The notes beneath the pieces are model-generated. The model worked only from the letters and a program-made list of their open reading frames with translations. It was not told the DNA's origin and did no database searches. Source: Novosphingobium aerophilum (GTDB lineage: Bacteria; Pseudomonadota; Alphaproteobacteria; Sphingomonadales; Sphingomonadaceae). Taken from it: DNA of 64,000 nucleotides. The DNA lies in the NCBI RefSeq assembly GCF_014230305.1, contig NZ_JACLAU010000015.1:1-64000 (forward strand). The letters run 5' to 3'. Positions 1-64,000 of the stretch are shown in pieces. The position numbers were made by a program, and so were the translations under genes. Each line of letters starts with the position of its first letter. The first letter of the stretch is position 1.

Positions 1-106
1 TTGGGGCACGGCAGCTGGTCAAGGCGGGGTGCCCCTCCACCATCCTGCCCGCAGGGCAGTTTACCCTGAGCGGCCGGCCTGCCGGCCAGCCGAAGGGGAT
101 GGTCCC

Positions 107-125
107 CCTCCCCCGGTGGGGGAGG
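107..125. terminator. GC-rich hairpin downstream of the YjdM-like gene
   Basis: An 8-bp perfect stem (CCTCCCCC / GGGGGAGG) with a 3-base loop lies about 60 bases beyond the stop of the minus-strand YjdM-like gene. It has no clear T-run, so it may be a weak terminator or one of the CCTCCCCC-type hairpins that also occur near 52.25-52.40 kb. The rest of positions 1-188 shows nothing else I can support. Confidence 0.35.
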
Positions 126-188
126 ATCAGGAACGGCAGCCCCCCACCCGACCTTTGCTTTCACCGGCTCCGAACAAGTCCGCGCGGC

Positions 189-497
189 TTAGCGCTTGCG
201 CACGAACTCCGCGCGCAGGACCAGGCCTTTGATCCCGGGATACTTGCAGTCGATCTCCTGCGGGTCGCCGGTCAGGCGGATCGACTTGATCAGCGTGCCC
301 TGCTTCAGCGTCTTCCCGGCGCCCTTGACCTCAAGGTCCTTGATCAGCGTCACCTGATCGCCGTCGGCCAGCAGGTTGCCGACCGCATCGCGCACCGCGA
401 TCGTGTCGGCGGCGGCCTGCCGGACAGCCAGTTCCGATGCGGGAAGCCATTCGCCACTGTCCTCGTCATACACGTAGTCTTCGTCATCGGCCGCCAT
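189..497 (-). CDS. PhnA/YjdM-family protein, short form
   Basis: The 102-residue product matches the C-terminal domain of YjdM (formerly PhnA): a core with LADGDQVTLIKDLEVKG and LKQGTLIKSIRL, ending in an EFVRKR-type tail. In that family this is a small SH3-like barrel of unproven function; the old link to phosphonate use is not well supported. The usual N-terminal zinc ribbon (two CxxC pairs) is absent, replaced by an acidic lead (AADDEDYVYDEDSGEW). The ATG at 497 is the first start available. It is a single gene, followed by the hairpin at 107-125. The family call is firm; the cellular role is unknown. Confidence 0.8.
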   Translation of the reverse strand: MAADDEDYVYDEDSGEWLPASELAVRQAAADTIAVRDAVGNLLADGDQVTLIKDLEVKGAGKTLKQGTLIKSIRLTGDPQEIDCKYPGIKGLVLRAEFVRKR

Positions 498-552
498 GGT
501 GCGCCTCCTCGCCGGGCCGCCCTGCCAGCCGGATCGATGTTTGGCCAGGACT

Positions 553-1710
553 CTATTCGGTGACGCGGTAGCCGCGACCGACCGGACCGGGGCCTTTCGG
601 CGCGTTGAACACGGCTCCGGCCGCCACCCGGCTGCCCCGGATCACCAGGACCAGGGTGTCACCGGCCTCGATCCGCACGTCCTCGCCGGGATGGACGAAG
701 CTCTGCGCCGGGCCTTCGCCGGTGGCCGCCCGGTCGATCTGGACGATGAAGAACCCGCCGTTCCCACGCCGCTCGGCCTCGGCCACGCTCGCCCCGGCGA
801 GGGCCGAGTGGCGCGGCACGGTGACCGCCTCGAGCTCGAGCCCGAAATCGTTGAGCCCGCGCTTGAGCTCGCGCAGTTCGGTGCTTTCGCCCACGAAGCG
901 CGCGGTGCGGGGATAGATGATCAGCTCGGCGATGCGCTCGGCCCCGATGTGGGTGGGCAGGACCACCTTGTCGGCCCCGGCGTGGATCAGCTTGCCCTCG
1001 GTGCTCGGCGCCTCGCCCCGGGCGATGATTTCGAGCCGTGGATTGAGGTTGCGGGCCGACAGGGTGATGAACACGTTCGTCGCGTCATCGGGCAGGACCG
1101 TGGCCAGCACCCGGGCCCGCGCGATCCCGGCCTCCTGCAGCGAGGCCTCGTCGGTCGCGTCGGCGCAGAGGGCCAGGTAGCCGGCGGCACGAACCTCGTC
1201 ACACTTGGCCGGGCTGCGCTCGACGATGATAAACGGGGTGCGGGCGGCGGCCAGTTCCTTGGCGAGCTGCAACCCGATCCGGCCGAAGCCGCAGACGATG
1301 GCGTGGTCGGTCAGGCGTTCGATCTGGGTCTGCATGCGGTCCATCCCGAGAAGGCGCTTCAGTTGATAGTGGGCAAAGACCTGCACCAGGGCACCGGTCA
1401 GCACGATCATCCCGGTGCAGCCGAGCATGATCGTGGCGATGGCAAGGCCCCGCAGGTAGGGGGTATCGATCGGGCGGACCTCGCCATAGCCGACCGAGAA
1501 GATCGTCAGGGTCACCATGTAGGCGGCGTCGCCGACCGACCATCCGGCCGCCACGAAACCGGCGGTGGCCGCGGCGAACACGGCAATCATGTAGACCAGG
1601 GTGCGCTTGAGGTTTTGCAGCGGCGCGCCGATCATGCTGGCGGCCGCCTGGGCGATCATCCCGCGATCGGGGATTGGCTGCTCGGGTCCTCGGCTATGTC
1701 GCTGGTCCAT
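553..1710 (-). CDS. Two-TM potassium channel with RCK (TrkA-N/TrkA-C) domain
   Basis: The 385-residue protein has a hydrophobic helix at about 38-57, a pore loop with filter SVGYGE at 72-77, a second helix at about 88-112, then a nucleotide-binding TrkA-N fold starting at GFGRIG (141-146) and a TrkA-C-like end. This is the plan of MthK/Kch-type ligand-gated K+ channels in the inner membrane, where the RCK ring binds Ca2+ or nucleotides to open the pore. The filter differs from canonical TVGYGD at two positions (S for T, E for D). A second possible start is the Met at residue 18 (about 1659). A MITE-like element ends 25 bases upstream of the start, so the promoter may lie in or be displaced by that element. 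Confidence 0.85.
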   Translation of the reverse strand: MDQRHSRGPEQPIPDRGMIAQAAASMIGAPLQNLKRTLVYMIAVFAAATAGFVAAGWSVGDAAYMVTLTIFSVGYGEVRPIDTPYLRGLAIATIMLGCTGMIVLTGALVQVFAHYQLKRLLGMDRMQTQIERLTDHAIVCGFGRIGLQLAKELAAARTPFIIVERSPAKCDEVRAAGYLALCADATDEASLQEAGIARARVLATVLPDDATNVFITLSARNLNPRLEIIARGEAPSTEGKLIHAGADKVVLPTHIGAERIAELIIYPRTARFVGESTELRELKRGLNDFGLELEAVTVPRHSALAGASVAEAERRGNGGFFIVQIDRAATGEGPAQSFVHPGEDVRIEAGDTLVLVIRGSRVAAGAVFNAPKGPGPVGRGYRVTE

Positions 1711-1734
1711 GCTACCCCCGGCCTCGTCTGTGGC

Positions 1735-2003
1735 TAGGCCGTAAACTCATAAACAGTGCCATCGAGGCGCCCAAATGGCGAACAGATCGGGCGAAGCCGC
1801 CCGCGGGGAAGGCTGGTTGCCTTTCCAAGGGCGGGTTTGGCCGAGATGGAAGCCATTTGGGCGTCCCGCAGGGATTTGCCCAGAAAGGCCCATCGCCGCA
1901 TTGGATAGGCTTGAAATAGAACCACTATTCCTGCGCCTATCCGCCTTGCGCTGGGCCTTTCTGCCTCAAACCTCGATGGCGCTGTTTATGCGTTTACGGC
2001 CTA
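1735..2003. mobile_element. 269-bp MITE-like element, copy 1
   Basis: A non-coding element of 269 bases including flanking TA dinucleotides. Its ends are terminal inverted repeats reading TAGGCCGTAAACTCATAAAC inward, continuing to GCCATCGAGG. Inside are two more inverted repeats: CGCCCAAATGGC near 1768-1779 pairs with GCCATTTGGGCG near 1851-1862, and CAGAAAGGCCCA near 1881-1892 pairs with TGGGCCTTTCTG near 1953-1964. The same sequence recurs in opposite orientation at 63199-63467 with only a few substitutions. TA-flanked short elements with long TIRs and no transposase fit a non-autonomous element mobilised in trans, possibly by an IS630/Tc1-type transposase (inference from the TA target). 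Short ORFs inside it are not credible genes. Confidence 0.85.
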
Positions 2004-2072
2004 GGGCGCGGCGATGTCCAGACGCGTTGCGCGAACGGGTGCGAACGAGACCGGTTGCGGCCCGATGCCGCG

Positions 2073-2459
2073 TCAGAGGCGGCGCACGCTTTCCAGGATT
2101 TCGTGAGTGGCCAACGCGCGTTCGGTCGCGGGGGGAATGGCGCGGCAGAATTCGACGCCCATGTTCTCGTCCTCGCGCCAGCGGACATAGCCCGAGATCG
2201 CGCCCAGTCCGGCAAAGTTCAGCGCGATGAAATGGCCGGGGCCGATCGTCGGATCGGCATAGCGCACGCAGCAGCCGAACGAGGACACGTCAACCAGCGC
2301 GAGTCGGCCCGCAGGCTGGATCAGGGCATCGATCCGCGCGATGCGGGCGCTGCGCCGGCGGTCATCCGCCTGGGCTTCCAGCGGCGTGGGAGTGGCACCG
2401 GACAGACGGTCATCAAGGCATTGGGCACGGGATGGCAGGCGAGCGGGAAGCGACGACAC
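2073..2459 (-). CDS. PilZ-domain protein
   Basis: The 128-residue product carries the PilZ signatures: an RRRSAR arginine cluster at about 34-39 and a DVSSFGCCVR (D-x-S-x-x-G type) motif near 57-66, followed by a beta-rich stretch ending GVEF. PilZ domains bind cyclic di-GMP and often tune motility or surface attachment, which would fit the flagellar genes further along. The start is GTG at 2459 with a GGAG ribosome-binding site 8-10 bases upstream. No partner domain is present, so it is a stand-alone receptor. Function beyond c-di-GMP binding is inference. Confidence 0.78.
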   Translation of the reverse strand: MSSLPARLPSRAQCLDDRLSGATPTPLEAQADDRRRSARIARIDALIQPAGRLALVDVSSFGCCVRYADPTIGPGHFIALNFAGLGAISGYVRWREDENMGVEFCRAIPPATERALATHEILESVRRL

Positions 2460-2649
2460 CGATGGTTCTCCTGCGCCGGTCTCAGTGCCGGCGTCGGGGG
2501 AAAGCTACGCAGCTCAGGGATAACACCGGGTTAAGGCGGCAAGATTTTGCCGCAGGGCGAGGTGACGCTGCGGCGGGTCGAGGCCGGCGGCCCGGTTCCG
2601 CGCGTTGACCGTGGCCTGCGGGCCCATCTGTCGCTGCGCCGCTGCGGGC

Positions 2650-3681
2650 TCAGGCGCTTTCGCGGACCACCAGGGTCGGGGTCATCACTGTCGAGGGTAC
2701 CTCGTCGCCGGCAATCCGCTTGAGCAGGCTGGTAACCAGCGTGCGCGCGCCGCCGGCGATATCCTGCCGCACCGTGGTCAACTGCGGCACGGTCTGCGTG
2801 GCCAGCGGCAGATCGTCGAAGCCGACGATCGCCACATCCTCGGGCACCTTGCGGCCGCGTTCGTGCAGCAGCCGCAGCGTGCCCATCGCGATTACGTCCG
2901 ATGCGGCGAAGATCCCGTCGATTGCCGGATCCATGGCGTCCAGATCGGCGGCAATCTGTTCGGACATCTCCTGCTGCGAGAGATGTGTGGGATAGATGTC
3001 CAGCGTGGCGCCGGTGCCGCTCTGGGCAATCGCGCTGCGCGATCCAGCCAGGCGCTGCTCGATCTCCAGACCCTTGGTGTCGCCGAAGAAGGCCAGCTTG
3101 CGCCGCCCCCGCGCGAGCAGGTGGCGCACTGCCAGTTCGCCGCCGACGAAGCTGTCGGTGCCGACCACGCAATGGCGCTGCCCCGACCGGCGCGTTCCCC
3201 AGACGACCAGCGGGCGATAGACCTCGGCGGTGCGCTCGATCGTATCGAACTGATCAGACTGGCCGATCATCACCACGCCGTCGAGCATGCCCGAATCGAC
3301 AATCCGCTCGAGCCAGTCGTCCCCGTCCGACGGGATCACCCGGCTGAGCATCAGGTCATAGCCGACCTCGGTCAGGCCATCGGCCAGGTGGCCGAGCATG
3401 GTCATGAAAAAGGGGTCCGAGATGTGCTGCTTCTTTTCGTGGCCCAGCGGGATGACCACGCCGATCACCCCGGTCTGGCCGGTCCGCAGGCGGCTGGCCA
3501 TCTGGTTGGGGCGGAACCCGTGTTCCCGCGCCAGCGCCTGGATGCGCTCGCGCGTCTGGCTGTTGACCAGGTCCTTGCCGGCGAGGGCCCGAGAGACGGT
3601 CCCGGCCGACACGCCGGCCAGCTTGGCCAGCTCTGAGATGTTGCGAATCCGGCGCGGCTTGGCGTCGATCTCTCCGCTCAT
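2650..3681 (-). CDS. LacI-family transcriptional repressor
   Basis: The 343-residue protein starts with a LacI helix-turn-helix (NISELAKLAGVSAGTVSRAL, residues about 14-33) and a hinge helix region, followed by a periplasmic-binding-protein-like ligand domain. The C-terminal part contains the usual SDVIAMGTLRLLHERGRKVPEDVAIVGFDD region split over about 258-290. Such regulators bind a palindromic operator and release it on sugar binding. It is transcribed away from the aminotransferase at 3964, with 282 bases between them; whether it controls that gene is not shown. The two sugar isomerase genes near 32-34 kb are too far away to assign to it. Ligand unknown. Confidence 0.88.
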   Translation of the reverse strand: MSGEIDAKPRRIRNISELAKLAGVSAGTVSRALAGKDLVNSQTRERIQALAREHGFRPNQMASRLRTGQTGVIGVVIPLGHEKKQHISDPFFMTMLGHLADGLTEVGYDLMLSRVIPSDGDDWLERIVDSGMLDGVVMIGQSDQFDTIERTAEVYRPLVVWGTRRSGQRHCVVGTDSFVGGELAVRHLLARGRRKLAFFGDTKGLEIEQRLAGSRSAIAQSGTGATLDIYPTHLSQQEMSEQIAADLDAMDPAIDGIFAASDVIAMGTLRLLHERGRKVPEDVAIVGFDDLPLATQTVPQLTTVRQDIAGGARTLVTSLLKRIAGDEVPSTVMTPTLVVRESA

Positions 3682-3963
3682 GCGATCACTGTCCCCCTCT
3701 TGCGGTCGAGGCAGCTATGGCCTGTTTTGCAATGGCTTACGCCCCTGTCACCGTGCAATCAATCGATGACCCGGACACAAGCCACACCCGCATCGCCGTG
3801 AAACGATTGTGGCTGCCTGACGCTGAAACGTCTTAGCGCAAAATCTGTTCCCAAGGCGCATCAATTTGTCGCAGGCGCGCCATTCCGGTCCGGGGTCACG
3901 GGGCTTTCCGGCCGGACCACCATCGGACTTGTTTCGATGGCCGGCGCGCCCTAGCCAGAGGGG

Positions 3964-5154
3964 ATGAGCCAGACCGCCGAACTCGCCCCCGATCGTCAGC
4001 GCCACGCCCCGATTGCCGCGGTCGAACCGTTCCATGCCATCGCCGTCAGCCGGGTCGCGCATGAACTGGCCGATGCCGGGCGGGACATCATCCACATGGA
4101 GTTTGGCCAGCCCTCGACCGGGGCGCCCGCCGCCGCGATCGCCGAGGCTCACCGGGTGCTCGATACCGAGGCGATGGGCTATTGGGAAAGCAACCCGCTG
4201 AAGGAGCGGATCGCCGCGCATTATGCGGAGACCTATGGCGTGACGATCGAGCGCGAGCAGGTGATCCTGACCTGCGGCGCCTCGCCCGCGCTGGTTCTGG
4301 CCCTGTCCTGCCTGTTCGCACCGGGCGCACGTGTGGCGCTCGCCCGGCCCGGCTACGTCGCCTATCGCAACACGCTGCGCGCGCTGTACCTCGAACCGGT
4401 CGAGCTGCCGTGCGGTCCGGCCGAGCGCTATCAGTTGACCGCGGCGGCGCTAGCCGCGCTCGATCCGGCGCCGGACGGGGTGATCATCGCCAGCCCGGCC
4501 AATCCCACCGGCACGATCATTGCGCCCGACGAATTGGCCGCCATCGCGGCGGTCTGCCGGGCCCGCGGGATCCGCATCGTATCGGACGAGATCTACCACG
4601 GGCTCAGCTTCGTCGGCCCGGCGCGATCGCTGCTGGAACATGCCCCCGACGCCTTTGTGGTCAACAGTTTCTCCAAGTACTTCAGCATGCCGGGCTGGCG
4701 CCTGGGCTGGGCGGTGGTCCCGCGCGAGAGCGTGGGCGCGGCGCGCGCGCGGATGGGTAACCTGTTCCTGACCCCGCCCGTGATCGCCCAGCGCGCGGGG
4801 CTGACCGCTTTCGGCTGCCGTGACGAGCTGGAGCAGCATATCGCGACCTATGCCCGCAACCGTGCGCTGATGCTGGCCGTCCTGCCGCAACTGGGGCTGG
4901 ACAAGGTGGCGCCCCCCGACGGCGCCTTCTATCTCTACGCCGATATCGGCCACCTGACCGCCGACAGCCTGGGCTTTTGCGAGCGGCTGCTGCGCGACAC
5001 CGGGGTCTGCACCGCCCCGGGGATCGATTTCGACCCGGTCGAGGGCCACCGCTTCATGCGGTTCAGTTTTGCCGTCTCGACCGACCTGATCGAGCAGGCG
5101 ATCGCCCGAATGATCCCCTGGTTTGCCGCCCAGCCGCACATAAATGGCGAATGA
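3964..5154 (+). CDS. PLP-dependent aminotransferase, class I/II
   Basis: The 396-residue protein has fold-type I aminotransferase hallmarks: SPANPTGT at 177-184 (Asn for the PLP ring hydroxyl), SDEIYHG at 207-213 (Asp and Tyr of the cofactor site), NSFSK with the Schiff-base Lys at 238, and the Arg of RFSF near the C-terminus for the substrate carboxylate. It probably moves an amino group between an amino acid (aspartate, alanine or aromatic) and 2-oxoglutarate in the cytosol; the substrate cannot be read from sequence. A GAGGGG stretch directly abuts the ATG, which is closer than usual for a ribosome-binding site. It stands alone and diverges from the LacI gene. Confidence 0.88.
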   Translation: MSQTAELAPDRQRHAPIAAVEPFHAIAVSRVAHELADAGRDIIHMEFGQPSTGAPAAAIAEAHRVLDTEAMGYWESNPLKERIAAHYAETYGVTIEREQVILTCGASPALVLALSCLFAPGARVALARPGYVAYRNTLRALYLEPVELPCGPAERYQLTAAALAALDPAPDGVIIASPANPTGTIIAPDELAAIAAVCRARGIRIVSDEIYHGLSFVGPARSLLEHAPDAFVVNSFSKYFSMPGWRLGWAVVPRESVGAARARMGNLFLTPPVIAQRAGLTAFGCRDELEQHIATYARNRALMLAVLPQLGLDKVAPPDGAFYLYADIGHLTADSLGFCERLLRDTGVCTAPGIDFDPVEGHRFMRFSFAVSTDLIEQAIARMIPWFAAQPHINGE

Positions 5155-5156
5155 AG

Positions 5157-5173
5157 ACTTTGTAAAACAAAGT
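5157..5173. promoter_or_regulatory. AT-rich palindrome, possible operator
   Basis: A perfect 7-bp inverted repeat with a 3-base spacer (ACTTTGT-aaa-ACAAAGT) lies just after the aminotransferase stop and upstream of the next gene, within a short AT-rich patch in otherwise very GC-rich DNA. It could be a regulator-binding site for the gene at 5336 or an AT-rich hairpin at the end of the aminotransferase transcript. No family-specific consensus was recognised. Confidence 0.3.
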
Positions 5174-5335
5174 TATTTGGTCAAATTAGGGGTTCTCGTG
5201 GACGGGCGTTCACGGGCGCTTCAGCGAATGTTGCGAAATGATACGGGCGCATGCCTCGCGGGGATTCCCGTGATTGACCGCCCGGTCCCGCCCCGGAAGG
5301 ACAGTGGCATCGCAGCAGGGAGATTCGCTCCGGTG

Positions 5336-5800
5336 ATGAAGCGGAACAATGCCGAGGCCCTTGGGCCAATCGACGGGGAGCCCTCCGGCTGGACCGTGCG
5401 GCGCGCGCAGCAAGCCTGGCGCCGGCGCTTGGCCGACCTCGCCAATGCCTGCGCCGGTGCCTATCCGGAAGACGAGGGCGATCGCATCCGCGACGCGCAC
5501 GAGCTGCTGGCTTCGGCGCCGAACCCGACGCTGATCGCCGGGCTGGCCGTCCCGCCCGAAAGCCGCATCGACGGGATGATCGCCGCCGGCGCCCCGACCA
5601 GCGCGGCGATGGCCCTGCTCGGCGAGGGCAGCGGCTACCTGCTGTCGTGTGGCAGCGGGGGCGGGCACCTGGCCAGCGTGGTGCTGCCAGGGTCTGCGCA
5701 GGACGTTTCGGCTTGTGGCGACACCCCGGCGCTGGCCCTGGTGGGCGCCATCGCCACGGCGCTGGCCGCAGCGGGACCGGGCGGAACCGCGCTCAACTGA
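5336..5800 (+). CDS. Conserved-looking protein of unknown function
   Basis: I favour the ATG at 5336, giving about 154 residues, over an upstream in-frame start at 5144 that would overlap the aminotransferase gene and run through an AT-rich non-coding patch. The N-terminal half is helical and charged (WTVRRAQQAWRRRLADLANA); the C-terminal half is a small-residue region with GSGYLLSCGSGGG and a hydrophobic end (ALALVGAIATALAAAG). No catalytic motif or membrane anchor is certain. The coding pattern (third-position GC, no rare-codon clusters) supports a real gene. I do not recognise a named family, and no neighbour suggests its role. Confidence 0.5.
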   Translation: MKRNNAEALGPIDGEPSGWTVRRAQQAWRRRLADLANACAGAYPEDEGDRIRDAHELLASAPNPTLIAGLAVPPESRIDGMIAAGAPTSAAMALLGEGSGYLLSCGSGGGHLASVVLPGSAQDVSACGDTPALALVGAIATALAAAGPGGTALN

Positions 5801-5906
5801 CTCTGGTTCATCGGGCCAGCGGGACCGGAGCATAGGCCCTGGTCGAGCCGGACCGGCCGAGCAGACCTAATCGGCCGTCCAGTCCAGGTCAGCCGATCAG
5901 TCCCAA

Positions 5907-6509
5907 TCAGCCGACCAGCGAAGCCTCGATCGCGATGCGGATCGCCTCGGAGGTGTGAGTTGCGCCCATCTTGTTGAGCATGTTGGCGCGGTGAATCTCG
6001 ACCGTGCGCGGCGAGATGTTCAGCTTTTCCCCGATCAGGCGGTTGGACAGGCCACCCGCGACCCCGGCGAGAACCTCGCGCTCGCGCTTGGTCAGCCGTT
6101 CGACCCGGCTGCGGGCCACGGCCTCGCGCAGCTTGGCCCCGGCGACCGACTTGGCGCGCTCCTCGGCGACGTCCATGCTTTCGATCAGTTGGCGTTCGTC
6201 GAACGGCCAGACCATGTAGTCCACCGCGCCGTGCAGCACCGCCTCGACGATCCGCCGGGGGGAAGGCTCTTCGGCGAAGGCGATGATCGGCAGCCAGTCG
6301 CCGGTCTGCCCCATGTGCTGCAGCAGGTCGGCAATCGACGTGCCGCTGTCATGCACCAGCAGCAGGCCGTCGCGCGGCCAGCGGGTGAACAGTTCGGACG
6401 TGTCCTCGAACGGTTCGACGTGGAGCCCGCTGCCCGACAGGCAGTGGGAGATCGCGGCACGGCGCCGGAAGTCGCTGTCGACGAGGAGGAGGTTGTTGCG
6501 TCGGCTCAT
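5907..6509 (-). CDS. FixJ-like response regulator with atypical receiver
   Basis: A 200-residue two-domain regulator: an N-terminal receiver (residues about 5-120) and a LuxR-type helix-turn-helix at about 137-195 (LTKREREVLAGVAGGLSNRLIGEKLNISPRTVEIHR). The acidic pair D11/D13 and a candidate phospho-acceptor D54 are present, but the conserved switch lysine before the PF motif is Trp101 (DYMVWPFDERQL). Receivers lacking that Lys usually signal poorly or work without phosphorylation (family knowledge). It lies just downstream of the fliD-fliS genes, about 130 bases away on the same strand, so a role in motility control is possible but not shown. Confidence 0.85.
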   Translation of the reverse strand: MSRRNNLLLVDSDFRRRAAISHCLSGSGLHVEPFEDTSELFTRWPRDGLLLVHDSGTSIADLLQHMGQTGDWLPIIAFAEEPSPRRIVEAVLHGAVDYMVWPFDERQLIESMDVAEERAKSVAGAKLREAVARSRVERLTKREREVLAGVAGGLSNRLIGEKLNISPRTVEIHRANMLNKMGATHTSEAIRIAIEASLVG

Positions 6510-6641
6510 GGGTTCAGCTTACCGATTTGTGCCTAAGGGTTAAGACGGAGACGGCTCCGCAATGGAGCAATTTTAAAACCGTTTTGAACACATCTGTGTC
6601 CAGGCCCGGTTGCAGGATCGAGACGGGCCGAGCGGCGGGCA

Positions 6642-7031
6642 TCAGTTCCGCTGAGCCCCGGCGGTCATCGCCGATGCGATGTCCACGAAATCGGCCCGAA
6701 CCCGTGCGATCTGCTCGGGATTGAAGTTCAGCACGCTGTCCAGCATCGCCGAACGCGCAGCCTGGTAGAACTGGTGGAGAGCGGCGGCGACGCCCTCGGT
6801 GCCGTTGACGCCCAGTTGGAGCGCGGTGATCGCGGAGATCGCGCGGGTCAGGGCCTTGCTCTTGGTCGTAATGTCGCCGCGCTCGTGCGCGAACAACGCC
6901 GAGCCGAGCGCACCGATCAGGTGCTCGTAGCACAGGCTCACCAGCTCCATCGGATCGCAACCGGTAACGCGGGCGTCGAAATCGACCCGGCGGTAGGCGT
7001 CCTGGGGATTGTGGCGGGCGAGCATGGTCAT
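6642..7031 (-). CDS. fliS: Flagellar export chaperone FliS
   Basis: A 129-residue helical protein with the FliS pattern: an N-terminal YRRVDF segment, then DPMELVSLCYEHLIGALGSA, matching the conserved PxxLVxxLYDxxI core, and four long helices. FliS binds the C-terminal helix of newly made flagellin in the cytosol and delivers it to the export gate. It follows fliD by 21 bases on the same strand, the usual fliDS order. The ATG at 7031 is preferred; an in-frame ATG two codons later is also possible. Confidence 0.88.
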   Translation of the reverse strand: MTMLARHNPQDAYRRVDFDARVTGCDPMELVSLCYEHLIGALGSALFAHERGDITTKSKALTRAISAITALQLGVNGTEGVAAALHQFYQAARSAMLDSVLNFNPEQIARVRADFVDIASAMTAGAQRN

Positions 7032-7052
7032 GGTGCAGCGTCCTCAGGCGGT

Positions 7053-8498
7053 TCAGTTGCGGCTCGAATTCCACGCATCGATCTGGTTCTTGAGGAACGT
7101 CAGGGTCGAGGTGGAGGCCGATACGGTGGTCTGGGTCTTGGAGAAGCGGGTCACGAGCTGCTGGCGCAGCAGTTCCTGCTTGTCGGTCAGCGAGGTCAGG
7201 TCGGTCTTCACCTTGGCCTTGAGCCCGGTGTAGCGGTTGACCGACGCGGCCAGCGAGAAGGCGTCGCCGCTTGCGCTCATCCGGCGGGACAAGGCGTCCA
7301 CGGTGCCGTAAACGCCGTCGAGGCCGTTGGTGAACATGGCCGCGACCGAGGTCGGATCGGCTTTCAGCGCAGCCGTCAACCGGGCACTGTCGAAGGCGTA
7401 GGAGCCGTCGCGCTGGATCGAGACCCCCAGGTCGGAAAGGGTGCGCGGCGATCCCGCGGGCGCGGACGGCATGATGACCTGTCCGGTCAGCCCCGACAGC
7501 GACCGCTTGAGCGCCAGCGCCCCGCCATCGCGGGCCAGGTCGCCCGACAGCGGGTCGGTCGCGGCGCGGACCTGCGAGGCCAGTTCGTTCAGGGCCGAGA
7601 CGAAGTCGGTCATGAACGCGCTGATGGCCGAGGTGTTGTCGGCGAAGCTGAGAGTCGCCGGGGCCCCGACGTTGGTGGCGGTGAGCGTCAGGTTGAGGCC
7701 GGGGATGATCTCGTTGACGGTGTTGCTGGCCGAGGACATGGCCAGCCCGTCGAGCTTGTAGGTGGCGTCCTGCGCAGCGGAGATCAGGCGGTTGGTGGTG
7801 CCCATCGCCGGGTTCCACGCGAACTGGGCAAGGCCCGGATCGGTGGGCTCCTCGGTGGCGTCGATGACAAAGCCGTTGGTGGCGCCCTGCGGGCCCTTGA
7901 CCATCAGCTTGGGGCCATCGGTGGTGTTGGCGACATAGGCGGTCAGGCCCACCTTCGCCGCATTGATCGCCGCCGCCACGTCGCCGACCTTGGACCCGGC
8001 GGGGATCGTGATGTTGGCTGCGGTCTTGCCGGTATCCTCGGTGAAGGTGCCGCCCGCGACGGTGCCGAAGCGGATCGTCAGCGATCCCGAACCGACCGTC
8101 GCCGTGGTGGAGGCCACCGCCGGGCTGACCAGCGACTGCGCGGCGGCAAGCTGGGTCACCTCGAGCGTGTAGCTGCCCTTCGGGGTCGCCGCGCCCGACA
8201 GCTTGGGCGTGGCAATGGCGGCCGACAGCGAGGGCTGTGGTGACAGATCGCCGTTGCGCACGCGGTCCCCCACCGAGGTGGCGAGCGAGAGCAGGCTGGA
8301 GCGGAGATTGCCGACCGCGCTGATCTGCTTGTCGAGCGTTTCGGACCGGGTGGTGAGCCGGTCGGTCTGGCCGGCGAACTGGGCGACCGAGAGATTGGCC
8401 GCCAGGGTGTTCCAGTCAATCGAGTTGCTGCCGTTCAACGACGTGAGGATCGCGCTGGACGCGGAGCTCTTCGTGGTGGCGGCCGTGGTGCTCGACAT
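7053..8498 (-). CDS. fliD: Flagellar filament cap protein FliD (HAP2)
   Basis: The 481-residue protein has a Ser/Thr-rich start, a coiled-coil N-terminal FliD_N region (about 30-125, including QTDRLTTRSETLDKQISAVG), a central variable domain and a C-terminal coiled coil (about 420-470, with KVKTDLTSLTDKQELLRQQL). FliD forms the cap under which flagellin subunits fold at the filament tip. It heads the fliD-fliS pair. A FliA-type promoter match (8505-8532) lies so close that the transcript would begin at or next to the ATG, and no ribosome-binding site is visible before it; either the message is leaderless or an internal start is used. Confidence 0.9.
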   Translation of the reverse strand: MSSTTAATTKSSASSAILTSLNGSNSIDWNTLAANLSVAQFAGQTDRLTTRSETLDKQISAVGNLRSSLLSLATSVGDRVRNGDLSPQPSLSAAIATPKLSGAATPKGSYTLEVTQLAAAQSLVSPAVASTTATVGSGSLTIRFGTVAGGTFTEDTGKTAANITIPAGSKVGDVAAAINAAKVGLTAYVANTTDGPKLMVKGPQGATNGFVIDATEEPTDPGLAQFAWNPAMGTTNRLISAAQDATYKLDGLAMSSASNTVNEIIPGLNLTLTATNVGAPATLSFADNTSAISAFMTDFVSALNELASQVRAATDPLSGDLARDGGALALKRSLSGLTGQVIMPSAPAGSPRTLSDLGVSIQRDGSYAFDSARLTAALKADPTSVAAMFTNGLDGVYGTVDALSRRMSASGDAFSLAASVNRYTGLKAKVKTDLTSLTDKQELLRQQLVTRFSKTQTTVSASTSTLTFLKNQIDAWNSSRN

Positions 8499-8504
8499 GA
8501 TGGA

Positions 8505-8532
8505 AAGAACGACCTTCTCGGATGGGATTTAA
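8505..8532 (-). promoter_or_regulatory. Candidate FliA (sigma-28) promoter for fliDS
   Basis: On the minus strand: TTAAA (8532-8528), 14 bases, GTCGTTCTT (8513-8505). It matches the local consensus seen upstream of flagellin, the stator-like pair and flgM with one mismatch. Its -10 part ends only 7 bases before the fliD ATG. Confidence 0.6.
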
Positions 8533-8552
8533 TGGGCTTCCGGGGACGAGGA

Positions 8553-8575
8553 CGGAAAAACTGCGGATTTTTCCG
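8553..8575. terminator. Hairpin between flhB and fliD
   Basis: An 8-bp perfect inverted repeat (CGGAAAAA / TTTTTCCG) with a 7-base loop sits in the 213-base gap between the end of flhB and the fliD promoter. On the minus strand it is followed by no T-run beyond the stem, so it is at best a weak terminator separating the long fli operon from fliDS. Confidence 0.35.
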
Positions 8576-8711
8576 GAGGGGTTATGGCCGTGGTGTGAGG
8601 GCCGCGCGGGAAGGCGCCAGCAGCACCCGGGCGCGTCTATCAAACCCTTGAAAACAAACCGTCATGCTGGCGCGGGCTGGCATCACGGCTATCGCTGCGC
8701 TGGCCATCGCC

Positions 8712-9848
8712 TCAGGCCGCCACCGGATCGGGCCGGCCCTCGGGGTCGAAGCGCAGCTCCAGCGGCACCTCGATACGCGGCATCGGGCGGGTCTCGCCCC
8801 GCTTCAGGGCCATGACGAAGCCCAGCACGCCGGCCACGGCGGCATAGAGCTCTTCGCGGATCACCTGGTTCTCGCGGGTGGTGAAATAGACCGAGCGGGC
8901 GAGTGCCGGATACTCGAGCAGCGGCACATCGAATTCCCGGGCGAGTTCGCGCATGGCCAGGGCCTTTTCCCCGCGCCCCTTGGCCAGCACGATGGGCGCG
9001 GCGGCCTTGTCGGGATCGTAGACCATGGCCACGGAGAAATGGGTCGGGTTGGTCAGGACGAACTGGGCCTCACGCATGACCTTCTGCATCGATCCCATCG
9101 CCAGCTGGCGCTGGCGCTGGCGGATCGCGGCCTTGCGTTCGGGGCTGCCTTCGCTCTCCTTGTGCTCGTCCTTGACCTCCTGCAGGCTCATCCGCAGGCG
9201 CAGGAAGCGCCGGACCCACTGGATCGGGAAGTCGATCATCGCGATCAGCACCAGCCCGGCGGTCAGCGCGAAGAGCAGCGAGGTGATCGCATCCCAGGCT
9301 TCGACCAGCTGGCCGGACAGCGGCGCGCGGGCCAGATCGATCAGCCCGCCCAGATGGTCGCGCGCCCAGGAATAGGTGATCGCTCCGAGCAGCCCGGCCT
9401 TGGCCAGGCTCTTGCCCAGTTCGACCAGGCCCTGGGTTCCGAACATCCGCTTGAGCCCGGAGAGCGGGTTCATGCGGCTGCCCTTGGGCAGCAGGTTGGT
9501 GCCGATCCAGCGGCCTTCGCCGAAGCCGAGTTGCGAGGCGATCGAGGCGAAGGCCACCATCACCCCCAGCACCAGCACAGGCGGAGCGACCGCGATCGTC
9601 GCCTTCAGCATCATGGCGCCGGGCGCGAAATCGACCACCTCGGCGCGGCCGAAGCGCAGGCCGCCGGCCAGGGTGCCGGTCAGCAGCCCGAACATCCACG
9701 GGCCAGCCAGCTTGAGCCAGGCGGCCCCGGCCAGCATCGCGACGGCGGTCGAGAGTTCGCGCGAGCGGAGGACATCGCCTTCGCGCGCCGCGTCGCGTTT
9801 GCGCTTTTCGGTTGGGGCTAAGGTTTTCTCGCCGCCGTCATCGTTCAT
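8712..9848 (-). CDS. flhB: Flagellar type III secretion protein FlhB
   Basis: The 378-residue inner-membrane protein begins with the typical GEKTLAPTEKRKRDAAREG lead, has four membrane segments (about 33-65, 85-108, 145-165, 185-210) and a cytoplasmic domain with the NPTH autocleavage motif at 267-270. Self-cleavage between N and P switches the export gate from rod/hook to filament substrates, together with FliK. Its ATG overlaps the fliR stop by 4 bases (ATGA). It is the last gene of the long fli operon. Confidence 0.96.
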   Translation of the reverse strand: MNDDGGEKTLAPTEKRKRDAAREGDVLRSRELSTAVAMLAGAAWLKLAGPWMFGLLTGTLAGGLRFGRAEVVDFAPGAMMLKATIAVAPPVLVLGVMVAFASIASQLGFGEGRWIGTNLLPKGSRMNPLSGLKRMFGTQGLVELGKSLAKAGLLGAITYSWARDHLGGLIDLARAPLSGQLVEAWDAITSLLFALTAGLVLIAMIDFPIQWVRRFLRLRMSLQEVKDEHKESEGSPERKAAIRQRQRQLAMGSMQKVMREAQFVLTNPTHFSVAMVYDPDKAAAPIVLAKGRGEKALAMRELAREFDVPLLEYPALARSVYFTTRENQVIREELYAAVAGVLGFVMALKRGETRPMPRIEVPLELRFDPEGRPDPVAA

Positions 9849-10627
9849 TTCAGCAGCACTCCTTCCGCCTGCCGAAGCGCCTGGGCCGAGAGATCGGCCA
9901 TCATGTCACCGGTCAGCGGGGCCGAGACGATCAGCGCGGCAAGGCCGGCGAGGACTCCGGCCGGAAGCCCCAGCGAGAACAGGTTGAGCGAGGGCGCGGC
10001 GCGGCTGACCACCCCGGCGGCGAACTGCACCAGCAGCAGGATCAGCGTGACCGGCAGGGCGATCGCCACCGCGGTGATGAACATCTGGGTGCCGAACCCG
10101 GTGATCGCCCCGATCCGTTCGGGCCCCAGCCAGGTGTGGCCAGGCGGGAAGCTGGCATAGGACTTGATGACCAGGTCGATGAACATCAGGTGCCCGCCCA
10201 GACCCAGAAAGACCAGGGTCAGGACCACGCCGTAGTACTGGCCCAGGGCCGGGGAATGCGCGCCGGTCTGGGGATCGGCCGCGGCGGCGATCGACATCCC
10301 CATCCCCGCGCCGATCACCTCTGCGGCAATCGTCGGGGCCGCGAAGGACAATTGCAGCACGAAGCCCAGCGATGCGCCGACCAGCACTTCGCCCGCGACG
10401 GCGAGCATGCCGTCCAGCGAGAACAGCGCCGGCGGGGCCTGGACTCCGGTCCAGTTGCAGACCAGCACGCCGACCGCCCCGGTGACCACGATCCGCGCCT
10501 GCGGCGGCACACCCGTTGCCCCGAAGAACGGCGCCGCGAGCAGGGCCGCGCCGATCCGGGTCATGATGAACAACCAGCGCCAGAACTCGGCTTCAAGCGC
10601 GCCCAGGCCGAAGGTCAGCGAGATCAT
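9845..10627 (-). CDS. fliR: Flagellar type III secretion protein FliR
   Basis: A 260-residue, highly hydrophobic protein with about six membrane segments and the N-terminal pattern FIMTRIGAALLAAPFFGATGVPP, typical of FliR. FliR combines with FliP and FliQ in the export-gate core inside the MS ring. It follows fliQ by 9 bases and overlaps flhB, keeping the gate genes co-translated. Confidence 0.95.
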   Translation of the reverse strand: MISLTFGLGALEAEFWRWLFIMTRIGAALLAAPFFGATGVPPQARIVVTGAVGVLVCNWTGVQAPPALFSLDGMLAVAGEVLVGASLGFVLQLSFAAPTIAAEVIGAGMGMSIAAAADPQTGAHSPALGQYYGVVLTLVFLGLGGHLMFIDLVIKSYASFPPGHTWLGPERIGAITGFGTQMFITAVAIALPVTLILLLVQFAAGVVSRAAPSLNLFSLGLPAGVLAGLAALIVSAPLTGDMMADLSAQALRQAEGVLLK

Positions 10628-10636
10628 GCGCGGCGC

Positions 10637-10918
10637 TCAGACCTTGCCCATGCGGGCGATCTCGCCGAAGATCTCCTGGGTGAAATCGCCGACCAGGCCC
10701 AGCATAGAGGCGCCCATCAGCACCAGCACCAGCGCGATCACGCCCAACTTGGGGACGAAGGTCAGCGTCTGTTCGTTGACCGAGGTTGCCGCCTGGACGA
10801 TGCCGATGACGATGCCCACGGCCAGGCTGGCAATCAGCACCGGCGCGGCGACCAGCGCGGTGATGTACAGCATCCGGTCGGCCAGCGAGAGGAGGGAGGC
10901 GGTGTCTTCCATGGTCAA
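10637..10918 (-). CDS. fliQ: Flagellar type III secretion protein FliQ
   Basis: A 93-residue protein with two membrane helices (about 15-40 and 50-75) including LIASLAVGIVIGIVQAATSV and the ending FTQEIFGEIARMGKV, the standard FliQ plan. Four FliQ copies pack around the FliP-FliR core. The start is ATG at 10918; an ATG two codons later is equally plausible. An inverted REP-like pair separates it from fliP, an unusual gap for these normally adjacent genes. Confidence 0.93.
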   Translation of the reverse strand: MTMEDTASLLSLADRMLYITALVAAPVLIASLAVGIVIGIVQAATSVNEQTLTFVPKLGVIALVLVLMGASMLGLVGDFTQEIFGEIARMGKV

Positions 10919-10971
10919 GGGTGCCCGGGGCTGGTGGTGCGGGTTGTTCGCGCGGGTTTGGTGTCGCGCGC

Positions 10972-11092
10972 GGCCTTCGACAGGCTCAGGCTGAGCGGGG
11001 TTTGGGTTGAAGTCCCTATCTTTAGCAACGGACCAGATGGTTCCACCTTACCCCCATCCCAAGATCCGCTCAGCCTGAGCCTGTCGAAGGCC
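10972..11092. repeat. REP-like inverted doublet between fliQ and fliP
   Basis: Two perfect 27-base inverted arms (10972-10998 and 11066-11092), each beginning GGCCTTCGACAGGCTCAGG when read inward, are separated by 67 bases. They are the only interruption in an otherwise tight operon. The arm motif (CTTCGACAGGCTCAG) is of a type I know as an interspersed repeat in sphingomonad genomes. In RNA the arms would form a long hairpin between two genes of one complex. Confidence 0.85.
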
Positions 11093-11120
11093 ACGCGCCC
11101 GCCTCTCCCCATAAACCCCA

Positions 11121-11888
11121 TCATCCGAAGCTCGCCGCCAGGCTGCCCATCAGCAGGGCCCAGCCATCGACGAGGACGAACAGCAGCAGCTTGAAGGGCA
11201 ACGAGACGATCGTCGGGCTCATCATCATCATGCCCAGGCTCATCAGCACCGACGAGACCACCAGATCGATCACCAGGAAGGGCAGGAACAGCATGAAGCC
11301 GATCTGGAAGGCGGTCTTGAGCTCGCTGGTGACGAAGGCCGGGAGCAGGATCGAAAAGGGCACGTCCTGGGTCCGGGCGAACTTCGGCGCCTTGGCCATG
11401 TCGGCGAACATCGCCAGGTCATGCTCGCGGGTCTGGCGGATCATGAAGCCATGGAACTGCATGCCGGCCGTGGCGATCGCCTGCTCGGCGTTGATCTGCC
11501 CGGCAGCATAGGGCTGGAGCGCCTGCTTGCTGACCTGGTCCAGCGTGGGCGCCATGATGAACAACGACAGGAACAGCGACAGCCCGATCAGCACCTGGTT
11601 GGGCGGGCTCTGCTGCAGGCCCAGCGCCTGGCGCAGGATGCCCAGCACCACCAGCACGCGGGTGAAGCTGGTCATCATCAGCACGAGGCTGGGCAGGATG
11701 GTCAGCAGCCCCATGATCAGGAGCAACTGGAGCGACAGCGTCAGCCCGCCGCCGGGGCCGCCATTCATGGACTGGAAGGCGCGGTCGAGCGCGCCGGGGA
11801 TGGCCGAGCCGGTGGCCGCCTGGGCGTGCGCGATCGACGGCGTGACCAGCAACTGCAGCCCCGCGATGATCCGGGTCGAACGCTTCAT
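11121..11888 (-). CDS. fliP: Flagellar type III secretion protein FliP
   Basis: A 255-residue protein with a cleavable signal peptide (about 1-23, ending AHAQA), then the FliP signatures MMTSFTRVLVVLGILRQALG and a four-helix membrane core with DLVVSSVLMSLGMMMMSP. FliP forms the pentameric heart of the export gate with FliR. Its start overlaps the fliO stop (ATGA). Unusually, fliQ does not follow directly; a REP-like doublet lies between. Confidence 0.96.
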   Translation of the reverse strand: MKRSTRIIAGLQLLVTPSIAHAQAATGSAIPGALDRAFQSMNGGPGGGLTLSLQLLLIMGLLTILPSLVLMMTSFTRVLVVLGILRQALGLQQSPPNQVLIGLSLFLSLFIMAPTLDQVSKQALQPYAAGQINAEQAIATAGMQFHGFMIRQTREHDLAMFADMAKAPKFARTQDVPFSILLPAFVTSELKTAFQIGFMLFLPFLVIDLVVSSVLMSLGMMMMSPTIVSLPFKLLLFVLVDGWALLMGSLAASFG

Positions 11889-12184
11889 GCCGCGCTCTCC
11901 GTGGCCGGTGCGATGGCCGTGGCGGCGCTGCGCGCCGGAGCTTCGGCGAGACGGGTCAGGCCATGGCGCGAAGCCGAGACGAGGATTTCCCGGCCATGGA
12001 ACTCGATCACTGCCAGCTTCAGCGTGGGTGACAGCATGGTGGTCTCGATGATCCGCACCGACTTGGCCTGGCCCGGCGCGGCGCCATAGCGCGCCTGCAT
12101 CTTCTGGAGCAGCTTCAGCGTGCCCCAGATCAGCGCGCCGATCAGCGGGAGCACGATGAACAGCTTGACGATGTACCAGAGCAT
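11885..12184 (-). CDS. fliO: Flagellar biosynthesis protein FliO
   Basis: A short 99-residue protein with one N-terminal membrane helix (about 4-24) and a basic cytoplasmic tail containing VRIIETTMLSPTLKLAVIEFHGREILVSAS, the FliO/MopB core. FliO assists assembly of the FliP ring. It overlaps both fliN and fliP. Family members are often longer; here only the core remains. Confidence 0.88.
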   Translation of the reverse strand: MLWYIVKLFIVLPLIGALIWGTLKLLQKMQARYGAAPGQAKSVRIIETTMLSPTLKLAVIEFHGREILVSASRHGLTRLAEAPARSAATAIAPATESAA

Positions 12185-12444
12185 CAGGCGCTCTCCGTCC
12201 CGCCCGCCAGCTCGACGATGCGCAGCCCGAAGCGGCCGTTCTCGGCCACGATCTCGCCCTTGGCGATCAGCTTGCCGTTGACCATCACGTCCAGCAGCTC
12301 GTCGGTCAGGCGGTCGAGCATGACCACGCTCTCCTCGCCCAGCGAGAGGACGTCCTTCAGCTTCATCTCCGTCCGGCCGAGTTCGACCGTGACGCGCACG
12401 TCGACATCCTTGAGGAGATCGAAGCCGCGGGTGGGAAGGTTCAT
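12184..12444 (-). CDS. fliN: Flagellar motor switch protein FliN
   Basis: The 86-residue product from the ATG at 12444 is the conserved FliN/SpoA domain: DVRVTVELGRTEMKLKDVLSL, a dimer core, and the ending ENGRFGLRIVEL. FliN forms the lower C-ring with FliM and helps dock FliH-FliI. The longer open frame upstream is a shadow of fliM in another phase. No N-terminal extension is present. It sits 32 bases after fliM and overlaps fliO by one base. Confidence 0.94.
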   Translation of the reverse strand: MNLPTRGFDLLKDVDVRVTVELGRTEMKLKDVLSLGEESVVMLDRLTDELLDVMVNGKLIAKGEIVAENGRFGLRIVELAGGTESA

Positions 12445-12476
12445 TGGGGTGTTCCTCGAGGTAAGCTGAAAGGCGT

Positions 12477-13370
12477 TCAGAAGGCGGTGCGGATCTGCAG
12501 GGCGACCCGATCGTCGGCGGCGCCGACGGTTCCGGTCGCGACGGTGGCCTGACCCAGCCGGAGCGGCACCTGGCGGGCGACGGCGACGGGCAGGACCATG
12601 CCGGGCTCGATCGCGGCGACCGTGGCCATCGACATGCGCATGTCGACCAGGATCGCCGACAGCTGCAGCGGCAGGTCGCCGAAGGGTTCGCTGAGCGGAT
12701 CGGCCATCGGATGGCGCACGGCCACTGTCCGTTGCGGCGCCGCGCCGAACAGCGCGCCCAGCGTGGGCAGCGGCACGGCCAGGCTGACCTGCCAGGTGTC
12801 GCCGCCCGGTTCGGTCACGTCGAGCTCGAGGTGAGCCACCGTGGCATCGCGGGCGAAGGGTTCCAGCAGGTTCAGGTTGCCGTTGCGGCGCAGCGGCTGC
12901 AGCGCCTCGGGCTGGCCCGGCAGGAGGACCTCGGCGAGCTCGCGGATCAGGATGGTTTCGAGGCGGACGATCATCAGCTCGGCCGAGACCGGAAACTCGG
13001 CTGGCAGCGGCGAGGGCGCCTCGCCACGGCCGCCGAAGGTGCGATCGACCATGCGCAGCACGGCGGCGGCATCCAGCGTGGCCAGCAACGGCAGGCTGTC
13101 CGCACCCACGCCGATCAGGCTGTTGGCGGCCAGATCGGGGGCGAACATGGCGATATCGTCCAGCGTGCTGGTTCGCGCCGGCTTGGCCTTGACCGCCAGG
13201 CCCTTGCCGCCTGCGAAGGGCGCGAGCGCGGCCAGCAGCGGACGCGTCAGGCGCTCGCCGGCGCGCGTCAGCAGGGGCAGCAGCTCCTCGGCCCCCGGCG
13301 CGGCGCGCAGCAGCTCGGGGCAATGCTGGGCGACCGGGCGTTCGGCAACAAGCTGGCGTTCGGGTTTCAC
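12477..13370 (-). CDS. fliM: Flagellar motor switch protein FliM, divergent
   Basis: A 297-residue protein with a FliM-like middle domain (VDRTFGGRGEAP near 108-119 in place of the GGxG motif) and a C-terminal SpoA-like domain (about 230-297). It sits between fliL and fliN, which fixes the assignment. The N-terminal peptide that normally binds CheY-P (LSQDEIDALL) is missing: the protein begins KPERQLVAERPVAQHC. It is also shorter than the usual 320-340 residues. So CheY must bind elsewhere, or the switch is driven differently. Calling it FliM rests on position and fold pattern; sequence identity to model FliM is low. Confidence 0.85.
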   Translation of the reverse strand: MKPERQLVAERPVAQHCPELLRAAPGAEELLPLLTRAGERLTRPLLAALAPFAGGKGLAVKAKPARTSTLDDIAMFAPDLAANSLIGVGADSLPLLATLDAAAVLRMVDRTFGGRGEAPSPLPAEFPVSAELMIVRLETILIRELAEVLLPGQPEALQPLRRNGNLNLLEPFARDATVAHLELDVTEPGGDTWQVSLAVPLPTLGALFGAAPQRTVAVRHPMADPLSEPFGDLPLQLSAILVDMRMSMATVAAIEPGMVLPVAVARQVPLRLGQATVATGTVGAADDRVALQIRTAF

Positions 13371-13380
13371 CGGCTTGGCC

Positions 13381-13974
13381 TCACTGCACCAGGAACGACT
13401 TGAAGTAGACCTGATCGACCCCGCCGAACCCTTCTTCCTTGGTCAGGACCTGGTTGATCGCCTGGGTCAGCCGCTTCTGCAGCTTCTCCTTGCCGGCGAG
13501 CGAGCCGATATCCTCCTCGGGGGTGTCGGCCAGGACGTTGAGCATGGCCGAGCGGATCGCCAGCTCGTGCTTCTTCAGCCACATCAGCACGCGCCCGTCG
13601 CGGCGGGTGGAGCAGGCGACCGAAACCTGGACCAGCGCGTCCGAGTTCTTGAGGTTCGAGGTGAATTCCTCGGAGAAGGTGAAGTAGCTGGTCTTGTACA
13701 GGCTGCCGCCTTCGCCCTCGACCTCGGCCCCGCCTTCGCCTTCCTTCTCGCCTTCCTTCTTGGGCGCGTAGGGATCTTCCTCGCCCTTGCGGACCAGCTT
13801 GGGGTTGTTGTCTTCCTTTTCCTCCTTGCCGTGGCCACCGCCGATCACCCCGGCCACGACCAGGCCGTAGACGCCGCCGCCGCTGATCGCGATCAGCACG
13901 ACGGGGATCAGCAGCTTCATCAGCATGCCGCCCTTCTTCTTCTTCTTGGGCTTGTCTTCCTTGTCAGAACTCAT
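13381..13974 (-). CDS. fliL: Flagellar basal body-associated protein FliL
   Basis: A 197-residue single-pass inner-membrane protein: a Lys-rich cytosolic tip (DKEDKPKKKKKGG), one membrane helix (about 18-45), an acidic Glu/Lys linker (about 48-90) and a periplasmic domain with the FliL ending FGGVDQVYFKSFLVQ. FliL rings surround the stator units and affect torque. It stands 38 bases after fliK and 10 bases before fliM. Confidence 0.92.
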   Translation of the reverse strand: MSSDKEDKPKKKKKGGMLMKLLIPVVLIAISGGGVYGLVVAGVIGGGHGKEEKEDNNPKLVRKGEEDPYAPKKEGEKEGEGGAEVEGEGGSLYKTSYFTFSEEFTSNLKNSDALVQVSVACSTRRDGRVLMWLKKHELAIRSAMLNVLADTPEEDIGSLAGKEKLQKRLTQAINQVLTKEEGFGGVDQVYFKSFLVQ

Positions 13975-14012
13975 GGCGGGATCTCTCCGGAGTCAGGCGA
14001 TGGCGGGGCGGA

Positions 14013-15407
14013 TCAGGCGAAGATGCCGCGCGGCCGCGAGGTGGTGGAATCGCGCGCTTCGGCGCGGCGGTTCGCCGCCGGGAGCGGCGCATCGGCATCG
14101 AACCGGGCGGTGCGGCCCTGGCGCTGGCCGGGCTCGCCACCGGCGGCCGAGGCGTCGCCGCGACCGAGGCCCTGGCCGTTGGAGCCGGATGCGGTCTGGC
14201 CCGAGCCCTGGCCGCCGTCGCGCGATCCGGCATCGGCGGAGGTGGCGGCGCCAGCCGCCGGAATGGCTGCCTGGACGGCCCGGGCGAAGTCCGGATCGGC
14301 GCTCGCGACCGAGACCGCGAGCCCGCGCTGGTCGTGCTGGAAGCTCAGCGAGACCTGGCCGAATTCGGCGTGATTGAGCGCGACCTGGACCGACTGCGGC
14401 AGCCCGGTCTGCGCGGCGTCGCGCGCCGCGATCAGGCGATCCATCAGCGCGGCGAAATCGTGCGGCTGGGCGGCGTGGGTCGCGCCCAGCGGGGCGTTTG
14501 GCGTGGCGAGAGCAGCGTTCTGGCCCAGCGGGCTGGCCAGCAGCCCGGCACCATCGCTGGACGAGGCCGCTGCGTTCAACGGGTTTTCGCGCTCCAGCGT
14601 CAGCTCCGGACGCAGGCTCACCGCGCTCATCGGCCGGGCCGAGCCCGCCTCGAAGCGCAGGTCGCCGGCGGCCCGGGGATCGATCCGCGCCGGATCGAGC
14701 CGCAGCGCCAGGGCCGGATCGGCGGCAGTCTTGCCCTTGGTCTCCGCGCCCACGGCAGCGGGCGGCAGGCCTTCGCCCTGGGGCAGCGGACGACCGAGCA
14801 ACTGGGCCTCGATCATCGGCGGCAGGGCGCCTGCGGCGGCATCGGCCGCAGCGGTGGTGACGGGAATGGCGGGAGTCGGGCTCGCCTGAATGGCGAAGCC
14901 GGCCCAAATGGCAGAGGCGGCGGGCTCGCCGTCATCGCCGTCGGGTCCGGCGACGGTCTGCGGCTGGTCCGCGCGGAGCGGGGTCTTGCGGGTCCCCGTG
15001 TCCTGCGAGGGCAGACGCAGCGCGCGCAGCGCGGCGAGCAGGCCGGGGACGGCCTGGCCAACGGATTCCGCGCCCGGTTCGTGCGCCGGCTCGCCCGGTC
15101 CACCGGCCGCGGTGCCGGCATCCGGCAAGAGACCCGGCAAGATCTTGCCGGTCAGCGGCAAGGCGGCGGCAAGGTTCGGCTGGGCGAGGGCAGGGGAGGA
15201 GGCGGGGGCGATGCTGTCGGGCTCGTCGGGTTCGGCTGGCGCCCGAGCCGCGCCGGGCCCGCGGGCGGGTGCCTCGCGATCGGCCAGGACCTGCGCGAAA
15301 CCTCCAGTTTCCGCCCCCGGCACGCCGTTCTCGGCCGGCTGGCCAGAGAGCAGGCCCGACACTTGGGAGGTCGCGCTGGCAACGTTTGGCGCGGTTGACT
15401 GGATCAT
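14013..15407 (-). CDS. fliK: Flagellar hook-length control protein FliK
   Basis: A 464-residue secreted ruler protein, low in complexity and rich in Ala, Pro and Gly through most of its length. The C-terminal Flg_hook domain (about 330-400) is recognisable: QSVQVALNHAEFGQVSLSF followed by a substrate-switch segment, then a Gly/Ser/Gln-rich tail. FliK measures the hook and contacts FlhB to change export specificity. The position between fliJ and fliL supports the call. Confidence 0.9.
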   Translation of the reverse strand: MIQSTAPNVASATSQVSGLLSGQPAENGVPGAETGGFAQVLADREAPARGPGAARAPAEPDEPDSIAPASSPALAQPNLAAALPLTGKILPGLLPDAGTAAGGPGEPAHEPGAESVGQAVPGLLAALRALRLPSQDTGTRKTPLRADQPQTVAGPDGDDGEPAASAIWAGFAIQASPTPAIPVTTAAADAAAGALPPMIEAQLLGRPLPQGEGLPPAAVGAETKGKTAADPALALRLDPARIDPRAAGDLRFEAGSARPMSAVSLRPELTLERENPLNAAASSSDGAGLLASPLGQNAALATPNAPLGATHAAQPHDFAALMDRLIAARDAAQTGLPQSVQVALNHAEFGQVSLSFQHDQRGLAVSVASADPDFARAVQAAIPAAGAATSADAGSRDGGQGSGQTASGSNGQGLGRGDASAAGGEPGQRQGRTARFDADAPLPAANRRAEARDSTTSRPRGIFA

Positions 15408-15440
15408 TATGGCAGGTCCCCAGAGATAGTCCGTGAACTG

Positions 15441-15866
15441 CTATTCAAGCTCCGTGCCAAGTGACTTGCGCGCGGTGAGCGGGGGCTGCTGGCCCTGGCT
15501 CGAAAGGGCCCTGGCCTCTGCCCTGGCGCGGTCCTCGACGGCCTGGCGGCGCCGCTCGGCCTCGGACAGCTGGAGCAGCTTGGCATCGGCCACGCCGCGG
15601 GCGCGGTCGGCATCGGCGCGGGTATCGCGGCGGACGCCTTCCAGCCCCTCGCGGAAGCTCGACATCAGGCGCAGCGCCTGACCATCGGCCATGTCGCGGC
15701 GGCTGGCATAGTCATGGACCAGTTGACCGGTGCGGTCGGCCAGGGCGAGCAGCTGGGCGAGCGTGCCCTCGGCCCGCGCCGCTTCGGCGGCGGCGGTCTG
15801 CTTGGCGATCGCGCGGACCTTTTCCAGCCGCTGCAACCGCGCCAGGCGCTTGCGATCAGGCGCCAT
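15441..15866 (-). CDS. fliJ: Flagellar FliJ-like export protein
   Basis: A 141-residue, almost wholly helical, Arg/Ala-rich protein with heptad patterning (RLARLQRLEKVRAIAKQTAA onward), as in FliJ, the central stalk that links the FliI hexamer to FlhA. Its start overlaps the end of fliI by 11 bases. Sequence alone would only say coiled coil; the fliI-fliJ-fliK order makes the identity firm. Confidence 0.88.
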   Translation of the reverse strand: MAPDRKRLARLQRLEKVRAIAKQTAAAEAARAEGTLAQLLALADRTGQLVHDYASRRDMADGQALRLMSSFREGLEGVRRDTRADADRARGVADAKLLQLSEAERRRQAVEDRARAEARALSSQGQQPPLTARKSLGTELE

Positions 15867-17184
15867 CGCCGATCAGCGCCGCCAGCGCGGCGATGCTCTG
15901 GTCGAGCGGGACAACCTCGCGCTGGGCCTGGCCCAGGAAGGCGCGCATGGGCTCCTGCATGGCAATGGCCCGGTCGAGCAGGGGATCGGCCCCCGCGCGA
16001 TAGGCGCCCATCAGCACCAGATCGCGGTTCGCCTCATAGCTCGCCACCAGCGCGCGGAAGGTGCGTGCCATGCGGGCATGGGCCGGATCGGTGATGTCGC
16101 TCATCACGCGTGAGAGCGAGGCAGCGATGTCGATCGCCGGATACTGCCCGCGCTGGGCCAGATCGCGCGACAGCACGACGTGGCCGTCCAGGATCGAGCG
16201 CGCGGTGTCGACCACCGGATCGTCCTGGTTGTCGCCATCGGCGAGCACGGTGTAGAGCCCGGTGATCGATCCGCCCGAAGCGACCGAGTTGCCCGCGCGT
16301 TCGACCAGCTTGGTGATCGTGGCGAGGGCGGAAGGCGGATAGCCCCGCGCCGCGCCGGGTTCGCCCAGCAGCAGGGCGATCTCGCGCCCGGCATGGGCGA
16401 CGCGGGTCAGGCTGTCCATGATCAGCAACACCCGCTTGCCTGTCGCGCGGAAGTGCTCGGCGATGGATGTCGCCAGCATGGCGCCGCGGATGCGCAAGTT
16501 CGGGGCGTGGTCGGCCGGCACGGCGACCACCACGGTGCGCTCGCGCTTTTCGCCCGCCATGTGCCGTTCGACGAAGTCCGAGACCTCTCGCGCCCGCTCG
16601 CCGATCAGCCCGACGACGACGATCTCCGCCTCGGCCCCGCTGGCGATCATGTCGAGCAGGACGGACTTGCCCACGCCCGATCCCGCCATCACGCCGATGC
16701 GCTGGCCGACCCCAAAGGTGGTCAGGGCATTGAGTGCGCGCACCCCGGTGTCGAACGGCTCACGCACGGGGGCGCGGTCGAGCGCACCGGTGCGGATGCC
16801 GCCGGCGGGCCATTCGTCGCGGAAATGGATCGGGCCCATGCCATCGATCGGATGGCCCTCGCCATCGACCGCGCGGCCCAGGAAAGCCTCGCCCACCGGC
16901 AGCATGCCGGGGTGACCCTCGGGCCGGACCCGCGAACCGGGGCGCAGCAGCACCGTGTCGCCCAGCAGCATCATCAGGGTGCGGCCGTTGCGGAAGCCGA
17001 TCACCTCGGCCAGCGGCTCGCCGCGGCCATGGGCGACGCGGCACAGCGCGCCGACCGGGATCGACAGGCCGGCGACCTCGATCAGGCCGCCGTCGCAGGC
17101 CGCGACCACGCCATAGCGGTGCGGGGTGAAATCCGGCTGGGCGGCGGCCAGCTCGTCGAGCAGCGGCTCGAACAGGTTCAGCAC
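15856..17184 (-). CDS. fliI: Flagellar export ATPase FliI
   Basis: An F1-like ATPase with Walker A GSGVGKSVL, Walker B around VLLIMDSLTR, and the GERGREV-like segment GERAREVSDF. It energises export by ungluing chaperone-substrate complexes with FliH and FliJ. I chose GTG at 17184 (about 442 residues), which overlaps the fliH stop by only 7 bases; an ATG at 17217 would add 11 residues of fliH-phase sequence (MAPGPGRGVPR). The translation after VLNLFEPLL aligns with the family start. Confidence 0.95.
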   Translation of the reverse strand: MLNLFEPLLDELAAAQPDFTPHRYGVVAACDGGLIEVAGLSIPVGALCRVAHGRGEPLAEVIGFRNGRTLMMLLGDTVLLRPGSRVRPEGHPGMLPVGEAFLGRAVDGEGHPIDGMGPIHFRDEWPAGGIRTGALDRAPVREPFDTGVRALNALTTFGVGQRIGVMAGSGVGKSVLLDMIASGAEAEIVVVGLIGERAREVSDFVERHMAGEKRERTVVVAVPADHAPNLRIRGAMLATSIAEHFRATGKRVLLIMDSLTRVAHAGREIALLLGEPGAARGYPPSALATITKLVERAGNSVASGGSITGLYTVLADGDNQDDPVVDTARSILDGHVVLSRDLAQRGQYPAIDIAASLSRVMSDITDPAHARMARTFRALVASYEANRDLVLMGAYRAGADPLLDRAIAMQEPMRAFLGQAQREVVPLDQSIAALAALIGDGA

Positions 17185-17786
17185 GCGTGGAACGCCTCGG
17201 CCAGGGCCCGGCGCCATTGCGCGGGGCCGTCCTCGACCCCGCCGTTCTGGGTCTCGACCCGCAGCGCGCCGCGTTCGAGCGAGGGATCGGGGCTGATCTT
17301 CCAGTCCTTGGGCAACTGCTTGCCGATCAGCGCCCAGTCGTCCGGGTGGAGGCGGATCGTGCGATCGTCATCGGCGCGGGCCAGCATGGCGACGGCCCGT
17401 TCGACCCGGGCGGCGAGCGCGGCGGCGTCATGGGCATAAGGCACCAGGGTCGCCTCGCACAGCGCCATCACGGTGTCCTGCAGGCGCTGGCGCAGCGTTT
17501 CGGCCATGTCGGCATCGAAGCGGGTGAAGGCGAATTCCAGCGCGGTGCGTGCCTCGGCCTCGGCGGCCATCTGGGCCTCGGCCTCGGCCCGGGCATCCTC
17601 GGCGCCGCGGGCATAGCCTTCCGCCCAGGCCAGGGCGACCGGATCCTCGATCTCGACCGGCTCCGGCGCTGCCCCCGGCAGCCCATAGGCCGGATAAGCG
17701 CCGGACGACGGGGCCGGGGCGAAGCGGCTATCCTGCCGGAAGCCGTGCTCGGCCGGAAGTCCTGTCAGGGCCGCGAGACTAGACAT
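17178..17786 (-). CDS. fliH: Flagellar assembly protein FliH
   Basis: A 202-residue protein with an Ala/Glu-rich coiled-coil middle (about 50-95, GYARGAEDARAEAEAQMAAEAEA split by the family GxxxG-like spacing) and a C-terminal ATPase-binding domain with DDWALIGKQLPKDWKISPDPSLERGALRVE. FliH dimers hold FliI at the C-ring. It overlaps fliG by 8 bases and fliI by 7. Confidence 0.92.
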   Translation of the reverse strand: MSSLAALTGLPAEHGFRQDSRFAPAPSSGAYPAYGLPGAAPEPVEIEDPVALAWAEGYARGAEDARAEAEAQMAAEAEARTALEFAFTRFDADMAETLRQRLQDTVMALCEATLVPYAHDAAALAARVERAVAMLARADDDRTIRLHPDDWALIGKQLPKDWKISPDPSLERGALRVETQNGGVEDGPAQWRRALAEAFHAC

Positions 17787-18804
17787 AGTCGTCGTCGCCG
17801 GCCCCGAACACGATCGTCCCTTCGGCCGCGAGGCGGCGCGCCACGGCGACGATCGCCTTCTGCGCGGCGATCACGTCGGCCATCTTGAGGCGGCCGCGGT
17901 TGGCGATCTCGTCCTTGATGCCGTCGGCGGCGCGGCTCGACATGGCCTTGAAGAACACGGTGCGTTGATCCTCGGCGATGCCCTTCAGCGCATCGATCAG
18001 GGTGTCGCTCTCGACCTCGCGCAGCAGCGCGCCCATCGCCTGCGGATCGAGCACGAAGAGGTGCTCGAACTTGAACATCTCGCTTTCGATCTGCTTGGCC
18101 AACGCCTTGTCGAGCTTGGTGATCTCCGGCATGACCCGCTTTTCCACGGCCTTGCCCGCGGAATTGATGATCTCGGCCGCCTCGCGCGGGCCGCCCATGG
18201 TGAGCGGCGCAGAGCCGTGGGCCTCGCGGATACGCTGGCCAAGCAGTTCGTCGAGCATGGCCAGGGCCTCGGGCTGGACCGGGCCCAGCGTGGCGATGCG
18301 GTGCACCACCTGGGGCTGCTTGTCCGAGGGCAGGGCGTGCAGCACTTCCGCGGCGATCTCGGGATCGAGCTGGACCAGCAGCACGGCGATCGCCTGGGGG
18401 TGTTCCTCGCTGATCAGCGGGACCAGCGCGTCGGGATTGAGCCAGCGCGCCAGCTCGAGCGCGCTCGGCGGCTTGTGGTCGGGCGGAATGATCCGCTGCA
18501 TCAGGTTGTCGGCCTTCACCCCGCCGACTGCCCGGGTCATCAGCGAGCGGACCTGGCCCAGCCGATCATGTGCCTTCAGGCCCAGCCGTTCGGTCTTGTC
18601 GACGAACGAGGCGATGGCATTGGCGATCACCTCGGGGGCGATCTCGCCCAGGGCGCACATCTTTTCGCCCAGCAGCCGCAGTTCGGCGGGTTCGAGGCGG
18701 GACAGGATCTGGGCGGCCTGCCGTTCGTCCAGCAGCATGACCATGACGGCAGCGCGATCGGCCTCGGTCAGGCTCTCCGGGTCCAGCGTGGTCACGGCGT
18801 TCAT
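17779..18804 (-). CDS. fliG: Flagellar motor switch protein FliG
   Basis: A 341-residue armadillo-like protein. It shows the EEHPQAIA motif (about 137-144), the middle-domain joint, and a C-terminal charged torque helix region (about 285-310, DQRTVFFKAMSSRAADGIKDEI) that meets MotA. FliG is the rotor face of the C-ring, binding FliF above and FliM below. It overlaps fliF by 4 bases. Confidence 0.96.
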   Translation of the reverse strand: MNAVTTLDPESLTEADRAAVMVMLLDERQAAQILSRLEPAELRLLGEKMCALGEIAPEVIANAIASFVDKTERLGLKAHDRLGQVRSLMTRAVGGVKADNLMQRIIPPDHKPPSALELARWLNPDALVPLISEEHPQAIAVLLVQLDPEIAAEVLHALPSDKQPQVVHRIATLGPVQPEALAMLDELLGQRIREAHGSAPLTMGGPREAAEIINSAGKAVEKRVMPEITKLDKALAKQIESEMFKFEHLFVLDPQAMGALLREVESDTLIDALKGIAEDQRTVFFKAMSSRAADGIKDEIANRGRLKMADVIAAQKAIVAVARRLAAEGTIVFGAGDDDYV

Positions 18805-20456
18805 GCGGCGGCTTCCGGTTCGGCGGGGGTGTGGTTGAGCATTTCGCGCAGGGCGAGCACGGCATCATCGGGGCGTTCGGCGGCGATCCGCTGGGCCAGG
18901 CTGACCTGTTCGACCAGCTCCTCGGCGCTGACCGGCGGCGGCGGGAGCGGCCGGGCGGCGCGCCCCTGGCCCTCGGCGCCCTCGGCCTCGTCCTCGTCCT
19001 CGCGGCGCGGGGCGGCGGCGGGCTCGCGCTTGAGCGCATTGATCAGCGGACGTACGCCCAGCAGCAGGACCAGCAGCACGCCGAGCAGGGCCAGGCCATA
19101 GCGGACGTAGGACTGGAACCACGGTTGCTGCCACATCGGCATGGTATCGACCACCGGGGCGTCGAACGGGCGGAGCACCACGGCCACCTGGTCACCGCGC
19201 GCCGGATCGGCACCGACCGCAGCGCTGACCAGCTGCTTCATCTGTTCGATGTCCTGCGGCTTGGCCTTCTTCAGCGCCGTGGCGCTGAGTGCGACGGCGA
19301 CCGACAGGCGCTTGATCTTGCCCGGCGTGCCATTGGCCACCGAGACCTCGCGGCCCAGCTCATAAGTGCGGGTGGCGCTCGATTCCCCGTTCGTCGGCGT
19401 GGCCCCGGGAGCCGTGGCGGCGGGCTGGGTGCCCTGCGGCGGTCCGGGCGAGGCCGTGGGGGCGGGCGGTGGGGTGTTGGCGGTGACGCCCGGCACCCCG
19501 ACCGCACCCGGCGCGCCAGCGGTCTGCGACTGCTGCTGCGTTTCGGTGCGAAGCACGCCCTGCTTATCATAAGACTCGCGCGCGGAGGTGACCTGGTCCA
19601 TGTCGAGTTCGACCTGGACCTCGCTCGAGAAGTTCCCCGCGCCGACCATGGGGGTCAGCAACTGGTCGAGCTGGGTGCGCAGCTTGCTCTCCAGCCGCCC
19701 CTGCAGTTCGAGCCGTTCGGAATTGCCATCGGCCTTCTCGGTCAGGAGCTGGCCATGCTGGTCGACCACGCGGACCGCGTCCGGGCTGAGCCCCGGGACC
19801 GATCCGGCGACCAGGTTGACAATCGCGGCGACCTGGCTGTCCGACAGTTGCCGGCCCCGGGCCAGGCGCACCATGACCGAGGCCGAGGGCGGCACGTTGT
19901 CGCGCACGAAGACCGACTTTTCGGCCTCGGCGAGATGGACCCGCACCGCCTCGACCCCGTCGATCTCCATGATCGACAGCGTCAGGTCATGTTCGCGCGC
20001 GGCGCGCAGGCGGTCCCCCTCGATTGCGCGACTCGCGCCGAGCGGCAGCTTGTCGATCGAGCTGGCATCGTCCGGCGCGGCGAGAGCCCCGTCCGAGGCG
20101 ACCAGCATCTTGGCCTTGTAGAGATCGTCCTCGCCCACGGTGAGCGAACCGGTCTGGTTGTCGATGTGATAAGCGATGCCGGCCTTGTCGAGCGTGGCGA
20201 CAACCTTGGCGCGTTCGCCGTCATCCAGTTCCGAATACAATGTGCGCTGGGCCTGCGGGGCCAGCGTGGCCCAGGCCAGGGCGACCAGACCGATGCCGGC
20301 GACCCCGCCGAACACCGGCAGGACCTTGCGCACCGGCGGCTGCTTCACGAAGCTGCCCATCCGCGACAGGAACGGCCCGCCGGCCGGATCGGTCAGCGGG
20401 GCAAGCAGGGAAGGCGCGGGCAGCGGGGCGGTCCCCGCGGCGACGAGATCGGCCAT
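18801..20456 (-). CDS. fliF: Flagellar MS-ring protein FliF
   Basis: A 551-residue protein with two membrane helices (about 45-65 and 450-470), ring-building motifs in between (ALDAEADPxI-type region replaced by YSELDDGERAKVVATLDKAGI), a Pro/Ala-rich loop at about 320-370 and a C-terminal FliG-binding tail (about 510-551). It forms the MS ring, the first structure assembled. It lies 3 bases after fliE and overlaps fliG. Confidence 0.96.
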   Translation of the reverse strand: MADLVAAGTAPLPAPSLLAPLTDPAGGPFLSRMGSFVKQPPVRKVLPVFGGVAGIGLVALAWATLAPQAQRTLYSELDDGERAKVVATLDKAGIAYHIDNQTGSLTVGEDDLYKAKMLVASDGALAAPDDASSIDKLPLGASRAIEGDRLRAAREHDLTLSIMEIDGVEAVRVHLAEAEKSVFVRDNVPPSASVMVRLARGRQLSDSQVAAIVNLVAGSVPGLSPDAVRVVDQHGQLLTEKADGNSERLELQGRLESKLRTQLDQLLTPMVGAGNFSSEVQVELDMDQVTSARESYDKQGVLRTETQQQSQTAGAPGAVGVPGVTANTPPPAPTASPGPPQGTQPAATAPGATPTNGESSATRTYELGREVSVANGTPGKIKRLSVAVALSATALKKAKPQDIEQMKQLVSAAVGADPARGDQVAVVLRPFDAPVVDTMPMWQQPWFQSYVRYGLALLGVLLVLLLGVRPLINALKREPAAAPRREDEDEAEGAEGQGRAARPLPPPPVSAEELVEQVSLAQRIAAERPDDAVLALREMLNHTPAEPEAAA

Positions 20457-20459
20457 CTA

Positions 20460-20827
20460 TCAGACCCCCATCCGCATGATGTCCTGGTAGGCCGAGAGCA
20501 GGCGGTTGCGCACCTGCAGCGTGGCTTCGAATGCCACCCCGGCTTCCTGACGGGCCAGCATCACCTTGGCGACATCGGTTTCCTCGCCGCGTTCATAGGC
20601 GGCCGACAGGGCCGAGGCCTTCTGCTGGGTGGCACTGACGCTATCCAGCGCGTTCTTCAGCGCCCCGGCAAAGCTATCGCCCTGGGCCTCTGCCGGCTGG
20701 GTCGCCGCCTGGGAAGCTGGGGCCGCATCCTTGACCTGCTGCAGCAGGTTGGAGCGATCGATGATCTGCTGGCGCATGGCGAGGATCTGCTGAAGACCCC
20801 CGGCGCCGCCAATCCCGCTGACCCCGC

Positions 20828-20831
<4 letters not shown>
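20460..20831 (-). CDS. fliE: Flagellar hook-basal body protein FliE
   Basis: A 123-residue protein with the FliE ending: QEAGVAFEATLQVRNRLLSAYQDIMRMGV, split by the conserved F-x-x-x-L-x-V-R-N spacing. FliE joins the MS ring to the proximal rod and gates rod export. Its ATG overlaps the stop of the upstream activator gene (ATGA), tying it to that regulator translationally. Confidence 0.93.
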
Positions 20832-22159
<1,328 letters not shown>

Positions 22160-22210
22160 CGTTTGAGACCCCAAGCGGATTAACCATCCCCTGGCCTTGT
22201 TTTGGCGCGG

Positions 22211-22236
22211 GAACGTCAAAGGCTTCGGTAATTTAA
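22211..22236 (-). promoter_or_regulatory. Weak FliA-like match upstream of the activator gene
   Basis: On the minus strand TTAAA (22236-22232), 14 bases, then GACGTTCCC. It keeps the 14-base spacing and the CGTTC core of the four better FliA matches but differs at other positions. It might give feedback transcription of the fli operon. Confidence 0.25.
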
Positions 22237-22309
22237 GTCCTTGTATATTTGCGTATGTGGAAACCCGTGGATTCCGGCAGCTTCTTGCCGGTCGCGTTGC
22301 CGCCCCGGC

Positions 22310-22337
22310 TTAAACTTGCCGCCCGGTTGCCGCTCTT
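22310..22337 (+). promoter_or_regulatory. Candidate FliA (sigma-28) promoter for flagellin
   Basis: TTAAA (22310-22314), 14 bases, GCCGCTCTT (22329-22337), a close relative of the enteric TAAA-N15-GCCGATAA. The start site would leave a leader of about 75-80 bases before the flagellin ATG, with GGAG 8-11 bases upstream of the start codon. Confidence 0.7.
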
Positions 22338-22422
22338 AGCCTCGGTTGCCGTGCCGGATGGGCCGGTCGGCGCCGGGACCTTCTCGGCCGGGATCATTCC
22401 GGAACGTACACGGGAGTAGACC

Positions 22423-23235
22423 ATGTCGGTTATCAACACCAATGTCAGCGCGATCCGCGCTTCGAATGCCTCGACCGCTGCCGGCAAGATGCTGGGCACG
22501 GCGATGGAGCGCCTGTCGACCGGCAAGCGCATCAACAGCGCCAAGGACGACGCTGCGGGCCTCGCGATTTCGACCTCGATGACCTCGCAGATCAAGGGCA
22601 TGGCCCAGGGCATCCGCAACGCCAACGACGGCATCTCGATGGCGCAGACCGCGGAAGGCGCGCTCGGCGAAGTGTCGAACATGCTGCAGCGCGTTCGTGA
22701 GCTGACCGTCCAGTCGCTCAGCGGCACCTATGACACGGCCGACAAGGCCCGCATGAAGTCGGAAGCCGACGCCCTGCAGACCCAGATGACCGACGTGCTG
22801 ACCAAGACCCAGTTCAACGGCATCAAGCTGTTCGACGGCACCGCCGGCACCGCGGGTGCGGTCAAGATCCAGACTGGTGCGAACACCACCGACACCGTGA
22901 CGATGACCTTCGCGAACATCAGCACCACGGCTGCGACCACGGTCGACCTCTCGGCCTCCACCTCGGCTGACCTGACCGCGATCGACACGGCCCTCGGCGT
23001 GGTGTCGGACACCCGCGCCAGCCTCGGTGCCAGCCAGAACCAGCTGGAATCGGCGGTCAACGCCCAGACCAACAACATCGTCAACCTGTCCGACGCCCGT
23101 TCGCGGATCGAAGATGCCGACTACTCGGCTGAAACGACCCAGATGGCCAAGGCCCAGATCCTCTCGCAGGCTTCGACCGCGATGATCGCCCAGGCCAACC
23201 AGAGCCAGCAGAACGTGCTGTCGCTGCTGCGTTAA
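22423..23235 (+). CDS. Flagellin
   Basis: A 270-residue flagellin with the classic N-terminal D0/D1 helices (INTNVSAIRASNASTAAGKM, LSTGKRINSAKDDAAGLAIS) and C-terminal D1/D0 region (RIEDADYSAETTQMAKAQIL, ending NQSQQNVLSLLR). Only about 60 residues of variable sequence separate them, so the filament surface has little of the outer D2/D3 domains of enteric flagellin. It is a single-gene unit with its own FliA promoter and a strong terminator, between the fli operon and the chemotaxis genes. Only one flagellin gene is present in the window. Confidence 0.97.
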   Translation: MSVINTNVSAIRASNASTAAGKMLGTAMERLSTGKRINSAKDDAAGLAISTSMTSQIKGMAQGIRNANDGISMAQTAEGALGEVSNMLQRVRELTVQSLSGTYDTADKARMKSEADALQTQMTDVLTKTQFNGIKLFDGTAGTAGAVKIQTGANTTDTVTMTFANISTTAATTVDLSASTSADLTAIDTALGVVSDTRASLGASQNQLESAVNAQTNNIVNLSDARSRIEDADYSAETTQMAKAQILSQASTAMIAQANQSQQNVLSLLR

Positions 23236-23266
23236 GTCGCCCTACCGCCCTCTCCCGGGCGTCCTG

Positions 23267-23298
23267 GCCCGGCGGCGCGCCAATCGCCGCCGGGCTTT
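23267..23298 (+). terminator. Terminator of the flagellin gene
   Basis: An 11-bp perfect stem (GCCCGGCGGCG / CGCCGCCGGGC) with a 7-base loop followed by TTTA, starting 32 bases after the flagellin stop. Confidence 0.75.
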
Positions 23299-23335
23299 AG
23301 GGTGTCCGGAGCGCGGGCTTCGACATGGTCCCACG

Positions 23336-23365
23336 GCGGCGCCGGACGATCCCGTCCGGCGCCGC
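23336..23365. terminator. Second hairpin between convergent genes
   Basis: A 13-bp perfect stem (GCGGCGCCGGACG / CGTCCGGCGCCGC) with a 4-base loop lies between flagellin and the convergent minus-strand gene ending at 23404. It lacks a T-run on either side, so it is a likely but weak two-way stop. Confidence 0.45.
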
Positions 23366-23403
23366 TTGGCGTTGGGGAACCGGGATCGAGGGCGGGGTCC
23401 GCG

Positions 23404-24297
23404 TCAGGATTGCGGCTGGCTGGCCGCTGCCCGCAGGCGATCGATCTCGCGCCGCAGGCGTTCGTTCTCTTCCGACAATTGCAGCAGCATCCGCCGGGCC
23501 AGATCGCTGGCACTTTCGGGCGGAGCTGCGGGATCCGGGGTCATGGCGGCCGGTTCGGTCGCGGCTGGCGGGGCAACGGCCTTGCGCTCGAGGCGGGTCC
23601 GGGCCTTGGGGAGGGCGGCGCGCTTGCGCCGCGGGATCAGCCGATCCAGCCAGGCGACAACCCGCGCGACCAGGCTGGACTGGGGACGGACCAGTGCCCG
23701 GCTGCGCGGCAGCCCGGCGGGAGCGAGCCCGGCCGGCGCGGCCCCGGCTGGTGTGACGATCGGAGCCGGCCGGGCGCCCTCGGTGGCCGGGACAGATGGG
23801 GCCGGCGGAGCCTGGACCAGCGCTTCGGGCGCGGCGGGAAGGGGCAGCGCCGGAGTCGTGGCGGCGGCCCGGGTCTGGCGCGATGCCGTGCGGGGCGTCC
23901 CTTTGGCGACCTTGCGCGTCGACCGGTCCGTTTTGGCTGAATTGGTCTGTTTCCCTGCCGATCGCTGAGTGGGTTTTGTCCGTTTCGGCGCGGTTTTCTT
24001 GGTCGGAGCGCTGGCCGCGGTCTGGCCGGTCCGGCGCCGCGGGGTGGCCTTGGTCCCCGCACCGCCCTCCGTCGCTGGCGCGGGCTGATCGGGCCGGGCT
24101 TCGAGCGGAGCGGCGACGATCACCGCCCCGCGGTGGGGCGGCACGCGGATCTCGGTGGGAAAGGCTGCCGGCCCGCGGGCCCATTTGGGGCCGCCAGGCG
24201 CCGGGGCGGACACGGCGACGGTGGCGTCCGGTTCGGTCTCGAGCCGACGGGCGACGGACCGTTTGCGGCCGCGAGCCCGGGTACGCGCATCCTGCAT
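23404..24297 (-). CDS. Basic, low-complexity protein with C-terminal coiled coil, unknown function
   Basis: A 297-residue protein, very rich in Ala, Pro, Arg, Thr and Lys. Residues about 85-145 are a Lys/Arg/Thr/Ser stretch (TKKTAPKRTKPTQRSAGKQ), like a nucleic-acid- or polyanion-binding tail. A short basic amphipathic segment (VARVVAWLDRLIPRRKR, about 208-224) and a C-terminal coiled coil (DLARRMLLQLSEENERLRRE, about 265-284) are the only ordered parts. The coiled coil, the maintained long frame and the tidy hairpin between it and flagellin argue for a real gene. I recognise no family; position next to flagellin suggests, but does not show, a flagellar link. Confidence 0.55.
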   Translation of the reverse strand: MQDARTRARGRKRSVARRLETEPDATVAVSAPAPGGPKWARGPAAFPTEIRVPPHRGAVIVAAPLEARPDQPAPATEGGAGTKATPRRRTGQTAASAPTKKTAPKRTKPTQRSAGKQTNSAKTDRSTRKVAKGTPRTASRQTRAAATTPALPLPAAPEALVQAPPAPSVPATEGARPAPIVTPAGAAPAGLAPAGLPRSRALVRPQSSLVARVVAWLDRLIPRRKRAALPKARTRLERKAVAPPAATEPAAMTPDPAAPPESASDLARRMLLQLSEENERLRREIDRLRAAASQPQS

Positions 24298-24387
24298 CGC
24301 GATCGTCCCCCCACGGAAAACCCTAGATGTAGCGTCTCATGGGCGTGGCGGTAACAACAGGGGGAATTCCATCCGGATCGATAAGTA

Positions 24388-24403
24388 TTGACGCGTATGT
24401 CAA
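24388..24403. promoter_or_regulatory. Small palindrome upstream of the basic-protein gene
   Basis: TTGAC-GCGTAT-GTCAA, a 5-bp inverted repeat with a 6-base spacer, in the roughly 200-base gap between the helical che-operon protein (ends 24502) and the start of the basic-protein gene (24297). It could be an operator. Nothing else in this gap stands out. Confidence 0.25.
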
Positions 24404-24501
24404 CGCGCCCGCCCCGATCGGAGCGAGCGCGCTGCCTGTTCGCAGTGGGACCTGTGGGGAGCGGCGCCAGGCGGCCGGGCGGGCCTGCGCCGGGAGGGGC
24501 G

Positions 24502-24807
24502 TCAGGCCACCTTGGCCGGAAAGGCGCTGCCGATGCGGCGCTTCACTTCCTCGATGCGCATCGCCTCGACCGCCGCGTGCGGGCAGTCGGCGAGCAGCAG
24601 ATCGGCGAGATGCAGTTGTTTCTGCGCGATCAGGTCGATGGCCTGAAGCTCGGTGATGTGGTGCGCCACCACCTCGGGATTGGTGCAGAGCTGCGCGCCG
24701 AGCGCCTCGACCTGGGCGGCCAGCTCGGCAAGGATGCCGGCCGCCGCCTTCAGGTGCGGGGGCGGCCCGCCTGCCGGGCCGGTCGCAGGGCTGGGTGAGG
24801 TGACCAT
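24502..24807 (-). CDS. Small helical protein at the end of the chemotaxis operon
   Basis: A 101-residue product with a Pro/Gly-rich start and two or three predicted helices (LKAAAGILAELAAQVEALGA; ITELQAIDLIAQKQLHLADLL). It follows cheW by 4 bases, so it is co-transcribed with the chemotaxis genes. The LQAIDLIAQKQ helix recalls the Q-rich helices of small chemotaxis-associated proteins such as CheZ-like phosphatases, but no catalytic motif can be confirmed. Treat the function as unknown. Confidence 0.6.
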   Translation of the reverse strand: MVTSPSPATGPAGGPPPHLKAAAGILAELAAQVEALGAQLCTNPEVVAHHITELQAIDLIAQKQLHLADLLLADCPHAAVEAMRIEEVKRRIGSAFPAKVA

Positions 24808-24811
24808 GGAC

Positions 24812-25252
24812 TCACGCCGCCAGTTCGAGGGTCTCGTTGTCCGCCAGAGCCGTCAGATCGAGCACCATGACCATCTGGTCCTCGAGCGCGGCCAGACCCT
24901 GCAGGAACGGCAGGACCGAGCTGTCGGCAGTGGCCGGCGGCGCCTGCAGCGTATCGGTGTCGATCGTCACGATATCGCTGACCGATTCGACGATCAGGCC
25001 GGTCTGGCGGGTGCCGAGCTGGGTGACGATGATGGCGTGGCGCGGCGTCGCCTCGACCGGGGTCCAGCCGAGCCGGGCGGCCAGATCGATCACCGGCAGC
25101 ACCGTCCCGCGCAGGTTGACCACGCCGGCGACATAGCCGGGCACGCGCGGCAGGCGGGTCGCCGGGGTCCACGCGCGGATCTCGCGGATCGCCATGATGT
25201 CGAGGGCAAAGACCTGGCCTTCGACCTGGAAGGTGATGAGTTCACGCAGCAT
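24812..25252 (-). CDS. cheW: Chemotaxis coupling protein CheW
   Basis: A 146-residue protein of the CheW fold: ITFQVEGQVFALDIMAIREI, then VPGYVAGVVNLRGTVLPVIDL, the motif that couples receptors to CheA. The end (MVMVLDLTALADNETLELAA) is typical. It sits between cheY and the small helical protein. No methyl-accepting receptor gene is in the window, so partners lie elsewhere. Confidence 0.94.
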   Translation of the reverse strand: MLRELITFQVEGQVFALDIMAIREIRAWTPATRLPRVPGYVAGVVNLRGTVLPVIDLAARLGWTPVEATPRHAIIVTQLGTRQTGLIVESVSDIVTIDTDTLQAPPATADSSVLPFLQGLAALEDQMVMVLDLTALADNETLELAA

Positions 25253-25276
25253 GAGCGTTCTCCTTGTTGGCGCGGA

Positions 25277-25648
25277 TCAGTGCGAGACGCGGCGGACCGC
25301 GGCGACCAGCTTGGTGGCGTCGAACGGCTTCACGATCCAGCCGGTCGCGCCCATCTGCCGGGCGCGGTTCTTCTTCTCGTCCGAGCTTTCGGTGGTCAGC
25401 ACCAGGATCGGGCGGTCGCGGTGGCGGGTGCCATTGCGCAGCGCCTCGATCAGGCCGAAGCCATCGAGCCGGGGCATGTTGATGTCGGTGATGACGACAT
25501 CGACCTCGTTGAGCTGGAGCCATTCGAGGGCGGACTGCCCATCGTCGGCCTGGGCCACGTCGAAGCCGTGGGTGGTCAGGGCGTGGTTGAGCAGCGCGCG
25601 CATGCTCGCGCTGTCGTCCACGGTCAATACGCGGGTGGTCTTGGTCAT
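25277..25648 (-). CDS. cheY: Chemotaxis response regulator CheY
   Basis: A 123-residue single-domain receiver from the ATG at 25648, with acidic pair D11-D12, phospho-acceptor D55 (ITDINMP), the Thr of LTTES and switch Lys107 (IVKPFD). It carries the signal from CheA to the motor. The longer open frame upstream to 25756 is cheD in another phase. Because FliM here lacks the EIDALL peptide, the docking site of this CheY is uncertain. Confidence 0.94.
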   Translation of the reverse strand: MTKTTRVLTVDDSASMRALLNHALTTHGFDVAQADDGQSALEWLQLNEVDVVITDINMPRLDGFGLIEALRNGTRHRDRPILVLTTESSDEKKNRARQMGATGWIVKPFDATKLVAAVRRVSH

Positions 25649-25668
25649 GGTCACACTCACTCGGCAGG

Positions 25669-26229
25669 TCAGAACAGTTCCACCTCGCCGACCGCGGCGA
25701 CCGGCCGGGCGACCGGACGTTCCTCGGGGGCAAGGGTGTTGGCGACGGTCCGGCACCGGACCAGTCCGGAGGCGGGGCGGAAATCGACTCGGCGGGCGCT
25801 GTTGCCGCCCAGATCCTCGCGCACCAGCGTGATCCGCTCGCGCAGCAGGAAGGTCTTGGCGAAGCTGGCGTTGGCGCTGCCGATCTGGGCCATGCCCGGA
25901 TAGAGGTTCGCGCCGCCATAGAGATTCGCGCGCAGCCGGTGCTTGGCGGCACCGTTGGCGAGCATCTCGTTGATCAGCAGCTCCATCAGGTAGACGCCGT
26001 AATGCTCGTCCACGGTCTGGCCGCCGGCGGGCGGCTCGGCCAGCAGGAAGTGGTTCATCCCGCCGACCTGCTCCTCGGGATCGAACAGGCAGGTCGCGAC
26101 GCAGGACCCGAGCACCGTGGAGAATTCCACCCGCGGACCGGCGCTGACGCGCGCCTGGCCCTGGAGCACGGTCAGCCGTGTGGTCGGCTGCAGGCCCGGT
26201 GCCGTCGGGGGCGGGGTCATCATGTTCAT
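25669..26229 (-). CDS. cheD: Chemoreceptor glutamine deamidase CheD
   Basis: A 186-residue CheD: VLGSCVATCLFD with the catalytic Cys43, GGMNHF with His60, and the ANLYGGANLYPGM region. It deamidates receptor glutamines and helps adaptation. It lies 4 bases after cheB and 20 bases before cheY. The C-terminal 30 residues are a Pro/Val-rich tail. Confidence 0.94.
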   Translation of the reverse strand: MNMMTPPPTAPGLQPTTRLTVLQGQARVSAGPRVEFSTVLGSCVATCLFDPEEQVGGMNHFLLAEPPAGGQTVDEHYGVYLMELLINEMLANGAAKHRLRANLYGGANLYPGMAQIGSANASFAKTFLLRERITLVREDLGGNSARRVDFRPASGLVRCRTVANTLAPEERPVARPVAAVGEVELF

Positions 26230-26233
26230 GGGA

Positions 26234-27277
26234 TCAGGCTGCCATCCGGAAGATCTGGGCCGGGATGCTGGTGAGCGGCGCGACCACGCCGGCCGCGCCC
26301 AGGGCGATCGCCGCCCGCGGCATGCCGAACACGGTGCAGGTCGCCTCGTCCTGGGCGATAGTCAGCGCCCCGGCGCGGTGCATGGCGAGCAGGCCCTGGG
26401 CCCCGTCGCTGCCCATCCCGGTGAGGAGGATGCCGGCCGCGGCGGCGCCGACCCGCTCGGCCACCGAGAGGAACAGGGCATCGACGCTGGGCATGTGGCC
26501 GCTGATCGGCTGGCCCGGCCGCAGGCGGGCGTGGAACCCGCTCGACGTGCCGGAAACCGTCAGGTGGCGATCGTCGCCGGGGGCAAGATAGACGTGGCCG
26601 GGGCGCAGCGGCATGTCCGGCTCGGCGATCAGCACGCGCGGCGGGCAGGCCTGGTCCAGCGACTGGGCGATCGACGGGGCAAAGCGCGCGTTGACGTGCT
26701 GGACGATGACCGTGGGCGGGCAATCGATCGGGAAGGCCGAGAGCACCGCGTGGAGCGCCTCGACCCCGCCGGTCGACGATCCGATCGCCACCAGGCTGGG
26801 CGGACCGGAACGGCGCGGCATGGCGGTGACATTGCTGACCGGGGCGGGGGCCGGCGCCGCCGGGCGCGGTGCCACGGCCGGACGCTGGAACCGCACCTGC
26901 GAGGCTTCGCGGATCATGTCGGCCAGGCGGCCGTCCTTGAAGGCGCTGCCGCCCTGGGCCTTGGCGTAGCAGGCCACTGCGCCGCGGGCGAGCGCCTCGG
27001 CGGTGGTGGCGGCGCCCTCCTGGGTCGCGCCCGAGATGATGATCACCGGGGTGGGCCGCAGCGCCATGATCTTGTCGAGGAAGTCGAGCCCGTTCATGCC
27101 CGGCATCTCGATGTCGAGCGTGACCACGTCGGGATCGAACTGCCGGATCAGCTCGCGCCCCTCGGCGGCGTTGGCGGCGGTCGCCACCACCTTGATGTCG
27201 GGTTCCTCCGACAGGCGCGCCATCAGGATCGCGCGCATGGTGGGCGAATCCTCAACGACAACGACTCGAATGGTCAT
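26234..27277 (-). CDS. cheB: Chemotaxis methylesterase CheB
   Basis: A 347-residue protein from the ATG at 27277: receiver domain with D10 and phospho-acceptor D55, a Pro/Ala linker (about 130-160) and the esterase domain with catalytic Ser168 (GSSTGG), His194 (VQHVN) and Asp291 (LTGMGSDG). All three catalytic residues are present, in contrast to the second CheB at 30829. It removes methyl groups from receptors. Its start overlaps cheR (ATGA). Confidence 0.96.
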   Translation of the reverse strand: MTIRVVVVEDSPTMRAILMARLSEEPDIKVVATAANAAEGRELIRQFDPDVVTLDIEMPGMNGLDFLDKIMALRPTPVIIISGATQEGAATTAEALARGAVACYAKAQGGSAFKDGRLADMIREASQVRFQRPAVAPRPAAPAPAPVSNVTAMPRRSGPPSLVAIGSSTGGVEALHAVLSAFPIDCPPTVIVQHVNARFAPSIAQSLDQACPPRVLIAEPDMPLRPGHVYLAPGDDRHLTVSGTSSGFHARLRPGQPISGHMPSVDALFLSVAERVGAAAAGILLTGMGSDGAQGLLAMHRAGALTIAQDEATCTVFGMPRAAIALGAAGVVAPLTSIPAQIFRMAA

Positions 27278-28140
27278 GCAGCCCTCCGCTGGTAAATCGT
27301 GGGTCCGACCTGCACGAGCTCGCGTTCGGCGGGGCCGGTGGCGCGCTCGGAATGGCCGATGTAGAGAAAGCCGCCCGGGCGCAGCTGGGCCGCGAGGCGG
27401 GCGACCAGCCGTTCCTTGGTCGGCTGGTCGAAATAGATCATCACGTTGCGGCAGAAGATCACGTCGAACGGACGCGACAGGGGCCACTCGCCCAGCAGGT
27501 TGAGCAGCTTGAACCGCACCAGGTTGCGCGCCTCGCCCGAGATTTGCGCGGTGGCGCCCCGCACTTCGGTCCAGGGGTTGCGCAATTCGGCCGGGATCGG
27601 CTCGAGATCGCTCGCCGCATAGCTCGCGGCATTGGCCTTGGCGATCACGTGGCTGGCCAGGTCGGTGGCCAGCACCAGCGTGTCCGAGCCCAGGATCGGA
27701 CGGGCCGCGGCGCGATCGGATCCCAGCAGCGTCAGGACCAGCGACCAGACCTCCTCGCCGCTCGAGCAGGCCGCGCTCCACATCCGCACCGGCTCGCGCG
27801 CGGCGATCCGCTGGAGCAGTTCGGGGCGGACCTCGGCGGCGAAATGCTCGAAATGATGGGCCTCGCGGTAGAAGAAGGTGTGGTTGGTGGTCAGCGCCTC
27901 GATCGCCCGGGTGCGTTCGGTGGCGTCATGCTCGATCTTCTCGACATAGTTCGCGAAAGTGCCGCAGTTCGTGTCGCGCACCATCGGCGCGAGCCGCGAA
28001 TAGACCAGCATGGCCTTCGACGGAGCCAGGACGATTCCCGCACCCCGGTAGACGATCGCGCTGATCGCCTCGAAGTCGCGCGCGCTGTACACGCCGGGAC
28101 TGATCCCGGCGAGCGCGCCCGAGAGATCGTCTGCCAGCAT
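27274..28140 (-). CDS. cheR: Chemotaxis methyltransferase CheR
   Basis: A 288-residue SAM-dependent methyltransferase: N-terminal helical domain, the TTNHTFFYRE segment, SAM site MWSAACSSGEEVWS, and FDVIFCRNVMIYF. It methylates receptor glutamates, opposing CheB. It overlaps cheA and cheB by one to four bases. Confidence 0.95.
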   Translation of the reverse strand: MLADDLSGALAGISPGVYSARDFEAISAIVYRGAGIVLAPSKAMLVYSRLAPMVRDTNCGTFANYVEKIEHDATERTRAIEALTTNHTFFYREAHHFEHFAAEVRPELLQRIAAREPVRMWSAACSSGEEVWSLVLTLLGSDRAAARPILGSDTLVLATDLASHVIAKANAASYAASDLEPIPAELRNPWTEVRGATAQISGEARNLVRFKLLNLLGEWPLSRPFDVIFCRNVMIYFDQPTKERLVARLAAQLRPGGFLYIGHSERATGPAERELVQVGPTIYQRRAA

Positions 28141-30332
28141 CAGGCCGCGTCCCGCAGCGGCTGGCGCAGCAGGGTCATGGCCGCATTGGCGACCAGGCTG
28201 TCCACATCAAGGATCAGCGCGACGCAGCCGTCGCCCAGGATCGTCGCGCCGGCGACGCCTTCCATCGAGCGGTAGTGCGTCTCCAGGCTCTTGATCACGA
28301 ACTGGCGCTGGTCCGAAATGCCGTCGACCAGCAGGGCCGCCTGGCCCGCGGCCTCGGTCTCGACCACCACCAGCACGCCGTTCTCGGGCGAGGCCGGCTC
28401 GCCGGCTGCACCGACCAGGTCGTGCAGCGGCAGGATGGGGAGGAACTTGCCGCGGACGTTGAGCATCTGCCGCCCCACGCCCAGGCCCTTCACGTCTCCC
28501 GCGCCGGGGCGCAGGCTTTCCACGACATTGGCCAGCGGCACGACCAGCGACTGATCGCCGACGTTGATGATCATGCCCTCGGAGATGGCGAGGGTCAGCG
28601 GCAGGGTCAGGATGAAGGCCGTGCCCTTGCCCTGTTCGCTCTCGATGGTGATGCGACCGCCCAGGTCCTTCACCGACTGGCGCACCACGTCCATGCCGAC
28701 GCCGCGGCCGGAAATGTTCGAGACCTGCTCGGCGGTGGAGAAGCCGGGGGCGAAGATCAGGTGATCGATTTCCTCGCGGGTCAGTTGCGCGTCGGGAGCC
28801 ACGATGCCCTTTTCGATCGCCTTGGCGAGCACGCGCTTCTGGTCGATGCCCTTGCCGTCGTCGGCGATGCGGATGTGGATCCGGCCCGAACGATGCTCGG
28901 CCGACAGCGAGACCGTGCCCTCGGCCGGCTTGCCCGCGGCGACACGCTCCTCGGCGCTTTCGATGCCGTGGTCGACCGCGTTGCGGATCAGGTGGGTGAG
29001 CGGCTCGCCCAGCTTCTCGATCACGGTCTTGTCAAGCTCGGTGCTCTCGCCCGAGACCTCGAGCCGGACGTGCTTGCCGGTAGTCGCGGCCAGTTCGCGC
29101 AGGATGCGCGGCACGCGGCTGAACACCGATCCGATCGGCTGGGCGCGGATCGCCATCGCGCTTTCCTGGATGTCGCGCGTCAGGGTCTCGAGCATGCCGA
29201 GCTCCTCGATCGCGGTCACATTCTCGTTCGACAGGCGCTGGGCCAGCATGGCCTGGGCGATCACCAGCTCGCCCACGGTGTCGATCAGCCGGTCCAGCTT
29301 GACCAGATCGATGCGGATCGACTGGCCGGCGACCGGCGGTGCCGGCGGTGCCGGGGTGTTGGCGGCCGACTGGGCCTGTTCGCTGGCGGGTGCACCCGGC
29401 TGGGCCGGGACCGGAGTCACGGCCTCCGCGGCCGGGGCACTGGCGACGGGCGGCGCGGCCGGGGCAGCCGGCGCGGCCTGGCGGACCGCGGGCATCGCCG
29501 CATCGGCGCCGATCGCCACGCCGCAGTCGTCGCCGACGAAGTCGAACACGTCGCGGACCTCGGCCTCATCGACCGAGCCGGGCATGGCGAAGGTCCAGCC
29601 GAGGTAGCCGGTGCGCCAGTCGAGCAGATCGAGCGCCGGGACCGCGCCGCAATCGACCTGGACGCAGCGTCCGCCCAGCCGCGCCAGTTCGCGCAGCAGC
29701 AGCACGGGTTCGCCGCCATTGGTCATGGCCCCGGCATGGGGACGGACATGGACCAGCCATTCGGGCGCCTCGGCGGGCTCGGCCGCGGGCGCGGGGGCAA
29801 AATCGTCGGTCAGCGAATCCAGCAGCGAATCGAGATCGACCGCCACGGCATTGTCGTCATCCCCCATCGCGATCGCACCCGATGATGCGGGCGTCGCAAC
29901 CGGCGCGGAAGTCGGGGCCGGCTCTTCGGCGACCACGGCCGGAGCGGCTCCGGCGTTGCGCGCCTGGGCTGCCTCGAGTTCGGCCAGCAGCCGGGCGTCG
30001 GCCGGGGTGTCACCCTCGCCGCGCGCGGCGCTGACATGGTCGCTCAGCGTGTCGAGCGCGCGCAGCAGCAGGTCGACCAGCGGAGCGGTGAGCGCGACGG
30101 TGCCGTCGCGCACGTCGGACAGCAGGGTCTCGAACACATGGGTGTAGCCCTGCAGGGCCTCGAACCCGAAGGCCCCGGCGCCGCCCTTGATCGAATGGAC
30201 CGCGCGGAAGATGGCGTTGATCGTTTCGCTGTCGTGGGTGCCGGCCTGGCACGCGGCAAGGCCCGCCTCGGCGGCCTGCAGCGATTCGTCGCACTCGGCG
30301 AAGAAGATGCCCTGGATTTCCTCGGGGTTCAT
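28140..30332 (-). CDS. cheA: Chemotaxis histidine kinase CheA
   Basis: A 730-residue kinase from the ATG at 30332. An Hpt domain carries His46 (AVHSIKGGAGAFG); a Pro/Ala-rich linker holds a P2-like module (about 225-310); a dimerisation helix pair follows (DRLIDTVGELVIAQAMLAQR); then the ATPase domain (HLIRNAVDHGIES, DDGKGI, GRGVGMDVV) and a C-terminal CheW-like domain. It phosphorylates CheY and CheB. Its start overlaps the STAS gene stop (ATGA), so the two are translationally coupled. Confidence 0.96.
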   Translation of the reverse strand: MNPEEIQGIFFAECDESLQAAEAGLAACQAGTHDSETINAIFRAVHSIKGGAGAFGFEALQGYTHVFETLLSDVRDGTVALTAPLVDLLLRALDTLSDHVSAARGEGDTPADARLLAELEAAQARNAGAAPAVVAEEPAPTSAPVATPASSGAIAMGDDDNAVAVDLDSLLDSLTDDFAPAPAAEPAEAPEWLVHVRPHAGAMTNGGEPVLLLRELARLGGRCVQVDCGAVPALDLLDWRTGYLGWTFAMPGSVDEAEVRDVFDFVGDDCGVAIGADAAMPAVRQAAPAAPAAPPVASAPAAEAVTPVPAQPGAPASEQAQSAANTPAPPAPPVAGQSIRIDLVKLDRLIDTVGELVIAQAMLAQRLSNENVTAIEELGMLETLTRDIQESAMAIRAQPIGSVFSRVPRILRELAATTGKHVRLEVSGESTELDKTVIEKLGEPLTHLIRNAVDHGIESAEERVAAGKPAEGTVSLSAEHRSGRIHIRIADDGKGIDQKRVLAKAIEKGIVAPDAQLTREEIDHLIFAPGFSTAEQVSNISGRGVGMDVVRQSVKDLGGRITIESEQGKGTAFILTLPLTLAISEGMIINVGDQSLVVPLANVVESLRPGAGDVKGLGVGRQMLNVRGKFLPILPLHDLVGAAGEPASPENGVLVVVETEAAGQAALLVDGISDQRQFVIKSLETHYRSMEGVAGATILGDGCVALILDVDSLVANAAMTLLRQPLRDAA

Positions 30333-30592
30333 GCCGCGGCCCCTTCGTCGAACAGTTCGCGATCGAGCCCGGTCAGCAGGGCGATGTCGATCAGCGCGGG
30401 CGAGGGATCGATCCGCGTGCCCTCGCCGGTGCGGCGGGCGCTGACCAGTAGTTGCAACATGGCCTGTCCGCACTGCTTGGTGCCCGTGCCGTCCACGCGC
30501 AGCGGCCCGCTGCCGATCGCGGCGACGAATTCGGGCAACAGCGCCTCAGCGGCAGCGCGATCGCAGCGCTCGGGAAGGGTGATCGTCTGCAT
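30329..30592 (-). CDS. STAS-domain protein leading the chemotaxis operon
   Basis: An 87-residue STAS fold (ITLPERCDRAAAEALLPEFV, then LRVDGTGTKQCGQAMLQLLV). In SpoIIAA-type proteins a Ser in a DSSG motif is phosphorylated; here the matching place reads KQCG, so that control is absent. First in the che operon, it may be a scaffold or a partner of CheA. I prefer the ATG at 30592 to the TTG one codon earlier. Confidence 0.75.
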   Translation of the reverse strand: MQTITLPERCDRAAAEALLPEFVAAIGSGPLRVDGTGTKQCGQAMLQLLVSARRTGEGTRIDPSPALIDIALLTGLDRELFDEGAAA

Positions 30593-30828
30593 CAATACCC
30601 CTGTGTTCGGCCGCTGGATGCGGCCGCCTTAAGTCCGTCTCTGCCACGCCACCGGCCGGACCGGGGGCGGGCATTCCGACGGGTCATAGGAAAAGGGACA
30701 CAAAGGCTGGCTTACGCCCATGTTAAGGAACTTTGCGGGGGGGCGGGCAAGCGGATGGAATGAATTGCGCAGATACACGCTGGACATGTGCCCCGCTCGC
30801 CCGGGGCCCGGACCAACAAGGTGATTCC

Positions 30829-31890
30829 ATGCACGAAGCCCGAGTTCTCGTTGTCGACGATTCTGCCGCGATGCGCGCGCTGTTTTCCGATCTGCTCGAC
30901 CAGACGAAGAACGTGGTGGTTGTCGGCACCGCCGCCAGCGCCGACGAGGCGCGCAAGCAGATCGTCGAGCTGAAGCCCAACGTGCTGACCCTTGATGTCG
31001 AGATGCCGGGGATGAGCGGGATCGATTTCCTCAAGGAGATCATGGAAGACAAGCCGATGCCGGTGGTCATGCTGAGCTCGCTGACCCAGGCCGGCACCGA
31101 CACCTCGCTCAAGGCCTACGAGCTGGGCGCGGTCGAATGCTTCCCCAAGCCGTTGAAGGCCACCCCGGAACAGTTCGCCAAGACCGTCGGCAAGCTCGGC
31201 AAGATCGTGCTCGCCGCGGCCAACAGCAACGTGAAGGATGCCAACACCCGCAAGCGCGCGGCCGAGGCCAAGGTCGCCGCGGCGGCCGGGGCCCAGTTCG
31301 ACTGGAACGGCCACGTCGTGGCGCTGTCCGCCTCGATGGGCGGGATCGACGCGCTGGGTGACCTCCTGGCCTCGTGGCCGGCCCAGTGCCCGCCGACGAT
31401 CATCACCCTCGGGCTTGAACCGATGGTGGTCGATGCCTTCGTCAACCGCATGTCGGACCAGCTGCCCTGTACGGTCAAGGCCGCCACCGATGGGGCTGCG
31501 CTGACCGCGGGAACGATCCACATCGCCGCCGATCCGAGCTGCCACGCCCTGATCGAGGCTGGCCAGCCGCCCAAGGTCCGCCTGGTCGCGCGCGATCCGG
31601 TGGAAGGCGCGCGCCCTTCGGCCACCCTGCTGTTCGGCACCATGGCCCGCGCGGGGGTTCCCGCCGTGGGCGCCGTGCTGACCGGCATGGGCGAGGACGG
31701 CGCCAAGGGGCTCAAGCTGCTGCGCGATGCCGGCGCCGCCACCTTCGCCCAGGATCCGGCGAGCGCCACCGTGGGCGAGGCCCCGGCCGCGGCGATCGCC
31801 GCCGGCGCGGTGCAGACCCCGCTCCCGCTCGAAGAGCTGGCCGCGGCGATCCTCGGCAAGTGCAGCACGACGGGTTCGTTCGCCGGCTGA
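30829..31890 (+). CDS. CheB-like protein with incomplete catalytic triad
   Basis: A 353-residue CheB paralogue: receiver with D10-D11, D56 and Lys107, a linker, and an esterase-type domain. Ser169 (SASMGG) and Asp290 (LTGMGEDG) of the triad are kept, but the catalytic His is replaced: the TVIVQHVN segment of the other CheB aligns with TIITLGLE here (Gly195). It is therefore probably not an active methylesterase. It is divergent from the STAS-cheA operon and forms a single-gene unit ending at a terminator. It could act as a phosphate sink or a regulator. The upstream in-frame start at 30733 adds unrelated sequence. Confidence 0.88.
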   Translation: MHEARVLVVDDSAAMRALFSDLLDQTKNVVVVGTAASADEARKQIVELKPNVLTLDVEMPGMSGIDFLKEIMEDKPMPVVMLSSLTQAGTDTSLKAYELGAVECFPKPLKATPEQFAKTVGKLGKIVLAAANSNVKDANTRKRAAEAKVAAAAGAQFDWNGHVVALSASMGGIDALGDLLASWPAQCPPTIITLGLEPMVVDAFVNRMSDQLPCTVKAATDGAALTAGTIHIAADPSCHALIEAGQPPKVRLVARDPVEGARPSATLLFGTMARAGVPAVGAVLTGMGEDGAKGLKLLRDAGAATFAQDPASATVGEAPAAAIAAGAVQTPLPLEELAAAILGKCSTTGSFAG

Positions 31891-31935
31891 GCCCGGCTCC
31901 CGCAAAGTCATCACCGTCTCCGGGGGAGACCAGGC

Positions 31936-31971
31936 AAGCCCGTCCGGCCGCGCGCCGGGCGGGCTTCTCTT
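31936..31971 (+). terminator. Terminator after the second CheB gene
   Basis: A 13-bp stem (AAGCCCGTCCGGC / GCCGGGCGGGCTT, one G-T pair) with a 5-base loop followed by CTCTT, 46 bases after the stop. Confidence 0.7.
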
Positions 31972-32053
31972 GGTGCGGCCTTGCCGACCTGCCATCGCTG
32001 CGGGCGTAGGCGGGACGCCGCCGCCCGGCCAGTGTCGCCGCACCGCTTCCGGC

Positions 32054-32093
32054 TTGACTGTCCCGCGCCTCAGATTAGTATAAAAATTCTGAT
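32054..32093 (+). promoter_or_regulatory. Candidate promoter and operator for the isomerase pair
   Basis: TTGACT (32054-32059) and TAGTAT (32076-32081) are 16 bases apart, a reasonable housekeeping promoter. An imperfect inverted repeat TCAGA ... TCTGA (32070-32092) overlaps the -10 region, where a repressor would act. The patch is AT-rich compared with its surroundings. The leader to the ATG at 32191 is about 100 bases. Confidence 0.4.
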
Positions 32094-32190
32094 TTGTATG
32101 TGATGCGATGGGAGGCGCCCATAACGCGGCCCGTCCCACCAGATGGCCCGCCGGTCGAGCAGGCCCGTCCGAGGAGCCCGAGGCCTGCCC

Positions 32191-33147
32191 ATGGATACCG
32201 CCGCGATCGCGATCAGCCTCGACCTGATCAATCGTCATTACCAGGAGCCCAACCGCAACCGCTTCGAAAGCCGGTACTTCTGGGAAGAGCTCTATCCGCT
32301 GGTCGCCGCCGCGGGGTTTGCGGCAATCGAGTTGCCCTACGAGCCGGTCTGGCAGTTCGGTGGCCGCAGCGGGGTCCCGTTCAACCGCTATTGCGTGAAT
32401 GCCAAGTATGGCGACGCCGCCGGTTACCGCCGGGTTCTGGCCGAGAGCGGAATTGATCGGGTCCGCGGCGTCTGTTTCGACCCCAACCTGTTCATGCGCA
32501 ACGCCAGCCTGGACTTCTATTTCGGCGCCGGTGGCCATTTCGCCGGTGAGGCCCTGGCCCATGCCGCCGATCTGGGCGCCGACTATCTCGCGATCAGCCC
32601 GACGCCAGGTTATGGCCGGATCGCGCAGTACCACCCCGATCTGGAGGCCCAGCGCTCGGCCTTCACCGATCGCACCGTGACCTGGCTGACGGGGCTGGCC
32701 GAGCGGGCCGAGGGGCTGGGGGTCACCCTGGCGCTGCGTCCGGACTACTGGGGCCTGTTCGGCGGTGAGCGGATCCTGCAGCTGGCCGATGCCCTGCCCT
32801 CCTCGGTCCGGATCGATCTCGATACTGCCCACCTGTTCGTCGCCGGGATCGATCCCGCCGCGTTTCTCGACGCGCATGTCGGCCGGATCGGGTGCGTTCA
32901 TCTGACCGACACCGACTTCGTGGATCCCGGCGAGGTCTGGAAAAGTCCCAACCCCGAATTCCCGCGCGAGCGGGCCACCCAGGTGTTTCGCGATCCGGGC
33001 ACCGGCTCGGTCGATCTTGCCGGCATAACCGCCCGGCTCGATGCGCTCGGCTATGACGGTCCGATCACCTGCAGCGCACGCCAGACCCGCGATCCGTTCC
33101 GGGCGCTGCTGCGGATCCGGCACCTGCTCGACCAGCTGCCGCGCTAA
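32191..33147 (+). CDS. Sugar phosphate isomerase/epimerase-like TIM barrel, gene 1
   Basis: A 318-residue protein of the xylose-isomerase-like TIM-barrel (AP endonuclease 2) superfamily. Likely metal ligands sit in IELPYEP, in DLDTAHL and in CVHLTDTDF. Such enzymes interconvert keto/aldo sugars or inositol derivatives. The start at ATG 32191 follows GAGGAG at about -20 and CGAGG nearer; the longer frame from 32143 adds no family sequence. It forms a two-gene unit with the next gene, 20 bases away. It lies oddly between chemotaxis and flagellar genes; substrate unknown. Confidence 0.78.
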   Translation: MDTAAIAISLDLINRHYQEPNRNRFESRYFWEELYPLVAAAGFAAIELPYEPVWQFGGRSGVPFNRYCVNAKYGDAAGYRRVLAESGIDRVRGVCFDPNLFMRNASLDFYFGAGGHFAGEALAHAADLGADYLAISPTPGYGRIAQYHPDLEAQRSAFTDRTVTWLTGLAERAEGLGVTLALRPDYWGLFGGERILQLADALPSSVRIDLDTAHLFVAGIDPAAFLDAHVGRIGCVHLTDTDFVDPGEVWKSPNPEFPRERATQVFRDPGTGSVDLAGITARLDALGYDGPITCSARQTRDPFRALLRIRHLLDQLPR

Positions 33148-33167
33148 CGCCGTACGGAGATCCCGCG

Positions 33168-34091
33168 ATGCCCAACATCCGTTACGCCAATATGTGCCAC
33201 TGGAAGGCGATCCCTTATCGCCAGATCCCCAATTTCCGCGACTTCTACTATGAGGACAAGACCAACACCGCCTACTATTCGGACTGGGACTCCATCCTGA
33301 AGTACCAGGCCGCGCTGGGGTTCGAAGGGATCGAGATCGCGCCGTGGGACCTGGCGGACATTCTGCCGCTGTTCGGCTCGCCCGAGGCCTTCGCCGACTT
33401 TGCCCGGGAGCGCGGGGTCGAGGTGATCGGCATGTTCCACGGGGCCCACGCCTCGCACGCTGCCGACCACTTTGACGAAGCGGTCCGCGCCGGGCGCGAG
33501 GCGGTCGATACGATCGTGCGGTTCGGCGGGACCCACATGAACACCTGCCCCACCCAGAACTATTTCGGCACCGGGCCGCTCAGCCGCGAGGAGGTGCAAC
33601 ACTGCGCGCGGGTGATGAACGAGATCGGCCGCTATGCCACCGATCACGGGGTGAAGATCGGCCTGCACAACGAGTTCTTCTGCGCCATCAACCTGCCCAA
33701 CCACCGCGAACTGATCGAACTGACCGACCCCGCCCTGGTCCATTACTGCATCGATACCGCGCAGATCTCGATCATGGGCGAGGACCTGCTGACCTTCTAT
33801 TCGGACTATCATGACCGGATCAGCACGTTCCACCTGAAGGATACGGCCTCGGCCCGGCAGCCGGACAGCGTGCGCTATGCCCAGGATCCGGAGATCACCG
33901 ACGATGGCACGCGCTGGTTCTGGGAGCCGGGCCTGGGCGAGCTTGACCTGCCCGGCTTGTACCGCCTGCTGAAGGAGCACGGCTTCCAGGGCTGGATGTC
34001 GATCGAGTACGACGGTTCGCCCGATCTGCTCGGCTCGATGGCGCTGACCCGCTACCACCTCGATAAGGTGTTGCGGCCGATCTACGACTGA
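33168..34091 (+). CDS. Sugar phosphate isomerase/epimerase-like TIM barrel, gene 2
   Basis: A 307-residue protein of the same superfamily as its upstream neighbour, with candidate metal residues in FEGIEIAPWD, GLHNEFF, CIDTAQ and STFHLKDT, and an active-site-like FHGAHASH segment. It belongs to the same transcription unit. Two different barrels side by side suggest consecutive steps or a hetero-complex in catabolism or modification of a sugar or polyol. No transporter or kinase accompanies them, so the pathway is incomplete here. Confidence 0.8.
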   Translation: MPNIRYANMCHWKAIPYRQIPNFRDFYYEDKTNTAYYSDWDSILKYQAALGFEGIEIAPWDLADILPLFGSPEAFADFARERGVEVIGMFHGAHASHAADHFDEAVRAGREAVDTIVRFGGTHMNTCPTQNYFGTGPLSREEVQHCARVMNEIGRYATDHGVKIGLHNEFFCAINLPNHRELIELTDPALVHYCIDTAQISIMGEDLLTFYSDYHDRISTFHLKDTASARQPDSVRYAQDPEITDDGTRWFWEPGLGELDLPGLYRLLKEHGFQGWMSIEYDGSPDLLGSMALTRYHLDKVLRPIYD

Positions 34092-34116
34092 GTCCCGCGG
34101 GCGGAGGACGGCCAGG

Positions 34117-34617
34117 TCATCCGCGTTCCTCGATCGGATCGGAGGGCCGGCGTTCGGCGAAGTCGAACACGGCCGGCTGGCGGCGCAGCGGCGAGACGCG
34201 AATCCCTTCGGCGGCGAGCAGCTCGGCCTGACGATCGGTCCCGCCGGGGAACTTGGGGTTGAGGAAGCCCCCGGTCTTGAGCACCCGCCACCACGGAGTG
34301 AGCTCGTGATCGGAAACGCCCATCTCGCGCCGCTCCTCGGCCGCGCGGGCCGCCATGTTGAGGAAAATGGCGGTCGAGACCGGGCAGGCCACGGCCACCC
34401 CGTGGCGGCGCGCCAGGGCCGCGCGCAGCGCGTCCAGGGTGATCACCTCGCCCGGTCGCAGCTGCCGGACCAGGCCATCGACCTCGTGGGGGGACGAGAC
34501 CACCATGGCCCCGCCGGCCGCCTCGCGGAAGCCGGGTGCGCCGGGCGGAATCATCTCGACGATGTGCGGCTGGCGCCCGCTGTTCAGGTGATCCTGCGCT
34601 GTCTTGCGTCGTGCCAT
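34117..34617 (-). CDS. Alkyltransferase-like (MGMT-fold) protein
   Basis: A 166-residue protein whose middle resembles the DNA-binding half of O6-alkylguanine-DNA alkyltransferase: GEVITLDALRAALARRHG, then TPWWRVLKTGG (compare the family PxHRV) and RQAELLAAEGI. The PCHR acceptor Cys is not present in that position, as in ATL proteins, which bind alkylated DNA without repairing it. It is convergent with the isomerase pair and has no clear tie to motility. The family call is moderate. Confidence 0.5.
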   Translation of the reverse strand: MARRKTAQDHLNSGRQPHIVEMIPPGAPGFREAAGGAMVVSSPHEVDGLVRQLRPGEVITLDALRAALARRHGVAVACPVSTAIFLNMAARAAEERREMGVSDHELTPWWRVLKTGGFLNPKFPGGTDRQAELLAAEGIRVSPLRRQPAVFDFAERRPSDPIEERG

Positions 34618-34702
34618 GGTCCGGTCCCCCGTTGACGGGACGACCGGTAGCGCAACCGGGCAGAGGTGAGAATAAGACGGGTTTGTTCCCGGTCTGGTCC
34701 GC

Positions 34703-35539
34703 TCAGTTCGCGATCACGATCGAGATCCGGCGGTTGCGCGGATCGTGCGGATCGGTGGGAATCAACAACTCGCGGTCGGCCACGCCCTCGATCCGCTTGA
34801 AGCGGTCCTCGCGGATGCCGTTGCGCATCAGCGATTGGCGGGTCGCTTCGGCGCGGCCGGCGGAGAGCGACCAGTTGTTGGCGAGCGGATCGGCCGCCTT
34901 GTAGGGCATGGCATCGGTGTGGCCGCGGATCATCAGCGTGCCGGGTTCGGGCGAGATCGTCTGGCCCAGCGCCATCAGCAGCTGCGTCGCGTCCGGGGTC
35001 AGGACCGTGGTGCCGAGCCGGAACATCGAGAAGTTGGCATTGTCGACCAGATCGATGCGGATTCCCTCGGCGGTCTGGACCATCTTCACCTGGTTGGCGA
35101 GCCGGCGCAGGCTGTCCGACTTGGCCAGCTTTTCCGCCAGCTTCTGCTGCATCCGCTTGATCCGCCCGGCACCTTCCTTGGGCCCGCCGGTGGTGTCCCG
35201 CGGGATGGTCATGGTTTTTATGCCAGTTTGGCCCGCACGATGAGGATAGTTATCCGCATCGGTGATAGAGCTCCCCCCCAGCAGCCCGTTGGACCCGGCG
35301 CTCTGCTGGCGCATCTTGACCAGGGTTGGGGTGAAGTAGTCGGCGATGCCCTTGCGCTGCTTTTCGGTTGTGGCGCCCAGCAGCCACATCAGCAGGAAGA
35401 AGGCCATCATGGCGGTCACGAAGTCGGCATAGGCGACCTTCCAGGCACCACCGTGGTGCCCCCCGGCGATGACCGTGACCTTCTTGACGATGATTGGTGG
35501 CGGCGGCTCGTTCTTGCCACGCTTGGCGGGTCCAGCCAT
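34703..35539 (-). CDS. motB: Flagellar stator protein MotB
   Basis: A 278-residue protein: one membrane helix (about 33-55) with the ion-binding Asp39 (WKVAYADFVTAMMAFFLL), a plug/linker region, and a C-terminal OmpA-like peptidoglycan-binding domain with NNWSLSAGRAEATRQSL. It anchors the stator to the wall. It follows motA by 15 bases. The basic, Pro-rich N-terminus is as in proton-driven MotB. Confidence 0.96.
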   Translation of the reverse strand: MAGPAKRGKNEPPPPIIVKKVTVIAGGHHGGAWKVAYADFVTAMMAFFLLMWLLGATTEKQRKGIADYFTPTLVKMRQQSAGSNGLLGGSSITDADNYPHRAGQTGIKTMTIPRDTTGGPKEGAGRIKRMQQKLAEKLAKSDSLRRLANQVKMVQTAEGIRIDLVDNANFSMFRLGTTVLTPDATQLLMALGQTISPEPGTLMIRGHTDAMPYKAADPLANNWSLSAGRAEATRQSLMRNGIREDRFKRIEGVADRELLIPTDPHDPRNRRISIVIAN

Positions 35540-35554
35540 GACTGGGCGTTCCCC

Positions 35555-36418
35555 TTACCGGCCGCGCAGGCTGTCGAGCAGCTCGGACAGGCCGGGCCGG
35601 AAGGCGTGGCCCAGCCCCGAACGCGCGCTTTCGACGACCAGCGGCTGCGGCCACCCGTGCAGGCTGGCGATGATCACCTGCTTGACCGCGTGGAAGATCT
35701 GCTCGTCCTGCTCGATCACCTGCTTGAGGCGTCCGGCCATCGGCGCAACCATGCCGTAAGCGAGCAGCACGCCCATGAAGGTGCCGACCAGCGCCGAACC
35801 GATCATCGCCCCCAGGATCGCCGGTGGCTTGTCGATCGAGCCCATGGTCTTCACCACGCCGAGCACCGCCGCGACGATCCCCAGGGCGGGGAGAGCATCG
35901 GCCAGGTTCTGCAGCGCGTGCTGCGGTTCGTGCATTTCGTGGAAATGGGTCTTCATGGCGTTGTCCATGACCTCTTCCACGGCATGGACTTCCAGCGTGC
36001 CCGAGCTGACCACGATCAGCGTCAGCGTGTCGCAGACAAGGTCGATCAGCGCCTTGTTGGCGAGGAGCCGCGGGAACTCGGCGAACAGGGTCGACGACTT
36101 GGGATCGGTGACATGGGCTTCGAGCGCGACCGGGCCTTCCGAGCGGAGCAGCTTCATCAGCCGCGTGGCCAGGATGATCGCGTCGATGTGGTCCTGCTTG
36201 GTGTGCTGGGGACCCTTGAAGATCTTGCCGAAGGCGCCGCCGATCAGCTTGAGCTCGTGCATCGAGTTGCCGGTGATCGTCGCGCCGATCGCCGCACCGC
36301 CGATGATCAGCATCTCGTGCGGGATCGCCTCCATGACCGGGCCCAGCGCACCGCCCGTGATGGCGAAGCCGCCAAACACCATGACCAGCAGGACAACGAT
36401 ACCGATACCAGCGAACAT
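35555..36418 (-). CDS. motA: Flagellar stator protein MotA
   Basis: A 287-residue four-helix membrane protein. The cytoplasmic loop carries the charged segment (TRLMKLLRSEGPVALEAHV) that meets FliG, and the third and fourth helices have LPALGIVAAVLGVVKTM and GTFMGVLLAYGMVAPMA. It forms the MotA5MotB2 proton channel with MotB. The pair follows flgL by 50 bases, so it probably belongs to the flgB-flgL transcript. Confidence 0.97.
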   Translation of the reverse strand: MFAGIGIVVLLVMVFGGFAITGGALGPVMEAIPHEMLIIGGAAIGATITGNSMHELKLIGGAFGKIFKGPQHTKQDHIDAIILATRLMKLLRSEGPVALEAHVTDPKSSTLFAEFPRLLANKALIDLVCDTLTLIVVSSGTLEVHAVEEVMDNAMKTHFHEMHEPQHALQNLADALPALGIVAAVLGVVKTMGSIDKPPAILGAMIGSALVGTFMGVLLAYGMVAPMAGRLKQVIEQDEQIFHAVKQVIIASLHGWPQPLVVESARSGLGHAFRPGLSELLDSLRGR

Positions 36419-36468
36419 TCGATCAGATTCCCGTAAGTCAGAGGATCACGCAGCCTGGGCGGCCGGCA

Positions 36469-37389
36469 TCAGCGGAGCAGCTGGAACAGCGACAGGCTGG
36501 CCAGCTTGGTGAAGCTGGCCTGGCTGGCCTCCAGCACGGTCATGGTTTCCTGCAGCTTGGCCACCGTCGCGGCGATGTCGGTCCCGCCGACGTCGCTCTC
36601 CTCGTTGGCGCGCAGTTCGCCCAGGTTGGTCCGGCGTTCGGTGGTGAGATCGATCCACGACAACCGGCTGCCGACCACGGTTTGCGCGGTGGTGACCGCG
36701 TCCAGCCCCTGGTTGAGGGCGGCAAGGCCATCCTGCGCTGCCTGCTGCGCCCCCGCCCCGCCGGCCTTGAACGCATCGGCCAGGGTCTTCAACGCGTCGA
36801 GCAGGTTGGTCGGATTGCCGTTGACCGAGAAGTTGAACACCTCCGGCCCGGTCAGCGCGCGGGTCACGTTCTGGCCATCGCCGAGCGGCAGGTCGCCGGC
36901 CGTGGCGGTCCCGATGTAGGTGGCGTTGCCGGCAGCGTCGATGCTGTAGGCATCGCCGGCCGATTGCCCGCCGAACAGCGCGTTCCCTGCGGCATCGCGC
37001 GAATTGGCAAGCTGGATGATGTTGTTGCGGATCGCCTCGATCTCGGTGCCGATGCCCGACCGGGTGGCCGCGGTCATCGTGCCGTTGGCGGCCTGGGTGG
37101 TGAGCTCCCTCAGGCGGATCACATAGTCGGCCAGCGAGCCCAGCGCGCCATCGGTGAGCTGCAGGTCGGCCGTGGCCTTGGCAGCGTTGGCGACATCGAT
37201 CTGCGACAGCGAGTCGGCCCGCTGCAGCTGGCGCAGGCGCGAGGCGCCGACCGGGTCGTCGGACGACCGCGAGATCCGCTGCCCGCGCGACAGGTCGGCC
37301 TGGAGGCCCTCGGCACGCTTGCGCAGATCGGCGATGTCCATCGTCGAGCGATCGTAGAAGGCGCTGGTGCTGGTGCTGACGATGGGCAT
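36469..37389 (-). CDS. flgL: Hook-filament junction protein FlgL (HAP3)
   Basis: A 306-residue flagellin-like protein: N-terminal coiled coil with LRKRAEGLQADLSRGQRISR, SSDDPVGASRLRQL, and a C-terminal helix VAKLQETMTVLEASQASFTK with KLASLSLFQLLR at the end. It joins FlgK to the first flagellin subunits. It follows flgK by 13 bases. Confidence 0.93.
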   Translation of the reverse strand: MPIVSTSTSAFYDRSTMDIADLRKRAEGLQADLSRGQRISRSSDDPVGASRLRQLQRADSLSQIDVANAAKATADLQLTDGALGSLADYVIRLRELTTQAANGTMTAATRSGIGTEIEAIRNNIIQLANSRDAAGNALFGGQSAGDAYSIDAAGNATYIGTATAGDLPLGDGQNVTRALTGPEVFNFSVNGNPTNLLDALKTLADAFKAGGAGAQQAAQDGLAALNQGLDAVTTAQTVVGSRLSWIDLTTERRTNLGELRANEESDVGGTDIAATVAKLQETMTVLEASQASFTKLASLSLFQLLR

Positions 37390-37402
37390 GGCAGTCTAGT
37401 CC

Positions 37403-38740
37403 TCAGCGGATGGCGAGCAGGGTGTCGAAGATGTCCTTGGCGGTCTGCATGACCTTGCCCGAAGCCTGAAAGGCCTGCTGATAGCGGACAAGGTTTACCG
37501 CTTCCTGATCAAGATCCACGCCGGCCTGCGACTGGAGGCTGACCGAGGCGGTGTTGGCGATGGTCTGCAGCGCGTCGCGCGTGACCTTGCGGCCGGCGAC
37601 CGTGCCCGAGATGTCGAACAGCAAGGCGTCGAGCGCCTTGGCCGGATCGTTGGCGGCCAGTGCCGAACGCAGCGCGTTGAGGTTGGTCGCGTCGCGGCTG
37701 TTGGCGGCGGCCCCGGCCGGAGCCGTTGCGATCCCGGTGCCGTTGGTCAGCACCAGCGACATGGTTGCCGCCGTGGTGCCGCTGAACATCGCCTGCCCGG
37801 CGGTGCCATTCAGGGTGACACCCGCGGTCTGCGCCGCGTTGACCGTATCGATCACCGACTTGGCGATCGTGTCGAGATTGGTCCGGATCGCGGCGAGCTT
37901 GGTCAGGGCCTGGCCCTTGCCGGCCAGCGAACCCCCGACCAGGGCCACGGGCGTGCCGCCCAGGTTGAAGGTGATCGTGCCATCGGTTGCCGTGGTCATG
38001 GCCAGGGTCTGCGCGGTTCCCCCCTGGACCAGCAACGGTCCGGTGCTGCCACCGATCTGCACGCTGACCGTGTTGTCCACCGCCACGGTGGTGGTCACGT
38101 CGGTGAAATTGGACAGCTGCTGCAGCAGGCGGTCGCGCTGGTCGAGCAGGGCGGTCTGGTCGCTGCTGGCGTCGGACGCGCGGGCCAGCCGCAGGTTCAC
38201 CTGGCTGAGCTGCGCGGCCAGGGTGTTGACCTGACCGATCCCGTCGGTGGCTTCGAAGCGCAGCCCGGCCCCGGCCGAATCCAGCGCCTTTGAGGCGATG
38301 TTGAAGCTGCCGGCCATGGTCCGTGCTTCCTCGATGACGCTGGCGCGCAGCGATTCCGAGGTGGGGTTGCCGACGAGCTGCTGGAGCGAGCCCTCGAACT
38401 TGACCACGGCATCGTAGACCCGCGACTGCTCGATGGCGGCCTCGGTGTTCTCCAGTCCGGCCACTTCGGCGCCCGCCCGCGCGGCGTCGGCCCCGGTGCG
38501 GCGGACTTCGGCCTGGCGGAACAGGTCGGCGTTGCGGACCACAGCGTCGAGCCGCACGCCCGACAGCGAAACGTCGCCAACCCGGCCGAAGCCACCGGTC
38601 GAGCTGACCTCGGCCATCCGGGCCGAGCGGCGGACATAGCCTTCGGACGAGGCATTGGCGATGTTCTGGGCGGTGACGTCCAGCGCCACCCGTGCCGCCT
38701 GGGCACCGCTGCGGCCGATGGCGAGAAGATCGGAGGCCAT
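37403..38740 (-). CDS. flgK: Hook-filament junction protein FlgK (HAP1)
   Basis: A 445-residue protein: N-terminal rod/hook-type segment (ALDVTAQNIANASSEGYVRR) and the C-terminal ending DLDQEAVNLVRYQQAFQASG with KVMQTAKDIFDTLLAIR. It is shorter than the 547-residue enteric form, with less of the variable outer domain. It caps the hook and adapts it to the filament. Confidence 0.95.
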   Translation of the reverse strand: MASDLLAIGRSGAQAARVALDVTAQNIANASSEGYVRRSARMAEVSSTGGFGRVGDVSLSGVRLDAVVRNADLFRQAEVRRTGADAARAGAEVAGLENTEAAIEQSRVYDAVVKFEGSLQQLVGNPTSESLRASVIEEARTMAGSFNIASKALDSAGAGLRFEATDGIGQVNTLAAQLSQVNLRLARASDASSDQTALLDQRDRLLQQLSNFTDVTTTVAVDNTVSVQIGGSTGPLLVQGGTAQTLAMTTATDGTITFNLGGTPVALVGGSLAGKGQALTKLAAIRTNLDTIAKSVIDTVNAAQTAGVTLNGTAGQAMFSGTTAATMSLVLTNGTGIATAPAGAAANSRDATNLNALRSALAANDPAKALDALLFDISGTVAGRKVTRDALQTIANTASVSLQSQAGVDLDQEAVNLVRYQQAFQASGKVMQTAKDIFDTLLAIR

Positions 38741-38743
38741 GCG

Positions 38744-39073
38744 TCAGCCCTCCTGCTTGCCCGGAGCCGGGGCGGCCGGAGCCAGTCCGGCGGCCGCGGC
38801 CAGCTGGGTTTCGAGCGACTTGGCAAAACCCAGCGCACCCTGGCGGGCGGCGATGTCGGCGAAGTGTTCGTCCTGCATCTGGCGGAAGGTGTCGAGCCCC
38901 TGGCCACCGAACAGCGCATCGTCGCCGCCCAGCTTCGCGGCGCGGGCGCTGGCCAGCATCTGGCGGACGAAGATCGCCTCGAACTGCTGGGCAGCCTGCG
39001 ACAGCTTCTCCCGGTCACTCGGGACCCTGGGCTGCAGCGAGAGCGGGCTGGCGGTGGCGGAGAGCGGGGTCAT
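38744..39073 (-). CDS. flgJ: Rod-binding protein FlgJ, rod domain only
   Basis: A 109-residue protein that matches only the N-terminal rod-scaffold part of FlgJ (KLSQAAQQFEAIFVRQMLAS, GGDDALFGGQGLDTFRQMQD). The muramidase half of the enteric protein is missing; the separate lytic transglycosylase at 47159 may supply that activity. Overlaps flgI by 4 bases. Confidence 0.9.
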   Translation of the reverse strand: MTPLSATASPLSLQPRVPSDREKLSQAAQQFEAIFVRQMLASARAAKLGGDDALFGGQGLDTFRQMQDEHFADIAARQGALGFAKSLETQLAAAAGLAPAAPAPGKQEG

Positions 39074-40239
39074 AGCACCTCCATCTCGGCCTTGAGCGCA
39101 CCGGCCTGCTTGAGCGCCTGGAGGATCTCGACCAGGTCGGACGGCCCCACTCCGAGGAGGTTGAGCGCATCGACCACCTTGGCCAGCGAGGCACCGCCCT
39201 TGGTCAGGACCAGGTGGCTGCCCTGTTCCTCGGCATTGACCTGGCTGTTCGGGGTGACCGCGGTCTGACCCTGGCTGAACGGCGCGGGCTGGCTGACCTG
39301 GACCTTCTCGTCCACTTTCAGCACCAGCTTGCCGTGGCTGATCGCGGCCGGCGCCAGGCGCACTGCGCTGTTGATCACCACGGTGCCGGTGCGGCTGTTG
39401 ACGATCACCTTGGCCTGGGTTTCGGCCGGGACCACGTTGAGCATCTCGATCGCCGCCATCACCGAGGCGCGGCTGTCGGGCGTGGCGGGCAGGGCGAGCG
39501 ACAGGGTTACCCCGTCCTCCACCCGGGCCGTGCCGGGATAGCGCGCGTTGATCGCGTCACGGACCCGCGCGGCGGTGAGGAAATCGGCCTGGTACAGGTT
39601 CCAGCGCAGTTCGGCGCTGCTGTCGAACCCGGTCGCGACCGCGCGCTCGACGCTGGCCCCTTCCGGAATGCGCCCGACGGTGGGCACGTTGACCGACAGC
39701 TTCGAGCCGTCGCGGCCCGATACGCCGAGCCCGCCGACCGCCAGGTTGCCCTGGGCCATCGCGTAGATCTGGCCGTCGGCGCCATAGAGCGGCGACAGAA
39801 TCAGTGCGCCGCCCCGCAGGCTCTTGGCCTTGCCGATGGCGGAGACGGTGACATCGATGTGCTGGCCGGGCTTGGCGAAGGCGGGCAGATCGGCTGTGAT
39901 CATCACTGCCGCCGCGTTCTTGAGCCCCGGCGAGATGCCGGGCGGCAGTTGCACGCCCATCCTCCCGGCTGTGCCCCGCATCGCCTGGGTCAGGTATTCG
40001 AGGTTGTCGTCCCCCGAGCCGTCGAGCCCGACGACGATGCCATAGCCGGTCAGTTGGTTCGAGCGGACGCCCTGGAATTCGCCCAGATCGCGCACACGCT
40101 CGGCATGAACCGGCGCGGCCATCAGCGTGAAGGCGATCGACAGGACCAGCCAGCGAATGGCCTGGGCCAGGCTGCGCCGCAGGGTGGTGACGGCCGAAAC
40201 ATGGGTGGTGGGATGGGCAGTGTTCATCGCGGGCCCCAT
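39070..40239 (-). CDS. flgI: Flagellar P-ring protein FlgI
   Basis: A periplasmic protein of about 389 residues with a signal peptide (cleavage after PVHA) and the FlgI core (VRDLGEFQGVRSNQLTGYG, VGLDGSGDD, RTGTVVINSAVRLAP) and the ending LLGVGPSDLVEILQALKQAG. It forms the bushing in the peptidoglycan. I used ATG 40239, which overlaps the flgH stop as TGATG; ATG 40227 (MNTAHP) is equally possible. Confidence 0.94.
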   Translation of the reverse strand: MGPAMNTAHPTTHVSAVTTLRRSLAQAIRWLVLSIAFTLMAAPVHAERVRDLGEFQGVRSNQLTGYGIVVGLDGSGDDNLEYLTQAMRGTAGRMGVQLPPGISPGLKNAAAVMITADLPAFAKPGQHIDVTVSAIGKAKSLRGGALILSPLYGADGQIYAMAQGNLAVGGLGVSGRDGSKLSVNVPTVGRIPEGASVERAVATGFDSSAELRWNLYQADFLTAARVRDAINARYPGTARVEDGVTLSLALPATPDSRASVMAAIEMLNVVPAETQAKVIVNSRTGTVVINSAVRLAPAAISHGKLVLKVDEKVQVSQPAPFSQGQTAVTPNSQVNAEEQGSHLVLTKGGASLAKVVDALNLLGVGPSDLVEILQALKQAGALKAEMEVL

Positions 40240-40928
40240 CAGAACGGCGTAATCAGGTTGAAGAAGCGGCTCAGCCAGCCTTCGCGGCTGGCGCGCTGGA
40301 TCGATCCGTTGCCGGCATACTCCACGCGCACGTCGGCCACCTGGTTCGACCGAACCTGGTTCTGCTGATCGATATCGATCAGGCGCACGATCCCCGAGAA
40401 CTGGATCCATTCCTGACCCTGGCTGAGCAGCAAGCGCTTTTCTCCTCTGACCAGCGCGGTTCCGTTGGGCCGAACCTCGGCGATGGTGACTCCCACCGCG
40501 CCGTTGAACTGGCTGGTCTGCGTAGCGCTGCCATCGCCCTTGAACGACGATTGGCCGGCAGCATTAAGGGCATTGGGATCGAGGAAGGACAGCGGCCCGG
40601 CCGAGGGCGGGGTCACCGAGACGTTGCCGTTGCGTCCGGTCTTGGAGCCGGCGGTCTTGTTGGTGATGGTGTTTTCGATCAGCAGGATCGTCACCGGATC
40701 CCCCACGCGCCGGGCCACGGTGCCCTGGATCAGCGAGGCATAGCCGAGCGAGCTGTCGAAGATCGCCCCGGTGGCCGGGCGCGCGGCGGCGACCGGCGCG
40801 GGCGGCACGGCGGCCTCGAACCCGGGCTTCGGCTTGCCGGCGAGGGCCGGGGCGGCAAGCGCCAGGGCCATCAGGCCGGCGAGGTGGACGCTCGAGAGGC
40901 GCAGGTGGAGCTTGAAGGGCATGGTCAT
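40239..40928 (-). CDS. flgH: Flagellar L-ring protein FlgH without lipobox
   Basis: About 229 residues from ATG 40928. After a signal peptide (ALALAAPALA, cleavage near residue 30) the FlgH core is clear: IFDSSLGYASLIQGTVARRV, GDPVTILLIENT, and RLIDIDQQNQVRSNQVADV. Enteric FlgH is a lipoprotein with a Cys right after its signal peptide; here the cleavage site reads ALA-GKPKPG and there is no Cys nearby. The L ring would have to sit in the outer membrane without a lipid anchor. Confidence 0.92.
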   Translation of the reverse strand: MTMPFKLHLRLSSVHLAGLMALALAAPALAGKPKPGFEAAVPPAPVAAARPATGAIFDSSLGYASLIQGTVARRVGDPVTILLIENTITNKTAGSKTGRNGNVSVTPPSAGPLSFLDPNALNAAGQSSFKGDGSATQTSQFNGAVGVTIAEVRPNGTALVRGEKRLLLSQGQEWIQFSGIVRLIDIDQQNQVRSNQVADVRVEYAGNGSIQRASREGWLSRFFNLITPF

Positions 40929-40933
40929 GGTGG

Positions 40934-41722
40934 TCACAGCGTCTGGTTCGCGTTTCTGAGCATTTCGTCGACCGCCGAGATCATCTTCGAGTTGACCTCG
41001 TAGGCGCGCTGGCATTCGATCATGTCGACCAGCTCCTCGACGACATTGACGTTTGACGCTTCGAGCATCCCCTGGCGGATGTTGCCGCGGCCCAGGGTGC
41101 CGGCGAGGCCGATCTGGGCCTGGCCGCTGGCGGCGGTCTCGCTCAGGAAGTTATCGCCCAGGGCCTTGAGACCGCCCGGATTGGTGAAGCTGGCGACAGT
41201 GAGCTGGCCCAGCTGGGTCGGTTCGGTCTGCCCCGGGGCGATGGCCGTGACCAGACCGTCGCCCGATATGGTCAGCGAGATCGCCCCTTCCGGGATGGTG
41301 ATCGCCGGCTGCACGACATAGCCCTGCGCAGTCACCAGCTGGCCCTGGGCCGAGCGGCTGAAATTGCCGGCGCGGGTATAGGCAAGCGCTCCGCCGGGCA
41401 TGGCGACCTGGAAGAAGCCGTCACCGTCGAGTGCCAGGTCGAGCGAGTTGTTGGTGGTCTGCAGCGTGCCCTGGGTGTCGATCCGGGTGGTCGACTGGAC
41501 CCCCACGCCCGTGCCCAGGTTGAGCCCGGTCGCATAGGCGGTCTCGGTCGAGGACTGCTGCCCGGCGACGCGGGCGTCCTGATAGGCCAGTGTGGCGAAG
41601 TTGGCCCGGTCGCGCTTGAACGCGGTGGTCCCGACGTTGGCCAGGTTGTTGGCGATCACGCGCATCCGCTGGTCCTGGGCTTCGAGGCCGGTGCGGGCGA
41701 CGTGAAGGGCGCTGGAAGGCAT
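40934..41722 (-). CDS. flgG: Distal rod protein FlgG
   Basis: A 262-residue rod protein: RTGLEAQDQRMRVIANNLAN at the N-terminus, DLALDGDGFFQVAMPGG, and NVVEELVDMIECQRAYEVNS at the C-terminus. It builds the distal rod. It lies between flgF and flgH with short gaps. Confidence 0.96.
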   Translation of the reverse strand: MPSSALHVARTGLEAQDQRMRVIANNLANVGTTAFKRDRANFATLAYQDARVAGQQSSTETAYATGLNLGTGVGVQSTTRIDTQGTLQTTNNSLDLALDGDGFFQVAMPGGALAYTRAGNFSRSAQGQLVTAQGYVVQPAITIPEGAISLTISGDGLVTAIAPGQTEPTQLGQLTVASFTNPGGLKALGDNFLSETAASGQAQIGLAGTLGRGNIRQGMLEASNVNVVEELVDMIECQRAYEVNSKMISAVDEMLRNANQTL

Positions 41723-41736
41723 GGGGTACTACTCCG

Positions 41737-42477
41737 TCAGGTAAGGCGCATCAGGGCCGAGCTGGACTGGTCGACGTCCTTGGCGGTGCTGATCAGCTTG
41801 GTGCGGATATCGAACAGCCGCTGGGCCTCGACCATCTGGACAAGGACCTCGCTCGGCTTGACGTTGGACTGCTCGAGCGAGCCGGGCAGGACCCTGGCTT
41901 CGAGATCGTTGGGCAGGGCGCCGCCGCCGTAGACGCGGAACAGGCCGTCGAGCCCCTTTTCGATCCGGGTGCCGTTGGGCGTGGCGAGCTTCAGCCGGTC
42001 CACCCGGTTGGGCGGGGCGTTGGGCGTTGCCGGATCACGGACCAGCACCTGGCCGTCGGGACCGATGCTAACCTGCCCGCCCGGCGGGATCGAGATCGGT
42101 CCGTTCTCGCCGATCACCGGCCGCCCGTCGCCGTTCTCGAGCACGCCGCTGGGGGAGATCGAAAGATCGCCCCGGCGGGTGTAGGCTTCCTGGCCGTCCT
42201 GGCCCTGGACCGTCAGCATGGCCTTGCCGACCATGGCGATGTCGAGCATGCGCCCGGTTTCGGTCAGCGAACCCTCGGCCATGTTCGCGCCGCGCACCTC
42301 GCCATCGCTCAGCGCGCGCACCTCCATGCTGTCGCCCTTCACGGTCATCGGCGTGAACTGCAGCGTGTCCTCGCGGTAGCCGATGGTCTGGGTGTTCGCC
42401 ATGTTGGCGGCGATCACCCGCTGGCGCACCATCGATGCGTTCAGGCCGGAGAAGGCGGTGTAGATCAGGCGGTCCAT
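41737..42477 (-). CDS. flgF: Proximal rod protein FlgF
   Basis: A 246-residue rod protein with RLIYTAFSGLNASMVRQRVI, ANMANTQTIGYRED, TRRGDLSISPSGVLENGDGR and the ending VQMVEAQRLFDIRTKLIST. It is one of the proximal rod subunits. A 60-base gap separates it from flgE. Confidence 0.94.
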   Translation of the reverse strand: MDRLIYTAFSGLNASMVRQRVIAANMANTQTIGYREDTLQFTPMTVKGDSMEVRALSDGEVRGANMAEGSLTETGRMLDIAMVGKAMLTVQGQDGQEAYTRRGDLSISPSGVLENGDGRPVIGENGPISIPPGGQVSIGPDGQVLVRDPATPNAPPNRVDRLKLATPNGTRIEKGLDGLFRVYGGGALPNDLEARVLPGSLEQSNVKPSEVLVQMVEAQRLFDIRTKLISTAKDVDQSSSALMRLT

Positions 42478-42537
42478 GGGTTGGCTCCGTCAGGCGGCAC
42501 GGTCAGGGGGTGATCAGGCCAGGGATCAGGCGGGGGT

Positions 42538-43344
42538 TCAGGTCCGCAGGTTGATCACGGTCTGCGAGATCTGCGTGGCGGTATCGATGGCCTTGGCATT
42601 GGCCTGGAAGTTGCGCTGGGCGGTGATCAGGCCGACCAGTTCCTCCGAAACGTCGACGTTCGACCGCTCGAGCGCGCCCGACATCAGTTCGCCGTAAAGC
42701 TCGTCGCCGGGATCGCCATAGGTGGCCACGCCCGACAGCCCGGTGGCAATCCAGTTGGACGATCCGACCTGCTTGAGCCCACCCGGCGCGACGAAGCTGG
42801 CCAGGGCCACCTTGCCCACGATGGTGTTGGTGCCATCGGCATAGGATGCGCTGATTTCGCCCGTGGCACTGACCGTGACCCCGGCGAACTGGGCGCCCGC
42901 CGCATTGGTGGAGCTGATCCGGGCCGAACTGGGGGTCGTCGCGAAACCGGTACCGGTCGTCGCGAAGACCTGCAGGCGATTCTTGCCGCTGTCCGAGACG
43001 TAGCCGGATTCATCCAGCTCGAAGCTGCCGTTGCGGGTATAGTAGGTCTGGCCGGTCACGGCGTTGACCGTTGAGAAGAACCCGTCCCCGTTGATCGCCA
43101 TATCCAGCGCTGCGCCGGTCTGTTCGACCGGGCCAAGCGTGAAGTTCTGGTTGATGGCCTCGACCGATGAGCCAATTCCTTGGATCATCTTGGGGTTGAT
43201 GTACGAATTGCCTGCAACGATGTCGGCAAATTCCACGCGGCTCTTCTTGAAGCCGTTGGTTTCGGTGTTGGCAATGTTGTGCGCGATCACGTTGAGTTCG
43301 ACCTGAGCGTTCTTGAGGCCGTTCAGCGAAGTGTAGAAGGACAT
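42538..43344 (-). CDS. flgE: Flagellar hook protein FlgE, short form
   Basis: A 268-residue protein with the hook signatures: SFYTSLNGLKNAQVELNVIA, HNIANTETNGFKKSRVEFAD, DMAINGDGFF, and ELVGLITAQRNFQANAKAID at the C-terminus. Enteric FlgE has about 400 residues; here the outer D2-type domains are nearly absent, leaving a length like FlgG. Position after flgD and the FKKSRVEFADI segment favour hook over rod. A very thin hook wall is implied. Confidence 0.88.
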   Translation of the reverse strand: MSFYTSLNGLKNAQVELNVIAHNIANTETNGFKKSRVEFADIVAGNSYINPKMIQGIGSSVEAINQNFTLGPVEQTGAALDMAINGDGFFSTVNAVTGQTYYTRNGSFELDESGYVSDSGKNRLQVFATTGTGFATTPSSARISSTNAAGAQFAGVTVSATGEISASYADGTNTIVGKVALASFVAPGGLKQVGSSNWIATGLSGVATYGDPGDELYGELMSGALERSNVDVSEELVGLITAQRNFQANAKAIDTATQISQTVINLRT

Positions 43345-43357
43345 CGTAGGTCTCCGG

Positions 43358-43687
43358 TCAGGTGTTGGGTGAAGTGGTTGACGTGGTCTGGGCGGCCTGC
43401 TGCGCGGTCAGCACCGCATCGAGCTTGGTGGCGATCTCGCCCATCTTGAGGTTGAGCTCGGCGATGCCCTTGTTCATCTCGGTCGCTTGCGAGAGCGAGG
43501 TGAACTGGGCCATCTGGGCCAGCATGGCCGAGTTGTCGGTCGGGTTGGTCGGATCCTGCTGCCGCAGCTGGGCGGTCATCAGCTTGAGGAAGTCGTTTGC
43601 GCCCAGCGAGCTCAGGCTGTTCTTCGACTTGCTGGCCGAAGAGGATGAAGCGGCGGCGGCGGTGGCGGTGGAGAGCACAGAGGTCAT
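43358..43687 (-). CDS. flgD: Hook cap protein FlgD, N-terminal part only
   Basis: A 109-residue protein with the conserved FlgD N-terminal block: NDFLKLMTAQLRQQDPTNPT, DNSAMLAQMAQFTSLSQATE. The usual C-terminal tudor/fibronectin-like domains (another 100 or so residues) are missing, with only a Thr/Ser tail. It scaffolds hook growth. The shortening parallels that of FlgE. Confidence 0.9.
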   Translation of the reverse strand: MTSVLSTATAAAASSSSASKSKNSLSSLGANDFLKLMTAQLRQQDPTNPTDNSAMLAQMAQFTSLSQATEMNKGIAELNLKMGEIATKLDAVLTAQQAAQTTSTTSPNT

Positions 43688-44094
43688 TTCATCCTCATCG
43701 TTTCGAGCATCAGTTGCTTGGCGGTGGACAGCGCCTCGACCAGGTTCTGGTACTGGCGCGAGGAATCGAGCATCTCGACCATCTCGGCATTCTCATCGAC
43801 CGGCGCGGTCCAGACATCGCCGTTGGCATCGGCCAGCGGGTGATCGGGTTCGTGCTGGCGGATCGCGGCGGCGGTGGAGCGCACCACGCCCCGCACCTCG
43901 GCGGCGGCAAGGCCGGTGGTCTGGTCGAGCGTGGTCTGGAACACGGGGCGGAGCGGCTTGTAGGCGCTGGCGTCGCTGCCCGAGACGGTCCCGGCATTGG
44001 CCAGGTTGGAGGCCGCGGCGTTCATCCGCACGAGCTGCGCGGAGAGGCTGCGCTGGGCGAGCGAGAACAGCGAGAGCTGGGCGGGACCGGCCAT
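43684..44094 (-). CDS. flgC: Proximal rod protein FlgC
   Basis: A 136-residue rod protein: SLAQRSLSAQLVRMNAAASN, LANAGTVSGSDASAYKPLRP, and VDENAEMVEMLDSSRQYQNL at the C-terminus. It overlaps flgD by 4 bases and follows flgB by 2. Confidence 0.95.
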   Translation of the reverse strand: MAGPAQLSLFSLAQRSLSAQLVRMNAAASNLANAGTVSGSDASAYKPLRPVFQTTLDQTTGLAAAEVRGVVRSTAAAIRQHEPDHPLADANGDVWTAPVDENAEMVEMLDSSRQYQNLVEALSTAKQLMLETMRMK

Positions 44095-44096
44095 GG

Positions 44097-44444
44097 TCAG
44101 TCGCCCTTCAGCGCGCGGGTGATGGTTTCGACCCGGCCCTTGATGAACTGGAGCGTTGCCGAGTAGCCGACCGCGTTTTCGGCGAAGGCGGTCTGCTCGG
44201 TCATCATCTCGACCGTGTTGCCGTCCATGCTCGGCATGGTCGGAACCCGATAGCGGATCGCGCCGCTCACCGCCTGGCTCTGGCTCTGGCCGCTTTCGGC
44301 CGCCTTCAGTGCGGCGCCGAAATCGATGTCGCGGGCCTTGTAGCCAGGGGTCGCGGCATTGGCGATGTTCGAAGTGAGCAGGCCCATGCGTTGCGAGCGC
44401 AATGCCAGGGCGGTGCCGTGGATGCCGAACAGGGTTTCACTCAT
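44097..44444 (-). CDS. flgB: Proximal rod protein FlgB
   Basis: A 115-residue rod protein from ATG 44444 (MSETLFGIHGTALALRSQRM), with LTSNIANAATPGYKARDIDF and a C-terminal helix. GGAG precedes the start at good spacing. It is the first gene of the flgB-L (probably plus motAB) operon, read from the sigma-54 promoter at 44493-44508. The frame extends upstream to 44516 but that part lies within the promoter region. Confidence 0.94.
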   Translation of the reverse strand: MSETLFGIHGTALALRSQRMGLLTSNIANAATPGYKARDIDFGAALKAAESGQSQSQAVSGAIRYRVPTMPSMDGNTVEMMTEQTAFAENAVGYSATLQFIKGRVETITRALKGD

Positions 44445-44492
44445 TCGCGTTCTCCGGTGCGGGCGACGGGCGCGCCGCGTGCCAAGAGGGTC

Positions 44493-44508
44493 TGCAAGGG
44501 CCGTGCCA
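44493..44508 (-). promoter_or_regulatory. Sigma-54 promoter of the flgB operon
   Basis: On the minus strand TGGCACGGCCCTTGCA, matching TGGCAC-N5-TTGC exactly. The expected start site gives a leader of about 37 bases before flgB, with GGAG in place. Confidence 0.85.
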
Positions 44509-44595
44509 AGTTTCATGACAGGGGCGTTCGCGCGGTCCGTACCGGGGCGGACGGCAAGCCGGTGCCGGAAGGCGGCAAAAAATCGCCGGGCCCGC

Positions 44596-44623
44596 CTGAA
44601 ACCGGCCTGCCGCTGCCGTTCTT
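44596..44623 (+). promoter_or_regulatory. Candidate FliA promoter for the stator-like pair
   Basis: CTGAA (44596-44600), 14 bases, GCCGTTCTT (44615-44623). Same spacing and -10 as the flagellin promoter, with one change in the TAAA box. The leader to the ATG at 44653 is about 22 bases and holds GGAAGGA as ribosome-binding site. Confidence 0.55.
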
Positions 44624-44652
44624 AGGAGGGCAACGGAAGGACCTCCCGCACG

Positions 44653-45327
44653 ATGGCGCTCACCCTGATCGATGGAACGGCTGCGCTGATCGTGTTCGGT
44701 GGAACCGTGCTGGCGACCGTGCTGCGCAGCGGCTTTGCCGAAATCGGCGCGACCCTGCGCGCCTTGCGGCGTGCCTGGGGCCCGCATTACAGCGCCGATG
44801 CGGGCAAGGCCGAACTGGCCCCGCAGGTGCGCGAGATCCGCCGTGAGGGGCTGCTCCGGGCAAACCCGCGCAAGCTGGATGACCGCGAACTCGCCGAGGC
44901 GACCGAGGCGCTGTTCCACACCCGCTCGCTCGAGGCGCTGGTCAAGGCCCATGCCCGGCATCGCCAGGCCCGCCGCGACGAGGCCGAGACCGGGGTGCGC
45001 GTCCTGGCGCAGGCATCCGAGCTGGCGCCGGTGTTCGGCATGGTCGGAACCCTGGTCGCGCTCAACCGCATGCCGGCCGAACTGGCCACCGGCGATGCCG
45101 TGACCGGAGCGATCGGCATGGCGGTGGTGACCACGCTGTACGGGATTCTCGCCGCCAATCTGGTGCTCGCCCCCCTGGCGCGCTGGGTCGAACGCGCCGC
45201 CGAACGCGAGGAACGCGAGCGGCAGGTGGTGATCGACTGGCTGTCCGAACAGGTTGGCGGAGCCTTGCCGCATGGGCGCGAAGGGCGGGGCGAGAGCCGC
45301 GCCGACCAACCGCGCAAGGTGGCGTGA
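44653..45327 (+). CDS. MotA/TolQ/ExbB-like membrane protein
   Basis: A 224-residue protein: one helix at about 7-24, a charged cytosolic stretch (about 30-120, with ARHRQARRDEAETG), then two helices, ELAPVFGMVGTLVALNRM (123-140) and AIGMAVVTTLYGILAANLVL (153-172), the MotA/TolQ pore-helix signatures. Only three helices are seen, as in TolQ/ExbB, against four in MotA. It overlaps the next gene (TGATG), a mini-MotB-like protein. A FliA-type promoter lies upstream, so it is likely expressed with the filament. It looks like an extra stator or a flagellum-linked proton-channel pair, separate from motAB. Confidence 0.8.
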   Translation: MALTLIDGTAALIVFGGTVLATVLRSGFAEIGATLRALRRAWGPHYSADAGKAELAPQVREIRREGLLRANPRKLDDRELAEATEALFHTRSLEALVKAHARHRQARRDEAETGVRVLAQASELAPVFGMVGTLVALNRMPAELATGDAVTGAIGMAVVTTLYGILAANLVLAPLARWVERAAEREERERQVVIDWLSEQVGGALPHGREGRGESRADQPRKVA

Positions 45328-45746
45328 TGCGGGTGCGGGCCGGGGTCGGCTGGCAATTTGCCCTGGCCGACCTGTCGCTGATCCTCTTCATGGTCTGTGC
45401 CGCCGCCCTCGCGCGCGAGCAGAAGAGCCATGCCCGCGCCGTGCCGCCCCCGCCGCCGCCGTCCGCGGTTCAGGCCGTGGCCCTGGCCGATCCGGTCGCG
45501 GTGTGGCGCGCCGGGCCCGATATGCCGAGCCTGCAGGAGTGGCTGGCCTCGCAGACGATCGATCGGCGCCAGCGCCTGACCATCGTCGCGCACTACACGG
45601 CGGGCCGGGCGCAGGCCGCCTTCGCCCGCGCCGAAACCGCGCTGCGTGAACAGCCCCGTCTGCCCCCCGCCACGCGCATCGTGGTCGAGCCGGCCGCCAG
45701 CGATGGCCTGTCCGCCACGCTGACCTGGGATGTCGGGTCGCGCTGA
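45327..45746 (+). CDS. Mini-MotB/ExbD-like partner protein
   Basis: A 139-residue protein with a short cytosolic start and one membrane helix holding a central Asp15 (WQFALADLSLILFMVCAAAL), the arrangement of the proton-binding Asp in MotB and ExbD. After a Pro run comes about 90 residues, including LTIVAHYTAGRAQAAFARAE, that faintly recall an OmpA-like fold but lack its peptidoglycan-binding NxxLSxxR motif. It is translationally coupled to the MotA/TolQ-like gene. How it would be anchored to the wall is unclear. The product is far shorter than MotB (278 residues here). Confidence 0.7.
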   Translation: MRVRAGVGWQFALADLSLILFMVCAAALAREQKSHARAVPPPPPPSAVQAVALADPVAVWRAGPDMPSLQEWLASQTIDRRQRLTIVAHYTAGRAQAAFARAETALREQPRLPPATRIVVEPAASDGLSATLTWDVGSR

Positions 45747-45762
45747 TGGCATGACCCTTGCT
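45747..45762 (+). promoter_or_regulatory. Sigma-54 promoter of flgA
   Basis: TGGCATGACCCTTGCT, one change from the TGGCAC-N5-TTGC consensus. It starts one base after the stop of the mini-MotB-like gene, and the start site would be about 26 bases before the flgA ATG. Confidence 0.75.
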
Positions 45763-45798
45763 TCAGGCTCGGGCATGACCCTGCGAGGACATCCTGCC

Positions 45799-46305
45799 AT
45801 GAAGCCCTTCGTCTTCACCGCCGCCCTGCTGCTGGCTCCGATCGCTGTCCCGACCGCCAGGGCCGCGCCCTTTGCCGATCCGGCCGCGATCGATGCCGCC
45901 GTCGCCCAGTTCACTGGGGTGCCGCTGGGCTCGACCGGCGGTGCAGCCCAGCCGGTCGACCGGCGCCTGCGGCTCCGGCCCTGCGCCAATCCGCTGAGCA
46001 TCGGCTGGTACGGATCGCGCCGCGACACCGTGCTGGTGCAGTGCCCCGACGTCGGCAGTTGGCGCCTGTTCGTGCCGCTGCTGGTCACCGCCGGCCCGGC
46101 CGATGCGCCGGCCGTGCTGCGCGGGGAAGGGGTGACCATCGCGGTCACCGGCCCCGGCTTCAGCGTGTCCCAACCGGGCGAAGCGCTTGATGGAGGTGCG
46201 GTGGGCGCCTGGATCCGGGTCAAGTCGACCACCGCCGGAGGCCAGCCGATGCGCGCCCGGATTGTCCGTCCCGGCCTGGTCGAGGTTCAGCTCTCTGGGG
46301 AATGA
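45799..46305 (+). CDS. flgA: P-ring chaperone FlgA
   Basis: A 168-residue periplasmic protein from ATG 45799: signal peptide ending ARAAP, then the SAF-type region with RLRLRPCANPLSIGWYGSRR and the FlgA ending GAWIRVKSTTAGGQPMRARI with VRPGLVEVQL. It assists P-ring (FlgI) assembly. GAGGA precedes the start. The longer frame from 45730 runs through the promoter. Confidence 0.88.
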   Translation: MKPFVFTAALLLAPIAVPTARAAPFADPAAIDAAVAQFTGVPLGSTGGAAQPVDRRLRLRPCANPLSIGWYGSRRDTVLVQCPDVGSWRLFVPLLVTAGPADAPAVLRGEGVTIAVTGPGFSVSQPGEALDGGAVGAWIRVKSTTAGGQPMRARIVRPGLVEVQLSGE

Positions 46306-46405
46306 TACCTAGCCCAAGGTATTGATTTGCAGAGACTCGGTCGGCCATTGTCGGCCGGCCTGCGGCACGCCATTGCCGCTTTCCGGCAAAAATTGTCGGA
46401 CCCCC

Positions 46406-46433
46406 TTAAAAGCCGCTGCAACCCACCGTTCTG
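46406..46433 (+). promoter_or_regulatory. Candidate FliA promoter for flgM-flgN
   Basis: TTAAA (46406-46410), 14 bases, ACCGTTCTG (46425-46433). It keeps the spacing and CCGTTCT core of the local FliA pattern. FliA control of its own anti-sigma factor is common in other flagellar systems. Confidence 0.55.
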
Positions 46434-46460
46434 CCTCAGTGGAGAACACGGAGCGGCACC

Positions 46461-46781
46461 ATGCCTATCGAATCCAGCCCTAACATCCCGAGCCCCGGCG
46501 TCGCTGGGCTGCGGCAAGTCGGCACGATCGATGCGCGAACCGTCAGACTGACGGCTGGCGCCAAGGATCAGGCTTCCGTAGGAAGCGCGCCCGACGCGGC
46601 AGCCACCGCGGCGGCGACCTTCCAGCCCAGCCAGGCGCTCGACCCGGGCCAGGCCCCGGTCGACACCGACCGCGTGCAGGTCATCCGGCGCGCGATCGAG
46701 ACCGGCAACTATCCCCTGATCCCTGCGAAGATCGCCGACGCCATGATCGCGGCCGGCCTGCTGCTGAGGACCCCTGCATGA
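46461..46781 (+). CDS. flgM: Anti-sigma-28 factor FlgM
   Basis: A 106-residue protein, disordered and Ala-rich at the start, with a C-terminal FlgM helix pair: VDTDRVQVIRRAIETGNYPL then IPAKIADAMIAAG. FlgM holds FliA inactive until it is exported through the finished hook. It overlaps flgN by 4 bases. Confidence 0.88.
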   Translation: MPIESSPNIPSPGVAGLRQVGTIDARTVRLTAGAKDQASVGSAPDAAATAAATFQPSQALDPGQAPVDTDRVQVIRRAIETGNYPLIPAKIADAMIAAGLLLRTPA

Positions 46782-47113
46782 GCAAGACTCCCACGCTGCG
46801 CGACAGCCTCCGGCAGATGGTTGCCGTGCTGCAGGAAGAACGGCAGGCGCTTGCCGGGCTCGACCTGGACGCCATCATGGGGGCGGCCGTCAGCAAGCAG
46901 GGCCTGTGCGATCTGCTGCAGGGCAGTGATCCGTCGCAGGTCGACGATGAGTGCCGCGGCCTGCTTGAGGCGGCGCGCCGTCTGAATGAGGTAAACCGGC
47001 AGGTTCGCAACCTGATCGCGGCCAATGTGGCTCAGCGCCTCGATGCTCTGGTCGGCTCGCCGCAACTCTATCGCGCCCGTCCGGCCTACGCTTACGCCGG
47101 GTCCCACGCCTGA
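46778..47113 (+). CDS. flgN: FlgN-like export chaperone
   Basis: A 111-residue helical protein (TLRDSLRQMVAVLQEERQAL, then LLEAARRLNEVNRQVRNLIA) with the FlgN pattern of heptad-rich helices. It would carry FlgK and FlgL to the export gate. The flgM-flgN order, with ATGA overlap, supports the call. Confidence 0.8.
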   Translation: MSKTPTLRDSLRQMVAVLQEERQALAGLDLDAIMGAAVSKQGLCDLLQGSDPSQVDDECRGLLEAARRLNEVNRQVRNLIAANVAQRLDALVGSPQLYRARPAYAYAGSHA

Positions 47114-47125
47114 GCCAAGGGCATT

Positions 47126-47141
47126 TGGCACGACCCTTGCT
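47126..47141 (+). promoter_or_regulatory. Sigma-54 promoter of the transglycosylase-flhA-fliA unit
   Basis: TGGCACGACCCTTGCT, an exact TGGCAC-N5-TTGC match, 12 bases after the flgN stop. The start site would fall near 47152. Confidence 0.85.
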
Positions 47142-47158
47142 GAAGAGCCTCGCAGACG

Positions 47159-48127
47159 ATGGTCGCGAGGATGCTGCCCAAGCCTTCCCGCGGTCGACGC
47201 AACCGGGGAAGCCGCTTGAGCGAGATCGCAAACAGTTCCATCCCACTGCCGCGGGTTGCGGCCCCGCAGGTCGCAGCCCCTCAGGTCGCAGCCCCTCAGG
47301 TTGCAGCAAGGGCCGCGATCGCGCGGGCTGCCCGGGCCACTGGCGTGGACTTCAACTTCCTGCTCGCCCAGGCCAAGCTCGAATCCGGGCTTGACCCCAA
47401 TGCGCGGGCCGGCACCTCCAGCGCGACCGGGTTGTACCAGTTCCTGGGCAGCACCTGGGTTGATACCCTGCGCAAGCACGGCGCCGAGCATGGCCTGGGC
47501 TGGGCCGGGGCGGCGGCCAGCGATCCGGCCATGCGGGCACAGGTGATGGCGCTGCGCCACGATCCCCAGGCCTCGGCCCTGATGGCGGCGGAGCTGGCCG
47601 GCGACAACCAGGTCGCCCTGACCTCGGCCCTCGGGCGCGCCCCCGATCCCTCCGAGCTCTACCTCGCCCATTTCCTGGGGGCCCAGGGCGCCACCCAGTT
47701 TCTCTCCGCGCTGTCGGTCGATCCCCAGCAGAGCGCCGCCTCGGTGGTGCCCACGGCGGCGGCGAGCAACCGTGCGATCTTCTTTGGCGCCGATGGCGCG
47801 CCGCGCACCCTCGATGAGGTGATGACCCTGATGCGCACCCGCCTGGCGGGCGCCATGGAAGGGGGCGATGCCGCGCAGTGGGCTGGCCAGTGGGCCGCCT
47901 ATCCCGCCATGGCGGCGCCATCGTCCGCGCCGGCGTTCAGTGGCGGTCCGATGGCGCGCGCCTTCCAGGCGGCCCAGGCGGCGGCCGGCGGGGGCAGCGA
48001 CAGCGGAGCCCGCCCGTCGATGGCCGAGACCCTGCGCCAGACCTTCGCGATCGGTGAGGCGTCGGGCGCGGCCGTGCCGGCCCATGTCCGTACGGCCTAT
48101 GGCCGGCTTTCGGCGCTGGGGCTGTAA
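47159..48127 (+). CDS. Flagellum-associated lytic transglycosylase (SLT domain)
   Basis: A protein of up to 322 residues. The SLT catalytic core is near 60-120: AQAKLESGLDPNARAGTSSA with the catalytic Glu, then TGLYQFLGSTWVDTLRKHG. Before it, the APQVA unit is repeated three times (15-base direct repeats near 47260-47300). The rest is Ala/Gly-rich. It would open the wall for the rod, filling the gap left by the short FlgJ. With the sigma-54 promoter at 47126-47141, ATG 47159 would have a leader of only 7 bases; TTG 47216, preceded by GGGGAAG, is a good alternative start. Confidence 0.82.
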   Translation: MVARMLPKPSRGRRNRGSRLSEIANSSIPLPRVAAPQVAAPQVAAPQVAARAAIARAARATGVDFNFLLAQAKLESGLDPNARAGTSSATGLYQFLGSTWVDTLRKHGAEHGLGWAGAAASDPAMRAQVMALRHDPQASALMAAELAGDNQVALTSALGRAPDPSELYLAHFLGAQGATQFLSALSVDPQQSAASVVPTAAASNRAIFFGADGAPRTLDEVMTLMRTRLAGAMEGGDAAQWAGQWAAYPAMAAPSSAPAFSGGPMARAFQAAQAAAGGGSDSGARPSMAETLRQTFAIGEASGAAVPAHVRTAYGRLSALGL

Positions 48128-50248
48128 ATGCTGGCCCGGCTCTCCAATCCTTCGGCAATCGCGCTTCCGGCAGGAATCCTGACGCTCATCAGCCTGATGA
48201 TCGTGCCGGTGCCGACGATCCTGCTCGACGTGTTCTTCGTGCTCAACATCGCGCTGTCGGTGGCGGTGCTGATGGCCTCGATGAATGCGGCCAAACCGCT
48301 CGACTTCTCGTCATTCCCTTCGGTCCTGCTGTTCGCCACCTTGCTGCGCCTGGCGCTCAACGTCGCCTCGACCCGCGTCGTGCTGGTCAACGGGCACGAG
48401 GGCGGGGCCGCCGCGGGCCATGTGATCGAGGCCTTCGGTGCCTTCCTGGTCGGCGGCAACTTCGCGGTTGGCCTGTTCGTCTTCATGATCCTGATGATCA
48501 TCAACCTGATGGTCGTCACCAAGGGCGCCGGGCGCGTGTCGGAAGTGTCCGCGCGTTTCACCCTGGATGCCTTGCCGGGCAAGCAGATGGCGATCGACGC
48601 CGATCTCGCCGCCGGGCTGCTGACCGCCGACGAAGCCAAGGCCCGCCGCCGCGAGGTGGCGACCGAGGCCGATTTCTATGGCTCGATGGATGGTGCCAGC
48701 AAGTTCGTGAAGGGCGATGCGGTCGCCGCGCTGCTGATCCTGGGGGTCAACATCATCGCCGGCTTCGTGCTGGGCATGATCAGCCACGGGCTGAGCGCAG
48801 GCGAGGCGGCGGAACGCTATATCACCCTGGCGGTGGGCGACGCGCTGGTCGCGCAGGTCCCCGCGCTGCTGCTGTCGATTGCGGCGGCGGTGATCGTCAC
48901 CCGCGTGTCCGACACCCGCGACCTGGCCGGCCAGATCGGCGGCCAGTTCGCCGATCCGCGCACCTGGCTCCCGGTGGCGGTGATCCTGGGCGCGATCGGG
49001 ATGATCCCGGCCATGCCGCAGACCATCTTCCTGCCCGCGGCGGGGCTCGCCTTCTGGCTTTATCGCACGCTGCAACAACGGGCCCGGCGACCCGCACCCG
49101 TGCTCGAACTGCCCCCCGTGGTCGATCCGCAGAAGATCGCGCTGGGCGACGTGTCGGACCACACCCTGGTCACGATCGAGCTGGGCTATGGCCTGGTCCA
49201 TCTGGTCGACGACCGGCGCGGTTCGCCGCTCGTGACCCGGGTGACCGGGGTGCGCAAGCAGCTCAGCCAGACGTTCGGCTTCATCGTGCCCCAGTTCCGC
49301 GTGCGCGACGCGCTGGAGGTGGCGCCGCACGATTACCGCATCGTGCTGGGCGGGGTGCCGCTGGGCACGGCCACGATCCGGTCGGACAAGGTGCTGGCGA
49401 TCGACGCCGGCGAGGCGCGCGACAATCACACCCTGGTCGGCGAACCGACCCGCGACCCCAGCTTCGGCTGTCCGGCGCTGTGGATCGATCCGGCCGCGCG
49501 CGACCATGCCATCGCCGAGGGGTTCCTGACGGTCGATGCCAGCACGGTGATCGCCACTCACCTCAACCAGCTCCTGGCCGAACGGCCGCAGGCCCTGCTG
49601 GGCCCGGACGAGGTCCGTGCCATCCTGGAGGGCGTCAAGGAGTATTCGGCCGGCCTGGTCGAGACGGTCTATCCGCAACCGCTCTCGCTTGCCGCCATCA
49701 CCCGCCTGCTGCGCAGCCTGCTCGAGGACGGCGTGCCCCTCGGCCATCCGGTGCCGATCCTGCAGAGCCTGTCGCAGGCGGTGCAGATCACGCTGGAGCA
49801 CGATCGCCTGGTCGATCTGGTCCGGGCCGACCTTGGCGCGCTGATCGTCGGCCGGCTGTGCGGCCCGCAGGAACGGCTGCCGGTCCTGACGCTCGACGCC
49901 AAGCTGGAGAACGCCATCGTCCAGGGCCTGCAGGATCCGACCACAGGCCAGCCGATGGTCGAGCCGGACCTGGCCCGCGCGATTGGCGAACAGATCGGCG
50001 CGATCATCGACGGGCGGGGCCCCATGGCCCTGCCGCCAGCCCTGATCGTGCAACCGCGTGCGCGCCGCGCGCTGTCCGCCCTGCTGCGGCTGCGCTGCCC
50101 GCAATGCACCGTGCTGTCGATCGCCGAGCTGCCACCCGCGCAGCCGATCGAGGTCATCGCGGTGATCGGCGGCGAACAACCGCCGGCGCCCGCGCTGACC
50201 CACCAGTCCCATTCCGATAGCCCCTTCGCAGAAGAGCTGGCCGCATGA
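48128..50248 (+). CDS. flhA: Flagellar type III secretion protein FlhA
   Basis: A 706-residue protein: eight N-terminal membrane segments with PVPTILLDVFFVLNIALSVA and the FHIPEP-type region around RVSEVSARFTLDALPGKQMA, IDADLAAGLLTADEAKARR, followed by a large cytoplasmic domain that docks chaperone-substrate complexes. It starts directly after the transglycosylase stop and overlaps fliA by 4 bases. Confidence 0.97.
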   Translation: MLARLSNPSAIALPAGILTLISLMIVPVPTILLDVFFVLNIALSVAVLMASMNAAKPLDFSSFPSVLLFATLLRLALNVASTRVVLVNGHEGGAAAGHVIEAFGAFLVGGNFAVGLFVFMILMIINLMVVTKGAGRVSEVSARFTLDALPGKQMAIDADLAAGLLTADEAKARRREVATEADFYGSMDGASKFVKGDAVAALLILGVNIIAGFVLGMISHGLSAGEAAERYITLAVGDALVAQVPALLLSIAAAVIVTRVSDTRDLAGQIGGQFADPRTWLPVAVILGAIGMIPAMPQTIFLPAAGLAFWLYRTLQQRARRPAPVLELPPVVDPQKIALGDVSDHTLVTIELGYGLVHLVDDRRGSPLVTRVTGVRKQLSQTFGFIVPQFRVRDALEVAPHDYRIVLGGVPLGTATIRSDKVLAIDAGEARDNHTLVGEPTRDPSFGCPALWIDPAARDHAIAEGFLTVDASTVIATHLNQLLAERPQALLGPDEVRAILEGVKEYSAGLVETVYPQPLSLAAITRLLRSLLEDGVPLGHPVPILQSLSQAVQITLEHDRLVDLVRADLGALIVGRLCGPQERLPVLTLDAKLENAIVQGLQDPTTGQPMVEPDLARAIGEQIGAIIDGRGPMALPPALIVQPRARRALSALLRLRCPQCTVLSIAELPPAQPIEVIAVIGGEQPPAPALTHQSHSDSPFAEELAA

Positions 50249-51003
50249 AACACGACCCCACATCCTTTGGCAGCAGATCCTTTGGCGCCAAGTCCGCGAT
50301 CGGTGCCGCCTATGGCGGTGACGTGAACGACCGGGTCCGCCGCTTCCTCCCGATGGTCCGGCGACTGGCCTGGCACGTCCATGGTTCAGGCCGTCCCGGC
50401 ATCGAGCTGGAGGACCTCATCCAGGCCGGCCTGGTCGCCCTGACCGAGTGCGCCCAGCGCCACTCGGGCCCCAGCGAGGACGGCTTCGCGGCCTATGCCA
50501 AGATGCGCGTGCGGGGGGCCATGGTCGATCTGATCCGCCGCTCGATCCCGCTGTCGCGGGGCGCCACCGAGCGGCGGCGCCAACTGCGTGAGCAGGAAGA
50601 TGCCCTGCGCGGCAAGCTCGGGCGCGATCCCAGCCCGGCGGAACTCGCCGCGGCGCTGGAGATCAGCGAGACCGAACTGGCCGACCTGCGCGCCGCCAGC
50701 GAGCCGATGCGGTTCGAATCGATCGACGATGCCTATTCCGACAGCGACTTGGCCTTCGCCGACCAGCGCCCGGACGTGCTCAACCAGTTGGCCGACGCCG
50801 AGATGCGCGAGGCCGTGGCCGGGGCGATCGCCGCCCTGCCGGAACGGCTTCAGTTGGTCGTCTCGCTGTACTTCGTCGAAGAGCTCAACCTGTCCGAGAT
50901 CGCCGAGGTGCTCGGGGTGTCGATCCCGCGGGTCCACCAGTTGAAGGCCCAGGCGCTCGAGCAATTGCGCAAGGGGCTGGCGGGTGTGGCCGACATCCTG
51001 TGA
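50245..51003 (+). CDS. fliA: Flagellar sigma factor FliA (sigma-28)
   Basis: A 252-residue sigma factor: region 2 (IELEDLIQAGLVALTECAQR, YAKMRVRGAMVDLIRRS), region 3 (LGRDPSPAELAAALEISETE) and region 4 (LPERLQLVVSLYFVEELNLS, EIAEVLGVSIPRVHQLKAQA). It directs RNA polymerase to late flagellar promoters, here proposed as TTAAA-N14-GCCGYTCTT. It is held by FlgM. Last gene of the flhA unit. Confidence 0.95.
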   Translation: MKHDPTSFGSRSFGAKSAIGAAYGGDVNDRVRRFLPMVRRLAWHVHGSGRPGIELEDLIQAGLVALTECAQRHSGPSEDGFAAYAKMRVRGAMVDLIRRSIPLSRGATERRRQLREQEDALRGKLGRDPSPAELAAALEISETELADLRAASEPMRFESIDDAYSDSDLAFADQRPDVLNQLADAEMREAVAGAIAALPERLQLVVSLYFVEELNLSEIAEVLGVSIPRVHQLKAQALEQLRKGLAGVADIL

Positions 51004-51122
51004 GTCCCCCCGCGCCGGCCCGGTGGCCGGTGTCGGGTCGCGCCTGGCGGGAAAGGGCTTTTGCGGCAATCGGTTGGCGGCGGCGGATTGCGTCTGCGGG
51101 GTGGTGGTGATACCGGATAGGG

Positions 51123-51821
51123 ATGGCTTCCTGCGAAACGTGCGTCGTCCGCAACCGTGCGATCTGTGCCGCGCTTGATGCGCAAGAGATCGGCGCCCTC
51201 AACGCCATCGGTCGCACCCGCACGCTGACCCCGGGCGAGGCGCTGATCTGGGAAGGGGACGATTCGGTCCTTGTCGCCAACGTGATCGATGGCGTGCTCA
51301 AGCTGTCCACGGGCACGGAGGATGGTCGCGAACAGATCGTCGGCATGGTCTTCGCGTCCGATTTCATCGGCCGCCCGTTCGGCGCCACCACCGGCCACGG
51401 CGTGACCGCCCTGACCGAGGCGACCGTCTGCGTGTTCAACCGCCGCGATTTCGATGCCTTCGCCCGCGAACACCCCGCGTTGGAACACAAGCTGCTGCAG
51501 CGGACCCTGACCGAGCTGGACCGCACGCGGCGCTGGATGCTGCTGCTCGGCCGCAAGTCGGCCAGCGAGAAGGTGGCAAGCTTCCTGCTGGAAATGGCCG
51601 AACGGACCGCCAGCCCGGGCTGCGAGCATCATGAGCCCGCCGGCGAAATCCGTCTCGACCTGCCCGTTTCGCGCCAGCAGATCGCCGACGTGCTGGGCCT
51701 GACCATCGAAACCGTCAGCCGCCAGTTCACCCGCCTCAAGGGCGAAGGCGTGATCGACCTTCCCTCGCGCCGCGAAGTGGTGATCCGCAATCGGCACGCG
51801 CTTGTGGCCGAGGCGGGCTAG
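51123..51821 (+). CDS. FNR/FixK-type oxygen-responsive regulator
   Basis: A 232-residue CRP/FNR protein. Cys4, Cys7, Cys15 and Cys103 give the four ligands for an oxygen-labile 4Fe-4S cluster, as in FNR/FnrN. The effector beta-roll and dimer helix are followed by a helix-turn-helix, SRQQIADVLGLTIETVSRQF, with the E-xx-SR residues that read TTGAT half-sites. Without oxygen it would activate the cco genes; two TTGAT-type sites lie between ompW and ccoN. Whether it also affects motility is unknown. Confidence 0.92.
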   Translation: MASCETCVVRNRAICAALDAQEIGALNAIGRTRTLTPGEALIWEGDDSVLVANVIDGVLKLSTGTEDGREQIVGMVFASDFIGRPFGATTGHGVTALTEATVCVFNRRDFDAFAREHPALEHKLLQRTLTELDRTRRWMLLLGRKSASEKVASFLLEMAERTASPGCEHHEPAGEIRLDLPVSRQQIADVLGLTIETVSRQFTRLKGEGVIDLPSRREVVIRNRHALVAEAG

Positions 51822-51928
51822 GGGCCTGTCCGGTGGAACCCGGGCAAGCATGAACCGGCTGTATCTGGCATGCCGCAAACGGGGTTGACTGATGTTGGGA
51901 TGGATCGGGCCAGCGCGTTAAGCTCCTT

Positions 51929-52198
51929 TTGCTGCCAGTTTTAGTCCCGTTCTTCGTTGTCTCAGCATCGGGCAACGCAGCTTGGCTGCATTATGCCGCT
52001 TTGGGCTGGTGTGGGCTTTGGGCCGCGTTTGTCTTCTGGCGGCTCTTCCGGTCTACATCTTCGCGAATGAAGGATTTGTCGCGACGGGGAGACAGGCATT
52101 ATGATCGCATCGGCAAGTTCCGTCTGAGCAAAGAGTATCACGAGACGGAAAGCGCGGCTGCTGCGGCACGGCGAAGGCTGCACGACCAGGAGCCTTAG
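51929..52198 (+). CDS. Possible small membrane protein
   Basis: An 89-residue frame opening at TTG: two hydrophobic segments (LPVLVPFFVVSASG and AALGWCGLWAAFVFWRLF) then a charged tail (SRRGDRHYDRIGKFRLSKEY). The region is less GC-rich than its neighbours. A better ATG start (51892, MLGWIGPAR) is in another phase and stops at 51921, so an old frameshift or a false frame are both possible. I see no known family. Confidence 0.35.
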   Translation: MLPVLVPFFVVSASGNAAWLHYAALGWCGLWAAFVFWRLFRSTSSRMKDLSRRGDRHYDRIGKFRLSKEYHETESAAAAARRRLHDQEP

Positions 52199-52251
52199 AC
52201 GGTTTGGCCAACTGCGAAAGGCCGTTCTCGCCCGGGATCGGACATTCCGAT

Positions 52252-52401
52252 CCTCCCCCGTTTTGCGAAGCACAACGGGGGAGGGGAACCGCGCTGCCGC
52301 AGGCAGCGGGGTGGCGGGGGACAGCAACCGGCCCCCTCCGTCAGCCGGCATTCGCCGTCTGACACCTCCCCCGTTGCATCCTGCGGATGAAACAGGGGAG
52401 G
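52252..52401. repeat. Cluster of CCTCCCCC-type hairpins
   Basis: Three hairpins in 150 bases: CCTCCCCCGTT / AACGGGGGAGG (52252-52284, 11-bp stem), GCTGCC / GGCAGC (52293-52307), and CCTCCCC / GGGGAGG with an inner CATCC / GGATG (52365-52401). The first and last read as inverted relatives. This intergenic stretch of about 330 bases (52199-52528) holds them and the ompW terminator but no gene I can support. Confidence 0.65.
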
Positions 52402-52456
52402 ATCGAAGATGTCCGCTCCCCACCCAAATCAGCCATCCGCTTGCTGTTCCGCACAC

Positions 52457-52492
52457 AAAAAGGCGCCCCGGGCCTTCCCCCGGAGCGCCTTC
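52457..52492 (-). terminator. Terminator of ompW
   Basis: On the minus strand an AAGGCGCTCCGGG / CCCGGGGCGCCTT stem is followed by TTTTTG, a textbook rho-independent terminator about 37 bases past the ompW stop. Confidence 0.8.
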
Positions 52493-52528
52493 CTGTCAGC
52501 CCCGATGGAGCGTCAGAAGCGATAGCCC

Positions 52529-53209
52529 CTAGAAGCGGTAGGCAAGCCCGGCGCTCAGCACCCAGGGGTCGAGCTTGTGGCGCGTCTGCAGGGCGGTGCC
52601 GGTGGCGGTGTAGAAGGTGGCTTCGGTGCTGACCCAGTACTTCTTCGCATCGAGCGTCAGGCTGTAGCCGTTGCCGATCGCCACGTCGGCGCCGGCCTGC
52701 ACCGCCAAGCCGAGCTGGCTGCTCAGCTTGGTGCGGGTCACGCCGAGACCGCGGACCGCGGCGCTGGGGCGGTCGTTGATCATCAGGAACAGGGTCGGAC
52801 CCGCCCCGACGTAGGGTTTGATGGCGCCCAGCGGCAGGTGGTACTTGGCGGTGAAGGTCGCCGGGATGATCTGCACGTTGTCGATCGCGTCCACCCCCTT
52901 GAGCGTGCCCGACGACACCGTCACGTGATGGCTGGTGACGCAGCAGATCGTCTCGACCGAGACCTTGGGGGTGAAGAAGTATTCCACCGCCACGGTCGGG
53001 ACGACGTTGTCGTTGATGTCGGTGTTGGTCACGCCGCCGGTCGCCACCAGGCGGGCGCCGTCGCTGATCACCTGGCTGACCTTGCCGTCCACCAGCACCG
53101 CAGTGCCCAGCAGCTTGACCTGGAGCTTGCCATCGGGATTGCCCGCGTGGGCGGTGCCGGTCATGGCCAGGGCAGCGACAGTTGCGGCCAGATACGCGAA
53201 CTTTTTCAT
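52529..53209 (-). CDS. ompW: OmpW-family outer membrane protein
   Basis: About 226 residues from ATG 53209 (MKKFAYLAATVAAL), with a signal peptide ending AHAG and an eight-strand barrel pattern: VPTVAVEYFFTPKVSVETIC, PLGAIKPYVGAGPTLFLM, and the terminal Phe (LSAGLAYRF). OmpW channels take up small hydrophobic compounds and are induced without oxygen in enterics. An FNR-type site (53303-53316) lies upstream. The start 9 bases further up (53218) is less likely because its ribosome-binding site would be too close. Confidence 0.88.
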   Translation of the reverse strand: MKKFAYLAATVAALAMTGTAHAGNPDGKLQVKLLGTAVLVDGKVSQVISDGARLVATGGVTNTDINDNVVPTVAVEYFFTPKVSVETICCVTSHHVTVSSGTLKGVDAIDNVQIIPATFTAKYHLPLGAIKPYVGAGPTLFLMINDRPSAAVRGLGVTRTKLSSQLGLAVQAGADVAIGNGYSLTLDAKKYWVSTEATFYTATGTALQTRHKLDPWVLSAGLAYRF

Positions 53210-53302
53210 GTCCCTCATCCTTCGCGCCGCGGGACTGCCCCTTGCAGACCCTGATCCGGGCGGCGTCGACAGGGCGGATGGCGCGATCGTTACTTGGGAA
53301 CA

Positions 53303-53316
53303 TTGATCGAGCGCAA
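53303..53316. promoter_or_regulatory. Partial FNR box in the ompW-ccoN gap
   Basis: TTGATCGAGCGCAA: one perfect TTGAT half and a weaker half. It lies about 95 bases upstream of ompW and 56 bases (centre to centre) from the full box at 53359. It could serve ompW. Confidence 0.45.
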
Positions 53317-53358
53317 CATTTAGACTTTGGTCTAATAAAGTCAGCGATTTCAGAGAAT

Positions 53359-53372
53359 TTGATCGTCATCAA
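53359..53372. promoter_or_regulatory. FNR box upstream of ccoN
   Basis: TTGATCGTCATCAA, an exact match to TTGAT-N4-ATCAA, 60 bases before the ccoN start. It is the expected site for the FNR-type regulator encoded at 51123. Confidence 0.8.
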
Positions 53373-53431
53373 TGTCGCCCGGTCGCGCCGGGCCCAAGGG
53401 CTTCCCGATTGCAACATGAGAGGGAAGGCTC

Positions 53432-55096
53432 ATGGTTACCCTGACTGGGCGCGCCGGCATCTGGCTGGTCGTGCTGTTCCTCGCCATTCTGGCCATCGCC
53501 GCCGCCGCTGATACCGGCTTCGCGGTCCACATGACGATCGTCGCGCTCGCCGCGGCGATCGGGCTGTTCGTCACCCTGTCCAAGACCGACTACGCGGCGA
53601 TCGCCCGCGGGGCGCTCAAGGGCCCCGATCACAGCCGCTATGATGACGACCCGATCCGCTGGGGCGTGATCGCCACGGTGTTCTGGGGCATGGCCGGTTT
53701 CGCCGCCGGCCTGTTCATCGCGCTGCAGTTGGCCTACCCGGTGCTCAACCTCGGCACCGAGTACACCACCTTCGGCCGGCTCCGGCCGCTGCACACCTCC
53801 GCGGTCATCTTCGCTTTTGGAGGCAATGCGCTGATCGCGACCTCGTTCTACGTGGTCCAGCGCACCTGCCGGGCGAGGCTGGCCTTCCCCGGCCTCGCCC
53901 GTTTCGTGTTCTGGGGATACCAGCTGTTCATCGTCCTGGCGGCGACCGGCTATCTCCTGGGGATCACCCAGGGCAAGGAATATGCCGAGCCCGAATGGTA
54001 CGTCGACCTGTGGCTGACGATCGTCTGGGTGGCTTACCTCGCGGTCTTCGTCGGCACGCTGGTCAAGCGCACCGAGCCGCACATCTACGTGGCCAACTGG
54101 TTCTACCTGTCGTTCATCCTGACCGTGGCCATGCTCCACCTGGTGAACAATGTGAACCTGCCGATCAGCCTGGTGGGTGCCCACTCGGTGGCGGTCTGGG
54201 CCGGGGTTCAGGGCGCGCTGATCCAGTGGTGGTACGGCCACAACGCGGTGGGCTTCTTCCTGACCGCGGGCTTCCTGGCGATGATGTACTACTTCGTGCC
54301 GAAGCAGGCCGAACGCCCGGTCTATTCCTACCGCCTGTCGATCATCCACTTCTGGGCGCTGATCTTCCTCTACATCTGGGCCGGTCCGCACCACCTCCAC
54401 TACACCGCGCTCCCTGACTGGGCGCAGACGCTGGGCATGGTCTTCTCGGTCATGCTGTGGATGCCGAGCTGGGGCGGGATGATCAACGGCCTGATGACGC
54501 TCAACGGCGCCTGGGACAAGATCCGCACCGATCCGATCATCCGCATGTTCGTGATGAGCCTGGCCTTCTACGGCATGAGCACCTTCGAAGGCCCGATGAT
54601 GTCGGTGAAGTCGGTCAATGCCCTGTCGCACTACACCGACTGGACCATCGGCCACGTCCATTCGGGCGCGCTGGGGTGGAACGGCATGGTGACCTTCGCC
54701 ACGCTGTACTACCTGGTCCCGCGGCTGTGGCAGCGTGAACGCCTTTACTCGCTGCGGATGGTCAACTGGCACTTCTGGCTCGCGACCACGGGGATCGTGT
54801 TCTACGCCGCCTCGATGTGGGTGGCCGGGATCACCCAAGGCCTGATGTGGCGCGAATATGGCGCCGATGGCTACCTGGTGAACTCCTTCGCCGAAACCGT
54901 CGCCGCGCTTCACCCGATGTATCTGCTGCGGGCCTTTGGCGGGCTGCTCTACCTGACCGGCGCGGTGGTGATGACCGTCAACGTCTGGAAGACCATCGCC
55001 GGTTCGCCGCTGCGCATCGAAGCGCCGATGACCGACACTCCCTATGACGCCGCGCAGGACCGCCCGCTGGTCCCCGCCGCCGTCCCTGCCGAATGA
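53432..55096 (+). CDS. ccoN: Cytochrome cbb3 oxidase subunit I, CcoN
   Basis: A 554-residue, twelve-or-more-helix membrane protein with the CcoN haem and Cu ligands: [80 protein letters not shown] and [20 protein letters not shown]. It reduces oxygen with high affinity. AGGGAAGG gives a strong ribosome-binding site. It leads the ccoNOQP operon under the FNR box. Confidence 0.98.
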
Positions 55097-55110
55097 GGGG
55101 GGCCGATACC

Positions 55111-55881
55111 ATGACTGCAACAACCCAGAAGCCGCCGCTTTCCACTCACGCCAAGATCGAGCGCAATGTCTCGATCCTGGGGGTCCTGGCCTTCCTGGCC
55201 GTGACCGTGGGCGGCATCGTCGAGATCGCCCCGTTGTTCTGGATCGACAACACGATCGAGAAGGTGAAGGGGGTCCGCCCCTACACCCCGCTCGAGCAGG
55301 CCGGTCGCGACATCTACATCCGCGAGGGCTGCTACGTGTGCCACAGCCAGATGATCCGCCCCTTCCGGGACGAGGTCGAACGCTATGGCCACTACAGCCT
55401 CGCCGCGGAATCGATGTACGACCATCCGTTCCAGTGGGGTTCCAAGCGCACCGGGCCGGACCTGGCCCGCGTCGGTGGGCGCTATTCGGACGAATGGCAC
55501 GTCCAGCACCTGACCGACCCGCGCTCGGTCGTGCCGGAATCGGTGATGCCGATGTACGCCTTCCTCAAGGACCGCGATCTGAAGGCGGGCGAGGGCGGCA
55601 CGATGACCGGCGAGATCAAGGCGCTGGCGACCACCGGCGTGCCCTATACGCCCGAGCAGATCGCCAAGGCCGACGAGGACCTGAAGGCCCAGGCCGGCAT
55701 GGGTGACACCACCGAGCTCGCCAAGCGCTGGCCCAAGGCCCAGCCGCGTGACTTCGACGGCAATCCGGGCCGCCTGACCGAGATGGACGCGCTGGTCGCC
55801 TATCTCCAGGTCCTCGGCACGATGGTCGACGTCAACGCCGCCGCCGCGCAGGAAGACCTCGCCAAGGAGACCGGCCGATGA
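55111..55881 (+). CDS. ccoO: Cytochrome cbb3 oxidase subunit II, CcoO
   Basis: A 256-residue membrane-anchored monohaem cytochrome c from ATG 55111: N-terminal helix (about 22-45), haem site CYVCH at 74-78, and the ligand Met in ESVMPMYAF. It passes electrons to CcoN. It starts 14 bases after ccoN, with AGGGGG as ribosome-binding site. Confidence 0.97.
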
Positions 55882-56063
55882 GCGCGCCGACCACCTACGA
55901 GCTGCTGCGGCACCTGGCCGATAGCTGGGGCCTGCTGGCGATGACGCTGATCTTCCTCGGGCTCTGCGCCTGGCCGTTCCGGCCGGGTGCCCGCTCCGCC
56001 AACGAGACGGCGGCCCGCATGATCCTCCACGACGATGATTTCGGAGGCACTGACAATGGCTGA
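55878..56063 (+). CDS. ccoQ: Cytochrome cbb3 oxidase subunit CcoQ
   Basis: A 61-residue protein with one membrane helix ([19 protein letters not shown], about 19-37) and a short cytosolic tail, as in CcoQ/FixQ, which stabilises the complex. It overlaps ccoO by 4 bases and ccoP by 8. Confidence 0.92.
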
Positions 56064-56991
56064 CAAAAGACTGGACCAGGCCACCGGGATCGAGACCGTT
56101 GGCCATGAATGGGATGGCATCGAGGAGCTCAACACCCCGCTGCCGCGCTGGTGGCTCTACACCTTCTACGCCACGATCGTCTTCGCGATCGGCTATGTCG
56201 TGGTCTATCCCGCGGTGCCGCTGGCCCATTCGGGCACGCCGGGGCTGTGGAAGTGGTCGAGCCGCGGCGCCCTGGCCGCCGAGACCGCCGGCGCCGAGCA
56301 GGCGCGGGCCAAGACCCTGGCGGCCATCGCCGCCCTGCCGATCGAGGAGCTGCCGGGCAAGCCCGAGCTGATGCAGGCCGCGATCGCCGGCGGCAAGGCG
56401 GCGTTTCGCGTCAACTGCGTGCAGTGCCACGGATCGGGCGCGGCGGGGAGCAAGGGCTATCCCAACCTCAACGACGACGACTGGTTGTGGGGCGGTGACC
56501 TCAAGGCGATCGAGACCACGATCACGCACGGCATCCGCTACCCCGGCGATGACACCACCCGGCAGAGCCTGATGCCCAGCTTTGGCCACGACGGCATCCT
56601 GCCTCCGGGCCAGGTCGAGGACGTGGCCAGCTATGTCCGCTCGCTTTCGGGCCGGGTGGCGCCGGGCAGTGCTGCGGCGCTGCGCGGGGCCGGGATCTTC
56701 GCGGCCAACTGCGCGGTCTGCCACGGGCCGGACGGCAAGGGTGGCCGCCAGGTCGGAGCGCCGAACCTGGCCGACGCGATCTGGCTCTATGGCGGCAACC
56801 AGGCCGACGTGGTCGCCAGCGTCACCAATGCCCATGCCGGGGTCATGCCGGCCTGGGGCCAGCGGCTCGACGCCGTGACGATCAAGATGCTCGCCACCTA
56901 TGTCCATTCGCTCGGCGGTGGCGAGAAATTTGCGCCAGGACAAGGCGCCGCCCCCGCGGCCGATGCTACGGCACCGGCAGCCGCCCAGTAG
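56056..56991 (+). CDS. ccoP: Cytochrome cbb3 oxidase subunit III, CcoP
   Basis: A 311-residue dihaem cytochrome c from ATG 56056: one helix (about 32-52), haem sites CVQCH (121-125) and CAVCH (219-223), and axial Met in LMPSFGHDG and VMPAWGQRL. It is the electron entry point. The Ala/Pro-rich C-terminal tail is variable. A hairpin follows, before ccoG. Confidence 0.96.
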   Translation: MADKRLDQATGIETVGHEWDGIEELNTPLPRWWLYTFYATIVFAIGYVVVYPAVPLAHSGTPGLWKWSSRGALAAETAGAEQARAKTLAAIAALPIEELPGKPELMQAAIAGGKAAFRVNCVQCHGSGAAGSKGYPNLNDDDWLWGGDLKAIETTITHGIRYPGDDTTRQSLMPSFGHDGILPPGQVEDVASYVRSLSGRVAPGSAAALRGAGIFAANCAVCHGPDGKGGRQVGAPNLADAIWLYGGNQADVVASVTNAHAGVMPAWGQRLDAVTIKMLATYVHSLGGGEKFAPGQGAAPAADATAPAAAQ

Positions 56992-57006
56992 GGCCACAGC
57001 AGTGCG

Positions 57007-57035
57007 GGGCCTGTCCGGGGGAGTCGGACAGGCCC
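57007..57035. terminator. Intercistronic hairpin between ccoP and ccoG
   Basis: An 11-bp perfect stem (GGGCCTGTCCG / CGGACAGGCCC) with a 7-base loop and no T-run, 16 bases after ccoP. It may terminate part of the transcripts or protect the ccoNOQP message from decay, so that assembly factors are made in smaller amounts. Confidence 0.55.
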
Positions 57036-57059
57036 AGGGCACCCAGAAGGTGAACGACA

Positions 57060-58544
57060 ATGCGTAACCCGGCTCCGGTCGCCACCGGGCTCTATGAGAA
57101 GCGGCGGGGGGTCTTCCCGGCGAAGATCGACGGGACCTTCCGCCGTTTGAAATGGGCGATCATGGCGATCACCCTGACGATCTACTACGGCGCGCCGTGG
57201 CTGCGCTGGGATCGCGGGCCCTATGCGCCGGACCAGGCGATCCTGGTCGATCTGGCCCACCGCCGCTTCTACATGTTTGCGATCGAGATCTGGCCCCAGG
57301 AGTTCTACTTCGTCGCCGGGCTGCTGATCATGGCCGGGATCGGGCTGTTCCTGGTGACCAGCGCCGTCGGGCGCGCCTGGTGCGGCTATGCCTGCCCGCA
57401 GACCGTCTGGACCGACCTGTTCCAGCATGTCGACCGCTTCATCGACGGGGATCGCAACGCCCAACTGCGCCTGCACAAGGCACCGTGGACCGCCGGCAAG
57501 GTGGCCCGCCGCCTGCTCAAGTGGTCGATCTATCTCGTCATCTCGTTCTGGACTGGCGGCGCCTGGATCATGTACTTCGCCGACGCACCGACCCTGGTGC
57601 GCGAATTCTGGACCGGCCAGGCCGCCCCGGTGGCCTATGGCTCGGTTGCGGTGCTGACCTTCACCACCTTCTGGCTCGGCGGCTTCATGCGCGAACAGGT
57701 GTGCATCTACATGTGCCCCTGGCCGCGCATCCAGGCCGCCATGCTCGACGAGAAGAGCCTTATCGTCACTTACAAGGACTGGCGCGGCGAGCAGCGCGGC
57801 AGCGTCAAGCAGGCGGCCAGGGACCCCGGGGCCTTCGGTGACTGCATCGACTGCAACCAGTGCGTCGCGGTCTGCCCGACCGGGATCGACATCCGCGAGG
57901 GGCCGCAGATCGGCTGCATCACCTGCGCGCTGTGCATCGATGCCTGCGACCGGGTGATGGCGCAGGTCGGGCGGCCACGCGGCCTGATCGACTACGCCAC
58001 GCTGGAAGACGCCGCGCGCGAGAAGGCGGGCTGCCCGCCGACCCCTCACGCCAAGCTGATCTGGCACCCGCGCACGCTGGTCTACCTGGGCATCTGGTCG
58101 GCGATCGGGGCCGGGCTGCTGTTCGCGCTCGGCACCCGCTCGCACATCGATCTGGCCGCGCAGAAGGATCGCAACCCACCCTACATGGTGCTGAGCGACG
58201 GCGCGGTGCGCAACGCCTGGACGCTGAAGCTCAAGAACATGGAGCGCCGGCCGCGCGCCATGCGGGTGGCGCTCGAGGGGTTGCCGGGGGCGGTGATGTG
58301 GAGCGACGCGATGGGCCGTGACCAGGCCGCGCGCAGCCTGGACATGACCGTTGCGGCCGACAGCGTCCTGCCGCTGCGGGTCTATGTCGCCGCCCCGGCG
58401 GGCACGGCCGAGCATGGGTTCCATTTCGTCCTGACCGCGCTGGATGCCGAAGGTGGGGGCGATCGCACCGAGACCCGTTTCGACGCGCCGGAGGACGAAG
58501 CGCTCGAACATCGTGAACATGACCAAGAGGAGCACGCGCGATGA
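57060..58544 (+). CDS. ccoG: Cytochrome cbb3 assembly protein CcoG (RdxA/FixG)
   Basis: A 494-residue membrane protein with about five helices, two 4Fe-4S motifs (CIDCNQCVAVCP and CITCALCIDACD), an inner-membrane CGYACPQTVW segment and a C-terminal Ig-like periplasmic domain. It is a copper-reducing factor for cbb3 assembly. It overlaps ccoH (ATGA). Confidence 0.96.
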   Translation: MRNPAPVATGLYEKRRGVFPAKIDGTFRRLKWAIMAITLTIYYGAPWLRWDRGPYAPDQAILVDLAHRRFYMFAIEIWPQEFYFVAGLLIMAGIGLFLVTSAVGRAWCGYACPQTVWTDLFQHVDRFIDGDRNAQLRLHKAPWTAGKVARRLLKWSIYLVISFWTGGAWIMYFADAPTLVREFWTGQAAPVAYGSVAVLTFTTFWLGGFMREQVCIYMCPWPRIQAAMLDEKSLIVTYKDWRGEQRGSVKQAARDPGAFGDCIDCNQCVAVCPTGIDIREGPQIGCITCALCIDACDRVMAQVGRPRGLIDYATLEDAAREKAGCPPTPHAKLIWHPRTLVYLGIWSAIGAGLLFALGTRSHIDLAAQKDRNPPYMVLSDGAVRNAWTLKLKNMERRPRAMRVALEGLPGAVMWSDAMGRDQAARSLDMTVAADSVLPLRVYVAAPAGTAEHGFHFVLTALDAEGGGDRTETRFDAPEDEALEHREHDQEEHAR

Positions 58545-59026
58545 GCATGCCTGCCAGCGTTCTGGCCGCTGAACACCGATCCCCGCGCCGCCCGTTCACC
58601 GGTCGCCACATGGCCGCCATCATGATCGCCTTCTTCGGCGTGGTCATTGCCGTCAACGTGCTGATGGCCAGCCTGGCCTCGCGCACCTTCGGCGGCGTGG
58701 TGGTCGAGAATTCCTACGTCGCCAGCCAGCATTTCAACCGCTGGCTGGACGAGGCCGGGGCCGAACGCCGCCTGGGCTGGCGGGCCGCGATCCACCGCGC
58801 CGCCGATGGCCGGATCGAGGTGACGCTCACCGGCGCGCCCGAGCGGGCGGTGGTGACAGGGGAAGCCTGGCACCCGCTGGGTCAGGCACCGGATCACCTG
58901 CTGCGGTTCCGTCCGCAAGGCGCGACGTATCGTTCGACCCGATCCGTGCCCGCCGGGCGCTGGCGGATCCGGATCGAGGTGCGCGCCGGGGCCCAGCGCT
59001 GGCGCAGCGAGCAGACCGTGTCATGA
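58541..59026 (+). CDS. ccoH: Cytochrome cbb3 assembly protein CcoH (FixH)
   Basis: A 161-residue protein with one membrane helix (MAAIMIAFFGVVIAVNVLMA) and the FixH segment VVVENSYVASQHFNRWLDEA. It stabilises assembly intermediates of the oxidase. It overlaps both ccoG and ccoI. Confidence 0.93.
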   Translation: MSMPASVLAAEHRSPRRPFTGRHMAAIMIAFFGVVIAVNVLMASLASRTFGGVVVENSYVASQHFNRWLDEAGAERRLGWRAAIHRAADGRIEVTLTGAPERAVVTGEAWHPLGQAPDHLLRFRPQGATYRSTRSVPAGRWRIRIEVRAGAQRWRSEQTVS

Positions 59027-61143
59027 GCGCCGCGGTCCGCTTCGAGCCGCCCGCCACGGGCGAAACCGTGCTGGTCGTGCCCGGGATGCATTGCGCCGGG
59101 TGCATGGCCAAGGTCGAACGCGGGCTGGCCGCGCTGCCCGCGGTCCATGCCGCGCGGGTCAACCTGACCGCCCGGCAGGTGGCGGTGAGCCACGATCCCG
59201 CCCTGGCGCCGCCGGTGCTGATCGAGGCGCTGGCGCGGATCGGCTTCCCGGCCCAGCCACGCAGCCCGGAACTCGCCCCGCCACCCTCGGCCGCGCGGCC
59301 GTTGCTCGCCCCGCTGGGCGTGGCCGCCTTCGCGGCGATGAATGTCATGCTGCTGTCGGTCAGCATCTGGTCGGGCGCGGAAGGTCCCACGCGCGAGCTG
59401 TTTCACTGGCTCTCGGCCCTGATCGGGGTTCCCGCGATCCTCTACGCGGGGCGGGTGTTCTTCGTTTCGGCGTGGAGCGCACTGCGCCGGGGTCGCACCA
59501 ACATGGACGTGCCGATCTCGATCGGGGTGAGCCTGGCCACCGGCCTGTCGCTTTACGAAACCGCCACCGGCGGCGCCGATGCCTGGTTCGACGGCACGCT
59601 GATGCTGCTGCTGTTCCTGCTGGCCGGGCGCACGCTCGATGCGGCGATGCGCGATCGCGCCCGCGCCGGGGTCGATGCCCTGTTGCGCCAGGCGGCCCCC
59701 GGCGCGCTGGTGCTGGGCAAGGACGGCACGCTGGCCTGGGTGGCGGCCAGCGATCTGCTGCCCGGGATGATCATGCGGGTGGCCGCGGGCGAGCGGCTCG
59801 CCGCCGATGGCGAGATCGTCACCGGGCAAAGCCGGTTCGACAATGCCCTGCTGACCGGCGAAAGCATCCCGGTTTCGGGCGGGCCTGGCGCCGCGGTCCA
59901 TGCCGGCACGCTGAACCTCGACGCCCCGGTCGATGTCAGGATCGCGGCCGCCGGACAAGGCACCACCCTGGCCGAGATCGCCCGCCTGATGGGTGCGGCC
60001 GGCCAGGCCCGGTCACGCTATGTGCGGATCGCCGATCGCGCCTCGCGTCTTTATGCCCCGGCGGTGCACACGCTGGCGGCGCTGTCCTTCGCCTGGTGGA
60101 TGATCCAGGGCGCCGGGCTCCACCAGTCGCTGGTGATCGCCATTGCCGTGCTGATCATCACCTGCCCCTGCGCGCTGGGGCTGGCCGTGCCGGTGGCCCA
60201 GGTGGTCGCCTGCGGGGCGCTGATGCGGCAGGGGGTGATGGTCAAGGACGGTTCGGCGCTCGAACGGCTCGAAAGCGTCGATCGCGCCCTGCTCGACAAG
60301 ACGGGCACGCTTACGGGTGGCAGACCGGTGCCCGATCCGGCCTCCCTGGCCGCGCTCGATCCGGCGGCGGCGCAAGTGGCCCTGGCCCTGGCGTCGCACA
60401 GCCGCCATCCCCTGTCGCGCGCATTGATCGAGGCGCTGACCCAGCGCGGGGTCAGCGCGGCGATCCTCGACGACGTGGTCGAGGAGGCCGGGAACGGCGT
60501 CCGCGGGCAATGGCAGGGCCGGACGGTGGCGCTGCGGCGGCCCGAGGCGGGGACCGGCATGGCCACGGTGCTCGACATGGCAGGGGAGCCCGCGCGCTTG
60601 ATCGGCTTTGCCGACCGGCTCCGGCCCGATACGCCCGAGGCCCTGGCCGAGCTGGCCGAGCTGGGGATCGCGAGCAGCATCCTGTCGGGCGACAACCCAG
60701 CGGCCGTGCGCGAGGTTGCCGCGATCGTCCGGCTCGATTCCCGCGCGGCGGCCAGCCCGGTCGACAAGCTGGCCGCGATCCGCGCGCTGCAGGACCAGGG
60801 CCATCGCGTGCTGATGGTCGGCGACGGGCTGAACGACGGACCCGCGCTGGCCGCCGCGGACGCCTCCATGGCGCCCGGCACGGCCAGCGACGTGGGGCGC
60901 CAGGCCGCCGACTTCGTGTTCCTGGGCGAGGCCTTCACGGCCGTTCCCCGCACGGTTCGCGCCGCACGCCGGACCATGCGGGTGGTGCGCCAGAACTTTG
61001 TCCTGGCGATTGGCTACAACGTGCTGGCCGTGCCGCTGGCCATGGCAGGCCTGGTCACCCCGTTGATCGCCGCGGCGGCCATGTCGCTGTCCTCGCTGAT
61101 CGTGATCGCCAATTCGCTGCGCCTGACGGGCGCGGCCAAGTGA
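59023..61143 (+). CDS. ccoI: Cu(+)-exporting P1B-ATPase CcoI (FixI)
   Basis: A 706-residue ATPase: N-terminal metal-binding GMHCAGC (21-27), membrane CPC motif (ITCPCALGL), phosphorylation site DKTGTLTGG, the HP motif SRHPLSR, and the hinge GDGLNDGPALA. It moves copper to the periplasm for the CcoN active site. It overlaps ccoH; ccoS follows 13 bases later. Confidence 0.96.
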   Translation: MSAAVRFEPPATGETVLVVPGMHCAGCMAKVERGLAALPAVHAARVNLTARQVAVSHDPALAPPVLIEALARIGFPAQPRSPELAPPPSAARPLLAPLGVAAFAAMNVMLLSVSIWSGAEGPTRELFHWLSALIGVPAILYAGRVFFVSAWSALRRGRTNMDVPISIGVSLATGLSLYETATGGADAWFDGTLMLLLFLLAGRTLDAAMRDRARAGVDALLRQAAPGALVLGKDGTLAWVAASDLLPGMIMRVAAGERLAADGEIVTGQSRFDNALLTGESIPVSGGPGAAVHAGTLNLDAPVDVRIAAAGQGTTLAEIARLMGAAGQARSRYVRIADRASRLYAPAVHTLAALSFAWWMIQGAGLHQSLVIAIAVLIITCPCALGLAVPVAQVVACGALMRQGVMVKDGSALERLESVDRALLDKTGTLTGGRPVPDPASLAALDPAAAQVALALASHSRHPLSRALIEALTQRGVSAAILDDVVEEAGNGVRGQWQGRTVALRRPEAGTGMATVLDMAGEPARLIGFADRLRPDTPEALAELAELGIASSILSGDNPAAVREVAAIVRLDSRAAASPVDKLAAIRALQDQGHRVLMVGDGLNDGPALAAADASMAPGTASDVGRQAADFVFLGEAFTAVPRTVRAARRTMRVVRQNFVLAIGYNVLAVPLAMAGLVTPLIAAAAMSLSSLIVIANSLRLTGAAK

Positions 61144-61156
61144 CCGGAGCCGTCCC

Positions 61157-61324
61157 ATGACCGGACTTGTCCTGCTGATTCCCCTGGCCCTGCTGATGGG
61201 CCTGCTCGGGCTGGTCGCCTTCTTCTGGGCCCTGCGCAATGGCCAGTTCGATGATTTCGACGGAGCCGCGGCGCGCATCCTCATCGACGAGGATCAGCCC
61301 GCACCGGCCGAGCCCCGGTCATGA
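61157..61324 (+). CDS. ccoS: Cytochrome cbb3 maturation protein CcoS
   Basis: A 55-residue protein: membrane helix LVLLIPLALLMGLLGLVAFF, then WALRNGQFDDFDGAAARIL, the CcoS signature (W-x-x-x-x-Q-F-D-D-x-D), and a short acidic tail. It is needed for metal insertion into CcoN. It follows ccoI by 13 bases and its stop overlaps the next gene (ATGA). Confidence 0.95.
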   Translation: MTGLVLLIPLALLMGLLGLVAFFWALRNGQFDDFDGAAARILIDEDQPAPAEPRS

Positions 61325-61575
61325 CCCGGCCGATCCGGCGCAGGGTGCTGCTGGGCCTTCTGGCCCTGCTGCCGGCGGCGCTCAACACGAGCCCGGCCCA
61401 GGCCGGGGCCCTCTCGATCCCGGTCTGCTCCGGCGACGGACAGGCCCGCTCGGTCTCGGTCCCGCTCTCCTCTGGCGAAGTGCCCGGCCGTGACCAGCCG
61501 GGCTGCTGCGCCAAGGGCTGTCACACCGGCTCGCGGAAAAAGAACCAGTCGCGGCAAATTGACACGCGACAATGA
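61321..61575 (+). CDS. Small secreted Cys-containing protein in the cco operon
   Basis: An 84-residue product: signal peptide (RRRVLLGLLALLPAALN, cleavage near AQAG, residue about 28) then a short mature part with four Cys (SIPVCSGDGQ; QPGCCAKGCHTG) and a basic tail. It is translationally coupled to ccoS. The paired Cys and His residues could bind copper or haem, which would fit the setting. I recognise no named family. The hemN promoter region overlaps its end. Confidence 0.65.
   Translation: MTRPIRRRVLLGLLALLPAALNTSPAQAGALSIPVCSGDGQARSVSVPLSSGEVPGRDQPGCCAKGCHTGSRKKNQSRQIDTRQ
61559..61572. promoter_or_regulatory. FNR-like site upstream of hemN
   Basis: TTGACACGCGACAA: a symmetrical TTGAC-N4-GACAA, which differs from the FNR consensus by one base in each half. 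It lies about 40 bases before the hemN start, inside the end of the preceding gene. Confidence 0.4.
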
Positions 61576-61606
61576 ACCCCCGGCACGGAGCAGGCATAGC
61601 CAACCC

Positions 61607-62920
61607 ATGTGGCCTTTCTTCCCCGACCTGCTGACCCGACCGGTCCCGCGCTACACCAGCTTCCCGACGGCGGCCGAGTTCACCGACGGGGTTGGCGCGG
61701 CCGATCTTTCCGCCGCGCTGGAACAGGTCTCGGGGGATGTTTCGCTCTACATCCACGTGCCCTTCTGCGAACAGATCTGCTGGTATTGCGGCTGCAACAC
61801 GGGCCGATCGAACAAGGTCGCCCGGCTGACCAGCTATCTGGACGCGCTCCACCGCGAGATCGCCCTGTTCGGGCAGCGCCTGCCCGCAGGCACCCGCGTG
61901 CGGCGCATTGCCTTTGGCGGGGGCAGCCCCAATGCGCTGAGTCCGCTGGAGTTCGTGCGGCTGGTCGATGCCCTGACCATCCACCTGCCGCTCTACGATC
62001 CGGTCGTCTCGATCGAGCTCGATCCGCGCACCCTCGCCGAGGACTGGGCCATGGTGATCCGCTGCGTCGGAATTACCCGCGCCAGCCTGGGCGTGCAAAC
62101 CCTGATCCCACGCCTGCAGGCCGCGATAGGGCGGGTCCAGCCGGATGAGCTGATCGCGCGCAGCACCGATCTGCTGCGGGGGGCAGGGATCACCTCGCTC
62201 AATTTCGATCTGATGTACGGCCTGCCGGGTCAGACCGACGCGGATCTGGCCGAGACGCTGGCCCGCGCGGCCGAACTGGGGGCCGACCGCATCGCCCTGT
62301 TCGGCTATGCCCACGTCCCGCACCTGATCCCGCGCCAGAAGCAGATCGACGCGAGCGACCTGCCCGACCTGCCGGCGCGGTTCCGCATGGCCTGGAATGG
62401 CTGGGAGCAGCTCACCGCGGCGGGCTACCAGCCGGTCGGCTTCGACCATTTCGCCCTGCCAGGGGATGCTCTGGCCCAGGCCGCACTGTCGGGCCGGCTG
62501 CACCGCAACTTCCAGGGCTTCACCGAGGATCAGGCCCCCGTCCTGCTGGGCCTCGGCGCCTCGGCGATCAGCCAGTTTCCGGGCGTGATCGTCCAGAACG
62601 AGAAGAACGCCGGTCGCTATCGCATGCTCTTGTCGCAGGATCTGCTGACCGGATCGCACGGGATCGTCCGCAGCGCCGAGGATCAGCGGCGCGGCGCCGT
62701 GATCGAGGATCTGCTCTGCCACAACCGGGCGCATCTGCCAGCCGACCTGATGCAACAGCTCATCGGCGATCTGGCCCCCTTCCGCGAGCGGGGCCTGATC
62801 GATCTGGCGGGCGACCTGCTGGAGATCCGGCCCGAAGGTCTGCCCTACGCCCGGACGATCGCGGCCCTGTTCGATCCCTACCGCCAGGACTCGGTCCGCC
62901 GGTTCAGCTCGGCGGTGTGA
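61607..62920 (+). CDS. hemN: Oxygen-independent coproporphyrinogen III oxidase HemN
   Basis: A 437-residue radical-SAM enzyme from ATG 61607: YTSFPTA, IHVPFCEQICWYCGC with Cys54, Cys58 and Cys61 (plus Cys63), GGGSPNAL, and DLMYGLPGQTDAD. It makes protoporphyrinogen when oxygen is low, supplying haem for the cbb3 oxidase. The frame upstream to 61490 overlaps the small secreted gene and has no family match. Confidence 0.96.
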   Translation: MWPFFPDLLTRPVPRYTSFPTAAEFTDGVGAADLSAALEQVSGDVSLYIHVPFCEQICWYCGCNTGRSNKVARLTSYLDALHREIALFGQRLPAGTRVRRIAFGGGSPNALSPLEFVRLVDALTIHLPLYDPVVSIELDPRTLAEDWAMVIRCVGITRASLGVQTLIPRLQAAIGRVQPDELIARSTDLLRGAGITSLNFDLMYGLPGQTDADLAETLARAAELGADRIALFGYAHVPHLIPRQKQIDASDLPDLPARFRMAWNGWEQLTAAGYQPVGFDHFALPGDALAQAALSGRLHRNFQGFTEDQAPVLLGLGASAISQFPGVIVQNEKNAGRYRMLLSQDLLTGSHGIVRSAEDQRRGAVIEDLLCHNRAHLPADLMQQLIGDLAPFRERGLIDLAGDLLEIRPEGLPYARTIAALFDPYRQDSVRRFSSAV

Positions 62921-63031
62921 GCCCAAGCCAGCCGCACATCCCAACGATCACCGCTGGTCTCCTCCCTCCTCTTGGGGAGGGGATGGGGGTGGGGGTTTGG
63001 CACCCGTGTAAGGCAACCGGCCCGACCACCG

Positions 63032-63069
63032 AAAAAAGGGGGGCGTCCGCTCAGCGCGTCCGCCCCCTT
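63032..63069 (-). terminator. Terminator facing the response-regulator pseudogene
   Basis: On the minus strand a GGGGGCG / CGCCCCC stem with a 15-base loop is followed by CTTTTTT. It probably ended the transcript of the response-regulator gene before the MITE came between. The rest of 62921-63198 shows GC-rich hairpin-like stretches but no gene. Confidence 0.65.
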
Positions 63070-63198
63070 GGGAGTTGGGGAGAATGATGCCGGAGGGAGC
63101 GAGCGCGGCTGGCTGCCCTCTGGACAGGACCGGTTTATGCCGCGCGCCCCGGTCCAACCTTGACCGCGATCAAATCGGCGCGGCGTAAGACCAAAGTC

Positions 63199-63467
63199 TA
63201 GGCCGTAAACTCATAAACAGCGCCATCGAGGTTTGAGGCAGAAAGGCCCAGCGCAAGGCGGATAGGCGCAGGAATAGTGGTTCTATTTCAAGCCTATCCA
63301 ACGCGGCGATGGGCCTTTCTGGGCAAATCCCTGCGGGACGCCCAAATGGCTTCCATCTCGGCCAAACCCGCCCTTGGAAAGGCAACCAGCCTTCCCTGCG
63401 GGCGGCTTCGCCCGATCTGTTCGCCATTTGGGCGCCTCGATGGCGCTGTTTATGAGTTTACGGCCTA
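63199..63467. mobile_element. 269-bp MITE-like element, copy 2 (inverted)
   Basis: The same element as at 1735-2003 in opposite orientation: equal length, same TIRs and internal inverted repeats, only a handful of base changes. It is TA-flanked. Its right end (TA at 63466-63467 plus the adjacent G) forms the stop codon of the minus-strand response-regulator remnant, so it inserted at or just inside the 3' end of that gene. Confidence 0.85.
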
Positions 63468-63890
63468 ATGCCGTTCGGCCGTTCCGGTCCGATGGGGCGC
63501 GGCGGTCGCCTCCCGCAGGAAACCGGCGATCAGGTCGGACGGGCAGGGCTTGCTGGCGCTGCGAGCGCCCGGATAGCGGTCGTGCAGCAGCCGCCCGTCG
63601 GCATGGCCGGAATGGAAAATGATCGGAACGCCCAGCCGCACCAGTTCGTCGGCCAGGGGGAAGACCTCGCCGTCGGCCAGTTGGACGTCGAGGATCGCGG
63701 CATCGGGCGGGCTCCGGTGCACGGCGGATAGGCCCTAGGCCAGGGTGGCAAAGGGGCCCGCCACAGCGAACCCCAGATTCTCCGCCATGCCGGACAGATC
63801 CATGGCGACGATGAATTCGTCTTCCATGATCAGAATGCGTGCGGCTGGGCCTGGTCCCGTCCCCCCGCCGCCCTGCTTGTTGTACGCCAT
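63465..63890 (-). pseudogene. Response-regulator receiver gene broken by an amber codon
   Basis: Reading from ATG 63890 gives a receiver: RILIMEDEFIVAMDLSGMAE with the acidic pair, then GPFATLA, an in-frame TAG at 63737-63735, and after it GLSAVHRSPPDAAILDVQLA with the phospho-acceptor Asp, IIFHSGHAD and Lys of SASKPCPSDL. The frame continues without shift past the TAG, so a single base change disrupted an otherwise intact domain (or the base is a sequencing error). The 3' end runs into the MITE copy, which supplies the final TAG. A stand-alone CheY-like regulator is the likely ancestor. Confidence 0.75.
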
Positions 63891-64000
63891 GTCGCTTCGG
63901 TACTCGCGCAATCGGATCGAATTGGCATGCTGAGCGCGAGGCACCCGCCAGCCGTCTCGGCCTTCTACCTGGCCGAAAATGCGCGGAACACCGGTTGGTT

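Follow-up and report, generated by a model that had tools for sequence, protein, structure and literature searches.

The flagellar gene cluster of Novosphingobium aerophilum carries, between flgB and flgA, two overlapping genes (here called A and B) that sequence profiles and structure predictions support well as a derived MotA/MotB flagellar stator paralogue of the Sphingomonadaceae in the wide sense. Its locus and its putative promoter tie the pair to the flagellum. Alignments and models show A as having kept the stator fold and the channel residues without the first helix, and B as retaining the ion-binding helix together with an OmpA-like domain reduced in size, with the recognisable plug and the peptidoglycan-binding motif apparently lost. 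Many swimming sphingomonads have, beside the normal motor genes, a second motor-like pair in which the channel is kept and the wall grip seemingly lost, suggestive of a re-purposed motor part.

Genomic context of the A–B pair

We analyzed a window of 64,000 nucleotides (NCBI RefSeq assembly GCF_014230305.1, contig NZ_JACLAU010000015.1, positions 1 to 64,000). Gene A (44653–45327, + strand) encodes a MotA/PomA-like wheel protein of 224 residues with three membrane helices, and gene B (45327–45746, + strand) a short MotB-like axle protein of 139 residues, with a transmembrane helix at residues 8–34 that includes Asp15 and a degenerate OmpA-like domain at about residues 55–135. These coordinates and lengths agree with a preliminary description of the sequence, as does the translational coupling that it proposed: the stop of A and the start of B overlap as TGATG, with the ATG of B at 45327.

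On the minus strand, the cluster runs motB, motA, flgL, flgK, flgJ, flgI, flgH, flgG, flgF, flgE, flgD, flgC, and flgB; on the plus strand, it runs A, B, flgA, flgM, a flgN-like gene, an SLT/FlgJ-like gene, flhA, and fliA. The neighbours of A–B that were identified are flagellar genes. Profiles assign the names motA, motB, flgB, flgA, flgM, flgN-like, SLT-like, flhA, and fliA, and the others (flgL, flgK, flgJ, flgI, flgH, flgG, flgF, flgE, flgD, and flgC) are presumed from gene order, with an N-terminal flagellin domain present at the place of flgL.

The rod gene flgB (44097–44456, − strand; Flg_bb_rod 4.1e-7), whose actual start may lie farther upstream, is divergent from A. Next downstream of B is flgA, encoding the P-ring chaperone (45799–46305, + strand; ChapFlgA 6.9e-8), and the same cluster holds flgM for the anti-FliA factor (46461–46781, + strand; FlgM 1.1e-7) and the sigma factor gene fliA itself (50245–51003, + strand; FliA_WhiG 6.5e-53, just below its cut-off). 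An ordinary motAB pair had been placed at 34703–36418, and Pfam and NCBIfam profiles identify both genes as canonical: motB (34703–35539, − strand) has plug and OmpA domains (MotB_plug 5.8e-19, OmpA 3.4e-10), and motA (35555–36418, − strand) scores above the cut-off of TIGR03818.

Conservation and distribution

Among named relatives, Novosphingobium piscinae comes closest (86% for A); N. lindaniclasticum and N. taihuense also carry the pair. A was present in 28 of the 36 other genomes of the genus, with flgB divergent beside it in 27 of these loci (one contig ends first) and with B and flgA following it in 26 (two contigs end first). Among the best 80 of 245 confirmed loci in named relatives, a B match followed A in 80/80, and the order flgB-A-B-flgA-flgM was unbroken wherever the contig reached. 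Of the 78 pairs in which it could be measured, the A–B overlap was 4 bases long in 68 and 1 base long in 6. Because motA and motB were also present in 61/61 loci with enough upstream sequence, A–B is no replacement for the normal stator there.

Relative to N. piscinae, dN/dS was 0.14 for A and 0.18 for B, both inside the span of seven neighbouring genes (0.05–0.25); two more distant loci gave A values of 0.57 and 0.44 and B values of 0.33 and 0.20. Alignments A1 and A2 comprised 25 and 26 of the 29 loci L001 and L006–L033, contig-cut or N-containing sequences being dropped, and L016 was dropped from this set for having no flgB match. Alignments A3 and A4 comprised 49/80 and 47/78 named sequences, each plus that of the window.

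In scans that scored only about ten candidates per genome, both here and class-wide, the B profile matched 81 of 396 Sphingomonadales genomes, and FlhA of the window matched 273; G320, with a partial B match and no listed FlhA match, was dropped from the B count. B is present in each of the 80 sampled genomes in which FlhA is at least 65% identical, and in 78 of them it lies no more than 4.4 kb from flhA; one contig break and one split cluster explain the other two. In the latter genome (G326, loci L151 and L152), the two parts of the flagellar cluster lie ∼1.47 Mb apart, and A–B is found with flgB and flgA, away from flgM–flhA. Two genomes of the same genus, G029 and G035, had only a distant FlhA (E 6e-125 and 3e-132) and no B match, and possibly possess a different flagellar system.

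The B profile alone suggested that the pair was absent from other genera of the family, and reading the loci showed this absence to be false. In genomes with FlhA at ∼53–58%, A and a B-like gene lie between flgB and flgA in 27 of 30 assessable clusters, hereafter the sister loci; the contig-cut L149 falls outside the assessed loci. The three clusters without A (G311, G294, and G214) have only partial A-profile matches, taken for MotA/ExbB-type genes. A further 23 loci with FlhA at least 65% identical are called near-genus, and both sets were hand-picked from the FlhA list rather than drawn at random. In eight of the 23 near-genus loci, 1.5–1.9 kb separate A from flgA. One genome with FlhA at 63% (G210, L150) has an A with an altered channel stretch, a FliA-type site scoring 25.1, and no room for B, a natural half-loss. 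This loss of B, together with the three sister clusters without A, indicates that the pair is dispensable in places.

Class-wide, the B profile matched 5 of 385 genomes, four belonging to the family, with the genome of the window counted, plus one marginal partial match (E 0.009). Phylum-wide, an A-type match at E ≤ 1e-15 was found in 181 of 299 genomes, family members included. At 22 loci outside the family, the proteins reach ∼25 residues or more beyond the start of A, and 20 of them have a MotB-like neighbour; neither flgA nor flgB was found alongside in 1.5 kb flanks searched with single-sequence queries, which diverged neighbours could escape. Viral contigs gave no match.

Gene A is a MotA/PomA-type protein without the first helix

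A matches Pfam MotA_ExbB at 5.4e-14, and among NCBIfam profiles it scores best with PomA and further flagellar stator proteins, in each case below the equivalog cut-off; two genes elsewhere in the genome, on other contigs, outscore A for PF01618. The PomA profile alignment begins at A residue 5, corresponding to PomA residue 29, so that the first helix is absent. Only nine codons lie between the start of A and the in-frame upstream stop in the window, and an extra N-terminal helix therefore cannot have been missed. Fewer than 20 upstream codons precede a stop in 44 of the 80 named relatives, and a helix-grade hydrophobic upstream stretch occurs in just one of the remaining 36 (L109, 1.61).

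A profile search of the PDB with A recovered PomA at 3.1e-20 and no ExbB or TolQ at E ≤ 1, and the NCBIfam TolQ profile reached E 0.091, far below its cut-off. The AlphaFold model (pLDDT 90.7) contains three membrane-length helices and thus does not form the four-helix square-fold membrane domain. All 23 Foldseek matches of this model at E ≤ 0.001 were flagellar MotA/PomA stators (TMq 0.67–0.79), with ExbB/TolQ appearing only from E 0.016 (TMq 0.34–0.46). The three-helix, MotA-type fold anticipated from the sequence is thus reproduced by the model and its matches. Of the earlier MotA/TolQ-like reading, the MotA/PomA half stands on profiles, PDB search, and Foldseek, and the TolQ/ExbB half falls: judged by the TolQ profile value and the late appearance of ExbB/TolQ in Foldseek, A is not close to that family.

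In a tree rooted on MotA of the window, A of the window type groups with near-genus A (support 0.85), and this group nests in a clade with all sister A (support 0.885); branching among the PomA-like outgroups was poorly supported. The equivalents of PomA P151, G154, T158, T186, and P199 are identical in 81/81 window-type A. The T158/T186 pair occurs in the Na+-driven PomA and likewise in proton motors, and so does not point to one particular ion.

The torque-interface region of A aligns to PomA almost without gaps, and within it we followed the positions of PomA E96 and R88, which we presume to be FliG contacts. The E96 equivalent is acidic in 27/27 sister A and Glu in 12/14 PomA-like outgroups, is acidic (Glu or Asp) in 11/23 near-genus A, and is Glu in just 20/81 window-type A. 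At the R88 equivalent, Arg is found in 14/14 outgroups, 8/27 sister A, and 44/81 window-type A. This trend differs from that of E96, so that decay of the torque surface is no single simple step between the sister and the window type, and a contact of A with FliG is still conceivable.

Gene B has a predicted degenerate periplasmic domain

B contains a single strong hydrophobic segment with Asp15 inside the helix, in line with the one membrane helix and aspartate first reported for it. Asp15 is invariant in 48/48 aligned sequences, and the Asp pattern is missed by two of 78 rows, one with an Asp followed by Met and one with a mis-called start. In L051 (one MAG, also seen as L012), which was left out of the B counts, the membrane helix of B is shortened, through either a deletion or an assembly error.

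No Pfam or NCBIfam profile matched B of the window at E ≤ 1, and a sequence search of solved structures returned nothing meaningful. In the AlphaFold model (pLDDT 88.3), helix 8–34 is followed by strand-helix-strand-helix-strand-strand. The top VIA-align rows were MotB periplasmic domains (Z 7.0, 86 residues, 3.2 Å) and other OmpA-like domains. These Z values are middling, and unrelated folds score nearly as high (Z 6.4 at rank 9). Foldseek gave nothing at E ≤ 0.001 (best E 0.042). These structural searches also brought out a resemblance to the wall-binding domain of SiiA.

Evolutionary comparison gives a stronger argument than the fold matches. In single profile comparisons, window-type B aligned with sister B over its full length (E 3.3e-9, probability 96%), sister B aligned with MotB of the window at E 3.2e-4 with a probability of only 39%, and window-type B aligned with MotB of the window over 12 transmembrane columns only (probability 0.4%). 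OmpA or MotB_plug exceeded its Pfam cut-off in six of the nine sister B scanned, OmpA in L139, L142, L143, and L144, and MotB_plug in three of the nine (L140, L141, and L142). MotB_plug matched neither B of the window nor that of the near-genus L153, the only two of this type scanned. As the direct MotB comparison is weak, the OmpA link of B in the window rests on the sister Pfam matches and the predicted fold. The ExbD-like side of the preliminary description did not hold, and a degenerate MotB is the best reading of B; descent from ExbD/TolR is rejected on the profile alignment with sister B and on the six sister proteins that pass an OmpA or MotB_plug cut-off.

The helix motif whose arginine presumably binds the wall (peptidoglycan) was detected by pattern in 23/27 sister B, 0/23 near-genus B, and 1/78 window-type B. 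The lone window-type match (L106) is a chance occurrence at the C-terminus, and the four sister B without a pattern match (L162, L165, L172, and L178) contain close variants of the motif by eye. Mean Pro/Ala fraction in the linker was 0.48 in window-type, 0.35 in near-genus, and 0.31 in sister B, and median B length was 146 in window-type and 144 in near-genus against 166 in sister proteins. The lack of a peptidoglycan-binding motif that had first drawn attention to B is thus confirmed by pattern and by the missing profile match, and the periplasmic part of window-type B is predicted to be an OmpA-like fold without the peptidoglycan-binding helix motif. Sequence comparison traces the missing anchor to an OmpA domain that has been lost in the lineage of the window and is retained elsewhere in the family.

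A FliA-type promoter precedes the pair

The FliA-like promoter proposed upstream of A–B is supported by the presence of the string CTGAA-N14-GCCGTTCTT and by a motif kept across relatives. TGAA-N13..17-GCCGTTC occurs once in the window against 0.11 expected by shuffling, and CTGAA-N13..17-GCCGTTC is not enriched genome-wide (6 matches, against 4 for a reversed control). We trained a two-block motif, CTGAA(A/T)-N11..13-TGCCGTTCT, on 80 upstream regions (the window and 79 loci; L087 was left out as its upstream region was too short). The motif scored above the 99th shuffle percentile in 78/80 regions, a partly circular figure as the same regions trained it, and ended 22–26 bases before A in 49/80. 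A pattern of like kind, chosen after the region had been seen in the first sequences, was present in 46/80 against 0.2 in shuffles. Conservation of the motif is stronger evidence for a promoter than the exact pattern, itself not enriched genome-wide.

The FliA (sigma-28)-type site of A–B (44596–44622, + strand; CTGAAA-N11-TGCCGTTCT in motif form) has the top score in the window, 27.3, followed by the site before flgM (46405–46432, + strand; 21.0), a flagellin gene (19.6), and a second flagellin gene (19.0). Two sites before fliD, at 8506–8575, score 16.8 and 17.3, and further sites lie at 22210–22237 (16.8) and 23937–23964 (15.1). The sites of both flagellin genes, flgM, and fliD were outside the training set of the motif. 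By sequence, the genes with motif sites appear to be the late flagellar set expected of FliA.

A looser FliA pattern was found before 1/27 sister A, though before 16/24 sister flgM, and before 15/23 near-genus A and 20/22 near-genus flgM. The trained motif reached a score of at least 16 in 19/23 near-genus A, and no sister A exceeded 8.6. In L194 and L198, a mis-called A start hides the promoter, and sites of 24.2 and 24.8 are present there. The distributions of FliA sites and wall-binding motifs in sister loci as against window-type and near-genus loci indicate that late control and anchor loss fall in the same lineage: in other lineages of the family, the pair occupies the same position, an OmpA domain or MotB plug can still be recognised in 6/9 B scanned, and the FliA site is lacking; in the lineage of the window, the anchor appears lost and a late promoter present. 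A MotA-type fold, a flagellar locus, and FliA-type control are all supported, and neither the lack of a MotA/ExbB fold nor homologues consistently outside flagellar loci and independent of FliA were found.

Proposed mode of action and alternatives

Flagellar stators are generally understood to push the rotor from a wall-fixed axle. We consider it about evenly balanced (probability roughly 0.5) that A–B acts as an unanchored, late-expressed A5B2 ion-driven unit in which A is held and B moves, as in ExbBD/TolQR. A and B would form an A5B2 rotary unit, made only after hook completion, and this would be no classical stator because B probably cannot grip the wall. A would most likely be held by a cytoplasmic or rotor-side partner via a conserved surface with G66, R69, D77, and R107, which are among the invariant cytoplasmic residues of window-type A (50 sequences). 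Ion flow would move the B dimer, and the compact periplasmic domain of B could act on other stators or on some flagellar component in the periplasm, as in ExbBD/TolQR, while late expression would limit ion leak from the plug-less channel. That it is A that is held and B that moves is a guess based on the absence of an anchor. More tentatively, the pair could be a stator turned inside out, one that has lost its anchor, its plug, and the first helix and has acquired late flagellar control, with A held on the side of the rotor while B rotates in the periplasm, a step towards an ExbBD/TolQR-style energiser.

Several results argue against an unanchored A5B2 unit: the R88-equivalent Arg persists in 44/81 window-type A and an acidic E96 equivalent in 11/23 near-genus A, support for the fold of B is middling (Foldseek best E 0.042; VIA-align Z 7.0), window-type B matches MotB of the window over 12 transmembrane columns only, and A is missing from 3/30 sister clusters and B from G210. 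Its main rival is an auxiliary stator anchored by another route, a true torque generator in which the P ring, FlgI, or an adjacent MotB would hold B in place and A would turn the rotor via FliG, adding torque or a second ion. The stator fold, intact channel, flagellar locus, and late promoter all fit such a motor, as do the R88-equivalent Arg in 44/81 window-type A and sister pairs that still resemble anchored stators. We nevertheless rate it as rather unlikely, given that the E96-type acidic contact is gone in most window-type A and that B of the window has neither plug profile nor wall-binding motif and has a Pro/Ala-rich linker. A function in powering, together with FlgA, late steps of assembly or transport through the envelope in the region of the P and L rings, comparable to the SiiAB channel, would suit the position of A–B between flgB and flgA in every locus that reaches (28 genus loci and the best 80 of 245 named loci), its company with flgB and flgA in the split cluster of G326, and the SiiA-like domain of B. 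It is made doubtful by FliA-type control in the lineage of the window, since FliA-dependent, late expression follows ring assembly, and by the 1.5–1.9 kb between A and flgA in 8/23 near-genus loci.

The pair might instead regulate the canonical motor as a brake, as a spacer competing for stator sites, or as a sensor of ion-motive force, and a channel kept while the acidic torque contact drifts would be compatible with this; the invariant channel residues suggest that ion flow matters, and we regard such a role as improbable. Least credible is a decaying duplicate without function. The losses of anchor motif, plug, and first helix, the loss of B in G210, the absence of A from 3/30 sister clusters, and dN/dS values for A that climb to 0.57 and 0.44 in comparisons with two less related loci could all be read as decay, but retention in 80/80, invariant channel residues, a conserved promoter, a gene overlap in 74/78 pairs, and dN/dS of 0.14 (A) and 0.18 (B) against the nearest relative make this very hard to sustain.

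With a widely kept stator relative that lacks wall grip, nature provides a test of the parts that a 5:2 motor requires to generate torque. Other lineages of the family carry an apparently anchored counterpart, which allows a direct comparison of both states among living species.

Comparison with known systems

In the FIT/GIT scheme, flagellar A/B pairs are described as having an expanded cytoplasmic domain, a four-helix square fold, a plug and linker, and an OmpA-type domain (PMC12505986), and the main text of that source mentions neither Sphingomonas nor Novosphingobium. A–B resembles the PomAB/TGI4-class flagellar stators (FIT) in the fold of A, the channel residues, the A-then-B order, the transmembrane aspartate, and the flagellar location. 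It differs in that A lacks the first helix, with three helices rather than the four-helix square fold, and does not conserve the E96-type contact, and in that B of the window lacks plug profile and wall-binding motif. The pair thus appears flagellar by descent, locus, and control, yet without four-helix fold, plug, or working OmpA motif.

Likeness to ExbBD/TolQR lies in the three-helix A-type subunit and in a small B with a short linker and compact domain; ExbD and TolR have ∼140 residues, similar to B. However, A is not close to ExbB/TolQ, and sister proteins tie B to MotB/OmpA. MotCD of Pseudomonas is, like A–B, a second stator set beside the canonical one, but its four-helix MotA and wall-binding MotB are complete. 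In Salmonella, the type I secretion system is described as having, in SiiAB, an accessory channel that is MotAB-like and coupled to a machine other than the flagellum (PMC6272769). The domain of B resembles SiiA, whereas SiiA has a peptidoglycan-binding domain (PDB title) and differs in locus and function. The ZorAB proteins of Zorya defence were ruled out, as no PADLOC model matched at E ≤ 0.01. A literature search, mostly at abstract level, found no description of the A–B pair.

Other features of the window

Upstream of the FliA site lies an imperfect inverted repeat, CGGCAAGCCGGTGCCG then CGGCAAAA (44552–44580). Similar CGGCAA...TTGCCG elements occur in the A upstream regions of many relatives and are possibly the site of a flagellar regulator. 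The SLT/FlgJ-like gene between the flgN-like gene and flhA (47159–48127) is separate from a short ORF at the place where flgJ is usually found (38744–39073), and rod-cap and muramidase roles may be split over the two. Near fliD, 5907–6509 (− strand) encodes a LuxR-type regulator with a FleQ-like receiver match, a candidate flagellar regulator.
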